In this document: positions 1-33,916 of the stretch, one piece after another
Numbering within the stretch: position 1 is the stretch's first letter
How the letters are laid out: each line of letters begins with the position of its first letter
Source: a virus
Direction: 5' to 3' (one strand)
Length of the DNA stretch: 33,916 nt
Virus record (IMG/VR): IMGVR_UViG_3300034105_002352
Span: 1-33,916 of that record
Position numbers and translations under genes: made by a program
The notes under the pieces: generated by a model
Database searches by the model: none
Told to the model about the DNA's origin: nothing
Seen by the model: only the letters and a program-made list of their open reading frames with translations

Positions 1-44
1 CCATTACGAAAACAAGATACTGCATTTTGTGTTACAATCTTCAT
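1..44 (-). CDS. Start of an unknown leftward gene, cut by the window edge
   Basis: Only the first 14 codons are inside the window (MKIVTQNAVSCFRN...). The ATG at 44 is favoured because a Bacteroidota-type promoter lies just upstream (86-116) and the leader ends in the same TTATATG context seen before the genes starting at 892 and 1571. Too little is present to suggest a function. Confidence 0.55.
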   Translation of the reverse strand, partial: MKIVTQNAVSCFRN

Positions 45-85
45 ATAAGATAATTTAAAGTAACTGCTTCGTTGCAATTACAATA

Positions 86-116
86 CAAAGATAAGGTATA
101 GGTTTTAATTGTGCAA
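86..116 (-). promoter_or_regulatory. Leftward Bacteroidota-type promoter for the gene starting at 44
   Basis: On the minus strand the -7 box TATCTTTG (86-93) follows a TTG -33 box (114-116) with 20 bp between. It matches the known Bacteroidota sigma-A consensus TTTG/TAnnTTTG. The transcript would have a leader of about 35 nt before the ATG at 44. Confidence 0.6.
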
Positions 117-194
117 TAGATAAATTCAAAACTTATTAACAAAATATTGTTGATAACTTTATTTGTATATGTCGTTTTAAAGTCGTACCTTTAT

Positions 195-397
195 AAAAAA
201 TTAATTGGGGAAGCACTCCCCACAAGGGTTCGTGTTTTTTTCGACACGCATAGGGTATACTCCAACGCACACCCCCCCAAAAATTTGAGTATAGGGTAGG
301 ACGGAGTCTACTCTTCCTGTGTTGGTATTACACACCGCCCTTTGTCAAATCCTTACCGCCTATTTATTTTATCTATCCATATTGTTCCCCACTTTTG
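195..397 (-). ncRNA. Candidate structured non-coding RNA
   Basis: A consensus promoter (403-434) is followed by about 200 nt without a convincing reading frame; the longest leftward candidate near the end is 16 residues (MRVEKNTNPCGECFPN). The stretch is rich in self-complementarity: TATACTC/GAGTATA (256-262 with 287-293), CGTGT/ACACG (231-235 with 244-248) and a final GGGGA/TCCCC hairpin (207-211 with 217-221). The last is followed on the minus strand by a T-rich run, which would act as terminator. A short peptide gene or an attenuated leader for the gene at 44 are alternatives. No known RNA family is recognised. Confidence 0.4.
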
Positions 398-402
398 TTA
401 CA

Positions 403-434
403 CAAAGATACGATAAAGAAATCAATTATCCAAA
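403..434 (-). promoter_or_regulatory. Leftward consensus promoter feeding the RNA at 195-397
   Basis: Minus-strand TTTG (431-434) and TATCTTTG (403-410) are separated by exactly 20 bp, a full match to the Bacteroidota consensus. The expected transcript start is near 397. Confidence 0.7.
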
Positions 435-460
435 CTTTTTTTCAATTATTTTTAGGCACA

Positions 461-490
461 AAAAAAGGGGGACAATTTGCCCCCCCCCAA
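461..490 (-). terminator. Intrinsic terminator after the 37-residue membrane peptide gene
   Basis: On the minus strand a run of G pairs with CCCCC across an 8-nt loop and is followed by seven T (with the hairpin arms at about 467-471 and 480-488). It lies directly after the stop codon at 503 and just upstream of the next leftward promoter. Confidence 0.7.
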
Positions 491-502
491 CTAATATTTA
501 AG

Positions 503-616
503 TTAGTTAATTCTAATAATGTTATTCAGGTCTAATACTATTAGTAATGTAGCGAATGCTAATACAGTAGCAGTAAAAAATATCTCCCCCTCGTTTTTTT
601 TGATAAATTGTTTCAT
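503..616 (-). CDS. Small single-pass membrane protein, 37 residues
   Basis: The frame reads MKQFIKKNEGEIFF, then a hydrophobic segment (about residues 11-29, FFTATVLAFATLLIVL), and ends LNNIIRIN. The basic N-terminus followed by one transmembrane helix predicts an inner-membrane peptide with the N-terminus inside. The gene lies 24 nt after the stop of the gene at 641-892 and before a clear terminator, so the two are probably co-transcribed. Function is unknown; superinfection or host-takeover peptides often look like this, but nothing here shows it. Confidence 0.6.
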   Translation of the reverse strand: MKQFIKKNEGEIFFTATVLAFATLLIVLDLNNIIRIN

Positions 617-640
617 CGTTTTTATTTTTAGATTAGTTAA

Positions 641-892
641 TTAATACTCGAACACTTCTAACTCCGAACAAAGTTGCAAGAAAGTATCTTTGTCGCAGAA
701 AAGGTTTCCGTGTGCGTGTGCCTCTTGTTCAACCTCTTCATCATAGTCCATACTTTCGATAGTACCATAGCCACCAACATTAAAAATGTGTGCTTGTAGT
801 AAGATAAAATCGTGTGGCTTGTCTAACTCCGTTTGCATTGTTTCAGTAGAGATAGTTTGAATTAATTCCTTGATGTTGTTTTTAGTTACCAT
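641..892 (-). CDS. Acidic protein of unknown function, 83 residues
   Basis: Begins MVTKNNIKELIQTIS and has a strongly acidic middle (SMDYDEEVEQEAHAHG). A longer frame reaching 949 would begin with TTG upstream of the transcript start, because the promoter -7 box lies at 919-926; the ATG at 892 is therefore preferred. Its leader ends TTAAACTATTTTATATG, nearly identical to that of the gene at 984-1571. It forms its own transcription unit with the small membrane gene at 503-616. No family is recognised. Confidence 0.75.
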   Translation of the reverse strand: MVTKNNIKELIQTISTETMQTELDKPHDFILLQAHIFNVGGYGTIESMDYDEEVEQEAHAHGNLFCDKDTFLQLCSELEVFEY

Positions 893-918
893 ATAAAATA
901 GTTTAAGATTAATAATGA

Positions 919-950
919 CAAATGTACAAATAAAAAATGACACTACCAAA
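919..950 (-). promoter_or_regulatory. Leftward promoter overlapping the upstream terminator
   Basis: Minus-strand TTTG (947-950), 20 bp spacer, TACATTTG (919-926). The -33 box sits inside the loop of the terminator hairpin of the preceding gene (938-961), so terminator and promoter share bases. Confidence 0.75.
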
Positions 951-961
951 TGATAGTGCCA
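931..961 (-). terminator. Intrinsic terminator of the gene at 984-1571
   Basis: TGGCACTA (954-961) pairs with TAGTGTCA (938-945) on the minus strand with one G-U pair and an 8-nt loop, followed by TTTTTTA. It overlaps the next promoter. Confidence 0.7.
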
Positions 962-983
962 CTTTTTTTAAAAAACTTTTAGA

Positions 984-1571
984 TTAGTTAAGTTCTAAAC
1001 TTAAAAACTTCTCTCGCAGTTGTTCTCTTGTTGGGGTTGCATTGGGTATAATGTTCCCCTCTTCGTCTAACACCACAACCCCACATTGTTTTTTAAGCCA
1101 ATCCCCACAAGTATCATAGTTGTTACTAAATAGGATATATGCTAAAGTTTCATATTGTTTCTCCTCTACTGACAAAAGTTCCCACAACCCCGCTTTCTCG
1201 CCATAAACCGCTTTAAAAAACTTGTGGTTTTGTACGTGTATACGCATTGCATTTTCTATATCGTCACTCTCGAACCCCAATCCTTTCGCCAAAGTAGAAA
1301 GACCGCTATCGTTCAAAGTTTGAATTAGTTTACCTAAATTATCAATAGGTAAGTCCCCCAACATTGTGCTTTGAGTTTCATACTCGTAATCATCAATCTT
1401 TGCAAAGTTATTTAATTGCTCGTAAGTCCTTGCCCAATAAGAGTACTCTTCTTTAAAGTTCCCTCTTTCGATAGTGAATCTACCGCTAACTTCTACTGAT
1501 GCAGTTTCTTTTACTGACGTTACTTTAATCTCTCCGCCTACTACAAGTAGACCTTTTAATAAATCATTCAT
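984..1571 (-). CDS. Protein of unknown function, 195 residues
   Basis: Begins MNDLLKGLLVVGGEIKV. The first ~60 residues look beta-rich (VSGRFTIERGNFKEEYSYWARTYEQL), the rest alternates helices and acidic stretches and includes SVEEKQYETLAYILFSNNYDTCGDWLKKQCG with two Cys. The ATG at 1571 is chosen because the promoter -7 box is at 1606-1613; a longer frame to 1616 starts with TTG upstream of the transcript start. It has its own promoter and terminator. No known family is recognised. Confidence 0.8.
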   Translation of the reverse strand: MNDLLKGLLVVGGEIKVTSVKETASVEVSGRFTIERGNFKEEYSYWARTYEQLNNFAKIDDYEYETQSTMLGDLPIDNLGKLIQTLNDSGLSTLAKGLGFESDDIENAMRIHVQNHKFFKAVYGEKAGLWELLSVEEKQYETLAYILFSNNYDTCGDWLKKQCGVVVLDEEGNIIPNATPTREQLREKFLSLELN

Positions 1572-1605
1572 ATAAAATAGTTTTAAATTGGCACCATTGC
1601 CGATA

Positions 1606-1637
1606 CAAATATACAAATAGTTTTTTGTTCCACCAAA
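1606..1637 (-). promoter_or_regulatory. Leftward consensus promoter of the gene at 984-1571
   Basis: Minus-strand TTTG (1634-1637), 20 bp spacer, TATATTTG (1606-1613); complete consensus match. The leader is about 28 nt and ends with the shared motif before the ATG at 1571. Confidence 0.8.
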
Positions 1638-1646
1638 TTTTTTTGC

Positions 1647-1687
1647 ATAAAAAAAGAGGAAACTTTCGTCCCCCCTTTCTCCTCTTT
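1647..1687 (-). terminator. Intrinsic terminator of the gene at 1704-1865
   Basis: Minus-strand AAAGAGGA (1680-1687) pairs with TCCTCTTT (1653-1660) around a G-rich interior, followed by a run of T. It lies between the stop at 1704 and the promoter at 1606-1637. Confidence 0.65.
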
Positions 1688-1703
1688 AACAATTTCAAAT
1701 TAA

Positions 1704-1865
1704 CTAATTCAAACCGACTTGCCCGAATATATCTATGCAGTACACCTCGTGAACACTTTGGCAAAGGTTTGCCATAGTTACACCCAAAATTGTACCTATC
1801 AATTTCTCCCCCTTAAAAATATCGGCTTGGATACCGAACTCTAATAACAATACTTCTACTCTCAT
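1704..1865 (-). CDS. Small protein of unknown function, 53 residues
   Basis: Reads MRVEVLLLEFGIQADIFKGE..., ending CIDIFGQVGLN. Composition is that of a folded small protein, with alternating hydrophobic residues (beta-strand-like start) and two Cys. It follows a 21-residue membrane peptide gene with only 2 nt between stop and start, and precedes a terminator. The overlapping frame at 1564-1764 is a shadow. No family is recognised. Confidence 0.65.
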   Translation of the reverse strand: MRVEVLLLEFGIQADIFKGEKLIGTILGVTMANLCQSVHEVYCIDIFGQVGLN

Positions 1866-1867
1866 AA

Positions 1868-1933
1868 CTAACGATTTGGTTTTACATTAAGTAATACGAT
1901 AATAACAACTAAAAGAACTCCCCACAATATCAT
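1868..1933 (-). CDS. Tiny membrane peptide, 21 residues
   Basis: Reads MILWGVLLVVIIVLLNVKPN-R: one transmembrane helix (residues 2-16) and a short polar tail. It begins about 20 nt downstream of the predicted start of transcription of the promoter at 1960-1990, and its stop is 2 nt before the next ATG at 1865. This arrangement favours a real gene, but a 21-codon frame could also be chance. Confidence 0.4.
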   Translation of the reverse strand: MILWGVLLVVIIVLLNVKPNR

Positions 1934-1959
1934 AGTAATAAATTTTAATTAGCATACCG

Positions 1960-1990
1960 CAAAACTACGAATAAGTTTTTGGATACGCAA
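1960..1990 (-). promoter_or_regulatory. Leftward promoter for the 21- and 53-residue genes
   Basis: Minus-strand TTG (1988-1990), 20 bp spacer, TAGTTTTG (1960-1967), fitting the Bacteroidota consensus. Confidence 0.65.
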
Positions 1991-2076
1991 GTGATACAAT
2001 AAAAAATCTAAACAAATTTACCTTTACAAGCATTCACAAGGTAGGAACGTTACTAACCCAATTACTTTAGAGCGTT

Positions 2077-2172
2077 TCATTTTTTATCTTCATTAGCACT
2101 GAACATTGCATTTCCTAGGTACAATCTTCCCAAGCGACAAAATAGAAACTCACAAACTAAAATCTTTAGCAT
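2077..2172 (-). CDS. Possible small protein, 31 residues
   Basis: Reads MLKILVCEFLFCRLGRLYLG..., ending FSANEDKK; hydrophobic with two Cys and a polar tail. A longer frame to 2286 runs back through a terminator hairpin and the neighbouring gene and needs a TTG start, so only the internal ATG at 2172 is plausible. An 18-codon frame overlaps its stop (ATGA). No promoter is seen directly upstream; it may be spurious. Confidence 0.25.
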   Translation of the reverse strand: MLKILVCEFLFCRLGRLYLGNAMFSANEDKK

Positions 2173-2240
2173 GCTACAAATGGTCGATAACCGCAATTCC
2201 GATTTGCTAAATGGTCTACACCAAGTATCGTTTAAAATAA

Positions 2241-2256
2241 CCCCTCTTTCGAGGGG
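2241..2256 (-). terminator. Hairpin terminator, copy 1 of a repeated element
   Basis: CCCCTCTTTCGAGGGG, a 6-bp GC-rich stem with a tight loop, located just after the stop of the gene at 2267-2425. The same 16 bases recur at 2445 and 3397. The T tract on the minus strand is short (TTATTTT). Confidence 0.6.
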
Positions 2257-2266
2257 CTTAATTTGT

Positions 2267-2425
2267 TTAGGCAAAAAGCCAATCAACTACACAGATAACA
2301 GGTACAAGGGTAAAAGTACAAGTAATGCACCAATCAATAAATCTGTACTTATCTGTTACAGAAACATAAATAACGTGAGCAATAAGCCCAATAATACAAA
2401 CTGAAAAAAGGATAATGTATAACAT
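2267..2425 (-). CDS. Small two-pass membrane protein, 52 residues
   Basis: Reads MLYIILFSVCIIGLIAHVIYV, a polar turn (SVTDKYRFID), then WCITCTFTLVPVICVVDWLFA. Two hydrophobic helices (about 2-21 and 32-51) with a short charged loop predict a helical hairpin in the membrane. It follows the DUF932 gene after a hairpin and is itself followed by the same hairpin 10 nt after its stop. No family is recognised; a holin-like or membrane-signalling peptide is possible but unsupported. Confidence 0.6.
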   Translation of the reverse strand: MLYIILFSVCIIGLIAHVIYVSVTDKYRFIDWCITCTFTLVPVICVVDWLFA

Positions 2426-2444
2426 AAGATTAGTTAATTTAAAA

Positions 2445-2460
2445 CCCCTCTTTCGAGGGG
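2445..2460 (-). terminator. Hairpin terminator, copy 2
   Basis: CCCCTCTTTCGAGGGG again, 12 nt after the stop of the DUF932 gene, followed on the minus strand by TTTTAAATT. The next ATG (2425) comes within 20 nt, so partial read-through would express the membrane protein. Confidence 0.65.
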
Positions 2461-2471
2461 CTTGGTTAATA

Positions 2472-3353
2472 CTAGTAAGCCATTTCTAGGGCTACTTTCT
2501 GTGCGATGTCGTTCAATTTAAGACCGCCACCTACTAGAAGATAATCGTTTCTATCTTCTGTCTTCGCTACGTGGTTAGTGTAATGTGTAATACCATTAAC
2601 TAAGCCCCATAGTGTTGAGCCCGTTCTACTGAACTCTAACTCGATGCTTTCTTGAACATTGTCAAGGATAGCCTTTTTAGTCCCGTGAAGTTCCGAATAC
2701 AACGATTGGTTATATCCTAAAGTCTTCATCAAAAACTCTTCTACCTTAGCCTTATCAACGCTAGTTCTGTTTAGCTGTTGGATATACGCTTCAAAATCAT
2801 TTATGCTGTCTGTAGCTTTCGCTATGTCGTTGCATAAAGAAGAAGCCTTACCAACATTACCTTTGGTATTCTTGAAAGATACAGCGAACTCTGTCCGCCA
2901 CGCTTTCATACCATTTGAACAAACTAGTCTGAAACAGCTAATAAATAAGCTAGTTTTAGTTAATCCGTCAAAGCCCGTAGCAAGGTTGATTTTAACAATC
3001 ATCTCGTCTTCTTGACCTCTTAGGTTAGTGAAGCCCATTTTCTTGATAGGTGCTTCAAAAACAATCTTCTTACCGCCTTTTAGTTCTAGGTAGGTAACAT
3101 CATTGAAATCGGCATCGGTTTGATACAAGCAGTTTTCAAACTCGTCAAACAATAGCTTAGGCTGTGTTGGGGTAAAATCTTTACCAACTGAACCTAAAGC
3201 TTGACCGCCCGTTGCTCTGTAAACCCCGTAGCTGTCCGGGTTATCGAACCCCTCTAGCCCCGTGATTAGTGGTACTTTTACCACGTCAAACAATTTACCT
3301 TTGATACTCTCAATGTTAGCGTTTCCGCTTGCGATGTTAGATAAAATCTCCAT
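2472..3353 (-). CDS. DUF932 phage/plasmid-like protein
   Basis: 293 residues. The pattern is that of DUF932: an N-terminal beta-rich part (YGVYRATGGQALGSVGKDFTP), the central FRLVCSNGMKAWRTEF (about residues 141-157) and the C-terminal TLWGLVNGITHYTNHVAK (about 247-265), equivalent to the family's W/YG..NAVTEYVDH signature. DUF932 proteins are common in phages and plasmids of many bacteria; their molecular role is not established. Length is usual for the family. The gene is bracketed by two copies of the CCCCTC hairpin, which may set its level relative to neighbours. The ATG at 3353 is preceded by an A/T-rich leader. Confidence 0.8.
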   Translation of the reverse strand: MEILSNIASGNANIESIKGKLFDVVKVPLITGLEGFDNPDSYGVYRATGGQALGSVGKDFTPTQPKLLFDEFENCLYQTDADFNDVTYLELKGGKKIVFEAPIKKMGFTNLRGQEDEMIVKINLATGFDGLTKTSLFISCFRLVCSNGMKAWRTEFAVSFKNTKGNVGKASSLCNDIAKATDSINDFEAYIQQLNRTSVDKAKVEEFLMKTLGYNQSLYSELHGTKKAILDNVQESIELEFSRTGSTLWGLVNGITHYTNHVAKTEDRNDYLLVGGGLKLNDIAQKVALEMAY

Positions 3354-3396
3354 ACTTAAAAAAATTAAAATTAGAATTAGTTAATTTGAAAATAAA

Positions 3397-3412
3397 CCCC
3401 TCTTTCGAGGGG
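3397..3412 (-). terminator. Hairpin terminator, copy 3
   Basis: Third copy of CCCCTCTTTCGAGGGG, directly after the stop at 3419 and followed on the minus strand by TTTATTTTC, just upstream of the DUF932 gene. No separate DUF932 promoter is seen, so the hairpin may attenuate rather than fully terminate. Confidence 0.6.
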
Positions 3413-3418
3413 CTTGAA

Positions 3419-3742
3419 TTAATTTGCAACAGCGTAATCATAAGCCCGTTTAGAGAGCATTATTTTACCATTGTTGCGGTAAAAGGGGCGGTTGTGTTCA
3501 TCGAACTCAACCAACTTGATGTCACACTCTAAAATGTAACCTTCAAGTTCTAGGAACTTTGTTAGACAATCGGGACAACCAACATTTTCATGCTCCCAAA
3601 TTCTAGCCCAATTTGTTGCTAGCATTGGCGTTGAACACAAAGTACCACTAGTACCACTCATAGCGATGTGAGTTTCATTACTCCAAACCGCACCTTTATT
3701 ACCATAGTGGTAGAAAGGATTTTTCAAATTACTTGCTTTCAT
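3419..3742 (-). CDS. Small protein with a possible zinc-binding His/Cys cluster
   Basis: 107 residues from the ATG at 3742 (a longer frame to 3766 uses TTG). It contains THIAMSG...TLC and later VGCPDCLTKFLE, i.e. a His, a single Cys and a CxxC pair. This arrangement resembles small phage proteins that bind zinc with H..C..CxxC. The C-terminal half is mixed alpha/beta (ECDIKLVEFDEHNRPFYRNN). Two promoters lie upstream (3843-3873 and 3947-3979). No precise family is claimed. Confidence 0.65.
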   Translation of the reverse strand: MKASNLKNPFYHYGNKGAVWSNETHIAMSGTSGTLCSTPMLATNWARIWEHENVGCPDCLTKFLELEGYILECDIKLVEFDEHNRPFYRNNGKIMLSKRAYDYAVAN

Positions 3743-3842
3743 AGTCAAGAAATTAAGTATAAACAACCACTTCTGTAGGTAGGTTGTAACTCCTTATTCG
3801 ATATGTCAAAGAACAAACAACAGCATCATCATAACCACAGCA

Positions 3843-3873
3843 CAAAGATACAAATACTTTTCATATAAACTAA
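3843..3873 (-). promoter_or_regulatory. Leftward promoter upstream of the gene at 3419-3742
   Basis: Minus-strand TATCTTTG (3843-3850) with TTAG at the -33 position (3870-3873) and a 19 bp spacer. The sequence just upstream (TTTAAATTAGTTTATATG on the minus strand) is close to the leader motif found before three other left-end genes. Confidence 0.5.
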
Positions 3874-3946
3874 TTTAAAAGTAACTTTTTTTATAAAAGT
3901 TATTAACATATAATTGTTAATAAGTATAAGATATAGTAATTACGGG

Positions 3947-3979
3947 CAAAGATAAACAACAGCCCTCTATAACGTCAAA
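3947..3979 (-). promoter_or_regulatory. Second leftward promoter
   Basis: Minus-strand TTTG (3976-3979), 21 bp spacer, TATCTTTG (3947-3954). It would read through the promoter at 3843 into the gene at 3419-3742. Spacing is one base longer than in the other copies. Confidence 0.5.
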
Positions 3980-4088
3980 TAAAGCGTTTTAAAGAACTTT
4001 GATAGTGGTTTGGTATCTAACTATCAATTAGTATAAGAACGTGTCTTAAAACAAAAATGCTGATGAATAAAGGGATTGCTGATGTACC

Positions 4089-4133
4089 TGTAAAATAATT
4101 GACGTGACCTAATGTTTTCCCGATTATTTTACA
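4089..4133. repeat. 11-bp perfect inverted repeat, 23-nt spacer
   Basis: TGTAAAATAAT (4089-4099) and ATTATTTTACA (4123-4133) are exact reverse complements. It could extrude as a cruciform, bind a dimeric protein or form an RNA hairpin. Confidence 0.8.
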
Positions 4134-4146
4134 CTAAAACAATTAA

Positions 4147-4204
4147 TTTAGAAACTTTCTAAACAAGAAACTAGCCACAAACTAACTAGTGTAAAGTAAC
4201 ACTA
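4147..4204. repeat. Two further palindromes beside the 11-bp inverted repeat
   Basis: TTTAGAAA/TTTCTAAA (4147-4154 and 4156-4163) is an 8-bp palindrome with a one-base centre, typical of an operator or protein-binding site. TAGTGT/ACACTA (4187-4192 and 4199-4204) is a 6-bp hairpin with a 6-nt loop. Confidence 0.7.
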
Positions 4205-4464
4205 ACTTATTATAGTCTATCCTTATAGCAGTGCAGTATAGTATAGATAAATAGTATAAATATAACTTGCAAAAGTCAAAACTCTTTAGCTGCTTTCTAA
4301 GGCAAAAACTTTTTTATATAGTATCATAGGGGGGGTAGCCCAAAAATTCCCGAATCGTGCCGGGCTTTTCCTATAGATGGGTAGGGTGTCCCCCACATAT
4401 AGCCATTTTTAATATAGCCACTTTAAAATACTATTAACATTTTATTAACAGATACCGGGGGGGT

Positions 4465-4492
4465 ACAAAAAACCCCAGCATATAGCCGGGGG
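4465..4492 (-). terminator. Strong intrinsic terminator
   Basis: Minus-strand CCCCGGC pairs with GCTGGGG around TATAT and is followed by TTTTTTG. It ends the long leftward transcription unit after the gene at 4501-4638. Confidence 0.85.
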
Positions 4493-4500
4493 TAGTTTTA

Positions 4501-4638
4501 CTAGTATACGTTACTAGGGTCCTCTTCACAATCGTAGTTCATAAACTCTATAAACTTATCGAACTGCTTCTTTCTTTTTTCTCCAAATATCCTTTTTAGA
4601 TTATTGAAGAAAACAAGACTGATTTTGTTTTTTCTCAT
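4501..4638 (-). CDS. Small basic protein, 45 residues
   Basis: Reads MRKNKISLVFFNNLKRIFGE, then KRKKQFDKFIEF, and ends in an acidic tail (CEEDPSNVY). A short amphipathic, basic first half and acidic end are visible. It starts 4 nt after the stop of the glycosyltransferase gene and precedes a strong terminator, so it is the last gene of that operon. Function unknown. Confidence 0.6.
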   Translation of the reverse strand: MRKNKISLVFFNNLKRIFGEKRKKQFDKFIEFMNYDCEEDPSNVY

Positions 4639-4641
4639 TTT

Positions 4642-5643
4642 TTAACCTTTTAAATTTTTTACCCAACATTTTTTTGCTTTATAATTATAGTACTTTAGAA
4701 ACAATGATTGTGCGAATACAATCAGACTGCTTAATGAATAAGCTATTTCTAGTTTTTGTACTATTCGTTTATGAGATGTGGGTCTTACTCTCATTATTTT
4801 AGGCATCCAAGATATATCTTCTGAACATACTACAGGGACTTTTGCTGTTACGCTATCTGCTGTGACTATGTTGAAAGATTCTGAGAAAGAAACTTGCATA
4901 CATATATCCATTTGAGATACTGCTTTTAAAAAGTCGTTATGTTTATACCATCTGTGATGTACGAGTTCGTGTTCTGAGTACTCAAACAAAGCTTCTAAGT
5001 TTTTTAGAACGTTGTTTCCATTTTGTTCTACTCTGGAACTGTTGACATGGAATCTTAGCTTTCTACCTATGTTACTTGCAAAATCAATAGCTGCTAGAGC
5101 TTGTTGATATGTGTTCTTCATTGGTCTTATTGCACCAAAACAGCCGATGTCTATATAATCAAAATCTTGGTTTTCTTTTTTCTCCTTTATGAAGGGGTCT
5201 GCGTGGTATATGTTGGGTAGGTAGGTAAATTTACCAAAAGGTAAAGAGTAATCAAACTGCTGTGTAAGTTCTTCTGTGTTTGGTGCTATCTCTAATCCCA
5301 GGTTTGCGTATTGTATAATCCATTTTGTGGCTAACCCTTCGTTTGCTAAGAAGGGTGCTTTTGAATGAATTCTTATAATCCACCTCCTATTTTTGTGTCT
5401 TGGAATCTTGAGTAGTTCTTCAAATTTTCCTGGAGGGCACCATAAAGCTTCTATTATAACAATGTCCGGGTTGTAGTTTGTAACTGCTTTGTCTATACCG
5501 TTAGAATCTACTATCGGAGTAAGTTCTGATTCTATTCCAATACTGTTTAAATAGTTTCTTACGAATGTGGCTGAATTAAACAGTCCACTTGTAACACCAT
5601 AGGTATCTTTTACTCTATCACAAGTGATAAATTGTACTCTCAT
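4642..5643 (-). CDS. GT-B fold glycosyltransferase (family 4-like)
   Basis: 333 residues. The N-terminal half has a Rossmann-like start (MRVQFITCDR, residues 1-10) and PDIVIIEALWCPPG (59-72). The C-terminal half has IGCFGAIRPMKN (166-177), the usual start of the second GT-B domain, and FSESFNIVTADSVTAKVPVV (253-272), matching the E-SF-n-V..AE...G-PVV donor-binding signature of group 1/4 glycosyltransferases. It would transfer a sugar from a nucleotide donor; the acceptor cannot be read from sequence and could be phage DNA, a virion protein or host surface glycan. The last ~45 residues include a hydrophobic stretch (YSLSSLIVFAQSLFLKYY) ending in basic residues, perhaps for membrane contact. 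It begins 1 nt after the stop of the preceding gene. Confidence 0.8.
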   Translation of the reverse strand: MRVQFITCDRVKDTYGVTSGLFNSATFVRNYLNSIGIESELTPIVDSNGIDKAVTNYNPDIVIIEALWCPPGKFEELLKIPRHKNRRWIIRIHSKAPFLANEGLATKWIIQYANLGLEIAPNTEELTQQFDYSLPFGKFTYLPNIYHADPFIKEKKENQDFDYIDIGCFGAIRPMKNTYQQALAAIDFASNIGRKLRFHVNSSRVEQNGNNVLKNLEALFEYSEHELVHHRWYKHNDFLKAVSQMDICMQVSFSESFNIVTADSVTAKVPVVCSEDISWMPKIMRVRPTSHKRIVQKLEIAYSLSSLIVFAQSLFLKYYNYKAKKCWVKNLKG

Positions 5644-5644
5644 T

Positions 5645-5884
5645 TTAGTCTAATAAGTCTGTTATAAAAGAACGGTTAGTTAAATCTTCTTTGTTCTTGT
5701 CTGCTCTTTCCTGGGCAGCTTCTAACTCTTTTTCTGTAAAAAGTAAACATCTTTCGTTGCTTCCGTCTGCGTTCTCTACTTGAACTGCAATATAAAAATC
5801 AGATGAACCAAATGTTCTTTCTGTGTTTTCTACTCGAATAAGTCTTCCTTGTTTTACTCTTACTTGGTCTAATACGTTTGCCAT
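5645..5884 (-). CDS. Small protein of unknown function, 79 residues
   Basis: N-terminal half looks beta-rich (VKQGRLIRVENTERTFGSSD, FYIAVQVENADGSNERCLLF), the C-terminal half is a charged helix (TEKELEAAQERADKNKEDL). It sits between a terminator-like hairpin (5899-5920) and the glycosyltransferase gene, to which it is coupled by a 1-nt gap. No family recognised. Confidence 0.75.
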   Translation of the reverse strand: MANVLDQVRVKQGRLIRVENTERTFGSSDFYIAVQVENADGSNERCLLFTEKELEAAQERADKNKEDLTNRSFITDLLD

Positions 5885-5898
5885 TTTTGTTATTTTAA

Positions 5899-5920
5899 AA
5901 GCCCCCCTTTAAGAGGGCTT
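5899..5920 (-). terminator. Hairpin between leftward genes
   Basis: Minus-strand AAGCCCTC pairs with GGGGGCTT around TTAAA, followed by TTTTAAAATA. It lies after the stop of the gene at 5956-6321 and probably terminates or attenuates it. Confidence 0.65.
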
Positions 5921-5955
5921 AGTTTTTATTGAGTGAGGTCGATTAATATAATAGC

Positions 5956-6321
5956 TTAGCGATTTACTGCTTTACTATAAATTTTTTGGTAACTTGTTCC
6001 AATTATATCTATGAACTCTTTGTGTTCTCTGTTAATACGTTCTATTTCTAGATTGATGAACCAGGCTACTTCCGGGTCAGCAACTTCAACCAGTTCGCAG
6101 AAGCTCCACAAGAACTCACTTCCATCTGTAAATATCAAAGTGTAGTCTTCTGAGAATCCCCACTTACCGGTAAATACACCGTAACCCTGAGGGTAGTTAT
6201 CGTAGCTTCTTCTATTGAAGATTCTTCCTTTTACCCAACCTTGCTGTTCTAATGCTGCTTGTGTGCTTTGTTGAGCAACAGCTACATCTAGATTTTCTAT
6301 TTCTTCTCTTACTTTTTCCAT
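5956..6321 (-). CDS. Protein of unknown function, 121 residues
   Basis: A helical N-terminus (MEKVREEIENLDVAVAQQST) is followed by an aromatic, beta-rich middle (GRIFNRRSYDNYPQGYGVFTG, KWGFSEDYTLIFTDGSEFLW) and a helical C-terminus (VAWFINLEIERINREHKEFI). Its first 13 nt overlap the end of the small membrane gene at 6309-6455, implying translational coupling. No family recognised. Confidence 0.75.
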   Translation of the reverse strand: MEKVREEIENLDVAVAQQSTQAALEQQGWVKGRIFNRRSYDNYPQGYGVFTGKWGFSEDYTLIFTDGSEFLWSFCELVEVADPEVAWFINLEIERINREHKEFIDIIGTSYQKIYSKAVNR

Positions 6322-6455
6322 AATTCGTTTGCTATGATAAATGTACCAAAAAAAAGATACTTTAAAGAACTTTTAAAAGGCATCATTACTAATGCTGAGC
6401 CAAATAATACTAAGTTAAAAGCTATATAACTAATAGCCAATAACATTAAAACCAT
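6309..6455 (-). CDS. Small two-pass membrane protein, 48 residues
   Basis: Reads MVLMLLAISYIAFNLVLFGS, ALVMMPFKSSLKYLFFGTFI, IANELWKK. Hydrophobic segments (about 1-25 and 32-42) with a basic turn (KSSLK) suggest a membrane hairpin. Its ATG follows the stop of the gene at 6457-6720 with one base between (TAATATG), and its end overlaps the next ATG by 13 nt. Tight coupling on both sides argues that it is real. Function unknown. Confidence 0.6.
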   Translation of the reverse strand: MVLMLLAISYIAFNLVLFGSALVMMPFKSSLKYLFFGTFIIANELWKK

Positions 6456-6456
6456 A

Positions 6457-6720
6457 TTAAGCATTGTCTTGAACTGGTGTTAAGATTTCTGAAGAAACTT
6501 CTTCGGAAATAACATCTAATGTTTCTGGTTCAGGGGCTGTTGTTTCTGCTGGAGGAGCTGGAGGAGGAGTTGGTCCAGATATACCCTCATTTGCTAATTG
6601 TGCTTGAAACAAAGCTTCTGCTTGTTTTTTTGTAACTCTTTCTTTCAAGAAAGTTGATACGTGACCCGTCTCTGATTCAAAGATGTGTCGTTTTTCGTTT
6701 TCTGTGTAACTAATTTTCAT
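6457..6720 (-). CDS. Proline-rich tailed small protein, 87 residues
   Basis: The first half is polar and charged (MKISYTENEKRHIFESETGH, KERVTKKQAEALFQAQLA); the second half is a low-complexity Pro/Glu/Thr region (GPTPPPAPPAETTAPEPETL) likely to be disordered. The start overlaps the stop of the ClpP-like gene by 11 nt. No family recognised. Confidence 0.7.
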   Translation of the reverse strand: MKISYTENEKRHIFESETGHVSTFLKERVTKKQAEALFQAQLANEGISGPTPPPAPPAETTAPEPETLDVISEEVSSEILTPVQDNA

Positions 6721-7207
6721 TTTGGTTTAAATTTAATCTATTAAAATCTTTTCTATATAGGAATACATCTTTCCCAGAATTATATTCTTTAATTTCTTTT
6801 TCTGATAATCCAAGTTCTTGAAACTTTTTAGCATACTTATCGTTGTACTCGTTTAGTTGCTTTTTAAGAATACCTTCATTAAAAAAGCCTTTTCTATTTG
6901 AGTAAGTTAGTCTATCTGCCTTGTGGAACATAATCCATTCTAGGTTATCTGTAATAACTATTTTTCCCTTAAAGTCTGACAATAAAAATGCTCCGGAAGA
7001 AGCCACTGCATCTGTTAAATGTATAATAACTTCTTCATGTCGCAAATTAAGGTAACTGATAAACGCATCCATCATGCAAGTTTCACCACCCTGAGTAGAA
7101 AAAAATAAATCTATATACTGGTGTGAATGAATTATATCTATGCAATCTTGTATAGTTTCTTTGGTAATCTCGTCATCAAATATATAGGTGTATCTAATCA
7201 TTTCCAT
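6710..7207 (-). CDS. ClpP-like serine protease
   Basis: 165 residues, somewhat shorter than bacterial ClpP (about 195). STQGGETCMMDAFISYLN (37-54) matches the ClpP oxyanion region; VASSGAFLLSDF (68-79) matches ASMGAFLL around the catalytic Ser, so S70 is the predicted nucleophile; EWIMFHKAD (90-98) places the catalytic His at H95. The third position falls at EYNSGKDVFL (141-150), where the family Asp appears replaced by N143 (or the role is taken by D147). In ClpP, subunits form a barrel fed by Clp ATPases; no ATPase partner is visible here. It could instead work alone, like SppA/prohead-type proteases of the same fold, but it lies far from the head genes. It sits among thioredoxin, thioesterase and chaperonin genes. 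Confidence 0.75.
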   Translation of the reverse strand: MEMIRYTYIFDDEITKETIQDCIDIIHSHQYIDLFFSTQGGETCMMDAFISYLNLRHEEVIIHLTDAVASSGAFLLSDFKGKIVITDNLEWIMFHKADRLTYSNRKGFFNEGILKKQLNEYNDKYAKKFQELGLSEKEIKEYNSGKDVFLYRKDFNRLNLNQNEN

Positions 7208-7215
7208 AATTAACT

Positions 7216-7566
7216 TTATTTTTCTTCTACTTCTTGTGTTGGTGAGCCAAGATTTTGTACCGTAACTTGATAATCTGGATTTATTTTTTCGTTAGCCAAA
7301 GCATCAACAGTGTCTAAATAAGCTTGTCTGCTAATCATACCAAGATGTCTGTGTAATTCTGTTTCTACTTCTGCACCGTCTACTTCTGTTACTTCCACAA
7401 ATACAAGAGCTGGTACATTTTTTATTTGATATTTTTTCAAAGCATTGCTGCTAGATTCATCATCAATATCGTAACTAGTTATTTCTAATCCTTCCAGTTG
7501 TACGGATAAGGCTGTGCAAGGGTTGCACCATTCTGCCCAAAATTTTAATGTTTTAATGTTTTTCAT
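7216..7566 (-). CDS. Thioredoxin
   Basis: 116 residues from the ATG at 7566, which follows the thioesterase stop by 1 nt. LKFWAEWCNPC (7-17) contains the redox WCxPC motif (here WCNPC), and NVPALVFVEV carries the conserved cis-Pro. The end (QNLGSPTQEVEEK) is a polar tail. It should reduce disulfides in the cytoplasm, using host or phage thioredoxin reductase (none in view). Phage thioredoxins may supply ribonucleotide reductase or act as processivity factors; which applies cannot be read here. A longer frame to 7620 overlaps the thioesterase and is not preferred. Confidence 0.88.
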   Translation of the reverse strand: MKNIKTLKFWAEWCNPCTALSVQLEGLEITSYDIDDESSSNALKKYQIKNVPALVFVEVTEVDGAEVETELHRHLGMISRQAYLDTVDALANEKINPDYQVTVQNLGSPTQEVEEK

Positions 7567-7567
7567 T

Positions 7568-7954
7568 TTACTTTTTAAATTGTTGTTTAACTTTACTTGA
7601 AATTGGAATAGGGTCTCCATTTTCGTCTATTCTTACAAACTTCATGTTTGTGTGAAGTATTGTAGATTGTGAACCTGAGTATACGCTGTGTGAGCGTGCC
7701 TCCATATAAATTGTTATTGAGGTGTTTCCTATATCAGAAACTTCACCGTAAATTTTTATTAGTTGCCCCTCTTTTGCTGGCTTTTTAAAGACACATTGGT
7801 CTATCATTACTGTAACCATTCGTGGTGTATCACAAGTTTGCATTGCAAAAGCTGCAGCAGCGGCATCCATCCAGGCTAATAGTTTACCTCCAAAAAGATT
7901 CCCGTGAAATCCTAAATCTGACTTTTTAATTGGGTGTGTTGATATTAATTCCAT
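7568..7954 (-). CDS. Hotdog-fold acyl-CoA thioesterase
   Basis: 128 residues from the ATG at 7954, which overlaps the previous stop by 1 nt (TAATG); an upstream TTG is not needed. STHPIKKSDLGFHGNLFGGK and LLAWMDAAAAAFA (about residues 5-37) match the catalytic helix of the YciA/ACOT hotdog family, N-x-x-G-x-x-FGG-x-x-x-x-x-MD. The central strands (MVTVMIDQCVFKKPAKEGQL, IKIYGEVSDIGNTSITIYME) fit the sheet. The family hydrolyses acyl-CoA thioesters in the cytoplasm and works as dimers or hexamers. It is unusual in a phage and sits in one overlapping operon with thioredoxin and ClpP-like genes; a role in altering host lipid pools is an inference. Confidence 0.82.
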   Translation of the reverse strand: MELISTHPIKKSDLGFHGNLFGGKLLAWMDAAAAAFAMQTCDTPRMVTVMIDQCVFKKPAKEGQLIKIYGEVSDIGNTSITIYMEARSHSVYSGSQSTILHTNMKFVRIDENGDPIPISSKVKQQFKK

Positions 7955-8472
7955 TATTGCCAATGTTTATTATAAGTCTCCCACCAAAAAGTTAAGTCTT
8001 GAGTATTATTATCATAGTATTCTCCAACAAAATCTGATTTAAAAATACTGTGTATATTCTCATACATTGCCAGTGTAATTATCTGCTCTGGTAATATCTG
8101 AAAAGTTTGCTTCAAAAGATTTACTATATTTGTGTAGTTGCCACCTCTTATTATACCAGCTTCCACTAGTAAAATCTTTTTGTCTGTCCAAATAGAATAG
8201 TTCATAGCAAACATACTAACTAATGCATGTTTAAAATCTTCATTAAACTCTTGGTCTGGATAAGGGACATCTACACCAAATCCTAAACATATTTCTCCTC
8301 TATGTGAGAGTTGATGTCTTATATATTGACCTATTACAGAAGAGTAGTCAGTAGATACCGTTATTACTACGGTATTTTCTGCGTGATAACCTTTTTCTAA
8401 GAGTTCTTGCACTAATTTTTCAGAAAGTCTAAACTCATTTTCTTTATTGACTAACAGTTCTTTTCTTATCAT
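7954..8472 (-). CDS. Possible phosphoribosyltransferase-fold protein
   Basis: 172 residues. TDKKILLVEAGIIRGGNYTN (about 96-115) resembles the PRPP-binding loop of type I phosphoribosyltransferases (hhhhDD-hhTGgT) but lacks the paired acidic residues, having VEAGIIRGG instead. NTVVITVSTDYSSVIGQYIR upstream fits an earlier Rossmann strand and helix. Either it is a diverged, possibly non-catalytic member or the likeness is superficial. Start and stop overlap both neighbours (ATGA upstream, TAATG downstream), so it is translated with the thioesterase. Confidence 0.45.
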   Translation of the reverse strand: MIRKELLVNKENEFRLSEKLVQELLEKGYHAENTVVITVSTDYSSVIGQYIRHQLSHRGEICLGFGVDVPYPDQEFNEDFKHALVSMFAMNYSIWTDKKILLVEAGIIRGGNYTNIVNLLKQTFQILPEQIITLAMYENIHSIFKSDFVGEYYDNNTQDLTFWWETYNKHWQ

Positions 8473-8693
8473 GGTTCATAAACTCCTATTATTACTCCTT
8501 CTTTATCAACTAATCTATTTAAACCAAATGACTTTGCCATATTGTCTAAAATCTCGTTAAAATTAAATTGCCCAAACCAGTGCATAAATATATGTATATT
8601 TATAGGAGCTCCTCCTTTTTCATGGTAGTATTTATAAAACCACTCAATTGGATAATTTTTAGTCCTTACCATTTCTTTGAATTGTTCTTTCAT
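8469..8693 (-). CDS. Small protein of unknown function, 74 residues
   Basis: Aromatic-rich (EWFYKYYHEKGGAPINIHIF, MHWFGQFNF) with a basic start and a short hydrophobic end (EGVIIGVYEP). Its stop overlaps the next ATG (ATGA). It follows the tRNA by about 15 nt, so its translation start depends on processing or read-through of the tRNA region. No family recognised. Confidence 0.65.
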   Translation of the reverse strand: MKEQFKEMVRTKNYPIEWFYKYYHEKGGAPINIHIFMHWFGQFNFNEILDNMAKSFGLNRLVDKEGVIIGVYEP

Positions 8694-8706
8694 AATATAA
8701 ATTTTG

Positions 8707-8779
8707 CTACTTTGGAAGGAATCGAACCTACAACCTGGAAATAAAAATAACCTGCTCTACCTAATTGAGCTACAAAGCA
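8707..8779 (-). tRNA. tRNA-like gene with a poorly paired anticodon arm (Lys UUU by position)
   Basis: On the minus strand TGCTTTG (8773-8779) pairs with CAAAGTA (8708-8714) as a 7-bp acceptor stem with one G-U. The D arm GCTC AATTAGGTA GAGC is canonical, including the GG pair, and the T loop TTCGATT is canonical with a 5-bp stem containing one mismatch. The anticodon arm (GGTTA TTTTTAT TTCC) pairs badly, with at most three Watson-Crick pairs. The loop would read UUU (Lys) if standard spacing holds. No CCA is encoded. It may be a decaying tRNA, an unusual phage tRNA, or a tRNA-like processing signal. Confidence 0.6.
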
Positions 8780-8903
8780 CCGGCAATTGTTTCGTCATTG
8801 CCTAACGCTGCCCTACGATGCAGGAGATTAGTGTGCTTTTATAGACTGTATGTCTATCAGAGGCAATTCTCATTTACGTCTCTCTAGCCTCAAGAGCCGA
8901 CTA
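8780..8903 (-). ncRNA. Structured untranslated stretch between GroES-like gene and tRNA
   Basis: About 120 nt with no frame but several perfect stems: GGCAAT/ATTGCC (8782-8787 with 8797-8802), ATAGAC/GTCTAT (8841-8846 with 8852-8857) and GAGGC/GCCTC (8860-8864 with 8887-8891), plus CTGC/GCAG near 8812-8823. It begins right after the stop at 8904 and runs into the tRNA-like gene. It could be a processing spacer, a second degenerate tRNA or an independent RNA. No promoter of its own is seen and no known family is recognised. Confidence 0.3.
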
Positions 8904-9152
8904 TTATACTAGTTGTAGTAAGTTTGTTTCGTGAGTTAATACCTTTTGGTAATCTTCAGTTTTTTCTACAACTTCTAGAATAACGTTATTAAATCTAACT
9001 TCTGCTCCAATATTGGATAAAATTTCCATATTACAATCGTTAGCGGCATCTTCAATCCAAATTTTTGGCTTTTTTTCATCTTCGCCAAACAAAGGCTTCT
9101 CTTTTACGGTCTCTATTCTTAATAAGACTCTGTTAAATAAAGGCTTTCCCAT
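8904..9152 (-). CDS. GroES-like co-chaperonin
   Basis: 82 residues from the ATG at 9152, which overlaps the GroEL stop (TAATG). The start MGKPLFNRVLLRIETVKEKP resembles the GroES opening (PLhDRVlVk), and the end KVLTHETNLLQLV resembles the family's closing strand (..vRESDILAIv). The middle (LFGEDEKKPKIWIED) would be the mobile loop that docks on GroEL but does not match the usual GGI-V/L pattern. It is shorter than host GroES (about 92-97). Position next to a phage GroEL is the main support; gp31-like co-chaperonins of other phages are similarly divergent. Confidence 0.65.
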   Translation of the reverse strand: MGKPLFNRVLLRIETVKEKPLFGEDEKKPKIWIEDAANDCNMEILSNIGAEVRFNNVILEVVEKTEDYQKVLTHETNLLQLV

Positions 9153-10693
9153 TATAATCCTGTATTTGTAATTACACAATCTGTCTGAAGAACAATAGAA
9201 GCTACTGCATTAGCGTTTTCAAGGGCTACTTCAAGCACTTTTGCTGAGTCTATAATGCCTTTATCAAGTAAGTTCTGTATTTTACGTGTTTTAACGTTAA
9301 CTCCTCTACCATACTGCTTTAATTTAGGTTCAAAATCTTCAGTTTTTAGTCCTGCATTAGCTAAAATTTGCTCAAAGGGTTTTCTTACAGCTTGCTTAAC
9401 AAGGTTATAACCTTCTTTTTGACCATTTCTAAGCTTACGTCTCATTTTGTACTTAGAAATGTACAATAATGTAGAGCCTCCACCAGAAACATAGCCCCCC
9501 TCGATTGCCGACTTAACAGCACTAACCGCATCATCTATTCTATCCTTCTTTTCTTTAACTTCAGAAGCGGTAACTCCACCAACAGTGATGATTGCTACAG
9601 CATTTCTCAAGTTTTGTAGTCTTCCTTCCAATTTACTTTTGTCAATCTTATCTTCAGTGTTTTCAATCTGAGATTTAATTAACTCAATTCTTGCTTCAAG
9701 ACGTTCTCCTGGTACTGCTGGAAGAATAACTGTTCTATCCTTTTCACATATAACCTTTTTAGCCATACCCATCTTAATAGTTGTTGGGTACTTAGGGGAA
9801 TAAACTTCTCCACTTGTAAATATAGCTAAATCTTCTAAAATGTTACCTCTGTTTAAACCAAAATCCGGATTCATTGTAACACATAGGTTAAAAGTACCTT
9901 CCAGTTTACCTCGAACTAAGACTGCCATAACAGCTTCGTCTACATCCTCTGCAAAAATCATAATTGCTTTACCTTCAGACTGAGCTTTTCTAATTGGCTC
10001 TGCAATATCTGCTACGGAACCAATTTTACCGTCATAAATCAAAACATAAGCATCTTCTAGTACAGCGGTCATGTTTGATTGGTCTGTAATAAAGTGCGGT
10101 AATGACCAACCTCTGTCAATTGATAATCCCTCAACATAGTTTACGTTGGTATCTCTAGTGGCACCTTCTTGCACATCTACTTTCCCATCAACTCCAATTT
10201 TAGCATACACATCAGCGATTAGTTGACCTAGCTTTTCGTCATTGTTGGCAGATATAGTTGCAATTTGCTTTGTCTCTTCGTAACCGGCATTCTTTTTTAA
10301 TTTCTTTAGTGCATCTCTTACGTCATTTACAGCTATTTCCATACCTTCACGAAGTTCTACGTGAGAAATCTCTTGTTCTAATTTCTCAAAACCTTGGTTT
10401 AATAAATACTGAGCAATAACTGTTGCAGTTGTTGTCCCATCCCCTACTAAGTCTACAGTTTTTCTTGCTGTCTCTTTTATAGCCTTAGCACCTAATTCCT
10501 CAAAGTCATCTTCTAACTCTATAGCCTCAGCAACAGTAACACCATCTTTGGTTACGTGTGGAGCAAAACCCATTTTGTTACGGATTATCGCTAATTTACC
10601 CTCAGCTCCCATAGTTACTTTAACTGCATCGGCTACTATATTAGCACCTATGATTAAAGATTTTTTGGCTTCTACGCCTGTTTTTAGTGTCAT
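9152..10693 (-). CDS. groEL: Phage GroEL-type chaperonin
   Basis: 513 residues against about 545 for bacterial GroEL. VTKDGVTVAEAIELEDDFEELG (48-69, D50 equivalent to E. coli D52), VGDGTTTATV (83-92) and VTASEVKEKKDRIDDAVSAV with GGYVSGGGSTLL near the C-terminus mark the ATP-binding equatorial domain; the apical domain lies between. The nucleotide loop reads TMGAEGK rather than TLGPKG, and the C-terminal GGM repeat tail is absent. It forms ring complexes that fold proteins in the cytoplasm, probably phage structural proteins; pairing with the adjacent GroES-like protein is inferred. The ATG is 1 nt after the stop of the preceding 57-residue gene. Confidence 0.93.
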   Translation of the reverse strand: MTLKTGVEAKKSLIIGANIVADAVKVTMGAEGKLAIIRNKMGFAPHVTKDGVTVAEAIELEDDFEELGAKAIKETARKTVDLVGDGTTTATVIAQYLLNQGFEKLEQEISHVELREGMEIAVNDVRDALKKLKKNAGYEETKQIATISANNDEKLGQLIADVYAKIGVDGKVDVQEGATRDTNVNYVEGLSIDRGWSLPHFITDQSNMTAVLEDAYVLIYDGKIGSVADIAEPIRKAQSEGKAIMIFAEDVDEAVMAVLVRGKLEGTFNLCVTMNPDFGLNRGNILEDLAIFTSGEVYSPKYPTTIKMGMAKKVICEKDRTVILPAVPGERLEARIELIKSQIENTEDKIDKSKLEGRLQNLRNAVAIITVGGVTASEVKEKKDRIDDAVSAVKSAIEGGYVSGGGSTLLYISKYKMRRKLRNGQKEGYNLVKQAVRKPFEQILANAGLKTEDFEPKLKQYGRGVNVKTRKIQNLLDKGIIDSAKVLEVALENANAVASIVLQTDCVITNTGL

Positions 10694-10694
10694 A

Positions 10695-10868
10695 TTATTT
10701 TAAATCTTTTGTTGCTTCTTGCATTATTCTTTGGTTTTCTTCGTAGATTCTGATAAATTTAGATTTATCTTTTTCCCAATCTCCGGACATACCTCTAAAA
10801 AGAACTTTTAAATCTCCTGACTCTTTAAACGCCTGGTACTGTTTCTGTGCTTCTTGGTTCTCTTTCAT
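10695..10868 (-). CDS. Small charged helical protein, 57 residues
   Basis: Reads MKENQEAQKQYQAFKESGDL, then KVLFRGMSGDWEKDKSKFIR, and ends QRIMQEATKDLK. Almost wholly helical and charged. The first 44 nt overlap, in another frame, the end of the gene at 10825-11163, and the stop is 1 nt before the GroEL ATG (TAATATG). This filling of the gap and the coupling support a real gene. Function unknown. Confidence 0.6.
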   Translation of the reverse strand: MKENQEAQKQYQAFKESGDLKVLFRGMSGDWEKDKSKFIRIYEENQRIMQEATKDLK

Positions 10869-11163
10869 ACGCTCTACTAGCTAAATTAAATCTCAGATTT
10901 TCAAAGTCTTCTTTTTGCAAAAGTTGCAAATCTTTGTTAATTCTGTATATTACTCTGTCTGTTCCATTAAAATCATTCTTCATAACTGCGTTAAAAGCAT
11001 CATAAGTCTCCATAACTCCAGTCTTTTTGTTTAATGATTTCTCTTTCGAGAAGGAGAGGTATTGGCATACCCCTCCTAATTGACTTTTTACAGCTTTGAT
11101 ATTGCTTGTAAGGTAAAAAGCAATAATCTGCCAATTAAAGTCTTGTGTATTACTCTTGCTCAT
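10825..11163 (-). CDS. Protein of unknown function, 112 residues
   Basis: Begins MSKSNTQDFNWQIIAFYLTS and contains AVKSQLGGVCQYLSFSKEKS followed by a polar, charged C-terminal half. The C-terminal ~15 residues (YEREPRSTETVPGV) are encoded in the region overlapping the 57-residue gene. The start overlaps the stop of the preceding gene by 14 nt. No family recognised. Confidence 0.7.
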   Translation of the reverse strand: MSKSNTQDFNWQIIAFYLTSNIKAVKSQLGGVCQYLSFSKEKSLNKKTGVMETYDAFNAVMKNDFNGTDRVIYRINKDLQLLQKEDFENLRFNLASRAYEREPRSTETVPGV

Positions 11164-11578
11164 CTGTTTGAGGAACTAGAGTTAATTCACTTGCTTTTTG
11201 TAACTCTTCAATACTTTTAGCAACACCAGTTTCTACATTTCTTTCATGTATTTCCATGATTAACTGTTGTCCCATAATCATATCCGGAGTAAGTTTTGTA
11301 GAGTACTGATACCTAACATTAGCTGGGTTAAATGTAGCATCTCTATCTGTAACCATTGTAACTTTTCCTGATTGTAAATCCTCTTGTGAAGGGTTTTCTA
11401 CAATACTAGAGGTTTCAATATTAACGTATTTTGTTACTTCTGGTAAATAACTTTCTAAGGTAGCATTTATCCCTTGTTCTACAGCAGATTTCATTGCCAT
11501 AAATTCCTTTGAGGTAATTTCAATTTTTTCGTCACCTAAATACCCGTAGTTTAACGGATTTTTTACTTCTTGTTGCAT
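11150..11578 (-). CDS. Protein of unknown function, 142 residues
   Basis: Acidic overall. EKIEITSKEFMAMKSAVEQG and INATLESYLPEVTKYVNIET near the start, and LTPDMIMGQQLIMEIHERNV near the end, look helical with a beta-like centre (KVTMVTDRDATFNPANVRYQ). Its end overlaps the next gene by 14 nt. No family recognised. Confidence 0.7.
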   Translation of the reverse strand: MQQEVKNPLNYGYLGDEKIEITSKEFMAMKSAVEQGINATLESYLPEVTKYVNIETSSIVENPSQEDLQSGKVTMVTDRDATFNPANVRYQYSTKLTPDMIMGQQLIMEIHERNVETGVAKSIEELQKASELTLVPQTDEQE

Positions 11579-11594
11579 TTGTTTTCTTTTTGGT

Positions 11595-11801
11595 TTAATT
11601 AATTTGTTCTTTTTTTAAAAATATATAATCATATTTATATTCCATGGGAATTCTATCTATATACTTAACTTTCCAAAACCCAGTACAAAATTCTGAATTA
11701 CAAGGTTTTAAAAGTTGAGAAACATTTACAATACCACTTTTGTATTGTCTAACTTCTATGAAGTTTGTATGTCCTATAGAATTAACATGTGAAATTCTCA
11801 T
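11595..11801 (-). CDS. Small protein of unknown function, 68 residues
   Basis: Basic and aromatic, with two Cys in LLKPCNSEFCTGFWKVKYID. Its ATG overlaps the stop of the putative spanin gene (ATGA), so the two are translationally coupled. No family recognised. Confidence 0.65.
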   Translation of the reverse strand: MRISHVNSIGHTNFIEVRQYKSGIVNVSQLLKPCNSEFCTGFWKVKYIDRIPMEYKYDYIFLKKEQIN

Positions 11802-12301
11802 AGCATTGGAAATTTAAGTATTCCTTTTTTATATCTATAAGCAAGGTATAAAAGTAATAAGATTAACAGCCATAACCACCACAAGTCTAATAAAAACTTA
11901 CTCCAACTAAATTGTTCTTTGCGAATTATTTTTGTATTTTCTACTTTTTTTACTTGAATTTCATTGCTAACAGAATCAATAACTACTTTGTCTACTGTCT
12001 TCTTATTTACAAGTACTGTATTATCTCTCTTTTTTTTCTTGCTTAAACGAGCATTTTTATATTTTGTAACTTTACCATCGTTGTTAACGATTTCAATTGG
12101 TCTAGTAGTGTCAACAGCTTCGATTACTATTTCTTCTGTTTCAACATCAAATTTTATAGCTGTACTATCCTTAACTACACTATCTGTTTTAACAACAGAG
12201 ATAGTTTTTGCAATACTATCGGTTTTCTTTTCCTCTTTGTTTACAGTTTTTGCTCCGCAAGAAATAAGTAAAAACGATAAAAATATAAATATTGTTTTCA
12301 T
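11798..12301 (-). CDS. Lipoprotein with C-terminal membrane anchor: candidate u-spanin
   Basis: 167 residues from the ATG at 12301; a longer frame to 12334 adds residues that spoil the signal peptide. MKTIFIFLSFLLISCGAK carries a lipoprotein signal with lipobox LISC (Cys15). A Lys/Asp/Val-rich, probably extended domain (about 17-133) spans the middle. A hydrophobic helix WSKFLLDLWWLWLLILLLLY (about 133-152) is followed by the basic YRYKKG. An outer-membrane lipid at one end and an inner-membrane helix at the other is the architecture of unimolecular spanins (T1 gp11), which fuse the two membranes at lysis. It lies about 20 kb from the holin and endolysin genes, on the other strand, which is odd. 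A structural envelope lipoprotein is the alternative. Confidence 0.65.
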   Translation of the reverse strand: MKTIFIFLSFLLISCGAKTVNKEEKKTDSIAKTISVVKTDSVVKDSTAIKFDVETEEIVIEAVDTTRPIEIVNNDGKVTKYKNARLSKKKKRDNTVLVNKKTVDKVVIDSVSNEIQVKKVENTKIIRKEQFSWSKFLLDLWWLWLLILLLLYLAYRYKKGILKFPML

Positions 12302-12314
12302 AACTATTTTTAAA

Positions 12315-13052
12315 TTAAAATGGTAAATCATCATCGTCTTCTAAAGCTGGAACTGGAGCACTTTTTTCAGCAGCTGGTAATTCAACTCTAAGACTTTCTA
12401 GTTTAGCTTTTAGTCTAGCGTTTTTTTCTTCTTCTGTTTCTGTATTACTATCCTCTTTTTTCCAAGTTAATCTAGCTTCTTCTCTTTCTAGTAAAGAAAG
12501 TAAGAATTCATCTTTTGCTTCTATTGAAGATGCTGAAGGTTTTTTCTTTCCTAATTTTTCAACCCATACAATAGCTGGGACATCCCCTGGAACAAGCTCA
12601 CCATCTTTATAATAAGAATTAGTGATTTCAGATTTTAGTTTCTCGCCACTAACTTTAATACTAATACCAATTTTTGAGTATTTACTGTCTTCTGGTTTAA
12701 AATTGTATCCTGTAACGGTTACGTTTTGACCTTTCTCTAGTAAAGGTAATAATTTAATCAAACTCTCAGCATAAGTATTGTCTACTTGTTTTGACTGGTC
12801 GTAAATGTCAATTGGAAGATAATAAATTTCATCGCCTTCTTTAACATTCATGGAAATCTGTTGACCAAACTTTCCGTTATAGATAGAAACGGATTCTAAA
12901 ATACCGCTTACTCCATCTTTAAAATACTTTCTGTAACTTACGTTACCTTTTGTCGAGATATGTTTTACATAACCATCTTTTTCTTCCTTTGAGTAATCAA
13001 AGAAAAGACCTGAACCGAACTCTAACTGCAAATAATTTTTACTTAACGCCAT
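12315..13052 (-). CDS. ssb: Single-stranded DNA-binding protein
   Basis: 245 residues. The C-terminus ends ALEDDDDLPF (236-245), the acidic tail with terminal aromatic used by bacterial and phage SSBs to recruit replication partners. The N-terminal two-thirds is beta-rich (ISTKGNVSYRKYFKDGVSGI, LPLLEKGQNVTVTGYNF), compatible with an OB fold, then a charged helical region (REEARLTWKKEDSNTETEEE). It should coat ssDNA during phage replication. Larger than host SSB (about 110-180), and not obviously of the same subfamily. Neighbouring RecA, helicase and PhoH genes fit replication and recombination. Its first 14 nt overlap the preceding gene. Confidence 0.75.
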   Translation of the reverse strand: MALSKNYLQLEFGSGLFFDYSKEEKDGYVKHISTKGNVSYRKYFKDGVSGILESVSIYNGKFGQQISMNVKEGDEIYYLPIDIYDQSKQVDNTYAESLIKLLPLLEKGQNVTVTGYNFKPEDSKYSKIGISIKVSGEKLKSEITNSYYKDGELVPGDVPAIVWVEKLGKKKPSASSIEAKDEFLLSLLEREEARLTWKKEDSNTETEEEKNARLKAKLESLRVELPAAEKSAPVPALEDDDDLPF

Positions 13053-13428
13053 TTTTTAATATATTAATTTTATTTTCTACTTCTTCTACGGTTTCTTTTA
13101 CTGTAATTGTAAAGTCCGTATCTACATACAATATACATCCAAAGTCTTCATTATCTACCATAAAATCAATTACGCTAGGTTTTATTTTTCCGGCTTTTTC
13201 TATAATATTATAATGTTCCTTTTTAATTTCAAAAGTTTTTATACCTTCTTCTGATTGTAATTCCTCAGGTACATCTATTCCTAGTTCCTTATAGAACTCA
13301 GCTGTTCTTCCTAAAGAATCTTTCTTATTATCAATAAACTCAGAATCTGAGTCAATTTTCATAAGTTTATCTTGCACTTCTTTTTTAAGTTTTGCAGTGA
13401 CAACGGTAACTGTAATAAAATCCTCCAT
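13039..13428 (-). CDS. Protein of unknown function, 129 residues
   Basis: Alpha/beta composition with a beta-strand start (MEDFITVTVVTAKLKKEVQD), an acidic centre and a beta-rich second half (FGCILYVDTDFTITVKETVE). It lies immediately after the 61-residue gene, whose stop is adjacent to its ATG, and overlaps the SSB start. No family recognised; its position suggests a replication accessory role, which is inference. Confidence 0.7.
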   Translation of the reverse strand: MEDFITVTVVTAKLKKEVQDKLMKIDSDSEFIDNKKDSLGRTAEFYKELGIDVPEELQSEEGIKTFEIKKEHYNIIEKAGKIKPSVIDFMVDNEDFGCILYVDTDFTITVKETVEEVENKINILKNGVK

Positions 13429-13614
13429 TTAATCTTCTTTGTTATACCCTCCTGGTGGGTGTTTGTGTCTTGTAGATAAATATCCTTCTGTTGTAGTAGT
13501 AACATAAACTTGGTCTTCTATAGTTTTTACTGTAATATCTGAATCCCAATCAATATCTAATTTATCTACTTTTTTACCATTTAGAAAATACTTAAAGGCT
13601 ACTTTTTTAGTCAT
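13429..13614 (-). CDS. Small protein of unknown function, 61 residues
   Basis: Begins MTKKVAFKYFLNGKKVDKLD and has a beta-rich middle and a His/Gly/Pro-rich end (TRHKHPPGGYNKED). It is the first gene after a consensus promoter (13629-13660), so it heads the transcription unit that continues through SSB towards the chaperonins. No family recognised. Confidence 0.7.
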   Translation of the reverse strand: MTKKVAFKYFLNGKKVDKLDIDWDSDITVKTIEDQVYVTTTTEGYLSTRHKHPPGGYNKED

Positions 13615-13628
13615 TTTTAAATTCTTTG

Positions 13629-13660
13629 CAAAGTTACGAATAATTTTTTAATATACCAAA
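13629..13660 (-). promoter_or_regulatory. Leftward consensus promoter of the SSB-to-chaperonin operon
   Basis: Minus-strand TTTG (13657-13660), exactly 20 bp, TAACTTTG (13629-13636). No other full-match leftward promoter was noticed between here and 3.9 kb, so this one may drive a very long transcript. Confidence 0.8.
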
Positions 13661-13666
13661 TTTATT

Positions 13667-14353
13667 TTAATTTTTTTTATGCTCGTAGTCTAAAATCTTA
13701 GAAATAAGTTCAGACCTATGGTTTGATTTTAACTTATGCCACTTTATTTCTGGGATAGCCTTTGCTAAATCCATAACATAATGTAAACCTGTGTAAGTGT
13801 CTTTAATATCACTTTGCTCATTGTCTCCGTTGATAATAATCTTACCTCCTTTTCCTAAACGTGTCAATATTGCTAGCATTTCGTGTTTTGTCAAGTTTTG
13901 AGCTTCTTCTACAACTAGTATCTGCCCTCCATCAATAGTTTTACCACGAATATACTGTACTGGCAATCCTTGTATCTGACCGTCTTTTATGTGCTTGTCA
14001 ACTTTATCTTTATCATAACACTTATATAAGTTATCTCTAAATGCTTCAATATATGGGTCAAACTTATCAGCTAATTCACCAGGAAGAAACCCTAAAGACT
14101 TACCTACCTCAACCGCAGAACGAGTAACGTATATGTTGTAAGCCTGCTTTTTAAAAACTAAGTCAAGAACTGTCTGTGCTGTTACTAAGGATTTACCTGA
14201 ACCTGCGTAGCCAGTAATAACTACAATCTCACTTGAGAATATAGATTCCTTTACTTTCTTTTGGTCTTCGTCAAGAGTTACTTTATATTTAATATCATTT
14301 TTTAAAACTCTAGGCTCCCTAGTAGGGGTTGCTTTTTCTTTTGTTGCTCTCAT
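13667..14353 (-). CDS. phoH: PhoH-like ATPase
   Basis: 228 residues. VVITGYAGSGKSLVTAQTVL (44-63) holds the Walker A motif GYAGSGKS, and GGQILVVEEAQNLTKHEM (142-159) the Walker B with EEAQ, both as in PhoH. Further signatures are VTRSAVEVGKSLGFLPGE (76-93) and IINGDNEQSD. PhoH proteins are related to superfamily 1 helicases and PIN-PhoH toxins; the phage copies probably act in RNA or DNA metabolism, but the substrate is not settled. The start is 2 nt from the stop of the endonuclease-like gene. A usual phage length. Confidence 0.9.
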   Translation of the reverse strand: MRATKEKATPTREPRVLKNDIKYKVTLDEDQKKVKESIFSSEIVVITGYAGSGKSLVTAQTVLDLVFKKQAYNIYVTRSAVEVGKSLGFLPGELADKFDPYIEAFRDNLYKCYDKDKVDKHIKDGQIQGLPVQYIRGKTIDGGQILVVEEAQNLTKHEMLAILTRLGKGGKIIINGDNEQSDIKDTYTGLHYVMDLAKAIPEIKWHKLKSNHRSELISKILDYEHKKN

Positions 14354-14355
14354 TT

Positions 14356-14820
14356 TTAATCAATAATTTTTTTACCAAATCTCCTAATAGAAACAGCATC
14401 ATTTAAGTATCTACAATTCTCTAAAGAGTCTGAACAAATAATAGCTTTTGCTTCTTGGTAAGTTAAATCATTATCATTTGTAGAAAAAGTTAATATCTCT
14501 CTTTTAATATCAAACTTTGTACTATTTAGTTTTATAAATTTGTTACTCGAAACATAGGTTATCCAATCACTTTCTTTAATAATATACTCGTAAGCTTTTT
14601 TCCGTTTATCTGCCAAAGCAGCGGTTTCTTTTTTACCAAACTTTCTTTTTCTTTTAGTGTAAACGTTTTTCTTACCTATGTACTCAAACTCCACTGTGCT
14701 TGTACCTTTTTTCATTAGGGTTAGCTTATAAACAAAGCCCCAAACCTTGGGGCAATGTTTTTGCATATCTGATATGCTATTTATGTCGTAACCTTGGTAA
14801 TTCCAAACTAATACTGACAT
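14356..14820 (-). CDS. Seg/GIY-YIG-like endonuclease domain protein
   Basis: 154 residues. WGFVYKLTLMKKGTSTVEFE and YIGKKNVYTKRKRKFGKKE give the VYK...YIG pair of strands with following basic residues. Then ESDWITYVSSNKFIKLNSTK, FDIKREILTFSTN and LTYQEAKAIICSDSLEN match a recurring T4-like phage protein usually labelled Seg-like or putative endonuclease (GFVY.IT...YIGKK...SDW..Y.GSNK...F.REIL...YLEAK). The GIY element is degenerate (VYK). It could be a homing nuclease or a domesticated nuclease acting on phage DNA. It lies between PhoH and RecA in close spacing. Confidence 0.65.
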   Translation of the reverse strand: MSVLVWNYQGYDINSISDMQKHCPKVWGFVYKLTLMKKGTSTVEFEYIGKKNVYTKRKRKFGKKETAALADKRKKAYEYIIKESDWITYVSSNKFIKLNSTKFDIKREILTFSTNDNDLTYQEAKAIICSDSLENCRYLNDAVSIRRFGKKIID

Positions 14821-14821
14821 A

Positions 14822-15808
14822 TTATAGGATATTAAAATGTTGTCTGATTGTGCTTTCTATCTCATCACACAATTCTACATTATCTCTCAAAAGGTCTTTT
14901 ACATTTGCTGCACCTTGTCCTAATTTTGTTTCACCATAACTAAACCAAGAGCCTCCTTTTTTAATTATTCCAAGATTTTCGGCAATTGCTAATATCTCAC
15001 TAGCTCTATCAATACCTTCTCCAAATACGATGTCAAATTCAGTAACTTGGAACGGAGGAGCTAATTTATTCTTAATGGTTTTAGCTTTTACTTTGCTGTT
15101 TATTCTATTACCATCGCTGTCGTCATCTCCTTTGCTCTTTCTCATATCAATACGTATTGATGCATAGAATTTAAGAGCTTCTCCTCCAGGAACTGTCTCT
15201 GGGCTTCCAAACATTACTCCAATTTTCATACGAATTTGATTAGTCCATAGAAGAACAGTATTTGTTTTACTTACAACTGCTGTTAACTTTCTACAAGCTT
15301 GTGACATTAAACGTGCATGTAATCCCATTTTAGAATCCCCCATTTCACCTTCAATCTCGCTTTTTGGAGTTAATGCCGCAACCGAGTCAATTACACAAAC
15401 TGAAATTTTTCCAGATGCAATCAAAGCCTCTGCAATCTCTAACGCTTGTTCTCCGTTGTCTGGTTGAGAGATAATCACTTTATTCATATCTAAACCTAGA
15501 TGTTCTGCGTAATGTCTATCAAAGGCGTGTTCTGCATCAATAAAGGCTACTCTTTTGTCTGGATTATCTTTTTGTGCTTGTATCATTGTGTGGATACATA
15601 GTGTAGTTTTTCCTGAACTTTCTGGTGCAAATATTTCAACCATTCTACCTTTTCCCCAACCACCCCCTGTGATTATGTCCATACCTAATGAACCTGTTTT
15701 TTGTCTTTCCGTTTGTATTACTGTATCTCCTACGATTACAGCACCTTTACCGAAACGTTTATCCATACTAGCAATTACATCTAATAACGGGTCTTTTTCT
15801 TCTGCCAT
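14822..15808 (-). CDS. recA: RecA-type recombinase
   Basis: 328 residues from the ATG at 15808; a longer frame to 15832 begins with TTG inside the -7 box. DVIASMDKRFGKGAV (10-24), APESSGKTTL (61-70, Walker A), IAFIDAEHAFD-type strand (RVAFIDAEHAFDRHY) and VCVIDSVAALTPKSEIEGEM are textbook RecA motifs, followed by LLWTNQIRMKIGVMFGSPET with the L1/L2 loops. The C-terminal domain is short compared with host RecA (about 335-350). It promotes homologous strand exchange, here likely recombination-dependent replication and repair of phage DNA together with SSB and the UvsW-like helicase. Confidence 0.96.
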   Translation of the reverse strand: MAEEKDPLLDVIASMDKRFGKGAVIVGDTVIQTERQKTGSLGMDIITGGGWGKGRMVEIFAPESSGKTTLCIHTMIQAQKDNPDKRVAFIDAEHAFDRHYAEHLGLDMNKVIISQPDNGEQALEIAEALIASGKISVCVIDSVAALTPKSEIEGEMGDSKMGLHARLMSQACRKLTAVVSKTNTVLLWTNQIRMKIGVMFGSPETVPGGEALKFYASIRIDMRKSKGDDDSDGNRINSKVKAKTIKNKLAPPFQVTEFDIVFGEGIDRASEILAIAENLGIIKKGGSWFSYGETKLGQGAANVKDLLRDNVELCDEIESTIRQHFNIL

Positions 15809-15829
15809 ACTTTGGTTTTTAATTCTGTA

Positions 15830-15861
15830 CAAAGGTACAAAAAATTATTTATATATTAAAA
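15830..15861 (-). promoter_or_regulatory. Leftward promoter of the recA unit
   Basis: Minus-strand TACCTTTG (15830-15837) matches the -7 box well; the -33 position reads TTTT, so this copy is weaker than the others. It sits in the recA-helicase gap and starts about 20 nt before the ATG at 15808. Confidence 0.5.
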
Positions 15862-15865
15862 TCCT

Positions 15866-17260
15866 TTAACTTAAATTTAACAAATGGGCTATCTCAAGTT
15901 TTAACCATTTTTGATTTGGGTAGAATGTAAAATTCTCATACATCCATACCAAATAGTTTTTATCTTTTGCTAAAACTGTACTCAATGATTCATTTTTATA
16001 CTTACCAACTGGTAGTAAACTATCACCTACTTTTAAAGTTTTACTTATAGGCTTAGCTATATTTGCATTCTCTACTCTTACAAGATTTCTTTTTTGCGGT
16101 CTGTGTTTTGCATCTATTGGGTAGTTACTCATTAGACTTTCCCCTTTAAAAAGACCCCATCCATAGCCTTCAATAAAGTCTACAGTGAAATCTTCTACTT
16201 TACCAAACCTTTCAAAGTTTTCGCTTAAATCTATAACAACAGTCTTTTCTTTATTGTCGTGTATCCTAACACCTCTACCAATCATCTGGTAATAAAGTGC
16301 AAAAGACATAGTAGAACGTGCCAAAATTATTGTGTCCAGTTCCGGATAGTCAAAACCTGTTGTTAATATACCCACGTTGACAACAACGTGAATTTCCCTG
16401 TTCTTGAAACCCGAAATAATTCTATCTCTTTCCTTTTTAGGGGTTAAAGAACTTACTGACTCGGAACCTGGTATTTTTTTAGATAAAGAGACAGCTTCTT
16501 CAATAGTAGGCACAAAAACAAGTATTGATTTAGAGCCCTCAGACAAACAGTAATCTACATTATCTATTATCTGTTTAGCTAAGTCGTTACCCTCGTAGAA
16601 CTTACGCATACTTTCCTCTGTATAGTCAGAACCTGAAGAATTAACTTTTAAAAATTTATCATCTTGTTCAATAACTCTATACTCAATTGGTGTCCAATGT
16701 TCGTCATCTAGCATAGAGTTCATTTGGTGAACATACGCAATTGTAGTAAACAGTTTACCTTTTATCTTTGTCAACATTTTTAACTCGGCACCATTCATTG
16801 AACTTTGTAAAACAAAAGGTGTTGCTGTAAGACCTAGAGTATTATTTACACCTAAAGATTTTAAAAAGTCTCTTAATTGAGAACCTGATTTAACTCCTAT
16901 ATGTGCTTCATCAATAATTACTTTTACTTTACCTAAAGTTTTAAGCTTCACAATTTCTTTTTTAATAGAGCCAATAGTAGCAAAAGTAACGTGACCAATT
17001 TCTTTTATTCCTGCTGAAGCAGAATATATTGAAGCTTTACCACCAACATTTATAAACTTATCATAGTTTTGTTCAAGCAATTCTTTTGAGGGCTGTAATA
17101 TAATTACCGGCTCTTTTATCTGCTCTACAATTTTAGCTATAACAATAGATTTACCTGCACCTGTAGGTAATACCAATAACTCTCTTCGAGCTTTAGTACT
17201 GCTTAAAATTTCAACACCTGTAATTACAGATTCATCTTGATAATTTCTTAATTTATACAT
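15866..17260 (-). CDS. Superfamily 2 DEAH helicase (UvsW/type III-restriction-like)
   Basis: 464 residues. A Q-like start (LRNYQDESV, 4-12), Walker A VLPTGAGKSIV (30-40), IIDEAH (115-120, motif II), LGLTATP (motif III), then the second RecA fold with ILVFVPTIEEAVSLSKKI (motif IV), VVVNVGILTTGFDYPELDTI (motif V) and YYQMIGRGVRI (motif VI) are all in order. This is the organisation of phage UvsW-type DNA helicases that unwind branched or R-loop structures and act in recombination-dependent replication. The last ~90 residues form an accessory region (ending LKLEIAHLLNLS). It has its own promoter. Confidence 0.92.
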   Translation of the reverse strand: MYKLRNYQDESVITGVEILSSTKARRELLVLPTGAGKSIVIAKIVEQIKEPVIILQPSKELLEQNYDKFINVGGKASIYSASAGIKEIGHVTFATIGSIKKEIVKLKTLGKVKVIIDEAHIGVKSGSQLRDFLKSLGVNNTLGLTATPFVLQSSMNGAELKMLTKIKGKLFTTIAYVHQMNSMLDDEHWTPIEYRVIEQDDKFLKVNSSGSDYTEESMRKFYEGNDLAKQIIDNVDYCLSEGSKSILVFVPTIEEAVSLSKKIPGSESVSSLTPKKERDRIISGFKNREIHVVVNVGILTTGFDYPELDTIILARSTMSFALYYQMIGRGVRIHDNKEKTVVIDLSENFERFGKVEDFTVDFIEGYGWGLFKGESLMSNYPIDAKHRPQKRNLVRVENANIAKPISKTLKVGDSLLPVGKYKNESLSTVLAKDKNYLVWMYENFTFYPNQKWLKLEIAHLLNLS

Positions 17261-17277
17261 ACACTTAATATTTTATG

Positions 17278-17309
17278 CAAAGATACAAATTATTTATCAC
17301 ATACACAAA
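17278..17309 (-). promoter_or_regulatory. Leftward consensus promoter of the helicase gene
   Basis: Minus-strand TTTG (17306-17309), 20 bp, TATCTTTG (17278-17285), full consensus. Transcript start would be close to the ATG at 17260. Confidence 0.75.
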
Positions 17310-17399
17310 CATTTACAATATTTTTTATAAAAACTTAACATTATTTTTAAGCAGTCGATGTGTGTTACAATCCCTTGCAACTGCTATATACGCATACGG

Positions 17400-17690
17400 T
17401 AATAAAACACCCCCCTCCCCCTCTTTAAAAGAGAGGAAGAGAGACCAGTTGCGGAAAAACACCTAATCCATTTGACCAACTGTAGATTTTTTGTTTTGTT
17501 ACTGAAAGACCTATTGCTTATTCGATGACATTATGTTTTTAGAACACCTACTTGCGTAACTTTGGCTGAAACCTAAAACAGCCATGCTCTGGCGGTCTCC
17601 ATCAAAAAATGATGTCCTCTTCCATTTAGCTTAGGTTTTTACACCGCAACGTGAACCTTTTCAGGTAGCCTCAACGTTATTTTTTATTTT
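17400..17690 (-). ncRNA. Candidate structured non-coding RNA in the divergent region
   Basis: Two consensus leftward promoters (17697-17727 and 17749-17780) point into about 290 nt with no convincing frame (best: 24 codons). Minus-strand structure: AACGT/ACGTT (17674-17678 with 17648-17652) encloses ACCT-GAAA-AGGT, a GNRA-loop hairpin (17655-17666). AAACCTAA/TTAGGTTT (17631-17638 with 17569-17576), 8 bp, encloses CATCA/TGATG (17600-17614) and GCCA/TGGC (17581-17593). CAGTTG/CAACTG (17477-17482 with 17446-17451) forms a third domain. A hairpin CCTCT/AGAGG (17420-17436) followed by T-rich sequence may end it. The GNRA loop exists only on the minus strand, agreeing with the promoters. No known family recognised. 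Confidence 0.5.
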
Positions 17691-17696
17691 AGTTTG

Positions 17697-17727
17697 CAAA
17701 ATTACAAATTATATTTTAATCCTGCAA
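17697..17727 (-). promoter_or_regulatory. Leftward promoter, proximal, for the RNA at 17400-17690
   Basis: Minus-strand TTG (17725-17727), 20 bp, TAATTTTG (17697-17704). Confidence 0.65.
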
Positions 17728-17748
17728 GCTTTTTATAAAATATTTTTG

Positions 17749-17780
17749 CAAAATTAAAAATAATATTCTGATTATCCAAA
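17749..17780 (-). promoter_or_regulatory. Leftward promoter, distal, tandem with the one at 17697
   Basis: Minus-strand TTTG (17777-17780), 20 bp, TAATTTTG (17749-17756), a full match. It lies 52 bp upstream of the proximal promoter and back to back with the rightward promoter at 17805. Confidence 0.7.
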
Positions 17781-17804
17781 TTAGTTAACTATTTATTTAA
17801 CATT

Positions 17805-17836
17805 TTTGGAAATTCCAAATATATTCTATATCTTTG
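17805..17836 (+). promoter_or_regulatory. Rightward consensus promoter of the gene at 17862
   Basis: TTTG (17805-17808), 20 bp, TATCTTTG (17829-17836). It opens the rightward block; leader about 20 nt. Confidence 0.8.
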
Positions 17837-17861
17837 CATCATAAACCAAAAATATTTTAAG

Positions 17862-18146
17862 ATGTCAACAAAAGATTATTCATATTCCGATTTTCAGGAA
17901 TTAAGTTACGAAGAGTTCTATGATTTACTTTGGGAAGATGTTTCAGAGAAAATCGTTTCAACTTTGTATTTAGACGAGTTTGAAGATTTTATTAGCAACC
18001 TAACATTTGATATGTTTAGATTATACCAAATGAACAACTGTTTATCTATAAGATTAATATCAAGAATGGTAGAGTCTTTTTTCTTCCACACATTTAGATT
18101 TCATCCGTCTACACATAACATTGAAGAAATACAAGATAATTATTAA
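17862..18146 (+). CDS. Small acidic protein of unknown function, 94 residues
   Basis: Begins MSTKDYSYSDFQELSYEEFY and is rich in Asp, Glu, Phe and Tyr, with several predicted helices (FEDFISNLTFDMFRLYQMNN, SIRLISRMVESFFFHTFRFH). First gene of the rightward block with its own promoter. No family recognised. Confidence 0.75.
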   Translation: MSTKDYSYSDFQELSYEEFYDLLWEDVSEKIVSTLYLDEFEDFISNLTFDMFRLYQMNNCLSIRLISRMVESFFFHTFRFHPSTHNIEEIQDNY

Positions 18147-18190
18147 GTTAAATATTTGTTAATTTATTAGGATAATTCAAAAATTGTTTA

Positions 18191-18198
18191 TAACTTTG
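18191..18198 (+). promoter_or_regulatory. Rightward -7 box upstream of the gene at 18215
   Basis: TAACTTTG with TTAG 20 bp upstream, an incomplete -33 box. It lies 17 nt before the GTG start at 18215. Confidence 0.5.
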
Positions 18199-18214
18199 CA
18201 TAAAAATTATAAGC

Positions 18215-18574
18215 GTGAATTTTCCAACATTAAGAAATAATTATAAAAATGAGATAGACCTTATTGATAAAATACTAAGAGTCTACTCTATATCCCAAGA
18301 TAAACCACTAAGAAATTTTGAAAGGCTAATACTAATATACTATATTAGAAACGGTTATAATAAAGCAACTAAGGAGTTTATAAAAGAGGATACTGGCAAA
18401 AAAGACGGAGATATTAGAGTTGCTGATGTACATTTAAGGGAAAAAGGTTATTTAATGAATCATCCAAATAACCTTAGAATGAGTATACTGTCTCCGGATA
18501 TGAATAGTATTAGAGAGAGTTTTGTAGTAAACAAAAAAGAAGTTTATGTCCTCCTCTTCCAAAAAGACAAATAA
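18215..18574 (+). CDS. Possible winged-helix DNA-binding protein, 119 residues
   Basis: Starts with GTG. NFERLILIYYIRNGYNKATK (about 33-52) followed by IRVADVHLREKGYLMNHPNN (about 67-86) looks like helices plus a wing-like turn, as in winged helix-turn-helix proteins; ending RESFVVNKKEVYVLLFQKDK. It precedes the terminase gene by 1.7 kb, so a small terminase or late regulator are both conceivable; sequence alone does not settle it. Its end overlaps the next gene by 29 nt. Confidence 0.55.
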   Translation: MNFPTLRNNYKNEIDLIDKILRVYSISQDKPLRNFERLILIYYIRNGYNKATKEFIKEDTGKKDGDIRVADVHLREKGYLMNHPNNLRMSILSPDMNSIRESFVVNKKEVYVLLFQKDK

Positions 18575-19007
18575 AGCAATTTATTTTACTGAAGATATTA
18601 TAGAGGAATTATCAGCCAAAACTGGTAAAGATAAGGCACTTTTGGCTGACATTATAAAGCATAATTTATCTTACTTAAAAAAATCAATATCTGAAGATAA
18701 AGAAGTAGTAGTTATAAATTTTCCAAATTTTGGAAAAATGTTATTTAATTATTACCTTGGTGGTTGCTCAATTGTTAGGACAACCAACAATAACCTAAAA
18801 GCAAAGTTAAAAGAAAAAGTAGGATACTTGTATGATTTACTAACTACAAAAAAAGCAAACAACTTAAAAAACTTTAATAAGCCAATTATTAGTACATTAA
18901 CATACCATTTACTCGGAAACACCCCAAGAAATATTATAAATACTTTTTATAAAAACTGGAAAATATTAGAAGATAAACATAACCAAGACCATGAGCAATA
19001 TTTTTAA
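18546..19007 (+). CDS. Possible HU/IHF-like DNA-binding protein
   Basis: 153 residues. YFTEDIIEELSAKTGKDKAL, LADIIKHNLSYLKKSISEDK and VVVINFPNFGKMLFNYY (about 54-70) follow the helix-helix-strand order of HU/IHF, in which the last segment corresponds to the V.l.gFGtF strand. The DNA-binding arm with its conserved Pro is not evident, and a C-terminal ~80-residue basic extension (NNNLKAKLKEKVGYLYDLLT) is added. HU/IHF-like proteins are found near head genes in several Bacteroidota phages. The likeness is weak and is offered as inference. Confidence 0.35.
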   Translation: MSSSSKKTNKAIYFTEDIIEELSAKTGKDKALLADIIKHNLSYLKKSISEDKEVVVINFPNFGKMLFNYYLGGCSIVRTTNNNLKAKLKEKVGYLYDLLTTKKANNLKNFNKPIISTLTYHLLGNTPRNIINTFYKNWKILEDKHNQDHEQYF

Positions 19008-19296
19008 AAAATTACAATTAGCAATTAAAAGTAGAAGAGAGCATCAAAAAACATTGACACCATTACAAAAAAGCAGATTAGCTATTTGTAAAGATTGTCC
19101 ACTAAACTCAGACAATAAAGACGAACTAAGTTTATTGGATTCATTTAAAATGAGACTAAATAAAATACTAAATTTTTTAATGAATGTAAGTGTAGATGAC
19201 GATTCTATATGCACATCATGTGGATGCAACCTTATTTTTAAAAGTTCACAAAAAGACCCAGAAAACATGTGCCCATTAAAAAAATGGGATAATTAA
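18991..19296 (+). CDS. Zinc-binding Cys-rich phage protein
   Basis: 101 residues. CKDCPLNS (about 33-40), CTSCGCNLIFKSSQ (about 73-86) and CPLKKW (about 94-99) give a CxxC...CxxCxC...C pattern in the order seen in a common small phage/Bacteroidota family (C..CP...CxxCGC.l..K...CPl.KW). It probably folds around one or two zinc ions. Overlaps the previous gene by 17 nt. Function unknown; the family often sits near packaging genes. Confidence 0.7.
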   Translation: MSNIFKKLQLAIKSRREHQKTLTPLQKSRLAICKDCPLNSDNKDELSLLDSFKMRLNKILNFLMNVSVDDDSICTSCGCNLIFKSSQKDPENMCPLKKWDN

Positions 19297-19307
19297 AATA
19301 ACCAAAA

Positions 19308-19628
19308 ATGAAAATAGAAAGCCAATTTAAACTAGTACAAAACGTAGAAAACGAAAGCTACGACATTAATTTTGGGACCATAAAAAAAGGTACCGATACA
19401 AAAGTAGTAATTAATTTTAGTGATGTTAACCACTTATCTGTAACAAAAAGTTGTGGTTGCACAATGCCAACAATTCAGTTACTGCCTGAGGGGGGCTTTA
19501 GTCTAACTATAGAGTATGACAACCAAAAGATTGGTGTTATATCTCAAGTAGTATTAGAAAGAATAGTAAATAACAAAAACGAACAAAAAGTAATCACCTT
19601 CCATTTAAAAGGAAAAATAGTAGAATAA
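19308..19628 (+). CDS. DUF1573 protein
   Basis: 106 residues. YDINFGTIKKGTDTKVVINF (about 18-37) and HLSVTKSCGCTMPTIQLLPE (about 42-61) contain the FGTI.kG and SCGCT elements that define DUF1573, an Ig-like beta-sandwich domain common in Bacteroidota. The end (KVITFHLKGKIVE) fits the last strand. No signal peptide is seen, unlike most bacterial copies, so this one is probably cytoplasmic or a virion component. Confidence 0.75.
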   Translation: MKIESQFKLVQNVENESYDINFGTIKKGTDTKVVINFSDVNHLSVTKSCGCTMPTIQLLPEGGFSLTIEYDNQKIGVISQVVLERIVNNKNEQKVITFHLKGKIVE

Positions 19629-19629
19629 A

Positions 19630-19824
19630 ATGAATTTCAAAAACAACGCACTTAGAGAATTACCAAATTTCTCAAAAGATTTTCCTGAATATAGCTTAGG
19701 CGAAATTCTTTATAGTGTAATAAGAATAACAGGAGCTAAAAAAATTTCAGATTTATTAATTCTTTCTGATGAAGAGATTTTCTCTGCTATAGAAAAAGCA
19801 AAAGTACAAGAAAAAGAAGACTAA
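19630..19824 (+). CDS. Small protein of unknown function, 64 residues
   Basis: Polar start (MNFKNNALRELPNFSKDFPE), then a helical segment (LGEILYSVIRITGAKKISDL) and a charged end (EKAKVQEKED). It begins 1 nt after the DUF1573 stop. No family recognised. Confidence 0.7.
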   Translation: MNFKNNALRELPNFSKDFPEYSLGEILYSVIRITGAKKISDLLILSDEEIFSAIEKAKVQEKED

Positions 19825-19825
19825 T

Positions 19826-20263
19826 ATGAAACAACTAGAAGAAAAAATCATTAGCTTGTACAATGAGTACAAAGAATTTGATACAGTAGTAAAAGAAAAA
19901 AACGAAGAGGTTACAAAGAAAAAAACTTCTGTAAACGAAATTATTAAGGACAAACCTTTAGATGAAATAAAAGATGTGCTACTATATATTTATGTAGATG
20001 CCATTTTATCTAATAAAGATTTACAAATTATGTTTTTTAGATTAGTCACTAATATAGAGACTTATTTGGAATTCTCAAAAGAGCCACTTAATGAAGAAAT
20101 AACAAGCTTCTATAATGAAATGAAAACCTGGTCTCCAAAAAAGGTATTTGTTTTAGAAAAAGGAGAACTAGTAGAGACCGAAGTCGGAGTCCTAGATAAA
20201 GCTAGAAAAGAATTTTTAGAAAGCGATTTCTTTAAAGGTATGCTAGAACAAGTAACTAAGTAA
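19826..20263 (+). CDS. Protein of unknown function before terminase, 145 residues
   Basis: The N-terminal half is a likely coiled coil (MKQLEEKIISLYNEYKEFDT, VVKEKNEEVTKKKTSVNEII), the rest helical with a Lys/Glu-rich end. Its stop overlaps the terminase ATG by 1 nt. The position suggests a small terminase subunit, but no HTH is evident, so this is only a possibility. Confidence 0.65.
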   Translation: MKQLEEKIISLYNEYKEFDTVVKEKNEEVTKKKTSVNEIIKDKPLDEIKDVLLYIYVDAILSNKDLQIMFFRLVTNIETYLEFSKEPLNEEITSFYNEMKTWSPKKVFVLEKGELVETEVGVLDKARKEFLESDFFKGMLEQVTK

Positions 20264-23022
20264 TGTCTGAATACATTGATAGTTTTATAAAAAGCCACCG
20301 TGAGTATTTTAAGAGAAACAAGAAAGTTATTGAAAGTAACTATTGGAACGATAATACAAGACACGAAAAAGGGTTAAAAAGTTTTGCTACGCAAGTATCT
20401 TCAATACAGACTTCAGACCCAAAACAAAAGGAAAAGGAATTAGAAAAACTTGAAAAAGAAATACGTTCCTTTGTAGAATCCTCTAAAAAAACTAAAGAGG
20501 CTTTATTTAAACAGGAAAACGAGCTTACCACGTCTATACTTGGTAGGCTTTCTGTGTTTATATCTGAATCTGAAGGAGATAAAAATTTAGATAAAAGGCA
20601 GGACTTTATAAACGAAACCGTAGAGATAATAGATTTGCACTTAAAAAAATGTGACGACTATTTGAAATACAACATGGATGTTTTAACTCAAGAGGTTGAG
20701 ACTGAGGATGAGGTAGAATATAAATCATACGAAATTGTTTTTCAAGATTTAGTATTTAATGAAAAAATAAAAATACAAGAGAAGTTAGCAAAACTTAACA
20801 TAAATAATGAATTAGACGGAGTTAATATAGAATTCTTTAATAAAAAGAAAGCTTCTATTTTAATGAGAGAACCACTATGTTTAGTAAGAGAAGATGTAAA
20901 AGAGATAGTAGATAGAATACCTGTTGATTGGGCATTAAGAACATCAAAAGAGATGTTTATCAACATGAATCAAAGAGATATACCTAAGTGGAATCCAAAC
21001 AAACACTTCTTTGACCAAGACCAAGTTACAATACAGTTTTGGACAGAAGAACTAAATAAAATAAAGCATGGTGTAAATATTAATGGGTATTTTATGCATC
21101 CATGGTTATATTTTCATCTAAACTTTTTTAGAACTCCTATACCACAGATAGACGGTAGCGAACCTAATATTCAACCAGATTTAAGAGATAATGAATGGTT
21201 TTTTGCAGAGAACTTAGTTAGATGTATTAACAAGGACAATCCAAATTTTTATTCTAAGGCTTTATTGATGTATGGTACCAGACGTTTTGGTAAATCGGTA
21301 ATACTAGCATCGTTAGCCCACTGGAGAACAATCACAAAGTTCAACTCTTTTGGTTCAGTTATTGGTGGTAACTCTTCTGATATTAATGCTCTTACTAGTA
21401 AGATAAAAACTTCTATGACTTATATTGATAAGCCATTGCAGATTGACATATTAAAGCAAGAGTGGGATAATGGGGAGACAACATTTGGTATAAAAGAGGA
21501 TGCCTCAAACCCAATTATATTTTCTACGCTTATTGTACAAAATCTTGAGTCTGGAGCCAAATCTAAAACACAAAAGACAGCCGGTTTAGCCCCATCAGTA
21601 TCTATTTATGATGAGATAGGTAAATATGCATTTCTAAAACCATATCTTGCCGCATTACCATCATTTAAAACACCATACGGGTTTAAATGCATTACAGTAT
21701 TAGCAGGAACCGGTGGAGAAGCAGACTTATCAAAAGATGCAATTGATGTATTATCAAATCCAGAGTCTTATGATTTACTTCCAATGGATTGGGATTTATT
21801 AGAAAACAAAATAGACCCGGAATTTATAACTTGGAAAAGGAGAAAGTTTGCTACTTTTTTCCCTGGTCACATGGCATACGAAGATGGTTTTATAAAACAG
21901 CAACAAGCTTTTTCTAGATTTTTAGACATAGAAGATGCTGATGAGCTTGATAAAATAATAATACACACTACAAATTGGGAAAAAAATGGTAAACTATTAA
22001 AAAGCGTTGTAGAAGAAGCTAAGAAAATTGGGGGTTCAAAAGGTCAGTTATTAGAGCAACAAAAAAGAGTACAGTATCCACTAGACCCAGAGGATTGTTT
22101 TATGTCTTCTGAAGAAAACCCTTTCCCAGCATTAGAAGCTAAAAGACATAGAGATTTTTTATTAGAGTCAGGAGATACTGGTAAGAAAGTAACTTTAATG
22201 CAAGACAGCACCGGTAAAATATTTTATGAGCTAAATAATAAAGACCTTGCAGAGTACCCACACCCAGGTGGTTTTATTGATGCACCAATAGTTTTGTATG
22301 AAGAATTACCTGGAGAAAAACCAGTAGAGTATTTGTATGTAGCAGGATTTGACGATTATAAACAAGAAGAATCAGGAACAGACTCTGTTGGTTCATTTCA
22401 TATATATAAAGTAAATATTGGTATGGATAAATGGTGTGGTAGAATAGTAGCATCAATTGCTTCTAGACCAGACCCACATAATAAACTATACAGACAAATT
22501 TTTCTATTGATGCAAGCATTTAATGCTAAAGTATTTATGGAGAATGCCGATATGGGGTTTAAGGAATACTTAGACAGAAAAAGAGCTACCGATTTATGGT
22601 TAGTGGAATCTATGGATTTTAAATCAGATATGACTCAACGCTCTCAAGGTAAAAGACGTTATGGTTGGGCACCAACACCAGAGAATATTAAATTTCTATT
22701 TGGTCTTCTTAAAAACTATGCTAGACAAGAATTTGTTATACAAGACGAAGACGGTAATGAAAAGACCATACTTGGAGTACAAATGATTAATGATATTGGT
22801 TTACTTGACGAGATGATTTCTTTTAAGAAAGATAATAACGTTGATAGAATGACATCTTTCATGTCTTGTCTTGGTTACGAGTTTTACCTTTTTAACAATT
22901 ACATGCTACCAAGCACAGCCAATAGAAAACCTAAACAAGAAGAAAATCAAAGGAAAAAGCCAGAAAAAAGTATGGCAGAAAGGCTTTATGGCTCTTCAAA
23001 TAGAACTAAAAAATACTTTTAA
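20263..23022 (+). CDS. terL: Terminase large subunit (packaging ATPase-nuclease)
   Basis: 919 residues, longer than most TerL (450-750). Walker A is MYGTRRFGKSVIL (336-348), with Arg-rich GTRRFGKS as in TerL; Walker B is VSIYDEIG (446-453, D450/E451). A second domain with YVAGFDDYKQEESG (694-707, D697/D698 as metal ligands) and MENADMG (759-765) fits the RNase H-like nuclease. About 330 residues precede the ATPase, starting with a long charged coiled-coil-like segment (residues ~40-190). It packs and cuts phage DNA into the prohead at the portal. Overlaps the previous stop by 1 nt. Confidence 0.92.
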   Translation: MSEYIDSFIKSHREYFKRNKKVIESNYWNDNTRHEKGLKSFATQVSSIQTSDPKQKEKELEKLEKEIRSFVESSKKTKEALFKQENELTTSILGRLSVFISESEGDKNLDKRQDFINETVEIIDLHLKKCDDYLKYNMDVLTQEVETEDEVEYKSYEIVFQDLVFNEKIKIQEKLAKLNINNELDGVNIEFFNKKKASILMREPLCLVREDVKEIVDRIPVDWALRTSKEMFINMNQRDIPKWNPNKHFFDQDQVTIQFWTEELNKIKHGVNINGYFMHPWLYFHLNFFRTPIPQIDGSEPNIQPDLRDNEWFFAENLVRCINKDNPNFYSKALLMYGTRRFGKSVILASLAHWRTITKFNSFGSVIGGNSSDINALTSKIKTSMTYIDKPLQIDILKQEWDNGETTFGIKEDASNPIIFSTLIVQNLESGAKSKTQKTAGLAPSVSIYDEIGKYAFLKPYLAALPSFKTPYGFKCITVLAGTGGEADLSKDAIDVLSNPESYDLLPMDWDLLENKIDPEFITWKRRKFATFFPGHMAYEDGFIKQQQAFSRFLDIEDADELDKIIIHTTNWEKNGKLLKSVVEEAKKIGGSKGQLLEQQKRVQYPLDPEDCFMSSEENPFPALEAKRHRDFLLESGDTGKKVTLMQDSTGKIFYELNNKDLAEYPHPGGFIDAPIVLYEELPGEKPVEYLYVAGFDDYKQEESGTDSVGSFHIYKVNIGMDKWCGRIVASIASRPDPHNKLYRQIFLLMQAFNAKVFMENADMGFKEYLDRKRATDLWLVESMDFKSDMTQRSQGKRRYGWAPTPENIKFLFGLLKNYARQEFVIQDEDGNEKTILGVQMINDIGLLDEMISFKKDNNVDRMTSFMSCLGYEFYLFNNYMLPSTANRKPKQEENQRKKPEKSMAERLYGSSNRTKKYF

Positions 23023-23034
23023 AAATTTAACTAA

Positions 23035-23066
23035 TTTGGTGATAAACTAGTTTATTCGTAAATTTG
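23035..23066 (+). promoter_or_regulatory. Rightward consensus promoter of the portal gene
   Basis: TTTG (23035-23038), 20 bp, TAAATTTG (23059-23066), between terminase and portal genes. Confidence 0.8.
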
Positions 23067-23084
23067 CGGTTTTAAAAACAAAAT

Positions 23085-25862
23085 ATGGACGGTCATAACT
23101 TACATTCTTTTTATACTGGTGTTGGAACTTCGGTATCAACAACACACTCCCTACCTACACAAACCGTAAAAGACTCTATAAAAGAAACTTTTGAATGGCA
23201 AAAGAAGTGTATGGATGCACTTGAGTCTATTGGAATATCTCAATTAGCAGATAATGTAAAGTTTAGAGATTTGTATAAAATGCTAGAAGGAAGACTAGCT
23301 TACTCTGACTATGAACCTGATAACCAAGTTTTAAATAGAGTAAGAGAGTTAGGAGATAATGTAGGTATACCAACATTTGTTAAACACTATGATTTTATAG
23401 GTATAATAACAAGACAACTTGTAGGAGAGTGGCTTGAGCAAAAAGACGACTTTAAAGTTGACTGTATAGATGATATTTCACAAAATGAATTCCTACGTGA
23501 AAGAACTAGAAAAGTACAAGAATACGCCTTAGAGACATTCAATAAAGAGCTAGAAATCTCTTTAATGAAATCTGGTATTGATACAAATAAACAAGACTTT
23601 AAATCTGAGGAAGAACGTCAGCAATATATGCAGATGTTAGAGCAAGAAAAGGCAAAAATAATTACTCCAGCACAAATCGAAAAAGAGATGAAGGACTGGA
23701 AGACTAAAGCAGCTGAATGGGGAGAGCATGTCATCGAGAAAGACCAACAAAGGTTCTATATGGACAAGTTGGATAAACAAGAGATGGAAGACTATGTTCT
23801 TACAGGAAGATTCTTTAGACACTACTATATTGGATATGACCACTACAAACCAGAAAGATGGTCTCCTTTAGAAACATTCTTTGCAAGAGATGTAATTGCC
23901 GAATACCCTCAAGATGGTGAGTATGCTGGTAGAGTTTTCTATATAGCACCTTCAGATATTATTAAAAGGTACGCACATTTACTAAAGCCTGAGGAAATTA
24001 AAAAAATAAACAAAAATTATGGTACTGTAGGTAATGCAGGATATGATTCAGCAGTACATAATTGGAAACAAGAAATGAATAATGGCATGTTTGGTCAAGT
24101 TCAAACAATACCTTTTCACAACTTTTATAATTATGATTTAGGTTTACAAATACAAAACTCATTGGATATTCCTATGGGGGAAGTTCTTGTTGATACTCCA
24201 GACGGGCAACAAAGAATACCTTCATGGTTAAGCCCAATGCAAAATCAAAATCATTTAGGATATAGATATAGCTCTTTACAAAGAGAAGATATAATAGTTA
24301 GAAAAGACTTATTACAAGTTACAGAAGCATACTGGAGAAGCTGGAAAAGAATGTGGTTTTTAAACTACGAGACAGAGCAAGGTTATACAGATACAGCAAT
24401 TGTAACAGATGATATTCTACCGGAATTTATCAAAGAAAATGGTATCAAAAAAATAACTACTAAAACACTAAAAGATATACAAAAAAATCTTGAGGTTAAT
24501 ACTATGTACGAGTTTTGGGCACCGGAAATCTGGAAGGGTATCAAAATAAATGCAGGTAATTCTTTCTTAACAGACAACTTATATTTAGGTATTGAACCAC
24601 TTGAATACCAAATTAGAGGAGAATCTAACATATTTGATGTTAAGATACCTATTGCCGGGATTATAGCAAACTCAGTAGCACAAAAACTTAGACCTTACCA
24701 AATCGGTTATAACATCTGTTTAAATCAGATATTTAATCTATTAGAAAAAGAGATAGGTATGTTCTTCTTGTTTGATATAAACTTTTTACCGTCTGAGTAT
24801 AAGGATTATGGAACAATTGAAGAATCACTTGAAAAATTAAGAGACCACGCAAAAGATATTGGGCTAGTTCCTTTAGATACCACAAAACAAAACATGGGAG
24901 GTGCAAACCAAAGCATGAATACTTTTATGGTACAAGACGTATCTTTTGATAAACAAATTAGGAGTAGAATGGAGCTTTCTGAATACTATTTAAGAAAAGC
25001 TTTAGAACAAATAGGAATAACACCACAAAGGTTAGGACAACCAACTGCATACGAAACTGCAACCGGAGTAAAACAAGGCACAGAAGCCTCTTACATGCAA
25101 ACTGCTGATATATTTAACAATATGTCCGTTGCAAGAAGAAAAGCTATGGAATTACACTTAGCGGTAGCTCAGTATTGCCAGAAAGAATACCTAGATGTAG
25201 ATTTTGTATTCTCTACTTCAGATGGGGATAAAAACTTTATGCACCTTTCTGACCCAGACTTCCCACTTAGAAGAATTGGAGTTTTACCAATAAATGACCC
25301 TAAGAAACGAAGAGAGCTAGAAACAATGAAGCAAGCACTTCTAAACATGAACACTTTAGGAAATGACTTGTTAGATTACGCAGAGCTATTCTCAGCTGAT
25401 ACTATGACAGAGCTTGTAGCAATAGGAAGAAAAGGTCGTACAGAGAAACAAAAAGAAGTTGATGCACAAAGACAGCACGAACAAGAATTAGCTGATAAAC
25501 AGATTCAAGCAGCAGCTGCAGAAAAAGACAAAGACAGACAGTTTGAAGCTTCCGAAAGTCAAAAAGATAGAGAAGCCGGAATTATGCGTGAAGAAATTCA
25601 AGCACAAGGTAGAGCCGCTGATAAGAAAGCCGACCAAGCCTCTTTCCAAAACATCAGCAAACAGACTGATATGGCTTTAAGAGAAATTAAGACTAATAGC
25701 GACATCCAATTAAGCCAGGATAAATTAGAGTCTCAAAATGCTTCAGATGCTAATAAACTAGCATTGATGGATAAGCAATTGCAGTTAGAAGTTAGAAGAC
25801 TAGAACAGAAAGATAAAGAGATAGCTAATAATAGATACATAGCCGAAGTAAATAAGAATTAA
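23085..25862 (+). CDS. Portal protein
   Basis: 925 residues, larger than usual. Assigned by order (directly after TerL, before the scaffold-like and capsid genes) and by content: an alpha/beta core with portal-like segments (GRFFRHYYIGYDHYKPERWS, DNLYLGIEPLEYQIRGESNI) and SMNTFMVQDVSFDKQIRSRM, then LEQIGITPQRLGQPTAYETA followed by GVKQGTEASYMQTADIFNNM, which is typical of the portal stem region. The C-terminal ~160 residues are a Gln/Lys/Asp/Ala-rich coiled coil (EQELADKQIQAAAAEKDKDR). It would form the dodecameric DNA channel at one capsid vertex. Portal families are diverse, so the assignment rests partly on synteny. Confidence 0.8.
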   Translation: MDGHNLHSFYTGVGTSVSTTHSLPTQTVKDSIKETFEWQKKCMDALESIGISQLADNVKFRDLYKMLEGRLAYSDYEPDNQVLNRVRELGDNVGIPTFVKHYDFIGIITRQLVGEWLEQKDDFKVDCIDDISQNEFLRERTRKVQEYALETFNKELEISLMKSGIDTNKQDFKSEEERQQYMQMLEQEKAKIITPAQIEKEMKDWKTKAAEWGEHVIEKDQQRFYMDKLDKQEMEDYVLTGRFFRHYYIGYDHYKPERWSPLETFFARDVIAEYPQDGEYAGRVFYIAPSDIIKRYAHLLKPEEIKKINKNYGTVGNAGYDSAVHNWKQEMNNGMFGQVQTIPFHNFYNYDLGLQIQNSLDIPMGEVLVDTPDGQQRIPSWLSPMQNQNHLGYRYSSLQREDIIVRKDLLQVTEAYWRSWKRMWFLNYETEQGYTDTAIVTDDILPEFIKENGIKKITTKTLKDIQKNLEVNTMYEFWAPEIWKGIKINAGNSFLTDNLYLGIEPLEYQIRGESNIFDVKIPIAGIIANSVAQKLRPYQIGYNICLNQIFNLLEKEIGMFFLFDINFLPSEYKDYGTIEESLEKLRDHAKDIGLVPLDTTKQNMGGANQSMNTFMVQDVSFDKQIRSRMELSEYYLRKALEQIGITPQRLGQPTAYETATGVKQGTEASYMQTADIFNNMSVARRKAMELHLAVAQYCQKEYLDVDFVFSTSDGDKNFMHLSDPDFPLRRIGVLPINDPKKRRELETMKQALLNMNTLGNDLLDYAELFSADTMTELVAIGRKGRTEKQKEVDAQRQHEQELADKQIQAAAAEKDKDRQFEASESQKDREAGIMREEIQAQGRAADKKADQASFQNISKQTDMALREIKTNSDIQLSQDKLESQNASDANKLALMDKQLQLEVRRLEQKDKEIANNRYIAEVNKN

Positions 25863-25928
25863 AAATTTTTTAACATATTAAATAAAATTTAACAACTAAA
25901 GTTAGGGGAATACAAGATTTTAACGAAT

Positions 25929-25959
25929 TTTGTAAATCAAAAAAACTTTATTAATTTTG
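25929..25959 (+). promoter_or_regulatory. Rightward promoter of the scaffold-like gene
   Basis: TTTG (25929-25932), 19 bp, TAATTTTG (25952-25959). The ATG at 25969 follows within 10 nt, so the transcript would be nearly leaderless. Confidence 0.65.
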
Positions 25960-25968
25960 CACCAGAAA

Positions 25969-27099
25969 ATGAAAACAAACCAAAACCAAGAAGAGTTATC
26001 ATTTGAGCAATTAATGGAATTTAACAATTTCAGCTTAGAGGATGATGGAAAAAAAGAAGAAGTCGAAACTGATATTACATTAAGTAATGAGGACGATGAT
26101 GAAGACAAATCAAAAGACGGAATCCAAAATCCGGATGATGATACGGACAAAGACAAAAAGAAAGATGAGCCTAAAGAGCCTGAAACTAATATTACATTAG
26201 TAAACTCTGATAGTACTTATCTTGATATTGTAAAAGAAAGATTAGATTCAGGAGAATGGGATGACTTAGTTATCGAAGACGAAGAAGGTAACGAAGTAAA
26301 ACTATCTGAATTAAAAGATATTGACAAAGACACATTCAAAGCTTTAGAGAAAGAAATCAAAACTCAAAAAGATACTGAATTTAAAGAGAAGTATGTTTCT
26401 GTTGATGGATTAGACGAAGTTAAAAAACGACTAATCAATATTGTAAAAGAGGGAGATTTAGATTTAGCAAAAGCTTTATTCCAAAATCCAGCCGCTTTAC
26501 AAGAACCCTTCCAAGGATACGACAATGACAATGACGACCATAATGAGGATGTGCTTGACTGGTACTACCAAAAAGGATTAGGGCATAGTCAAAAAGAAGC
26601 AGCTGCTTTAGTAAGAGCCGCAAAAGAGGATTTAACGCTAGACGTAAAGGCTCAAAAAATTGTAGAGTATCAAAGAAATCAATTCTACACAAACTTAAAA
26701 AATAGAGAACAGCAAATAATAGCTGAAAAAGCTAGGGAGCAGGAAACTATTAAAGAATACAGAAAAAACTTATCATCTGAACTTAAACAAGAGGGTCTAT
26801 CAGAAAACCTAACTAGAAAATTTGTTGATGTAGCTACAAAGACAGACAATACAGGTAATTATGAGATTGACACCATTTACGATGAATGGATGAGTGACCC
26901 TAAAAAAGCAAAGGAGTTAATTTACTTTATGCTTGATAAAGATAACTACCTTAAAAAGGTAACAGCAAATGTTAAAAAAGACGTACAATTAGATAATCTA
27001 AAAAGAATCAAAATTGTACAAGATGGTTCTAGAGTAGAAAAACAAAAGAAAGAGGAATCAGCTCCAATTACTCCGTTTGAAACAATAAACTTTGAATAA
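25969..27099 (+). CDS. Acidic head protein, probable scaffold
   Basis: 376 residues from the ATG at 25969; a TTG four codons earlier lies inside the -7 box. The first ~85 residues are extremely acidic and low complexity (TDITLSNEDDDEDKSKDGIQ, PDDDTDKDKKKDEPKEPETN), the rest is helical and charged (RNQFYTNLKNREQQIIAEKA). The position between portal and capsid genes and this composition are those of scaffolding proteins, which fill the prohead and leave or are cleaved before packaging. No protease domain is seen. No family signature supports this directly. Confidence 0.6.
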   Translation: MKTNQNQEELSFEQLMEFNNFSLEDDGKKEEVETDITLSNEDDDEDKSKDGIQNPDDDTDKDKKKDEPKEPETNITLVNSDSTYLDIVKERLDSGEWDDLVIEDEEGNEVKLSELKDIDKDTFKALEKEIKTQKDTEFKEKYVSVDGLDEVKKRLINIVKEGDLDLAKALFQNPAALQEPFQGYDNDNDDHNEDVLDWYYQKGLGHSQKEAAALVRAAKEDLTLDVKAQKIVEYQRNQFYTNLKNREQQIIAEKAREQETIKEYRKNLSSELKQEGLSENLTRKFVDVATKTDNTGNYEIDTIYDEWMSDPKKAKELIYFMLDKDNYLKKVTANVKKDVQLDNLKRIKIVQDGSRVEKQKKEESAPITPFETINFE

Positions 27100-27136
27100 T
27101 AACAATTAATAAATAAACAAATAAATTTAACTAAAA

Positions 27137-28831
27137 ATGGTACAACAACAAAACATCCCTTTCATTGTGAATGGAGACCAAGTAATAATGTTTACCGATA
27201 AGAAGACAGTTTCTTCTATCAACGGTGCGCAAGACTTACCTTCACTTTATTCATGGTACAAAGAAGACCCAAATAAACATCACTTAGGTTTGATGAATTT
27301 ATGGGGTAAGCAAGCAGTAAGAAGCTACGGTATTCTTCGTGAATTATTACAAAACAAATCAATCCTTGAAGTTAACGGATGGGACGGTGGATTTACGTAT
27401 GACATTCCAGTTGAAGAGTACAAAGGTTGCTACACAACTCGTGATATGTCTAATCAGGCTTATCCTGGAGTAGATGGAGGTTCATTCAAAATAACTTTGA
27501 ACAAAGCTTACACTACTGGAGACGTATTAACTAACAACAAATACTACGGACAACAAATAATTGTTTCTGGTGAAGTACCTGTTGTTGCAGTAGGAGAAGG
27601 TTGGGAACACACAGTTAAATTAGCAGACAATGACAAGAATACTTGGTTCTTGCCTTCTAACTTAGCTAAAGGTATCCAATACTTTAAAGTAGGTCACGCT
27701 ATCTTAGGAGAAAGAGGTACAAACTTCTCTCACTTTGATATGCCTGATACAGTAGGTACAATGAGATGTGAATTCCGTTTAGGTTCTGCATCTGGAGTTG
27801 AAGCTTACATCACTGGTATGGCAGATTCTAAATCTTTCTCTGGTGCTGATGCTCAATCTAAAATGTACTTAGACAAGTTACAATCAGAATTTGACGGTAA
27901 TGAATATGCTATCTTAGCAAACATGACTACTAAGAATGGTAAGAAAATGCCAGACTTAAAAACAGCTAGAATCGGAGCTACAATGGAGTTCTTAACAATG
28001 AGAGAATTAGAGCGTTTAACTGCTCAAAAACTTTTATTCCAACGTGCTGCTACAGTTCGTGATTCAAATGGTGTTGCTAGATTAAACGAAGGTTTATGGC
28101 ACCAATTACGTAGAGGTAAACTTATTAAGTATGGTCGTCCAGGAGGTATTACTCGTGACCATTTAAAAGAATCAGCTGAGTACGTATTCCGTATTAATCC
28201 ATTCAAACAAGACGTTGAAAGACGTTTGAAATTCAAATGTGGTAAATACGCTTACCAAAATATTTTATCAATCTTCTCTGATGAAGTAAATGCACAAAAC
28301 TCTGCATTGAACACATTCTTAGGAATTGAAAGAACTATCCCTAACCCAGTTCGTGGTAACGACCCATTCAATTTGGAATACGTGCCAATCCGTTTCACTA
28401 AAGTTTTCATTCCTGGTATTGGAAACATTGAAATAGAAGAAGATACATCATTGAACATGATGGAAGGAGTTGACCGTTTAGCAGGTGGTTTCCACCCAGA
28501 AAACTTGTCACCAACTGCTTACTCAATGGTAATCTGGGATGTGGATGACCAACAATATTCTAACAACAAGCAGTTACCAAAAGGTTCTACTTTAGTTGAA
28601 GGAGGTAATGCTGGAGCTAACATCTACTTAGTAAAACCACAAGGCGAAATGTGCTACTGGGGTACTACTAATGGTCGTTATGACTACAGAAAAGCAGGAG
28701 ATGTAATGTCTTCAATGAAACAAATAGGACAAGAGTTCTGGGCGTTCAACATTGCAGATATTCACGTTAGAGACTTAACTCGTTTCGTTATGATTGAATT
28801 AGACGAAGCAGCAAGAAAAGGCTTTAACTAA
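27137..28831 (+). CDS. Major capsid protein
   Basis: 564 residues. Assigned by position after portal and scaffold-like genes, by size, and by base usage: this gene uses CGT for arginine about as often as AGA, with other pyrimidine-ending codons, unlike its AGA-dominated neighbours, as expected for a very abundant protein. Segments such as GGFTYDIPVEEYKGCYTTRD, FLTMRELERLTAQKLLFQRA and MVIWDVDDQQYSNNKQLPKG are compatible with an HK97-type fold but give no unique signature. Its A-rich leader (TTTAACTAAAAATGG) has no promoter box; expression presumably comes from the promoter at 25929. Confidence 0.7.
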   Translation: MVQQQNIPFIVNGDQVIMFTDKKTVSSINGAQDLPSLYSWYKEDPNKHHLGLMNLWGKQAVRSYGILRELLQNKSILEVNGWDGGFTYDIPVEEYKGCYTTRDMSNQAYPGVDGGSFKITLNKAYTTGDVLTNNKYYGQQIIVSGEVPVVAVGEGWEHTVKLADNDKNTWFLPSNLAKGIQYFKVGHAILGERGTNFSHFDMPDTVGTMRCEFRLGSASGVEAYITGMADSKSFSGADAQSKMYLDKLQSEFDGNEYAILANMTTKNGKKMPDLKTARIGATMEFLTMRELERLTAQKLLFQRAATVRDSNGVARLNEGLWHQLRRGKLIKYGRPGGITRDHLKESAEYVFRINPFKQDVERRLKFKCGKYAYQNILSIFSDEVNAQNSALNTFLGIERTIPNPVRGNDPFNLEYVPIRFTKVFIPGIGNIEIEEDTSLNMMEGVDRLAGGFHPENLSPTAYSMVIWDVDDQQYSNNKQLPKGSTLVEGGNAGANIYLVKPQGEMCYWGTTNGRYDYRKAGDVMSSMKQIGQEFWAFNIADIHVRDLTRFVMIELDEAARKGFN

Positions 28832-28853
28832 TATAAAAATTGTTAAATATTCT

Positions 28854-28879
28854 TTACCCCACTTTAACCGGTGGGGTAA
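28854..28879 (+). terminator. Hairpin after the capsid gene
   Basis: TTACCCCAC pairs with GTGGGGTAA across an 8-nt loop, a 9-bp stem 22 nt after the capsid stop. The following AAATTTAACG is not a clean T tract, so it may stabilise the 3' end rather than terminate fully. Confidence 0.6.
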
Positions 28880-28892
28880 GAAATTTAACGTA

Positions 28893-28924
28893 TTTGTATT
28901 TTTAAAAAACAATTCGTAATTTTG
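28893..28924 (+). promoter_or_regulatory. Rightward consensus promoter of the gene at 29015
   Basis: TTTG (28893-28896), 20 bp, TAATTTTG (28917-28924), full consensus. Confidence 0.8.
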
Positions 28925-29014
28925 CATCACAGAATCAAACCAATAATATTCTGCTAGATTACAAACAACCCAACAACAGAAAAAGAAGTCAAGTAACCAA
29001 AAAATTAAGACATA

Positions 29015-29998
29015 ATGGCTCCAATAGCAAAAAGTAAAAAGGAGGAAAGCAATGTTATCTTAAAAATCTATGATTTTGAGATTAAAAAAGACACGCTTTA
29101 CGAAATAAAAGAAAAGTTAGATACCTCAGCACCAGATGGTTTTAAGGAATTTAACACAACAAAAGTTCTAAGTGATATAGTAGTTGATACTTTTCCTGGA
29201 GCAATTTTTGATGAAGAAAGAGGAATTTGGGATACAGGTTTGTACCCTACTTCAAAAGCTCTATCTAGAGCAATATCCGATATTGATGCTAGAACCTTAG
29301 CATTAAAATCCCTAAAAACAAACATTATAAATCCGATAGAAGAGGAAAAAGGAGAAAATATCCTAGACCACACTTCTAATAACAACCATTTCTGGGACTC
29401 TTTTAGAGTAGAATGTCATAGAGGTAAACTTTTTGACACTGCTAAGACAGAAGACTTATTAAGATTATACCTTTTGCTAGTACACAAAAGAGTTACACCT
29501 AAAGAAATGGAATCTCATCCTGAATTTAAGCAGCCAATCTCAATGTATTGTATTGTTGATAAAGACAGTTCAATGAGTAGAGAAGCGGAGAAAGAAATGA
29601 GAAAAGCAAAAGCTTCAGCTTTATTCTACACTCTATTAACTACAGACCGAGATGGTTTGTTACAAGTATTAGAGTACTTAGGAATAAACGCAACAAAAGC
29701 TAGTGATGATGCTGTACTATATACAGTCTTTGGCAACTTTATCAACTCAAAAGAAGATAAATTCCAGAATGACAAAGTATTTATTGATGCAGTAGAAAAA
29801 TATCAAACAGAAGACGGAGCTGAAGAGCTTTACATACACTCAAAATTAAAAGAGCTTTATATTAAAGGTAAAGTTAAATACAAAAAAGGAGAAGTATGGA
29901 TGGAGGATGTTTACGTTGAAAATGGTTGGAAGAACTCAGCAGCAAAAGTTAGAGTGGACCAAGAGCTAAAACAAATCTTTGCAACTCTTCTAGAGTAA
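29015..29998 (+). CDS. Structural-region protein of unknown function, 327 residues
   Basis: Begins MAPIAKSKKEESNVILKIYD and is mixed alpha/beta with many charged residues; HNNHFWDSFRVECHRGKLFD-like and KEMRKAKASALFYTLLTTDR segments give no recognisable motif. Position after the capsid gene, with its own promoter, suggests a head-completion or head-tail connector protein. No family recognised. Confidence 0.65.
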   Translation: MAPIAKSKKEESNVILKIYDFEIKKDTLYEIKEKLDTSAPDGFKEFNTTKVLSDIVVDTFPGAIFDEERGIWDTGLYPTSKALSRAISDIDARTLALKSLKTNIINPIEEEKGENILDHTSNNNHFWDSFRVECHRGKLFDTAKTEDLLRLYLLLVHKRVTPKEMESHPEFKQPISMYCIVDKDSSMSREAEKEMRKAKASALFYTLLTTDRDGLLQVLEYLGINATKASDDAVLYTVFGNFINSKEDKFQNDKVFIDAVEKYQTEDGAEELYIHSKLKELYIKGKVKYKKGEVWMEDVYVENGWKNSAAKVRVDQELKQIFATLLE

Positions 29999-30012
29999 TA
30001 AAAATATTAATT

Positions 30013-30032
30013 GGGGAGTTACCCGGCTCCCC
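30013..30032 (+). terminator. Hairpin between structural genes
   Basis: GGGGAG (30013-30018) pairs with CTCCCC (30027-30032) around an 8-nt loop and is followed by ATTATTTAAA. It lies 15 nt after a stop and 19 nt before the next ATG, so it probably attenuates. Confidence 0.6.
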
Positions 30033-30050
30033 ATTATTTAAAAAACAAAG

Positions 30051-30719
30051 ATGACTACTACAGAACAAGCCTTTATAAAATTTCAGATTAAAATTAATGA
30101 AACTTATGAGAGTTCTAAGATAGGAATTGATAGAGGTAGATTTGTTATACTATTTAATGAATCTCAAAATAAAATGATTGAGTTTATACTCAGCAAAAAA
30201 GGTACAGACGACTACACGTATATTCAAAACATACTAGTACCTAATAAAGAAATCCCAAGAGAAACTTCAATAAGCGATGCTGATGTATTTTTGATGCCGG
30301 AAGATTTATTAAACTTCTCATCAGCTTATTCCACAGCAACAAAAAATAATTGTAATGGTGTTAAAATAACACTCTTTGATATTAAAGACGACAATAAGAC
30401 TGAGGTATTACAAGATGAATTTAACAAGCCTTCCTTTATAGCCAGAGAAGCACCACTTTCAATGGCTAATGATAGAATCTTCTTATACAAAGAAGATTTT
30501 ACACACGATAAACTTTTTTTATCTTACTACAGATACCCCCTACAAATAAAACTTTTAGACCCGGATAATCCAGAAAGCCCATTTGACCCTGCAACTAACC
30601 CAGAGTTTGATGACCTACTTTTAGATAGGATATTATCTTTAGCATCTAGTGAATTTGAAATAAATACAGGAGACCCAAAATTCCAGGTAGACAGAGTTAG
30701 GGCAACTGAACAATTATAA
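30051..30719 (+). CDS. Structural-region protein of unknown function, 222 residues
   Basis: Begins MTTTEQAFIKFQIKINETYE. The middle is beta-rich (VEFILSKKGTDDYTYIQN-like strands, NCNGVKITLFDIKDDNKTEV), with later YYRYPLQIKLLDPDNPESPF, FDPATNPEFDDLLLDRILSL and a helical end with DPKFQVDRVRATEQL. A helical end after a D/N-P-rich linker is common in head-tail adaptor proteins. Its place between capsid and tail genes supports such a role; no family is recognised. Confidence 0.6.
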   Translation: MTTTEQAFIKFQIKINETYESSKIGIDRGRFVILFNESQNKMIEFILSKKGTDDYTYIQNILVPNKEIPRETSISDADVFLMPEDLLNFSSAYSTATKNNCNGVKITLFDIKDDNKTEVLQDEFNKPSFIAREAPLSMANDRIFLYKEDFTHDKLFLSYYRYPLQIKLLDPDNPESPFDPATNPEFDDLLLDRILSLASSEFEINTGDPKFQVDRVRATEQL

Positions 30720-30767
30720 ATAGAAATACTAAATTAATAAAAATAACAACTAAAATTAAAATTAAAA

Positions 30768-32771
30768 ATGGCAAGTCACGCACCACAAACACTACTTTTT
30801 GTTACCAACGAAGGTTCGGTAGCAACTTCAGGCGGTTCTACAAGAATCGCTAAAGGAGAAATTGGTCTTGTTGATAAAGGAGGAGTACCAACAGCATTAG
30901 GTATGCCTGTAGTTACTTCTGTAACATCAATCGCAACAGACAGAAACAGATTATACGAATTGAGATTAGGTATTGCACCTTTGACACCAACTCGTTCTCA
31001 ATCAAACAAGGCATACTCTACAGTACCTTTCAAATTATCAGAGATTGTTGACGTAAAAGTTAACTATCCTAAAATGGGAGTTTCTGTTGATGAATTCTTG
31101 ATTGGATATGATGGAATCAACGCAAGCTCAGCGTTAGTAATGAGTAATGGGGATAATGAGGTAATTGACATTACTTTATTCGGAGAAGCTATCGGAATGT
31201 TAGGTTATCCAGAAGCAAAAGTAACTGTTAAACTTCATTTAGAAGCTCCAAACACAGGAACTTTCACAATGCACCAAATTGTTGAAGAAGGTGTTAAACG
31301 TTTAAAAAATGTAACTTTAGTAGGCGGAGTTCCTATTACAGAATACATTGATATTACTCCAGTGAATAGTACTAATGTAAGTTTAGCGACTCTTCAACAA
31401 AACGATGTAGTTTCTACTTTTTACAAATTGACTGTAAAAGATAAAGGAAACCATACTGCATTAGGATTAGTTCAAGCACAGTACCATAATTTATTAGTAA
31501 AAAGAGAATCTTATGTTCCAGGAGCAGGTGAAGCAGGAGTTTCAACTTACGTTGTAATTGGAGCCTCTTTGCCAGCAGCTTATTCATTATCAGTAGCTTC
31601 TCTAGCAGATGCTAACTGTGATGGTATACCTGAATTAACTACTACTACATCTACAATTGCTTGGGTAGCAGGAGCTAGTTGTGCAGCAATTCAAAAAACT
31701 TACACTTTACAATTGAAAGATGATGATTGTGGAAATAATAAGTTAGAAGCAGTAAGAACAGCTTACCCAGAACTAAATATCTTAGTAGATACTGTAAGTT
31801 CAAACTGGACACAATCAGTAACAGCTACAGTTGGAGCTTCAGGGGTATTTAGTATTTCTGTAGGTGGAGTATCATACCCACAAGCTTACGCAACATCAAT
31901 GGCAGCTACAGTTACAGCTTGGTTAGCTACACATGGTGCAGCTATCACAACAGCTACAGGAGCAGTTGCAACAAACCCAAGTGCAGGCGTAATTACCTTT
32001 ACAGATTTATCTGAAGGATTTACTCCAATTGCTTTAGGAGCAACAAACACCTTTACAGCTACAGTTGGAGCTTTAACTAATACAGGAACAGCCACTACAG
32101 GTGGATGCCAAACTGTTTACAGAACAGAAGTTACTTCTAATATAGTATGCGAAGAGTGTTCTCCAGTTTTGAGAGACTTATTTATTACTGTTGACCCAGC
32201 ACCATTCCAAGGAGTTCATTGGGTAGCAGCACCTACAACTTATAGTTCTACTGCATTAATGGGAATCCGTTTAAAAGGTAAAATAAATATCTTAGCAGGT
32301 GGAGAAGAGTACAGAGACGAGTTACCATTCGTATATAGCTCTACAAGATTATCTATTGCAAATGCAGCTCCAGGCATGGTATCTGAGTCATTTAACATGG
32401 GAACTAATGGCAGATTCAAAGTTAAATTGTTGTCTATTGCAACTGAACCAGAAGCAGTAGGTGGGCAATTCTACGATATGGAAGAAAGAACTAGAGTTTA
32501 CTTTGAGAATCGTCAAAGATTGGCAGGTAATAACTTTGGTAAATTAGTATTAGGACAGGAATCTCATTTGAAACCTACTTCTCAATACGTTGACTATGTT
32601 GTAAGCGTTAGAACAAATAGATTCGCTCAATCATTCTCAGGAGAGGTAGTTGAAAACTTCGATTACCACATCTTAGTAGAAGTTGGTAAAGCTTCAGCAG
32701 TTCACTCGTTGTTAACCACATTAGCAGCAGGGAACGGTATTACTTTACCAGCATTAGTATCAGGATACTAA
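30768..32771 (+). CDS. Large, probably tail, structural protein
   Basis: 667 residues. MASHAPQTLLFVTNEGSVAT at the start, KLSEIVDVKVNYPKMGVSVD and RLKGKINILAGGEEYRDELP further on suggest a beta-rich particle protein such as tail tube or sheath; codons (CGT, GTT, GCT) are biased as in the capsid gene, implying abundance. Residues about 265-465 look like an inserted Ala/Thr/Gly-rich domain with bracketing Cys (ADANCDGIPELTTTTSTIAW, VGASGVFSISVGGVSYPQAY, TTGGCQTVYRTEV, IVCEECSPVL). Such insertions in tail proteins are often surface-exposed Ig-like domains. A strong terminator follows. Confidence 0.55.
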   Translation: MASHAPQTLLFVTNEGSVATSGGSTRIAKGEIGLVDKGGVPTALGMPVVTSVTSIATDRNRLYELRLGIAPLTPTRSQSNKAYSTVPFKLSEIVDVKVNYPKMGVSVDEFLIGYDGINASSALVMSNGDNEVIDITLFGEAIGMLGYPEAKVTVKLHLEAPNTGTFTMHQIVEEGVKRLKNVTLVGGVPITEYIDITPVNSTNVSLATLQQNDVVSTFYKLTVKDKGNHTALGLVQAQYHNLLVKRESYVPGAGEAGVSTYVVIGASLPAAYSLSVASLADANCDGIPELTTTTSTIAWVAGASCAAIQKTYTLQLKDDDCGNNKLEAVRTAYPELNILVDTVSSNWTQSVTATVGASGVFSISVGGVSYPQAYATSMAATVTAWLATHGAAITTATGAVATNPSAGVITFTDLSEGFTPIALGATNTFTATVGALTNTGTATTGGCQTVYRTEVTSNIVCEECSPVLRDLFITVDPAPFQGVHWVAAPTTYSSTALMGIRLKGKINILAGGEEYRDELPFVYSSTRLSIANAAPGMVSESFNMGTNGRFKVKLLSIATEPEAVGGQFYDMEERTRVYFENRQRLAGNNFGKLVLGQESHLKPTSQYVDYVVSVRTNRFAQSFSGEVVENFDYHILVEVGKASAVHSLLTTLAAGNGITLPALVSGY

Positions 32772-32784
32772 TAAAAAAAAAACA

Positions 32785-32817
32785 AAAGGAGGAGCAAAAC
32801 ACTCCTCCTTTTTTTAT
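32785..32817 (+). terminator. Strong intrinsic terminator between tail and lysis genes
   Basis: AAAGGAGGAG (32785-32794) pairs with CTCCTCCTTT (32802-32811) around CAAAACA and is followed by TTTTT. It ends the structural transcript about 25 nt before the holin gene. Confidence 0.9.
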
Positions 32818-32842
32818 TTTAACTATTAAAATTGAGAAATAA

Positions 32843-33274
32843 ATGAAGACCTACATCGCTTATTTTTTTACTACCCTTCTATTATTTTTCGCTCCAATAC
32901 AAGGACTATTAATATCGGTAGCAACAGCTATTGCATTAGACACAATATTTGGGATAGCAAAAGCAATAAAATTAAAAGATAAAATAACTTCCAGAAAGTT
33001 AAGCAATATAGTTTCAAAGTTTGTATTATATCAAGCAGCAGTATTATTAATATTTACCATAGACACATTTTTATTAGGAGAGTTTTTTAAACTTTGGTTT
33101 TCAATACCATTCTTCTTCACAAAAATTGTAACAATAATATTGATATTTATAGAAACTGTTAGTATAAAAGAAAATTTTGAACAGGCATTTAAAGTAAATG
33201 TTTTTAAACTAATAAAAAACTTCTTAAAAAGGGGAGTAGAAATAAAAGAAGACATAGACATATTAAAAAACTAA
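32843..33274 (+). CDS. Phage holin (4-TM family)
   Basis: 143 residues with four hydrophobic segments (about 4-20, 23-40, 57-77 and 86-106) and a basic, charged C-terminus (FKLIKNFLKRGVEIKEDIDI). ATAIALDTIFGIAKAIKLKD and KITSRKLSNIVSKFVLYQAA (about 27-67) match the conserved D..GI.kA...k..S.kl...l.K pattern of the phage holin family that includes PF05105. It would make lesions in the inner membrane at the end of infection. The endolysin gene follows after 4 nt. Confidence 0.8.
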   Translation: MKTYIAYFFTTLLLFFAPIQGLLISVATAIALDTIFGIAKAIKLKDKITSRKLSNIVSKFVLYQAAVLLIFTIDTFLLGEFFKLWFSIPFFFTKIVTIILIFIETVSIKENFEQAFKVNVFKLIKNFLKRGVEIKEDIDILKN

Positions 33275-33278
33275 AACG

Positions 33279-33707
33279 ATGGTAACAAGTAAGCAATGTT
33301 TTGATAAATGGGGAGACCCATTAACAACACATGATGAAGGAGTTTATATGATTATGTGGGATATACCTACAGAATTAGAAATAGGAATTATCCCTAAAAG
33401 ATTATACTGCAACAAAGCAATGATTGCCCCATTAACAAATGCGTTTAAAAATTTAATTTCTAGAGGATTTGTAAAGGAACTTAAAACTTGGGATGGATGC
33501 TTTAATATTAGAAAAAAAAGAGGGCTATCTTCTCAAAGTCTACATTCGTGGGGAATAGCTATTGATGTAAACGCTTTTGAAAATGGTCTTGGTAAAACTC
33601 CAAAACTATCAGCAGGCTTTGTAAAATGCTTTACGGATGCAGGATTTGATTGGGGTGGAACTTGGACTAGAAAAGACGGAATGCACTTCCAATTAAAAAG
33701 TATATAA
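33279..33707 (+). CDS. Endolysin, peptidase M15 family
   Basis: 142 residues. SLHSWGIAIDVNAFENG (87-103) is the M15 signature SxHxxGxAxDV with H89 and D96, and DGMHFQL (133-139) supplies H136; these are the zinc ligands. AGFDWGGTWTR (121-131) precedes it as usual. M15 peptidases of this kind cut peptidoglycan peptide bridges (D-Ala-D-Ala or L-Ala-D-Glu type). No signal peptide or cell-wall binding domain is visible, so release depends on the holin. Length is typical for phage M15 endolysins. Confidence 0.9.
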   Translation: MVTSKQCFDKWGDPLTTHDEGVYMIMWDIPTELEIGIIPKRLYCNKAMIAPLTNAFKNLISRGFVKELKTWDGCFNIRKKRGLSSQSLHSWGIAIDVNAFENGLGKTPKLSAGFVKCFTDAGFDWGGTWTRKDGMHFQLKSI

Positions 33708-33708
33708 A

Positions 33709-33786
33709 ATGGAAAGAAGACCATTAAAAAATGTATTGTATGTTTTTGGTGTATTTTTTTTAATATATTTATTTAGCTTAATATAA
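33709..33786 (+). CDS. Tiny single-pass membrane peptide, 25 residues
   Basis: Reads MERRPLKNVLYVFGVFFLIY, then LFSLI. A basic start and one hydrophobic helix. It starts 1 nt after the endolysin stop, so it belongs to the lysis operon, and could be a second holin, antiholin or pinholin-like peptide; that is inference. Confidence 0.5.
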   Translation: MERRPLKNVLYVFGVFFLIYLFSLI

Positions 33787-33797
33787 AAATTTAAAAA

Positions 33798-33916
33798 ATG
33801 AAAAACTCAGTTACAACAAATAAATACCCATTACCAAAAGATAAAATTTGGACAAGATTGCCAGAAAGAGTTCAAGCACTAGAAGATAACGCACCTAATT
33901 ATAAGTCATTTGTTGG
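33798..33916 (+). CDS. Start of a rightward gene, cut by the window edge
   Basis: Thirty-nine codons are visible: MKNSVTTNKYPLPKDKIWTR, then LPERVQALEDNAPNYKSFV. The frame is open to the end. It lies 11 nt after the membrane peptide stop. Function unknown. Confidence 0.6.
   Translation, partial: MKNSVTTNKYPLPKDKIWTRLPERVQALEDNAPNYKSFV

What the first reader, a model, noticed from the sequence alone, without database searches (positions are those of the whole stretch)
11798..12301. u-spanin-like lipoprotein embedded in the replication operon
Lipobox LISC at one end and a C-terminal transmembrane helix with basic tail at the other is unimolecular spanin architecture. Yet it lies in the SSB operon, 20 kb from holin and endolysin and on the opposite strand. 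Either the lysis genes are split or the protein links the two membranes for another purpose early in infection.
Basis: partly seen in the sequence, partly recalled or inferred. Interest (0 to 1): 0.55.

Follow-up and report, generated by a model that had tools for sequence, protein, structure and literature searches.

The report
Relocated one-piece phage spanin gene
A phage seems to have moved the protein that breaks its host's outer membrane out of its usual place beside the cell-wall-cutting enzyme and into a DNA-replication gene cluster, while the gene that a relative keeps in that place has shrunk to a stub.

Summary
In detail: window 11798-12301 (-) encodes 167 aa with lipobox LISC, a C-terminal transmembrane helix and a basic tail; no other window ORF of 100 aa or more has both ends. 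It belongs to an unannotated phage lipoprotein family (PHROG 5885). In 53 of 63 family loci with at least 2 kb upstream, a GH24 or M15 endolysin lies within 3.5 kb upstream on the same strand (control genes 101 of 598); most of the other ten have another wall-enzyme type beside it. So it most likely works as a unimolecular spanin. Its place here is secondary: a 0.7-kb two-gene module, 80% identical in DNA to one directly behind an endolysin elsewhere, begins exactly at the lipoprotein ATG. Eleven relatives of the SSB-like locus lack it. Behind the window's own endolysin only a 25-codon stub remains of a 210-aa membrane protein that relative G055 keeps. A sister phage shares the stub and shows no lipoprotein gene in 40 kb downstream. 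The lysis function is inferred, not tested.

The parts
11798..12301 (-). Lipoprotein with C-terminal TM helix, 167 aa: proposed unimolecular spanin (PHROG 5885 family)
   Evidence: context of relatives
11595..11801 (-). 68-aa companion gene, overlaps the lipoprotein stop by 4 bp; follows the lipoprotein in donor-type cassettes too
   Evidence: function unknown, no PHROG or Pfam hit
11607..12301 (-). Transferred two-gene module: 80.3% DNA identity to L004/L005 over 695 bp, starting exactly at the lipoprotein ATG
12315..13052 (-). SSB-like gene upstream of the module (acidic DDDDLPF tail); identity not established by profile
11150..11578 (-). 142-aa gene that in relatives follows the SSB-like gene without the module
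32843..33274 (+). Holin (Phage_holin_4_1)
   Evidence: E 1.9e-11
33279..33707 (+). Endolysin (Peptidase_M15_4)
   Evidence: E 4.5e-15
33709..33786 (+). 25-codon stub homologous to the start of the 210-aa N-terminally anchored protein that follows the endolysin in relative G055
   Evidence: same stub in sister L015

Best explanation
The protein is a unimolecular spanin. Cys15 is lipidated and sits in the inner leaflet of the outer membrane, the C-terminal helix sits in the inner membrane, and a periplasmic part of about 120 residues crosses the wall. It stays inert while the peptidoglycan is intact; once holin and the M15 endolysin (32843-33707) have removed the wall it brings the two membranes together and breaks the outer one. 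The gene came with its 68-aa companion from a lysis cassette of another phage and landed between the SSB-like gene and the 142-aa gene, while the native membrane-protein gene behind the endolysin was reduced to a stub. Shown here: sequence architecture, context of relatives, sharp module edges, absence of the module from relatives of the locus, the stub. Inferred: export, lipidation, topology, lysis role, direction of transfer, and that the gain made up for the loss. Early expression need do no harm, because spanin action waits for the endolysin (model in PMC6139136).
For: Both membrane signals in one chain, no cysteine after the lipobox, strands predicted in the periplasmic part. Family conserved: 80 of 90 ORFs read have lipobox and distal TM. 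53 of 63 loci have a GH24 or M15 endolysin within 3.5 kb upstream on the same strand against 101 of 598 other genes; CHAP, M15_3 and muramidase genes lie beside it in others. In isolates Flavobacterium phage 11b and FL-1 it directly follows the GH19 gene and 'putative lysin'. Endolysin, lipoprotein and companion gene overlap by 4 bp in L005. dN 0.116, dS 0.98 between window and L005. No lipoprotein gene in 40 kb behind the endolysin of sister G014. Precedents for unlinked spanin genes: T4 (PMC6139136), Campylobacter phages (PMC7692668).
Against: No functional test of any family member is known to me. The gene is not in the lysis cassette here and its expression time is unknown. The 63 loci include many near relatives, so the count is not of independent events. 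The window plus G014 covers only part of the genome (relative phi17:2 has 145 kb), so another spanin elsewhere is not excluded. 27 of 88 family members carry a cysteine after the lipobox, which none of 58 listed u-spanins has in the periplasmic part (PMC6139136). The purifying selection was measured mostly on time before the transfer.
Confidence: 0.8

Rival explanations
1. An envelope tether or exclusion factor used early: it bridges the membranes for another purpose, such as blocking superinfection or steadying the envelope during replication, which is why it sits in the SSB-type operon.
For: Location in a replication-type gene block on the strand opposite the late genes. A lipoprotein exclusion role is known for other phages (recalled).
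Against: Nearly all relatives sit beside endolysins; the module edges show that the location is secondary.
Confidence: 0.1
2. A passenger: the module was picked up by recombination, and the phage lyses with an unseen spanin elsewhere or without one.
For: Only one genome with this insertion was found. About 13% of surveyed phages had no recognisable spanin (PMC6139136). The companion gene shows little constraint (dN 0.26, dS 0.33).
Against: The reading frame, lipobox and TM are intact and the lipoprotein shows strong constraint against L005. The slot behind the endolysin is emptied in the same lineage.
Confidence: 0.08
3. A chance ORF or a misread hydrophobic stretch.
For: A 120-aa ORF runs antisense over the same place.
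Against: 99 related loci in viral contigs, purifying selection, 1 of 10,800 shuffled proteins with both features.
Confidence: 0.01

Closest known systems
Unimolecular spanin, prototype T1 gp11 (PMC6139136, passages read)
   Same: One chain with N-terminal lipobox and C-terminal TM; no periplasmic cysteine; strands predicted in the periplasmic part; relatives lie in lysis cassettes
   Different: No sequence link was tested to the 13 u-spanin families of that survey (the database is not on hand); this gene lies outside the lysis cassette
PHROG 5885 (unknown function), including Flavobacterium phage 11b PHG11b_49
   Same: Sequence family by profile, same architecture, adjacent to an endolysin in the isolates
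   Different: Window member sits behind an SSB-like gene, 20 kb from the endolysin
Unlinked spanin genes: T4 pseT.3/pseT.2 (PMC6139136) and Campylobacter Fletchervirus (PMC7692668)
   Same: Spanin genes away from holin and endolysin
   Different: Those are two-component spanins; here it is a one-gene spanin whose transfer and landing site can be read

Membership tests
Unimolecular spanin | N-terminal lipoprotein signal with lipobox | tested here: met
   LISC at residues 12-15, hydrophobic stretch before it, own rule, no SignalP
Unimolecular spanin | C-terminal TM domain in the same chain | tested here: met
   Hydrophobic segment 136-154, helix 141-158 in the model (for relatives, 66, 84)
Unimolecular spanin | No periplasmic cysteine (58 of 58 in PMC6139136) | tested here: met
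   Window protein has Cys15 only; 27 of 88 relatives have a later cysteine
Unimolecular spanin | Periplasmic domain mainly of strands | tested here: inconclusive
   Four strands at 54-92, the rest disordered, mean pLDDT 59.9
Unimolecular spanin | Gene in the lysis cassette (usual, not universal for spanins) | tested here: not met
   20.5 kb from the holin, opposite strand; met by most relatives. T4 shows that linkage is not required of spanins.
Unimolecular spanin | Rescues an Rz/Rz1 lysis defect | not testable with these tools
   Needs an experiment
PHROG 5885 | Match to the family profile over most of its length | tested here: met
   E 6.5e-5, profile positions 6-121 of 127; 33 of 38 aligned members match at E 0.01
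Two-component spanin (Rz/Rz1 type) | Separate inner-membrane and lipoprotein subunits in neighbouring or overlapping genes | tested here: not met
   Both anchors in one chain; no TM segment in the neighbouring genes 11595-11801 and 12315-13052

The most novel reading that the evidence does not exclude
The gene that was lost marks a third spanin type. M15-endolysin cassettes of related phages carry, instead of a lipoprotein, a protein of about 205 aa with an N-terminal inner-membrane anchor and a C-terminal beta-strand domain that could enter the outer membrane (39 of 69 loci with 1.5 kb on both sides, never together with a u-spanin-like gene). A TM-coil protein next to an exported protein with a beta-type end would be a two-gene form of the same idea. 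The u-spanin gained in the window's lineage would then be a natural replacement of a beta-anchored spanin by a lipid-anchored one, in a different operon.
Probability: 0.3. Interest if true: 0.75.

Novelty: new variant of a known kind. Interest (0 to 1): 0.55.

Why it matters
It gives a likely function to an unannotated phage lipoprotein family found beside several unrelated endolysin types. It also shows a spanin gene moving as a module out of the lysis cassette into a replication-type operon, which fits the idea that spanins need no timing of their own because peptidoglycan holds them back. The matching decay of the native gene behind the endolysin points to a so far unnoticed class of candidate outer-membrane disruption proteins and makes that idea testable.

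Tried and rejected
Led nowhere: tblastn of the window protein, L097, L109 and L157 against phages gave no match; only L136 (E 0.03) and L164 (E 4e-8, with three weaker rows from 0.6 up) reached isolates. A scan of 84,980 bacterial and archaeal species genomes found 11 pattern hits and no confirmed relative, so no prophage or host is known for the close family. The idea that Cellulophaga phage phi17:2 carries the gene at the same place was wrong: gp095 has no lipobox or TM and the record has no PHROG 5885 match. Fold searches: for the window protein the one match below E 0.001 is another phage lipoprotein of 55% identity; for the beta-tail model nothing reached Foldseek E 0.001 and the best VIA Z was 5.6, a level the tool calls common. 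The promoter-motif scan is not above chance (62 found, 54.7 expected). Rejected: chance ORF, two-component spanin. Unsupported: early tether.

Against my reading, kept: 10 of 63 loci lack a GH24 or M15 model hit within 3.5 kb upstream. Their neighbours are CHAP, M15_3, muramidase, GH19-like or DUF5675 genes, some named by eye only (L003, L157, L166, L167), and L136 has an M15 stretch by tblastn that my gene calling missed. DUF5675 (L145) is not an established wall enzyme. 27 of 69 M15 loci had neither a beta-tail nor a u-spanin-like gene by my rule; by eye L074 among them has a u-spanin-like one. Dropped before counts: L013 (no ORF) and L175 (same contig as L008).

Full report
WHAT WAS CLAIMED AND WHAT IS THERE. 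The ORF 11798-12301 (-) is real and starts at ATG 12301. It encodes 167 aa with lipobox LISC, one cysteine in all, a hydrophobic segment near the C-terminus and a basic tail. No other window ORF of at least 100 aa has a lipobox and a C-terminal TM segment: 1 of 36, against 1 of 10,800 shuffled proteins. Holin and endolysin lie at 32843-33707 (+), Phage_holin_4_1 and Peptidase_M15_4. The upstream 'SSB' is plausible but not established: no PHROG hit and a sub-threshold TIG hit for the window protein, weak SSB PHROG matches in 2 of 11 aligned members, no solved-structure match, and a conserved DDDDLPF tail.

THE PHAGE. The window is the whole of a 33.9-kb virus record. Its capsid protein is 47% identical to that of Cellulophaga phages phi17:2 and phi4:1, and 15 further window ORFs find counterparts at E 0.001 or better in the two phi17:2 stretches searched, among them helicase, RecA, terminase and portal. 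A sister record, G014, has a 98% identical capsid protein and runs 40 kb past the endolysin.

THE FAMILY. The protein matches PHROG 5885 (unknown function) over residues 4-154. A single-protein query found 12 close relatives; an alignment of 11 found 99 loci, of which 80 were kept. Of 91 loci put on my list, one (L013) gave no ORF; of the 90 ORFs, 82 pass the lipobox rule, 88 have a distal TM segment and 80 both. A short motif after the lipid cysteine is conserved; across 38 diverse members C15, K22, D64 and N83 are invariant. The AlphaFold2 model is weak (pLDDT 59.9) but shows four strands at 54-92, disorder on both sides and a terminal helix.

WHERE RELATIVES LIE. Leaving out one duplicate contig (L175), 63 of 89 loci have at least 2 kb upstream. 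Of these, 53 have a GH24 or M15 endolysin within 3.5 kb upstream on the same strand, 15 immediately so; 101 of 598 other genes in the same loci meet the same test. The ten without are L003, L007, L109, L136, L145, L151, L157, L164, L166 and L167. Pfam names a CHAP protein (L007), Peptidase_M15_3 (L109), muramidase (L151), DUF5675 (L145) and a sub-threshold GH19 (L164) near the lipoprotein; L166 has no Pfam hit. L003, L157 and L167 were judged by eye, and L136 has an M15 match by tblastn. Many loci are near relatives, so these are not independent events. Still, the lipoprotein stays while the wall enzyme changes between five Pfam families above gathering score (PF00959, PF13539, PF05257, PF08291, PF11860). 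Two isolates agree: in Flavobacterium phage 11b the homologue PHG11b_49 follows the GH19 gene directly, and in FL-1 it follows 'putative lysin'. The FL-1 frame ends before the TM stretch, which is present in another frame.

THE TRANSPLANT. In L005, the closest relative (78%), the order is coil-type protein, GH24 endolysin, lipoprotein, 70-aa gene, with 4-bp overlaps on both sides of the lipoprotein; the 70-aa gene is 66% identical to window 11595-11801. DNA identity between window and L005 is 80.3% over 695 bp; it begins exactly at the lipoprotein ATG and ends near the end of the companion gene. A search with the SSB-like protein found 14 loci. The printed gene tables show 11 of them (L226-L236) with the 142-aa gene next, in L230-L235 after one gene of 88 to 97 aa, then GroEL; the output was cut in L237 and L238, and L239 ends inside the gene, so these three are not counted. 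With the family profile the window is the only hit among 17 records, which include those of L226-L239, the sister G014 and phi17:2. The junctions match: the SSB-like gene ends in the same words in window and relatives, and the spacer before the 142-aa gene resembles theirs. So a two-gene module entered between two intact genes. I infer the direction from this: cassette to SSB-type operon.

THE EMPTY SLOT. In G055, a 131-kb relative, the endolysin is followed by a 210-aa protein with an N-terminal TM anchor (phrog_25644, unknown function). In the window and in sister G014 the same ORF stops after 25 codons. In the 40 kb behind the endolysin of G014 the only lipobox call in an ORF of 40 aa or more is a 29-aa antisense frame. 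G055 itself has no member of the lipoprotein family. This suggests, from one lineage, that the relocated protein took over from the lost one. The stub is open in both sisters with seven differences in 25 residues, so it may also be a small membrane peptide of its own.

A SIDE RESULT. Relatives of the 210-aa protein lie next to M15 endolysins in 39 of 69 loci with 1.5 kb on both sides; 3 of 69 carry a u-spanin-like lipoprotein, none both, and none of the PHROG 5885 loci has it. By eye L074 is a further u-spanin-like case that my rule missed. The model of the 210-aa protein shows eight strands at 106-202 behind helices (pLDDT 65.4). Other relatives carry a TM-coil protein next to an exported protein with a beta-type end (L018, L019; the exported one also in L250-L252 and L254-L257). 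Whether such ends enter the outer membrane is conjecture.

MECHANISM. In the published model spanins link the two membranes through the peptidoglycan meshwork and act only after the endolysin has removed it; T1 gp11 rescues an Rz/Rz1 defect; T4 spanin genes are not near holin and endolysin (PMC6139136, passages read). Campylobacter phages also have unlinked lysis genes (PMC7692668, passages read). A Crassvirales review says that spanins and lysins are encoded among late genes (PMC10136315, passages read), so the location here is unusual if the SSB-type operon is early, which I could not test.

PRINT. Six searches of the held library listed no paper whose title or abstract start describes this family as a spanin or a spanin gene in an SSB operon. 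PMC8776804 (passages read) names putative u-spanins in the Cellulophaga phages Ingeline and Nekkels; I did not test whether they belong to this family.

VERDICT. Known in kind, unusual in place. The spanin reading is strongly supported by context but not by experiment. Interest 0.55; the beta-anchored spanin idea is the bolder reading (probability 0.3).

Noticed in passing
39 of 69 M15-endolysin loci, e.g. L014 9413-9997, L056 10419-11051: Proteins of about 205 aa with an N-terminal TM anchor and a C-terminal beta-strand domain sit directly beside the endolysin and never together with a u-spanin-like gene; candidate third spanin type. Four of 29 members match phrog_25644, unknown function.
   Followed up: partly
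L018 10384-11173, L019 10426-11176; L250-L252 and L254-L257: Beside the endolysin, an exported protein with a signal-like start and a beta-type C-terminal end; in L018 and L019 next to an N-terminally anchored coil protein. It looks like a two-gene counterpart of the beta-tail proteins.
   Followed up: partly
L061 7146-7595, L074, L078 10417-10929, L087 1977-2480: Other lipoproteins with a C-terminal TM, not matching PHROG 5885, directly beside M15 endolysins: further u-spanin candidates.
   Followed up: partly
window 33709-33786 and L015 7651-7728: The 25-codon stub is open in both sister phages with 7 differences in 25 residues, so it may be a small membrane peptide rather than debris.
   Followed up: no
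G019 (L020, L097) and the 62.7-kb contig of L157 and L189: Two diverged copies of the PHROG 5885 lipoprotein in one phage contig.
   Followed up: no
L136, L172, L241-L245; window 9152-10693: GroEL, often with GroES, lies directly behind endolysin-lipoprotein cassettes in several phages; in the window GroEL lies 1.1 kb behind the transplanted module.
   Followed up: no
L258 3441-3857 (Flavobacterium phage FL-1): The annotated lipoprotein ends before its TM stretch, which is present in another frame: a frame interruption or a sequencing error.
   Followed up: no
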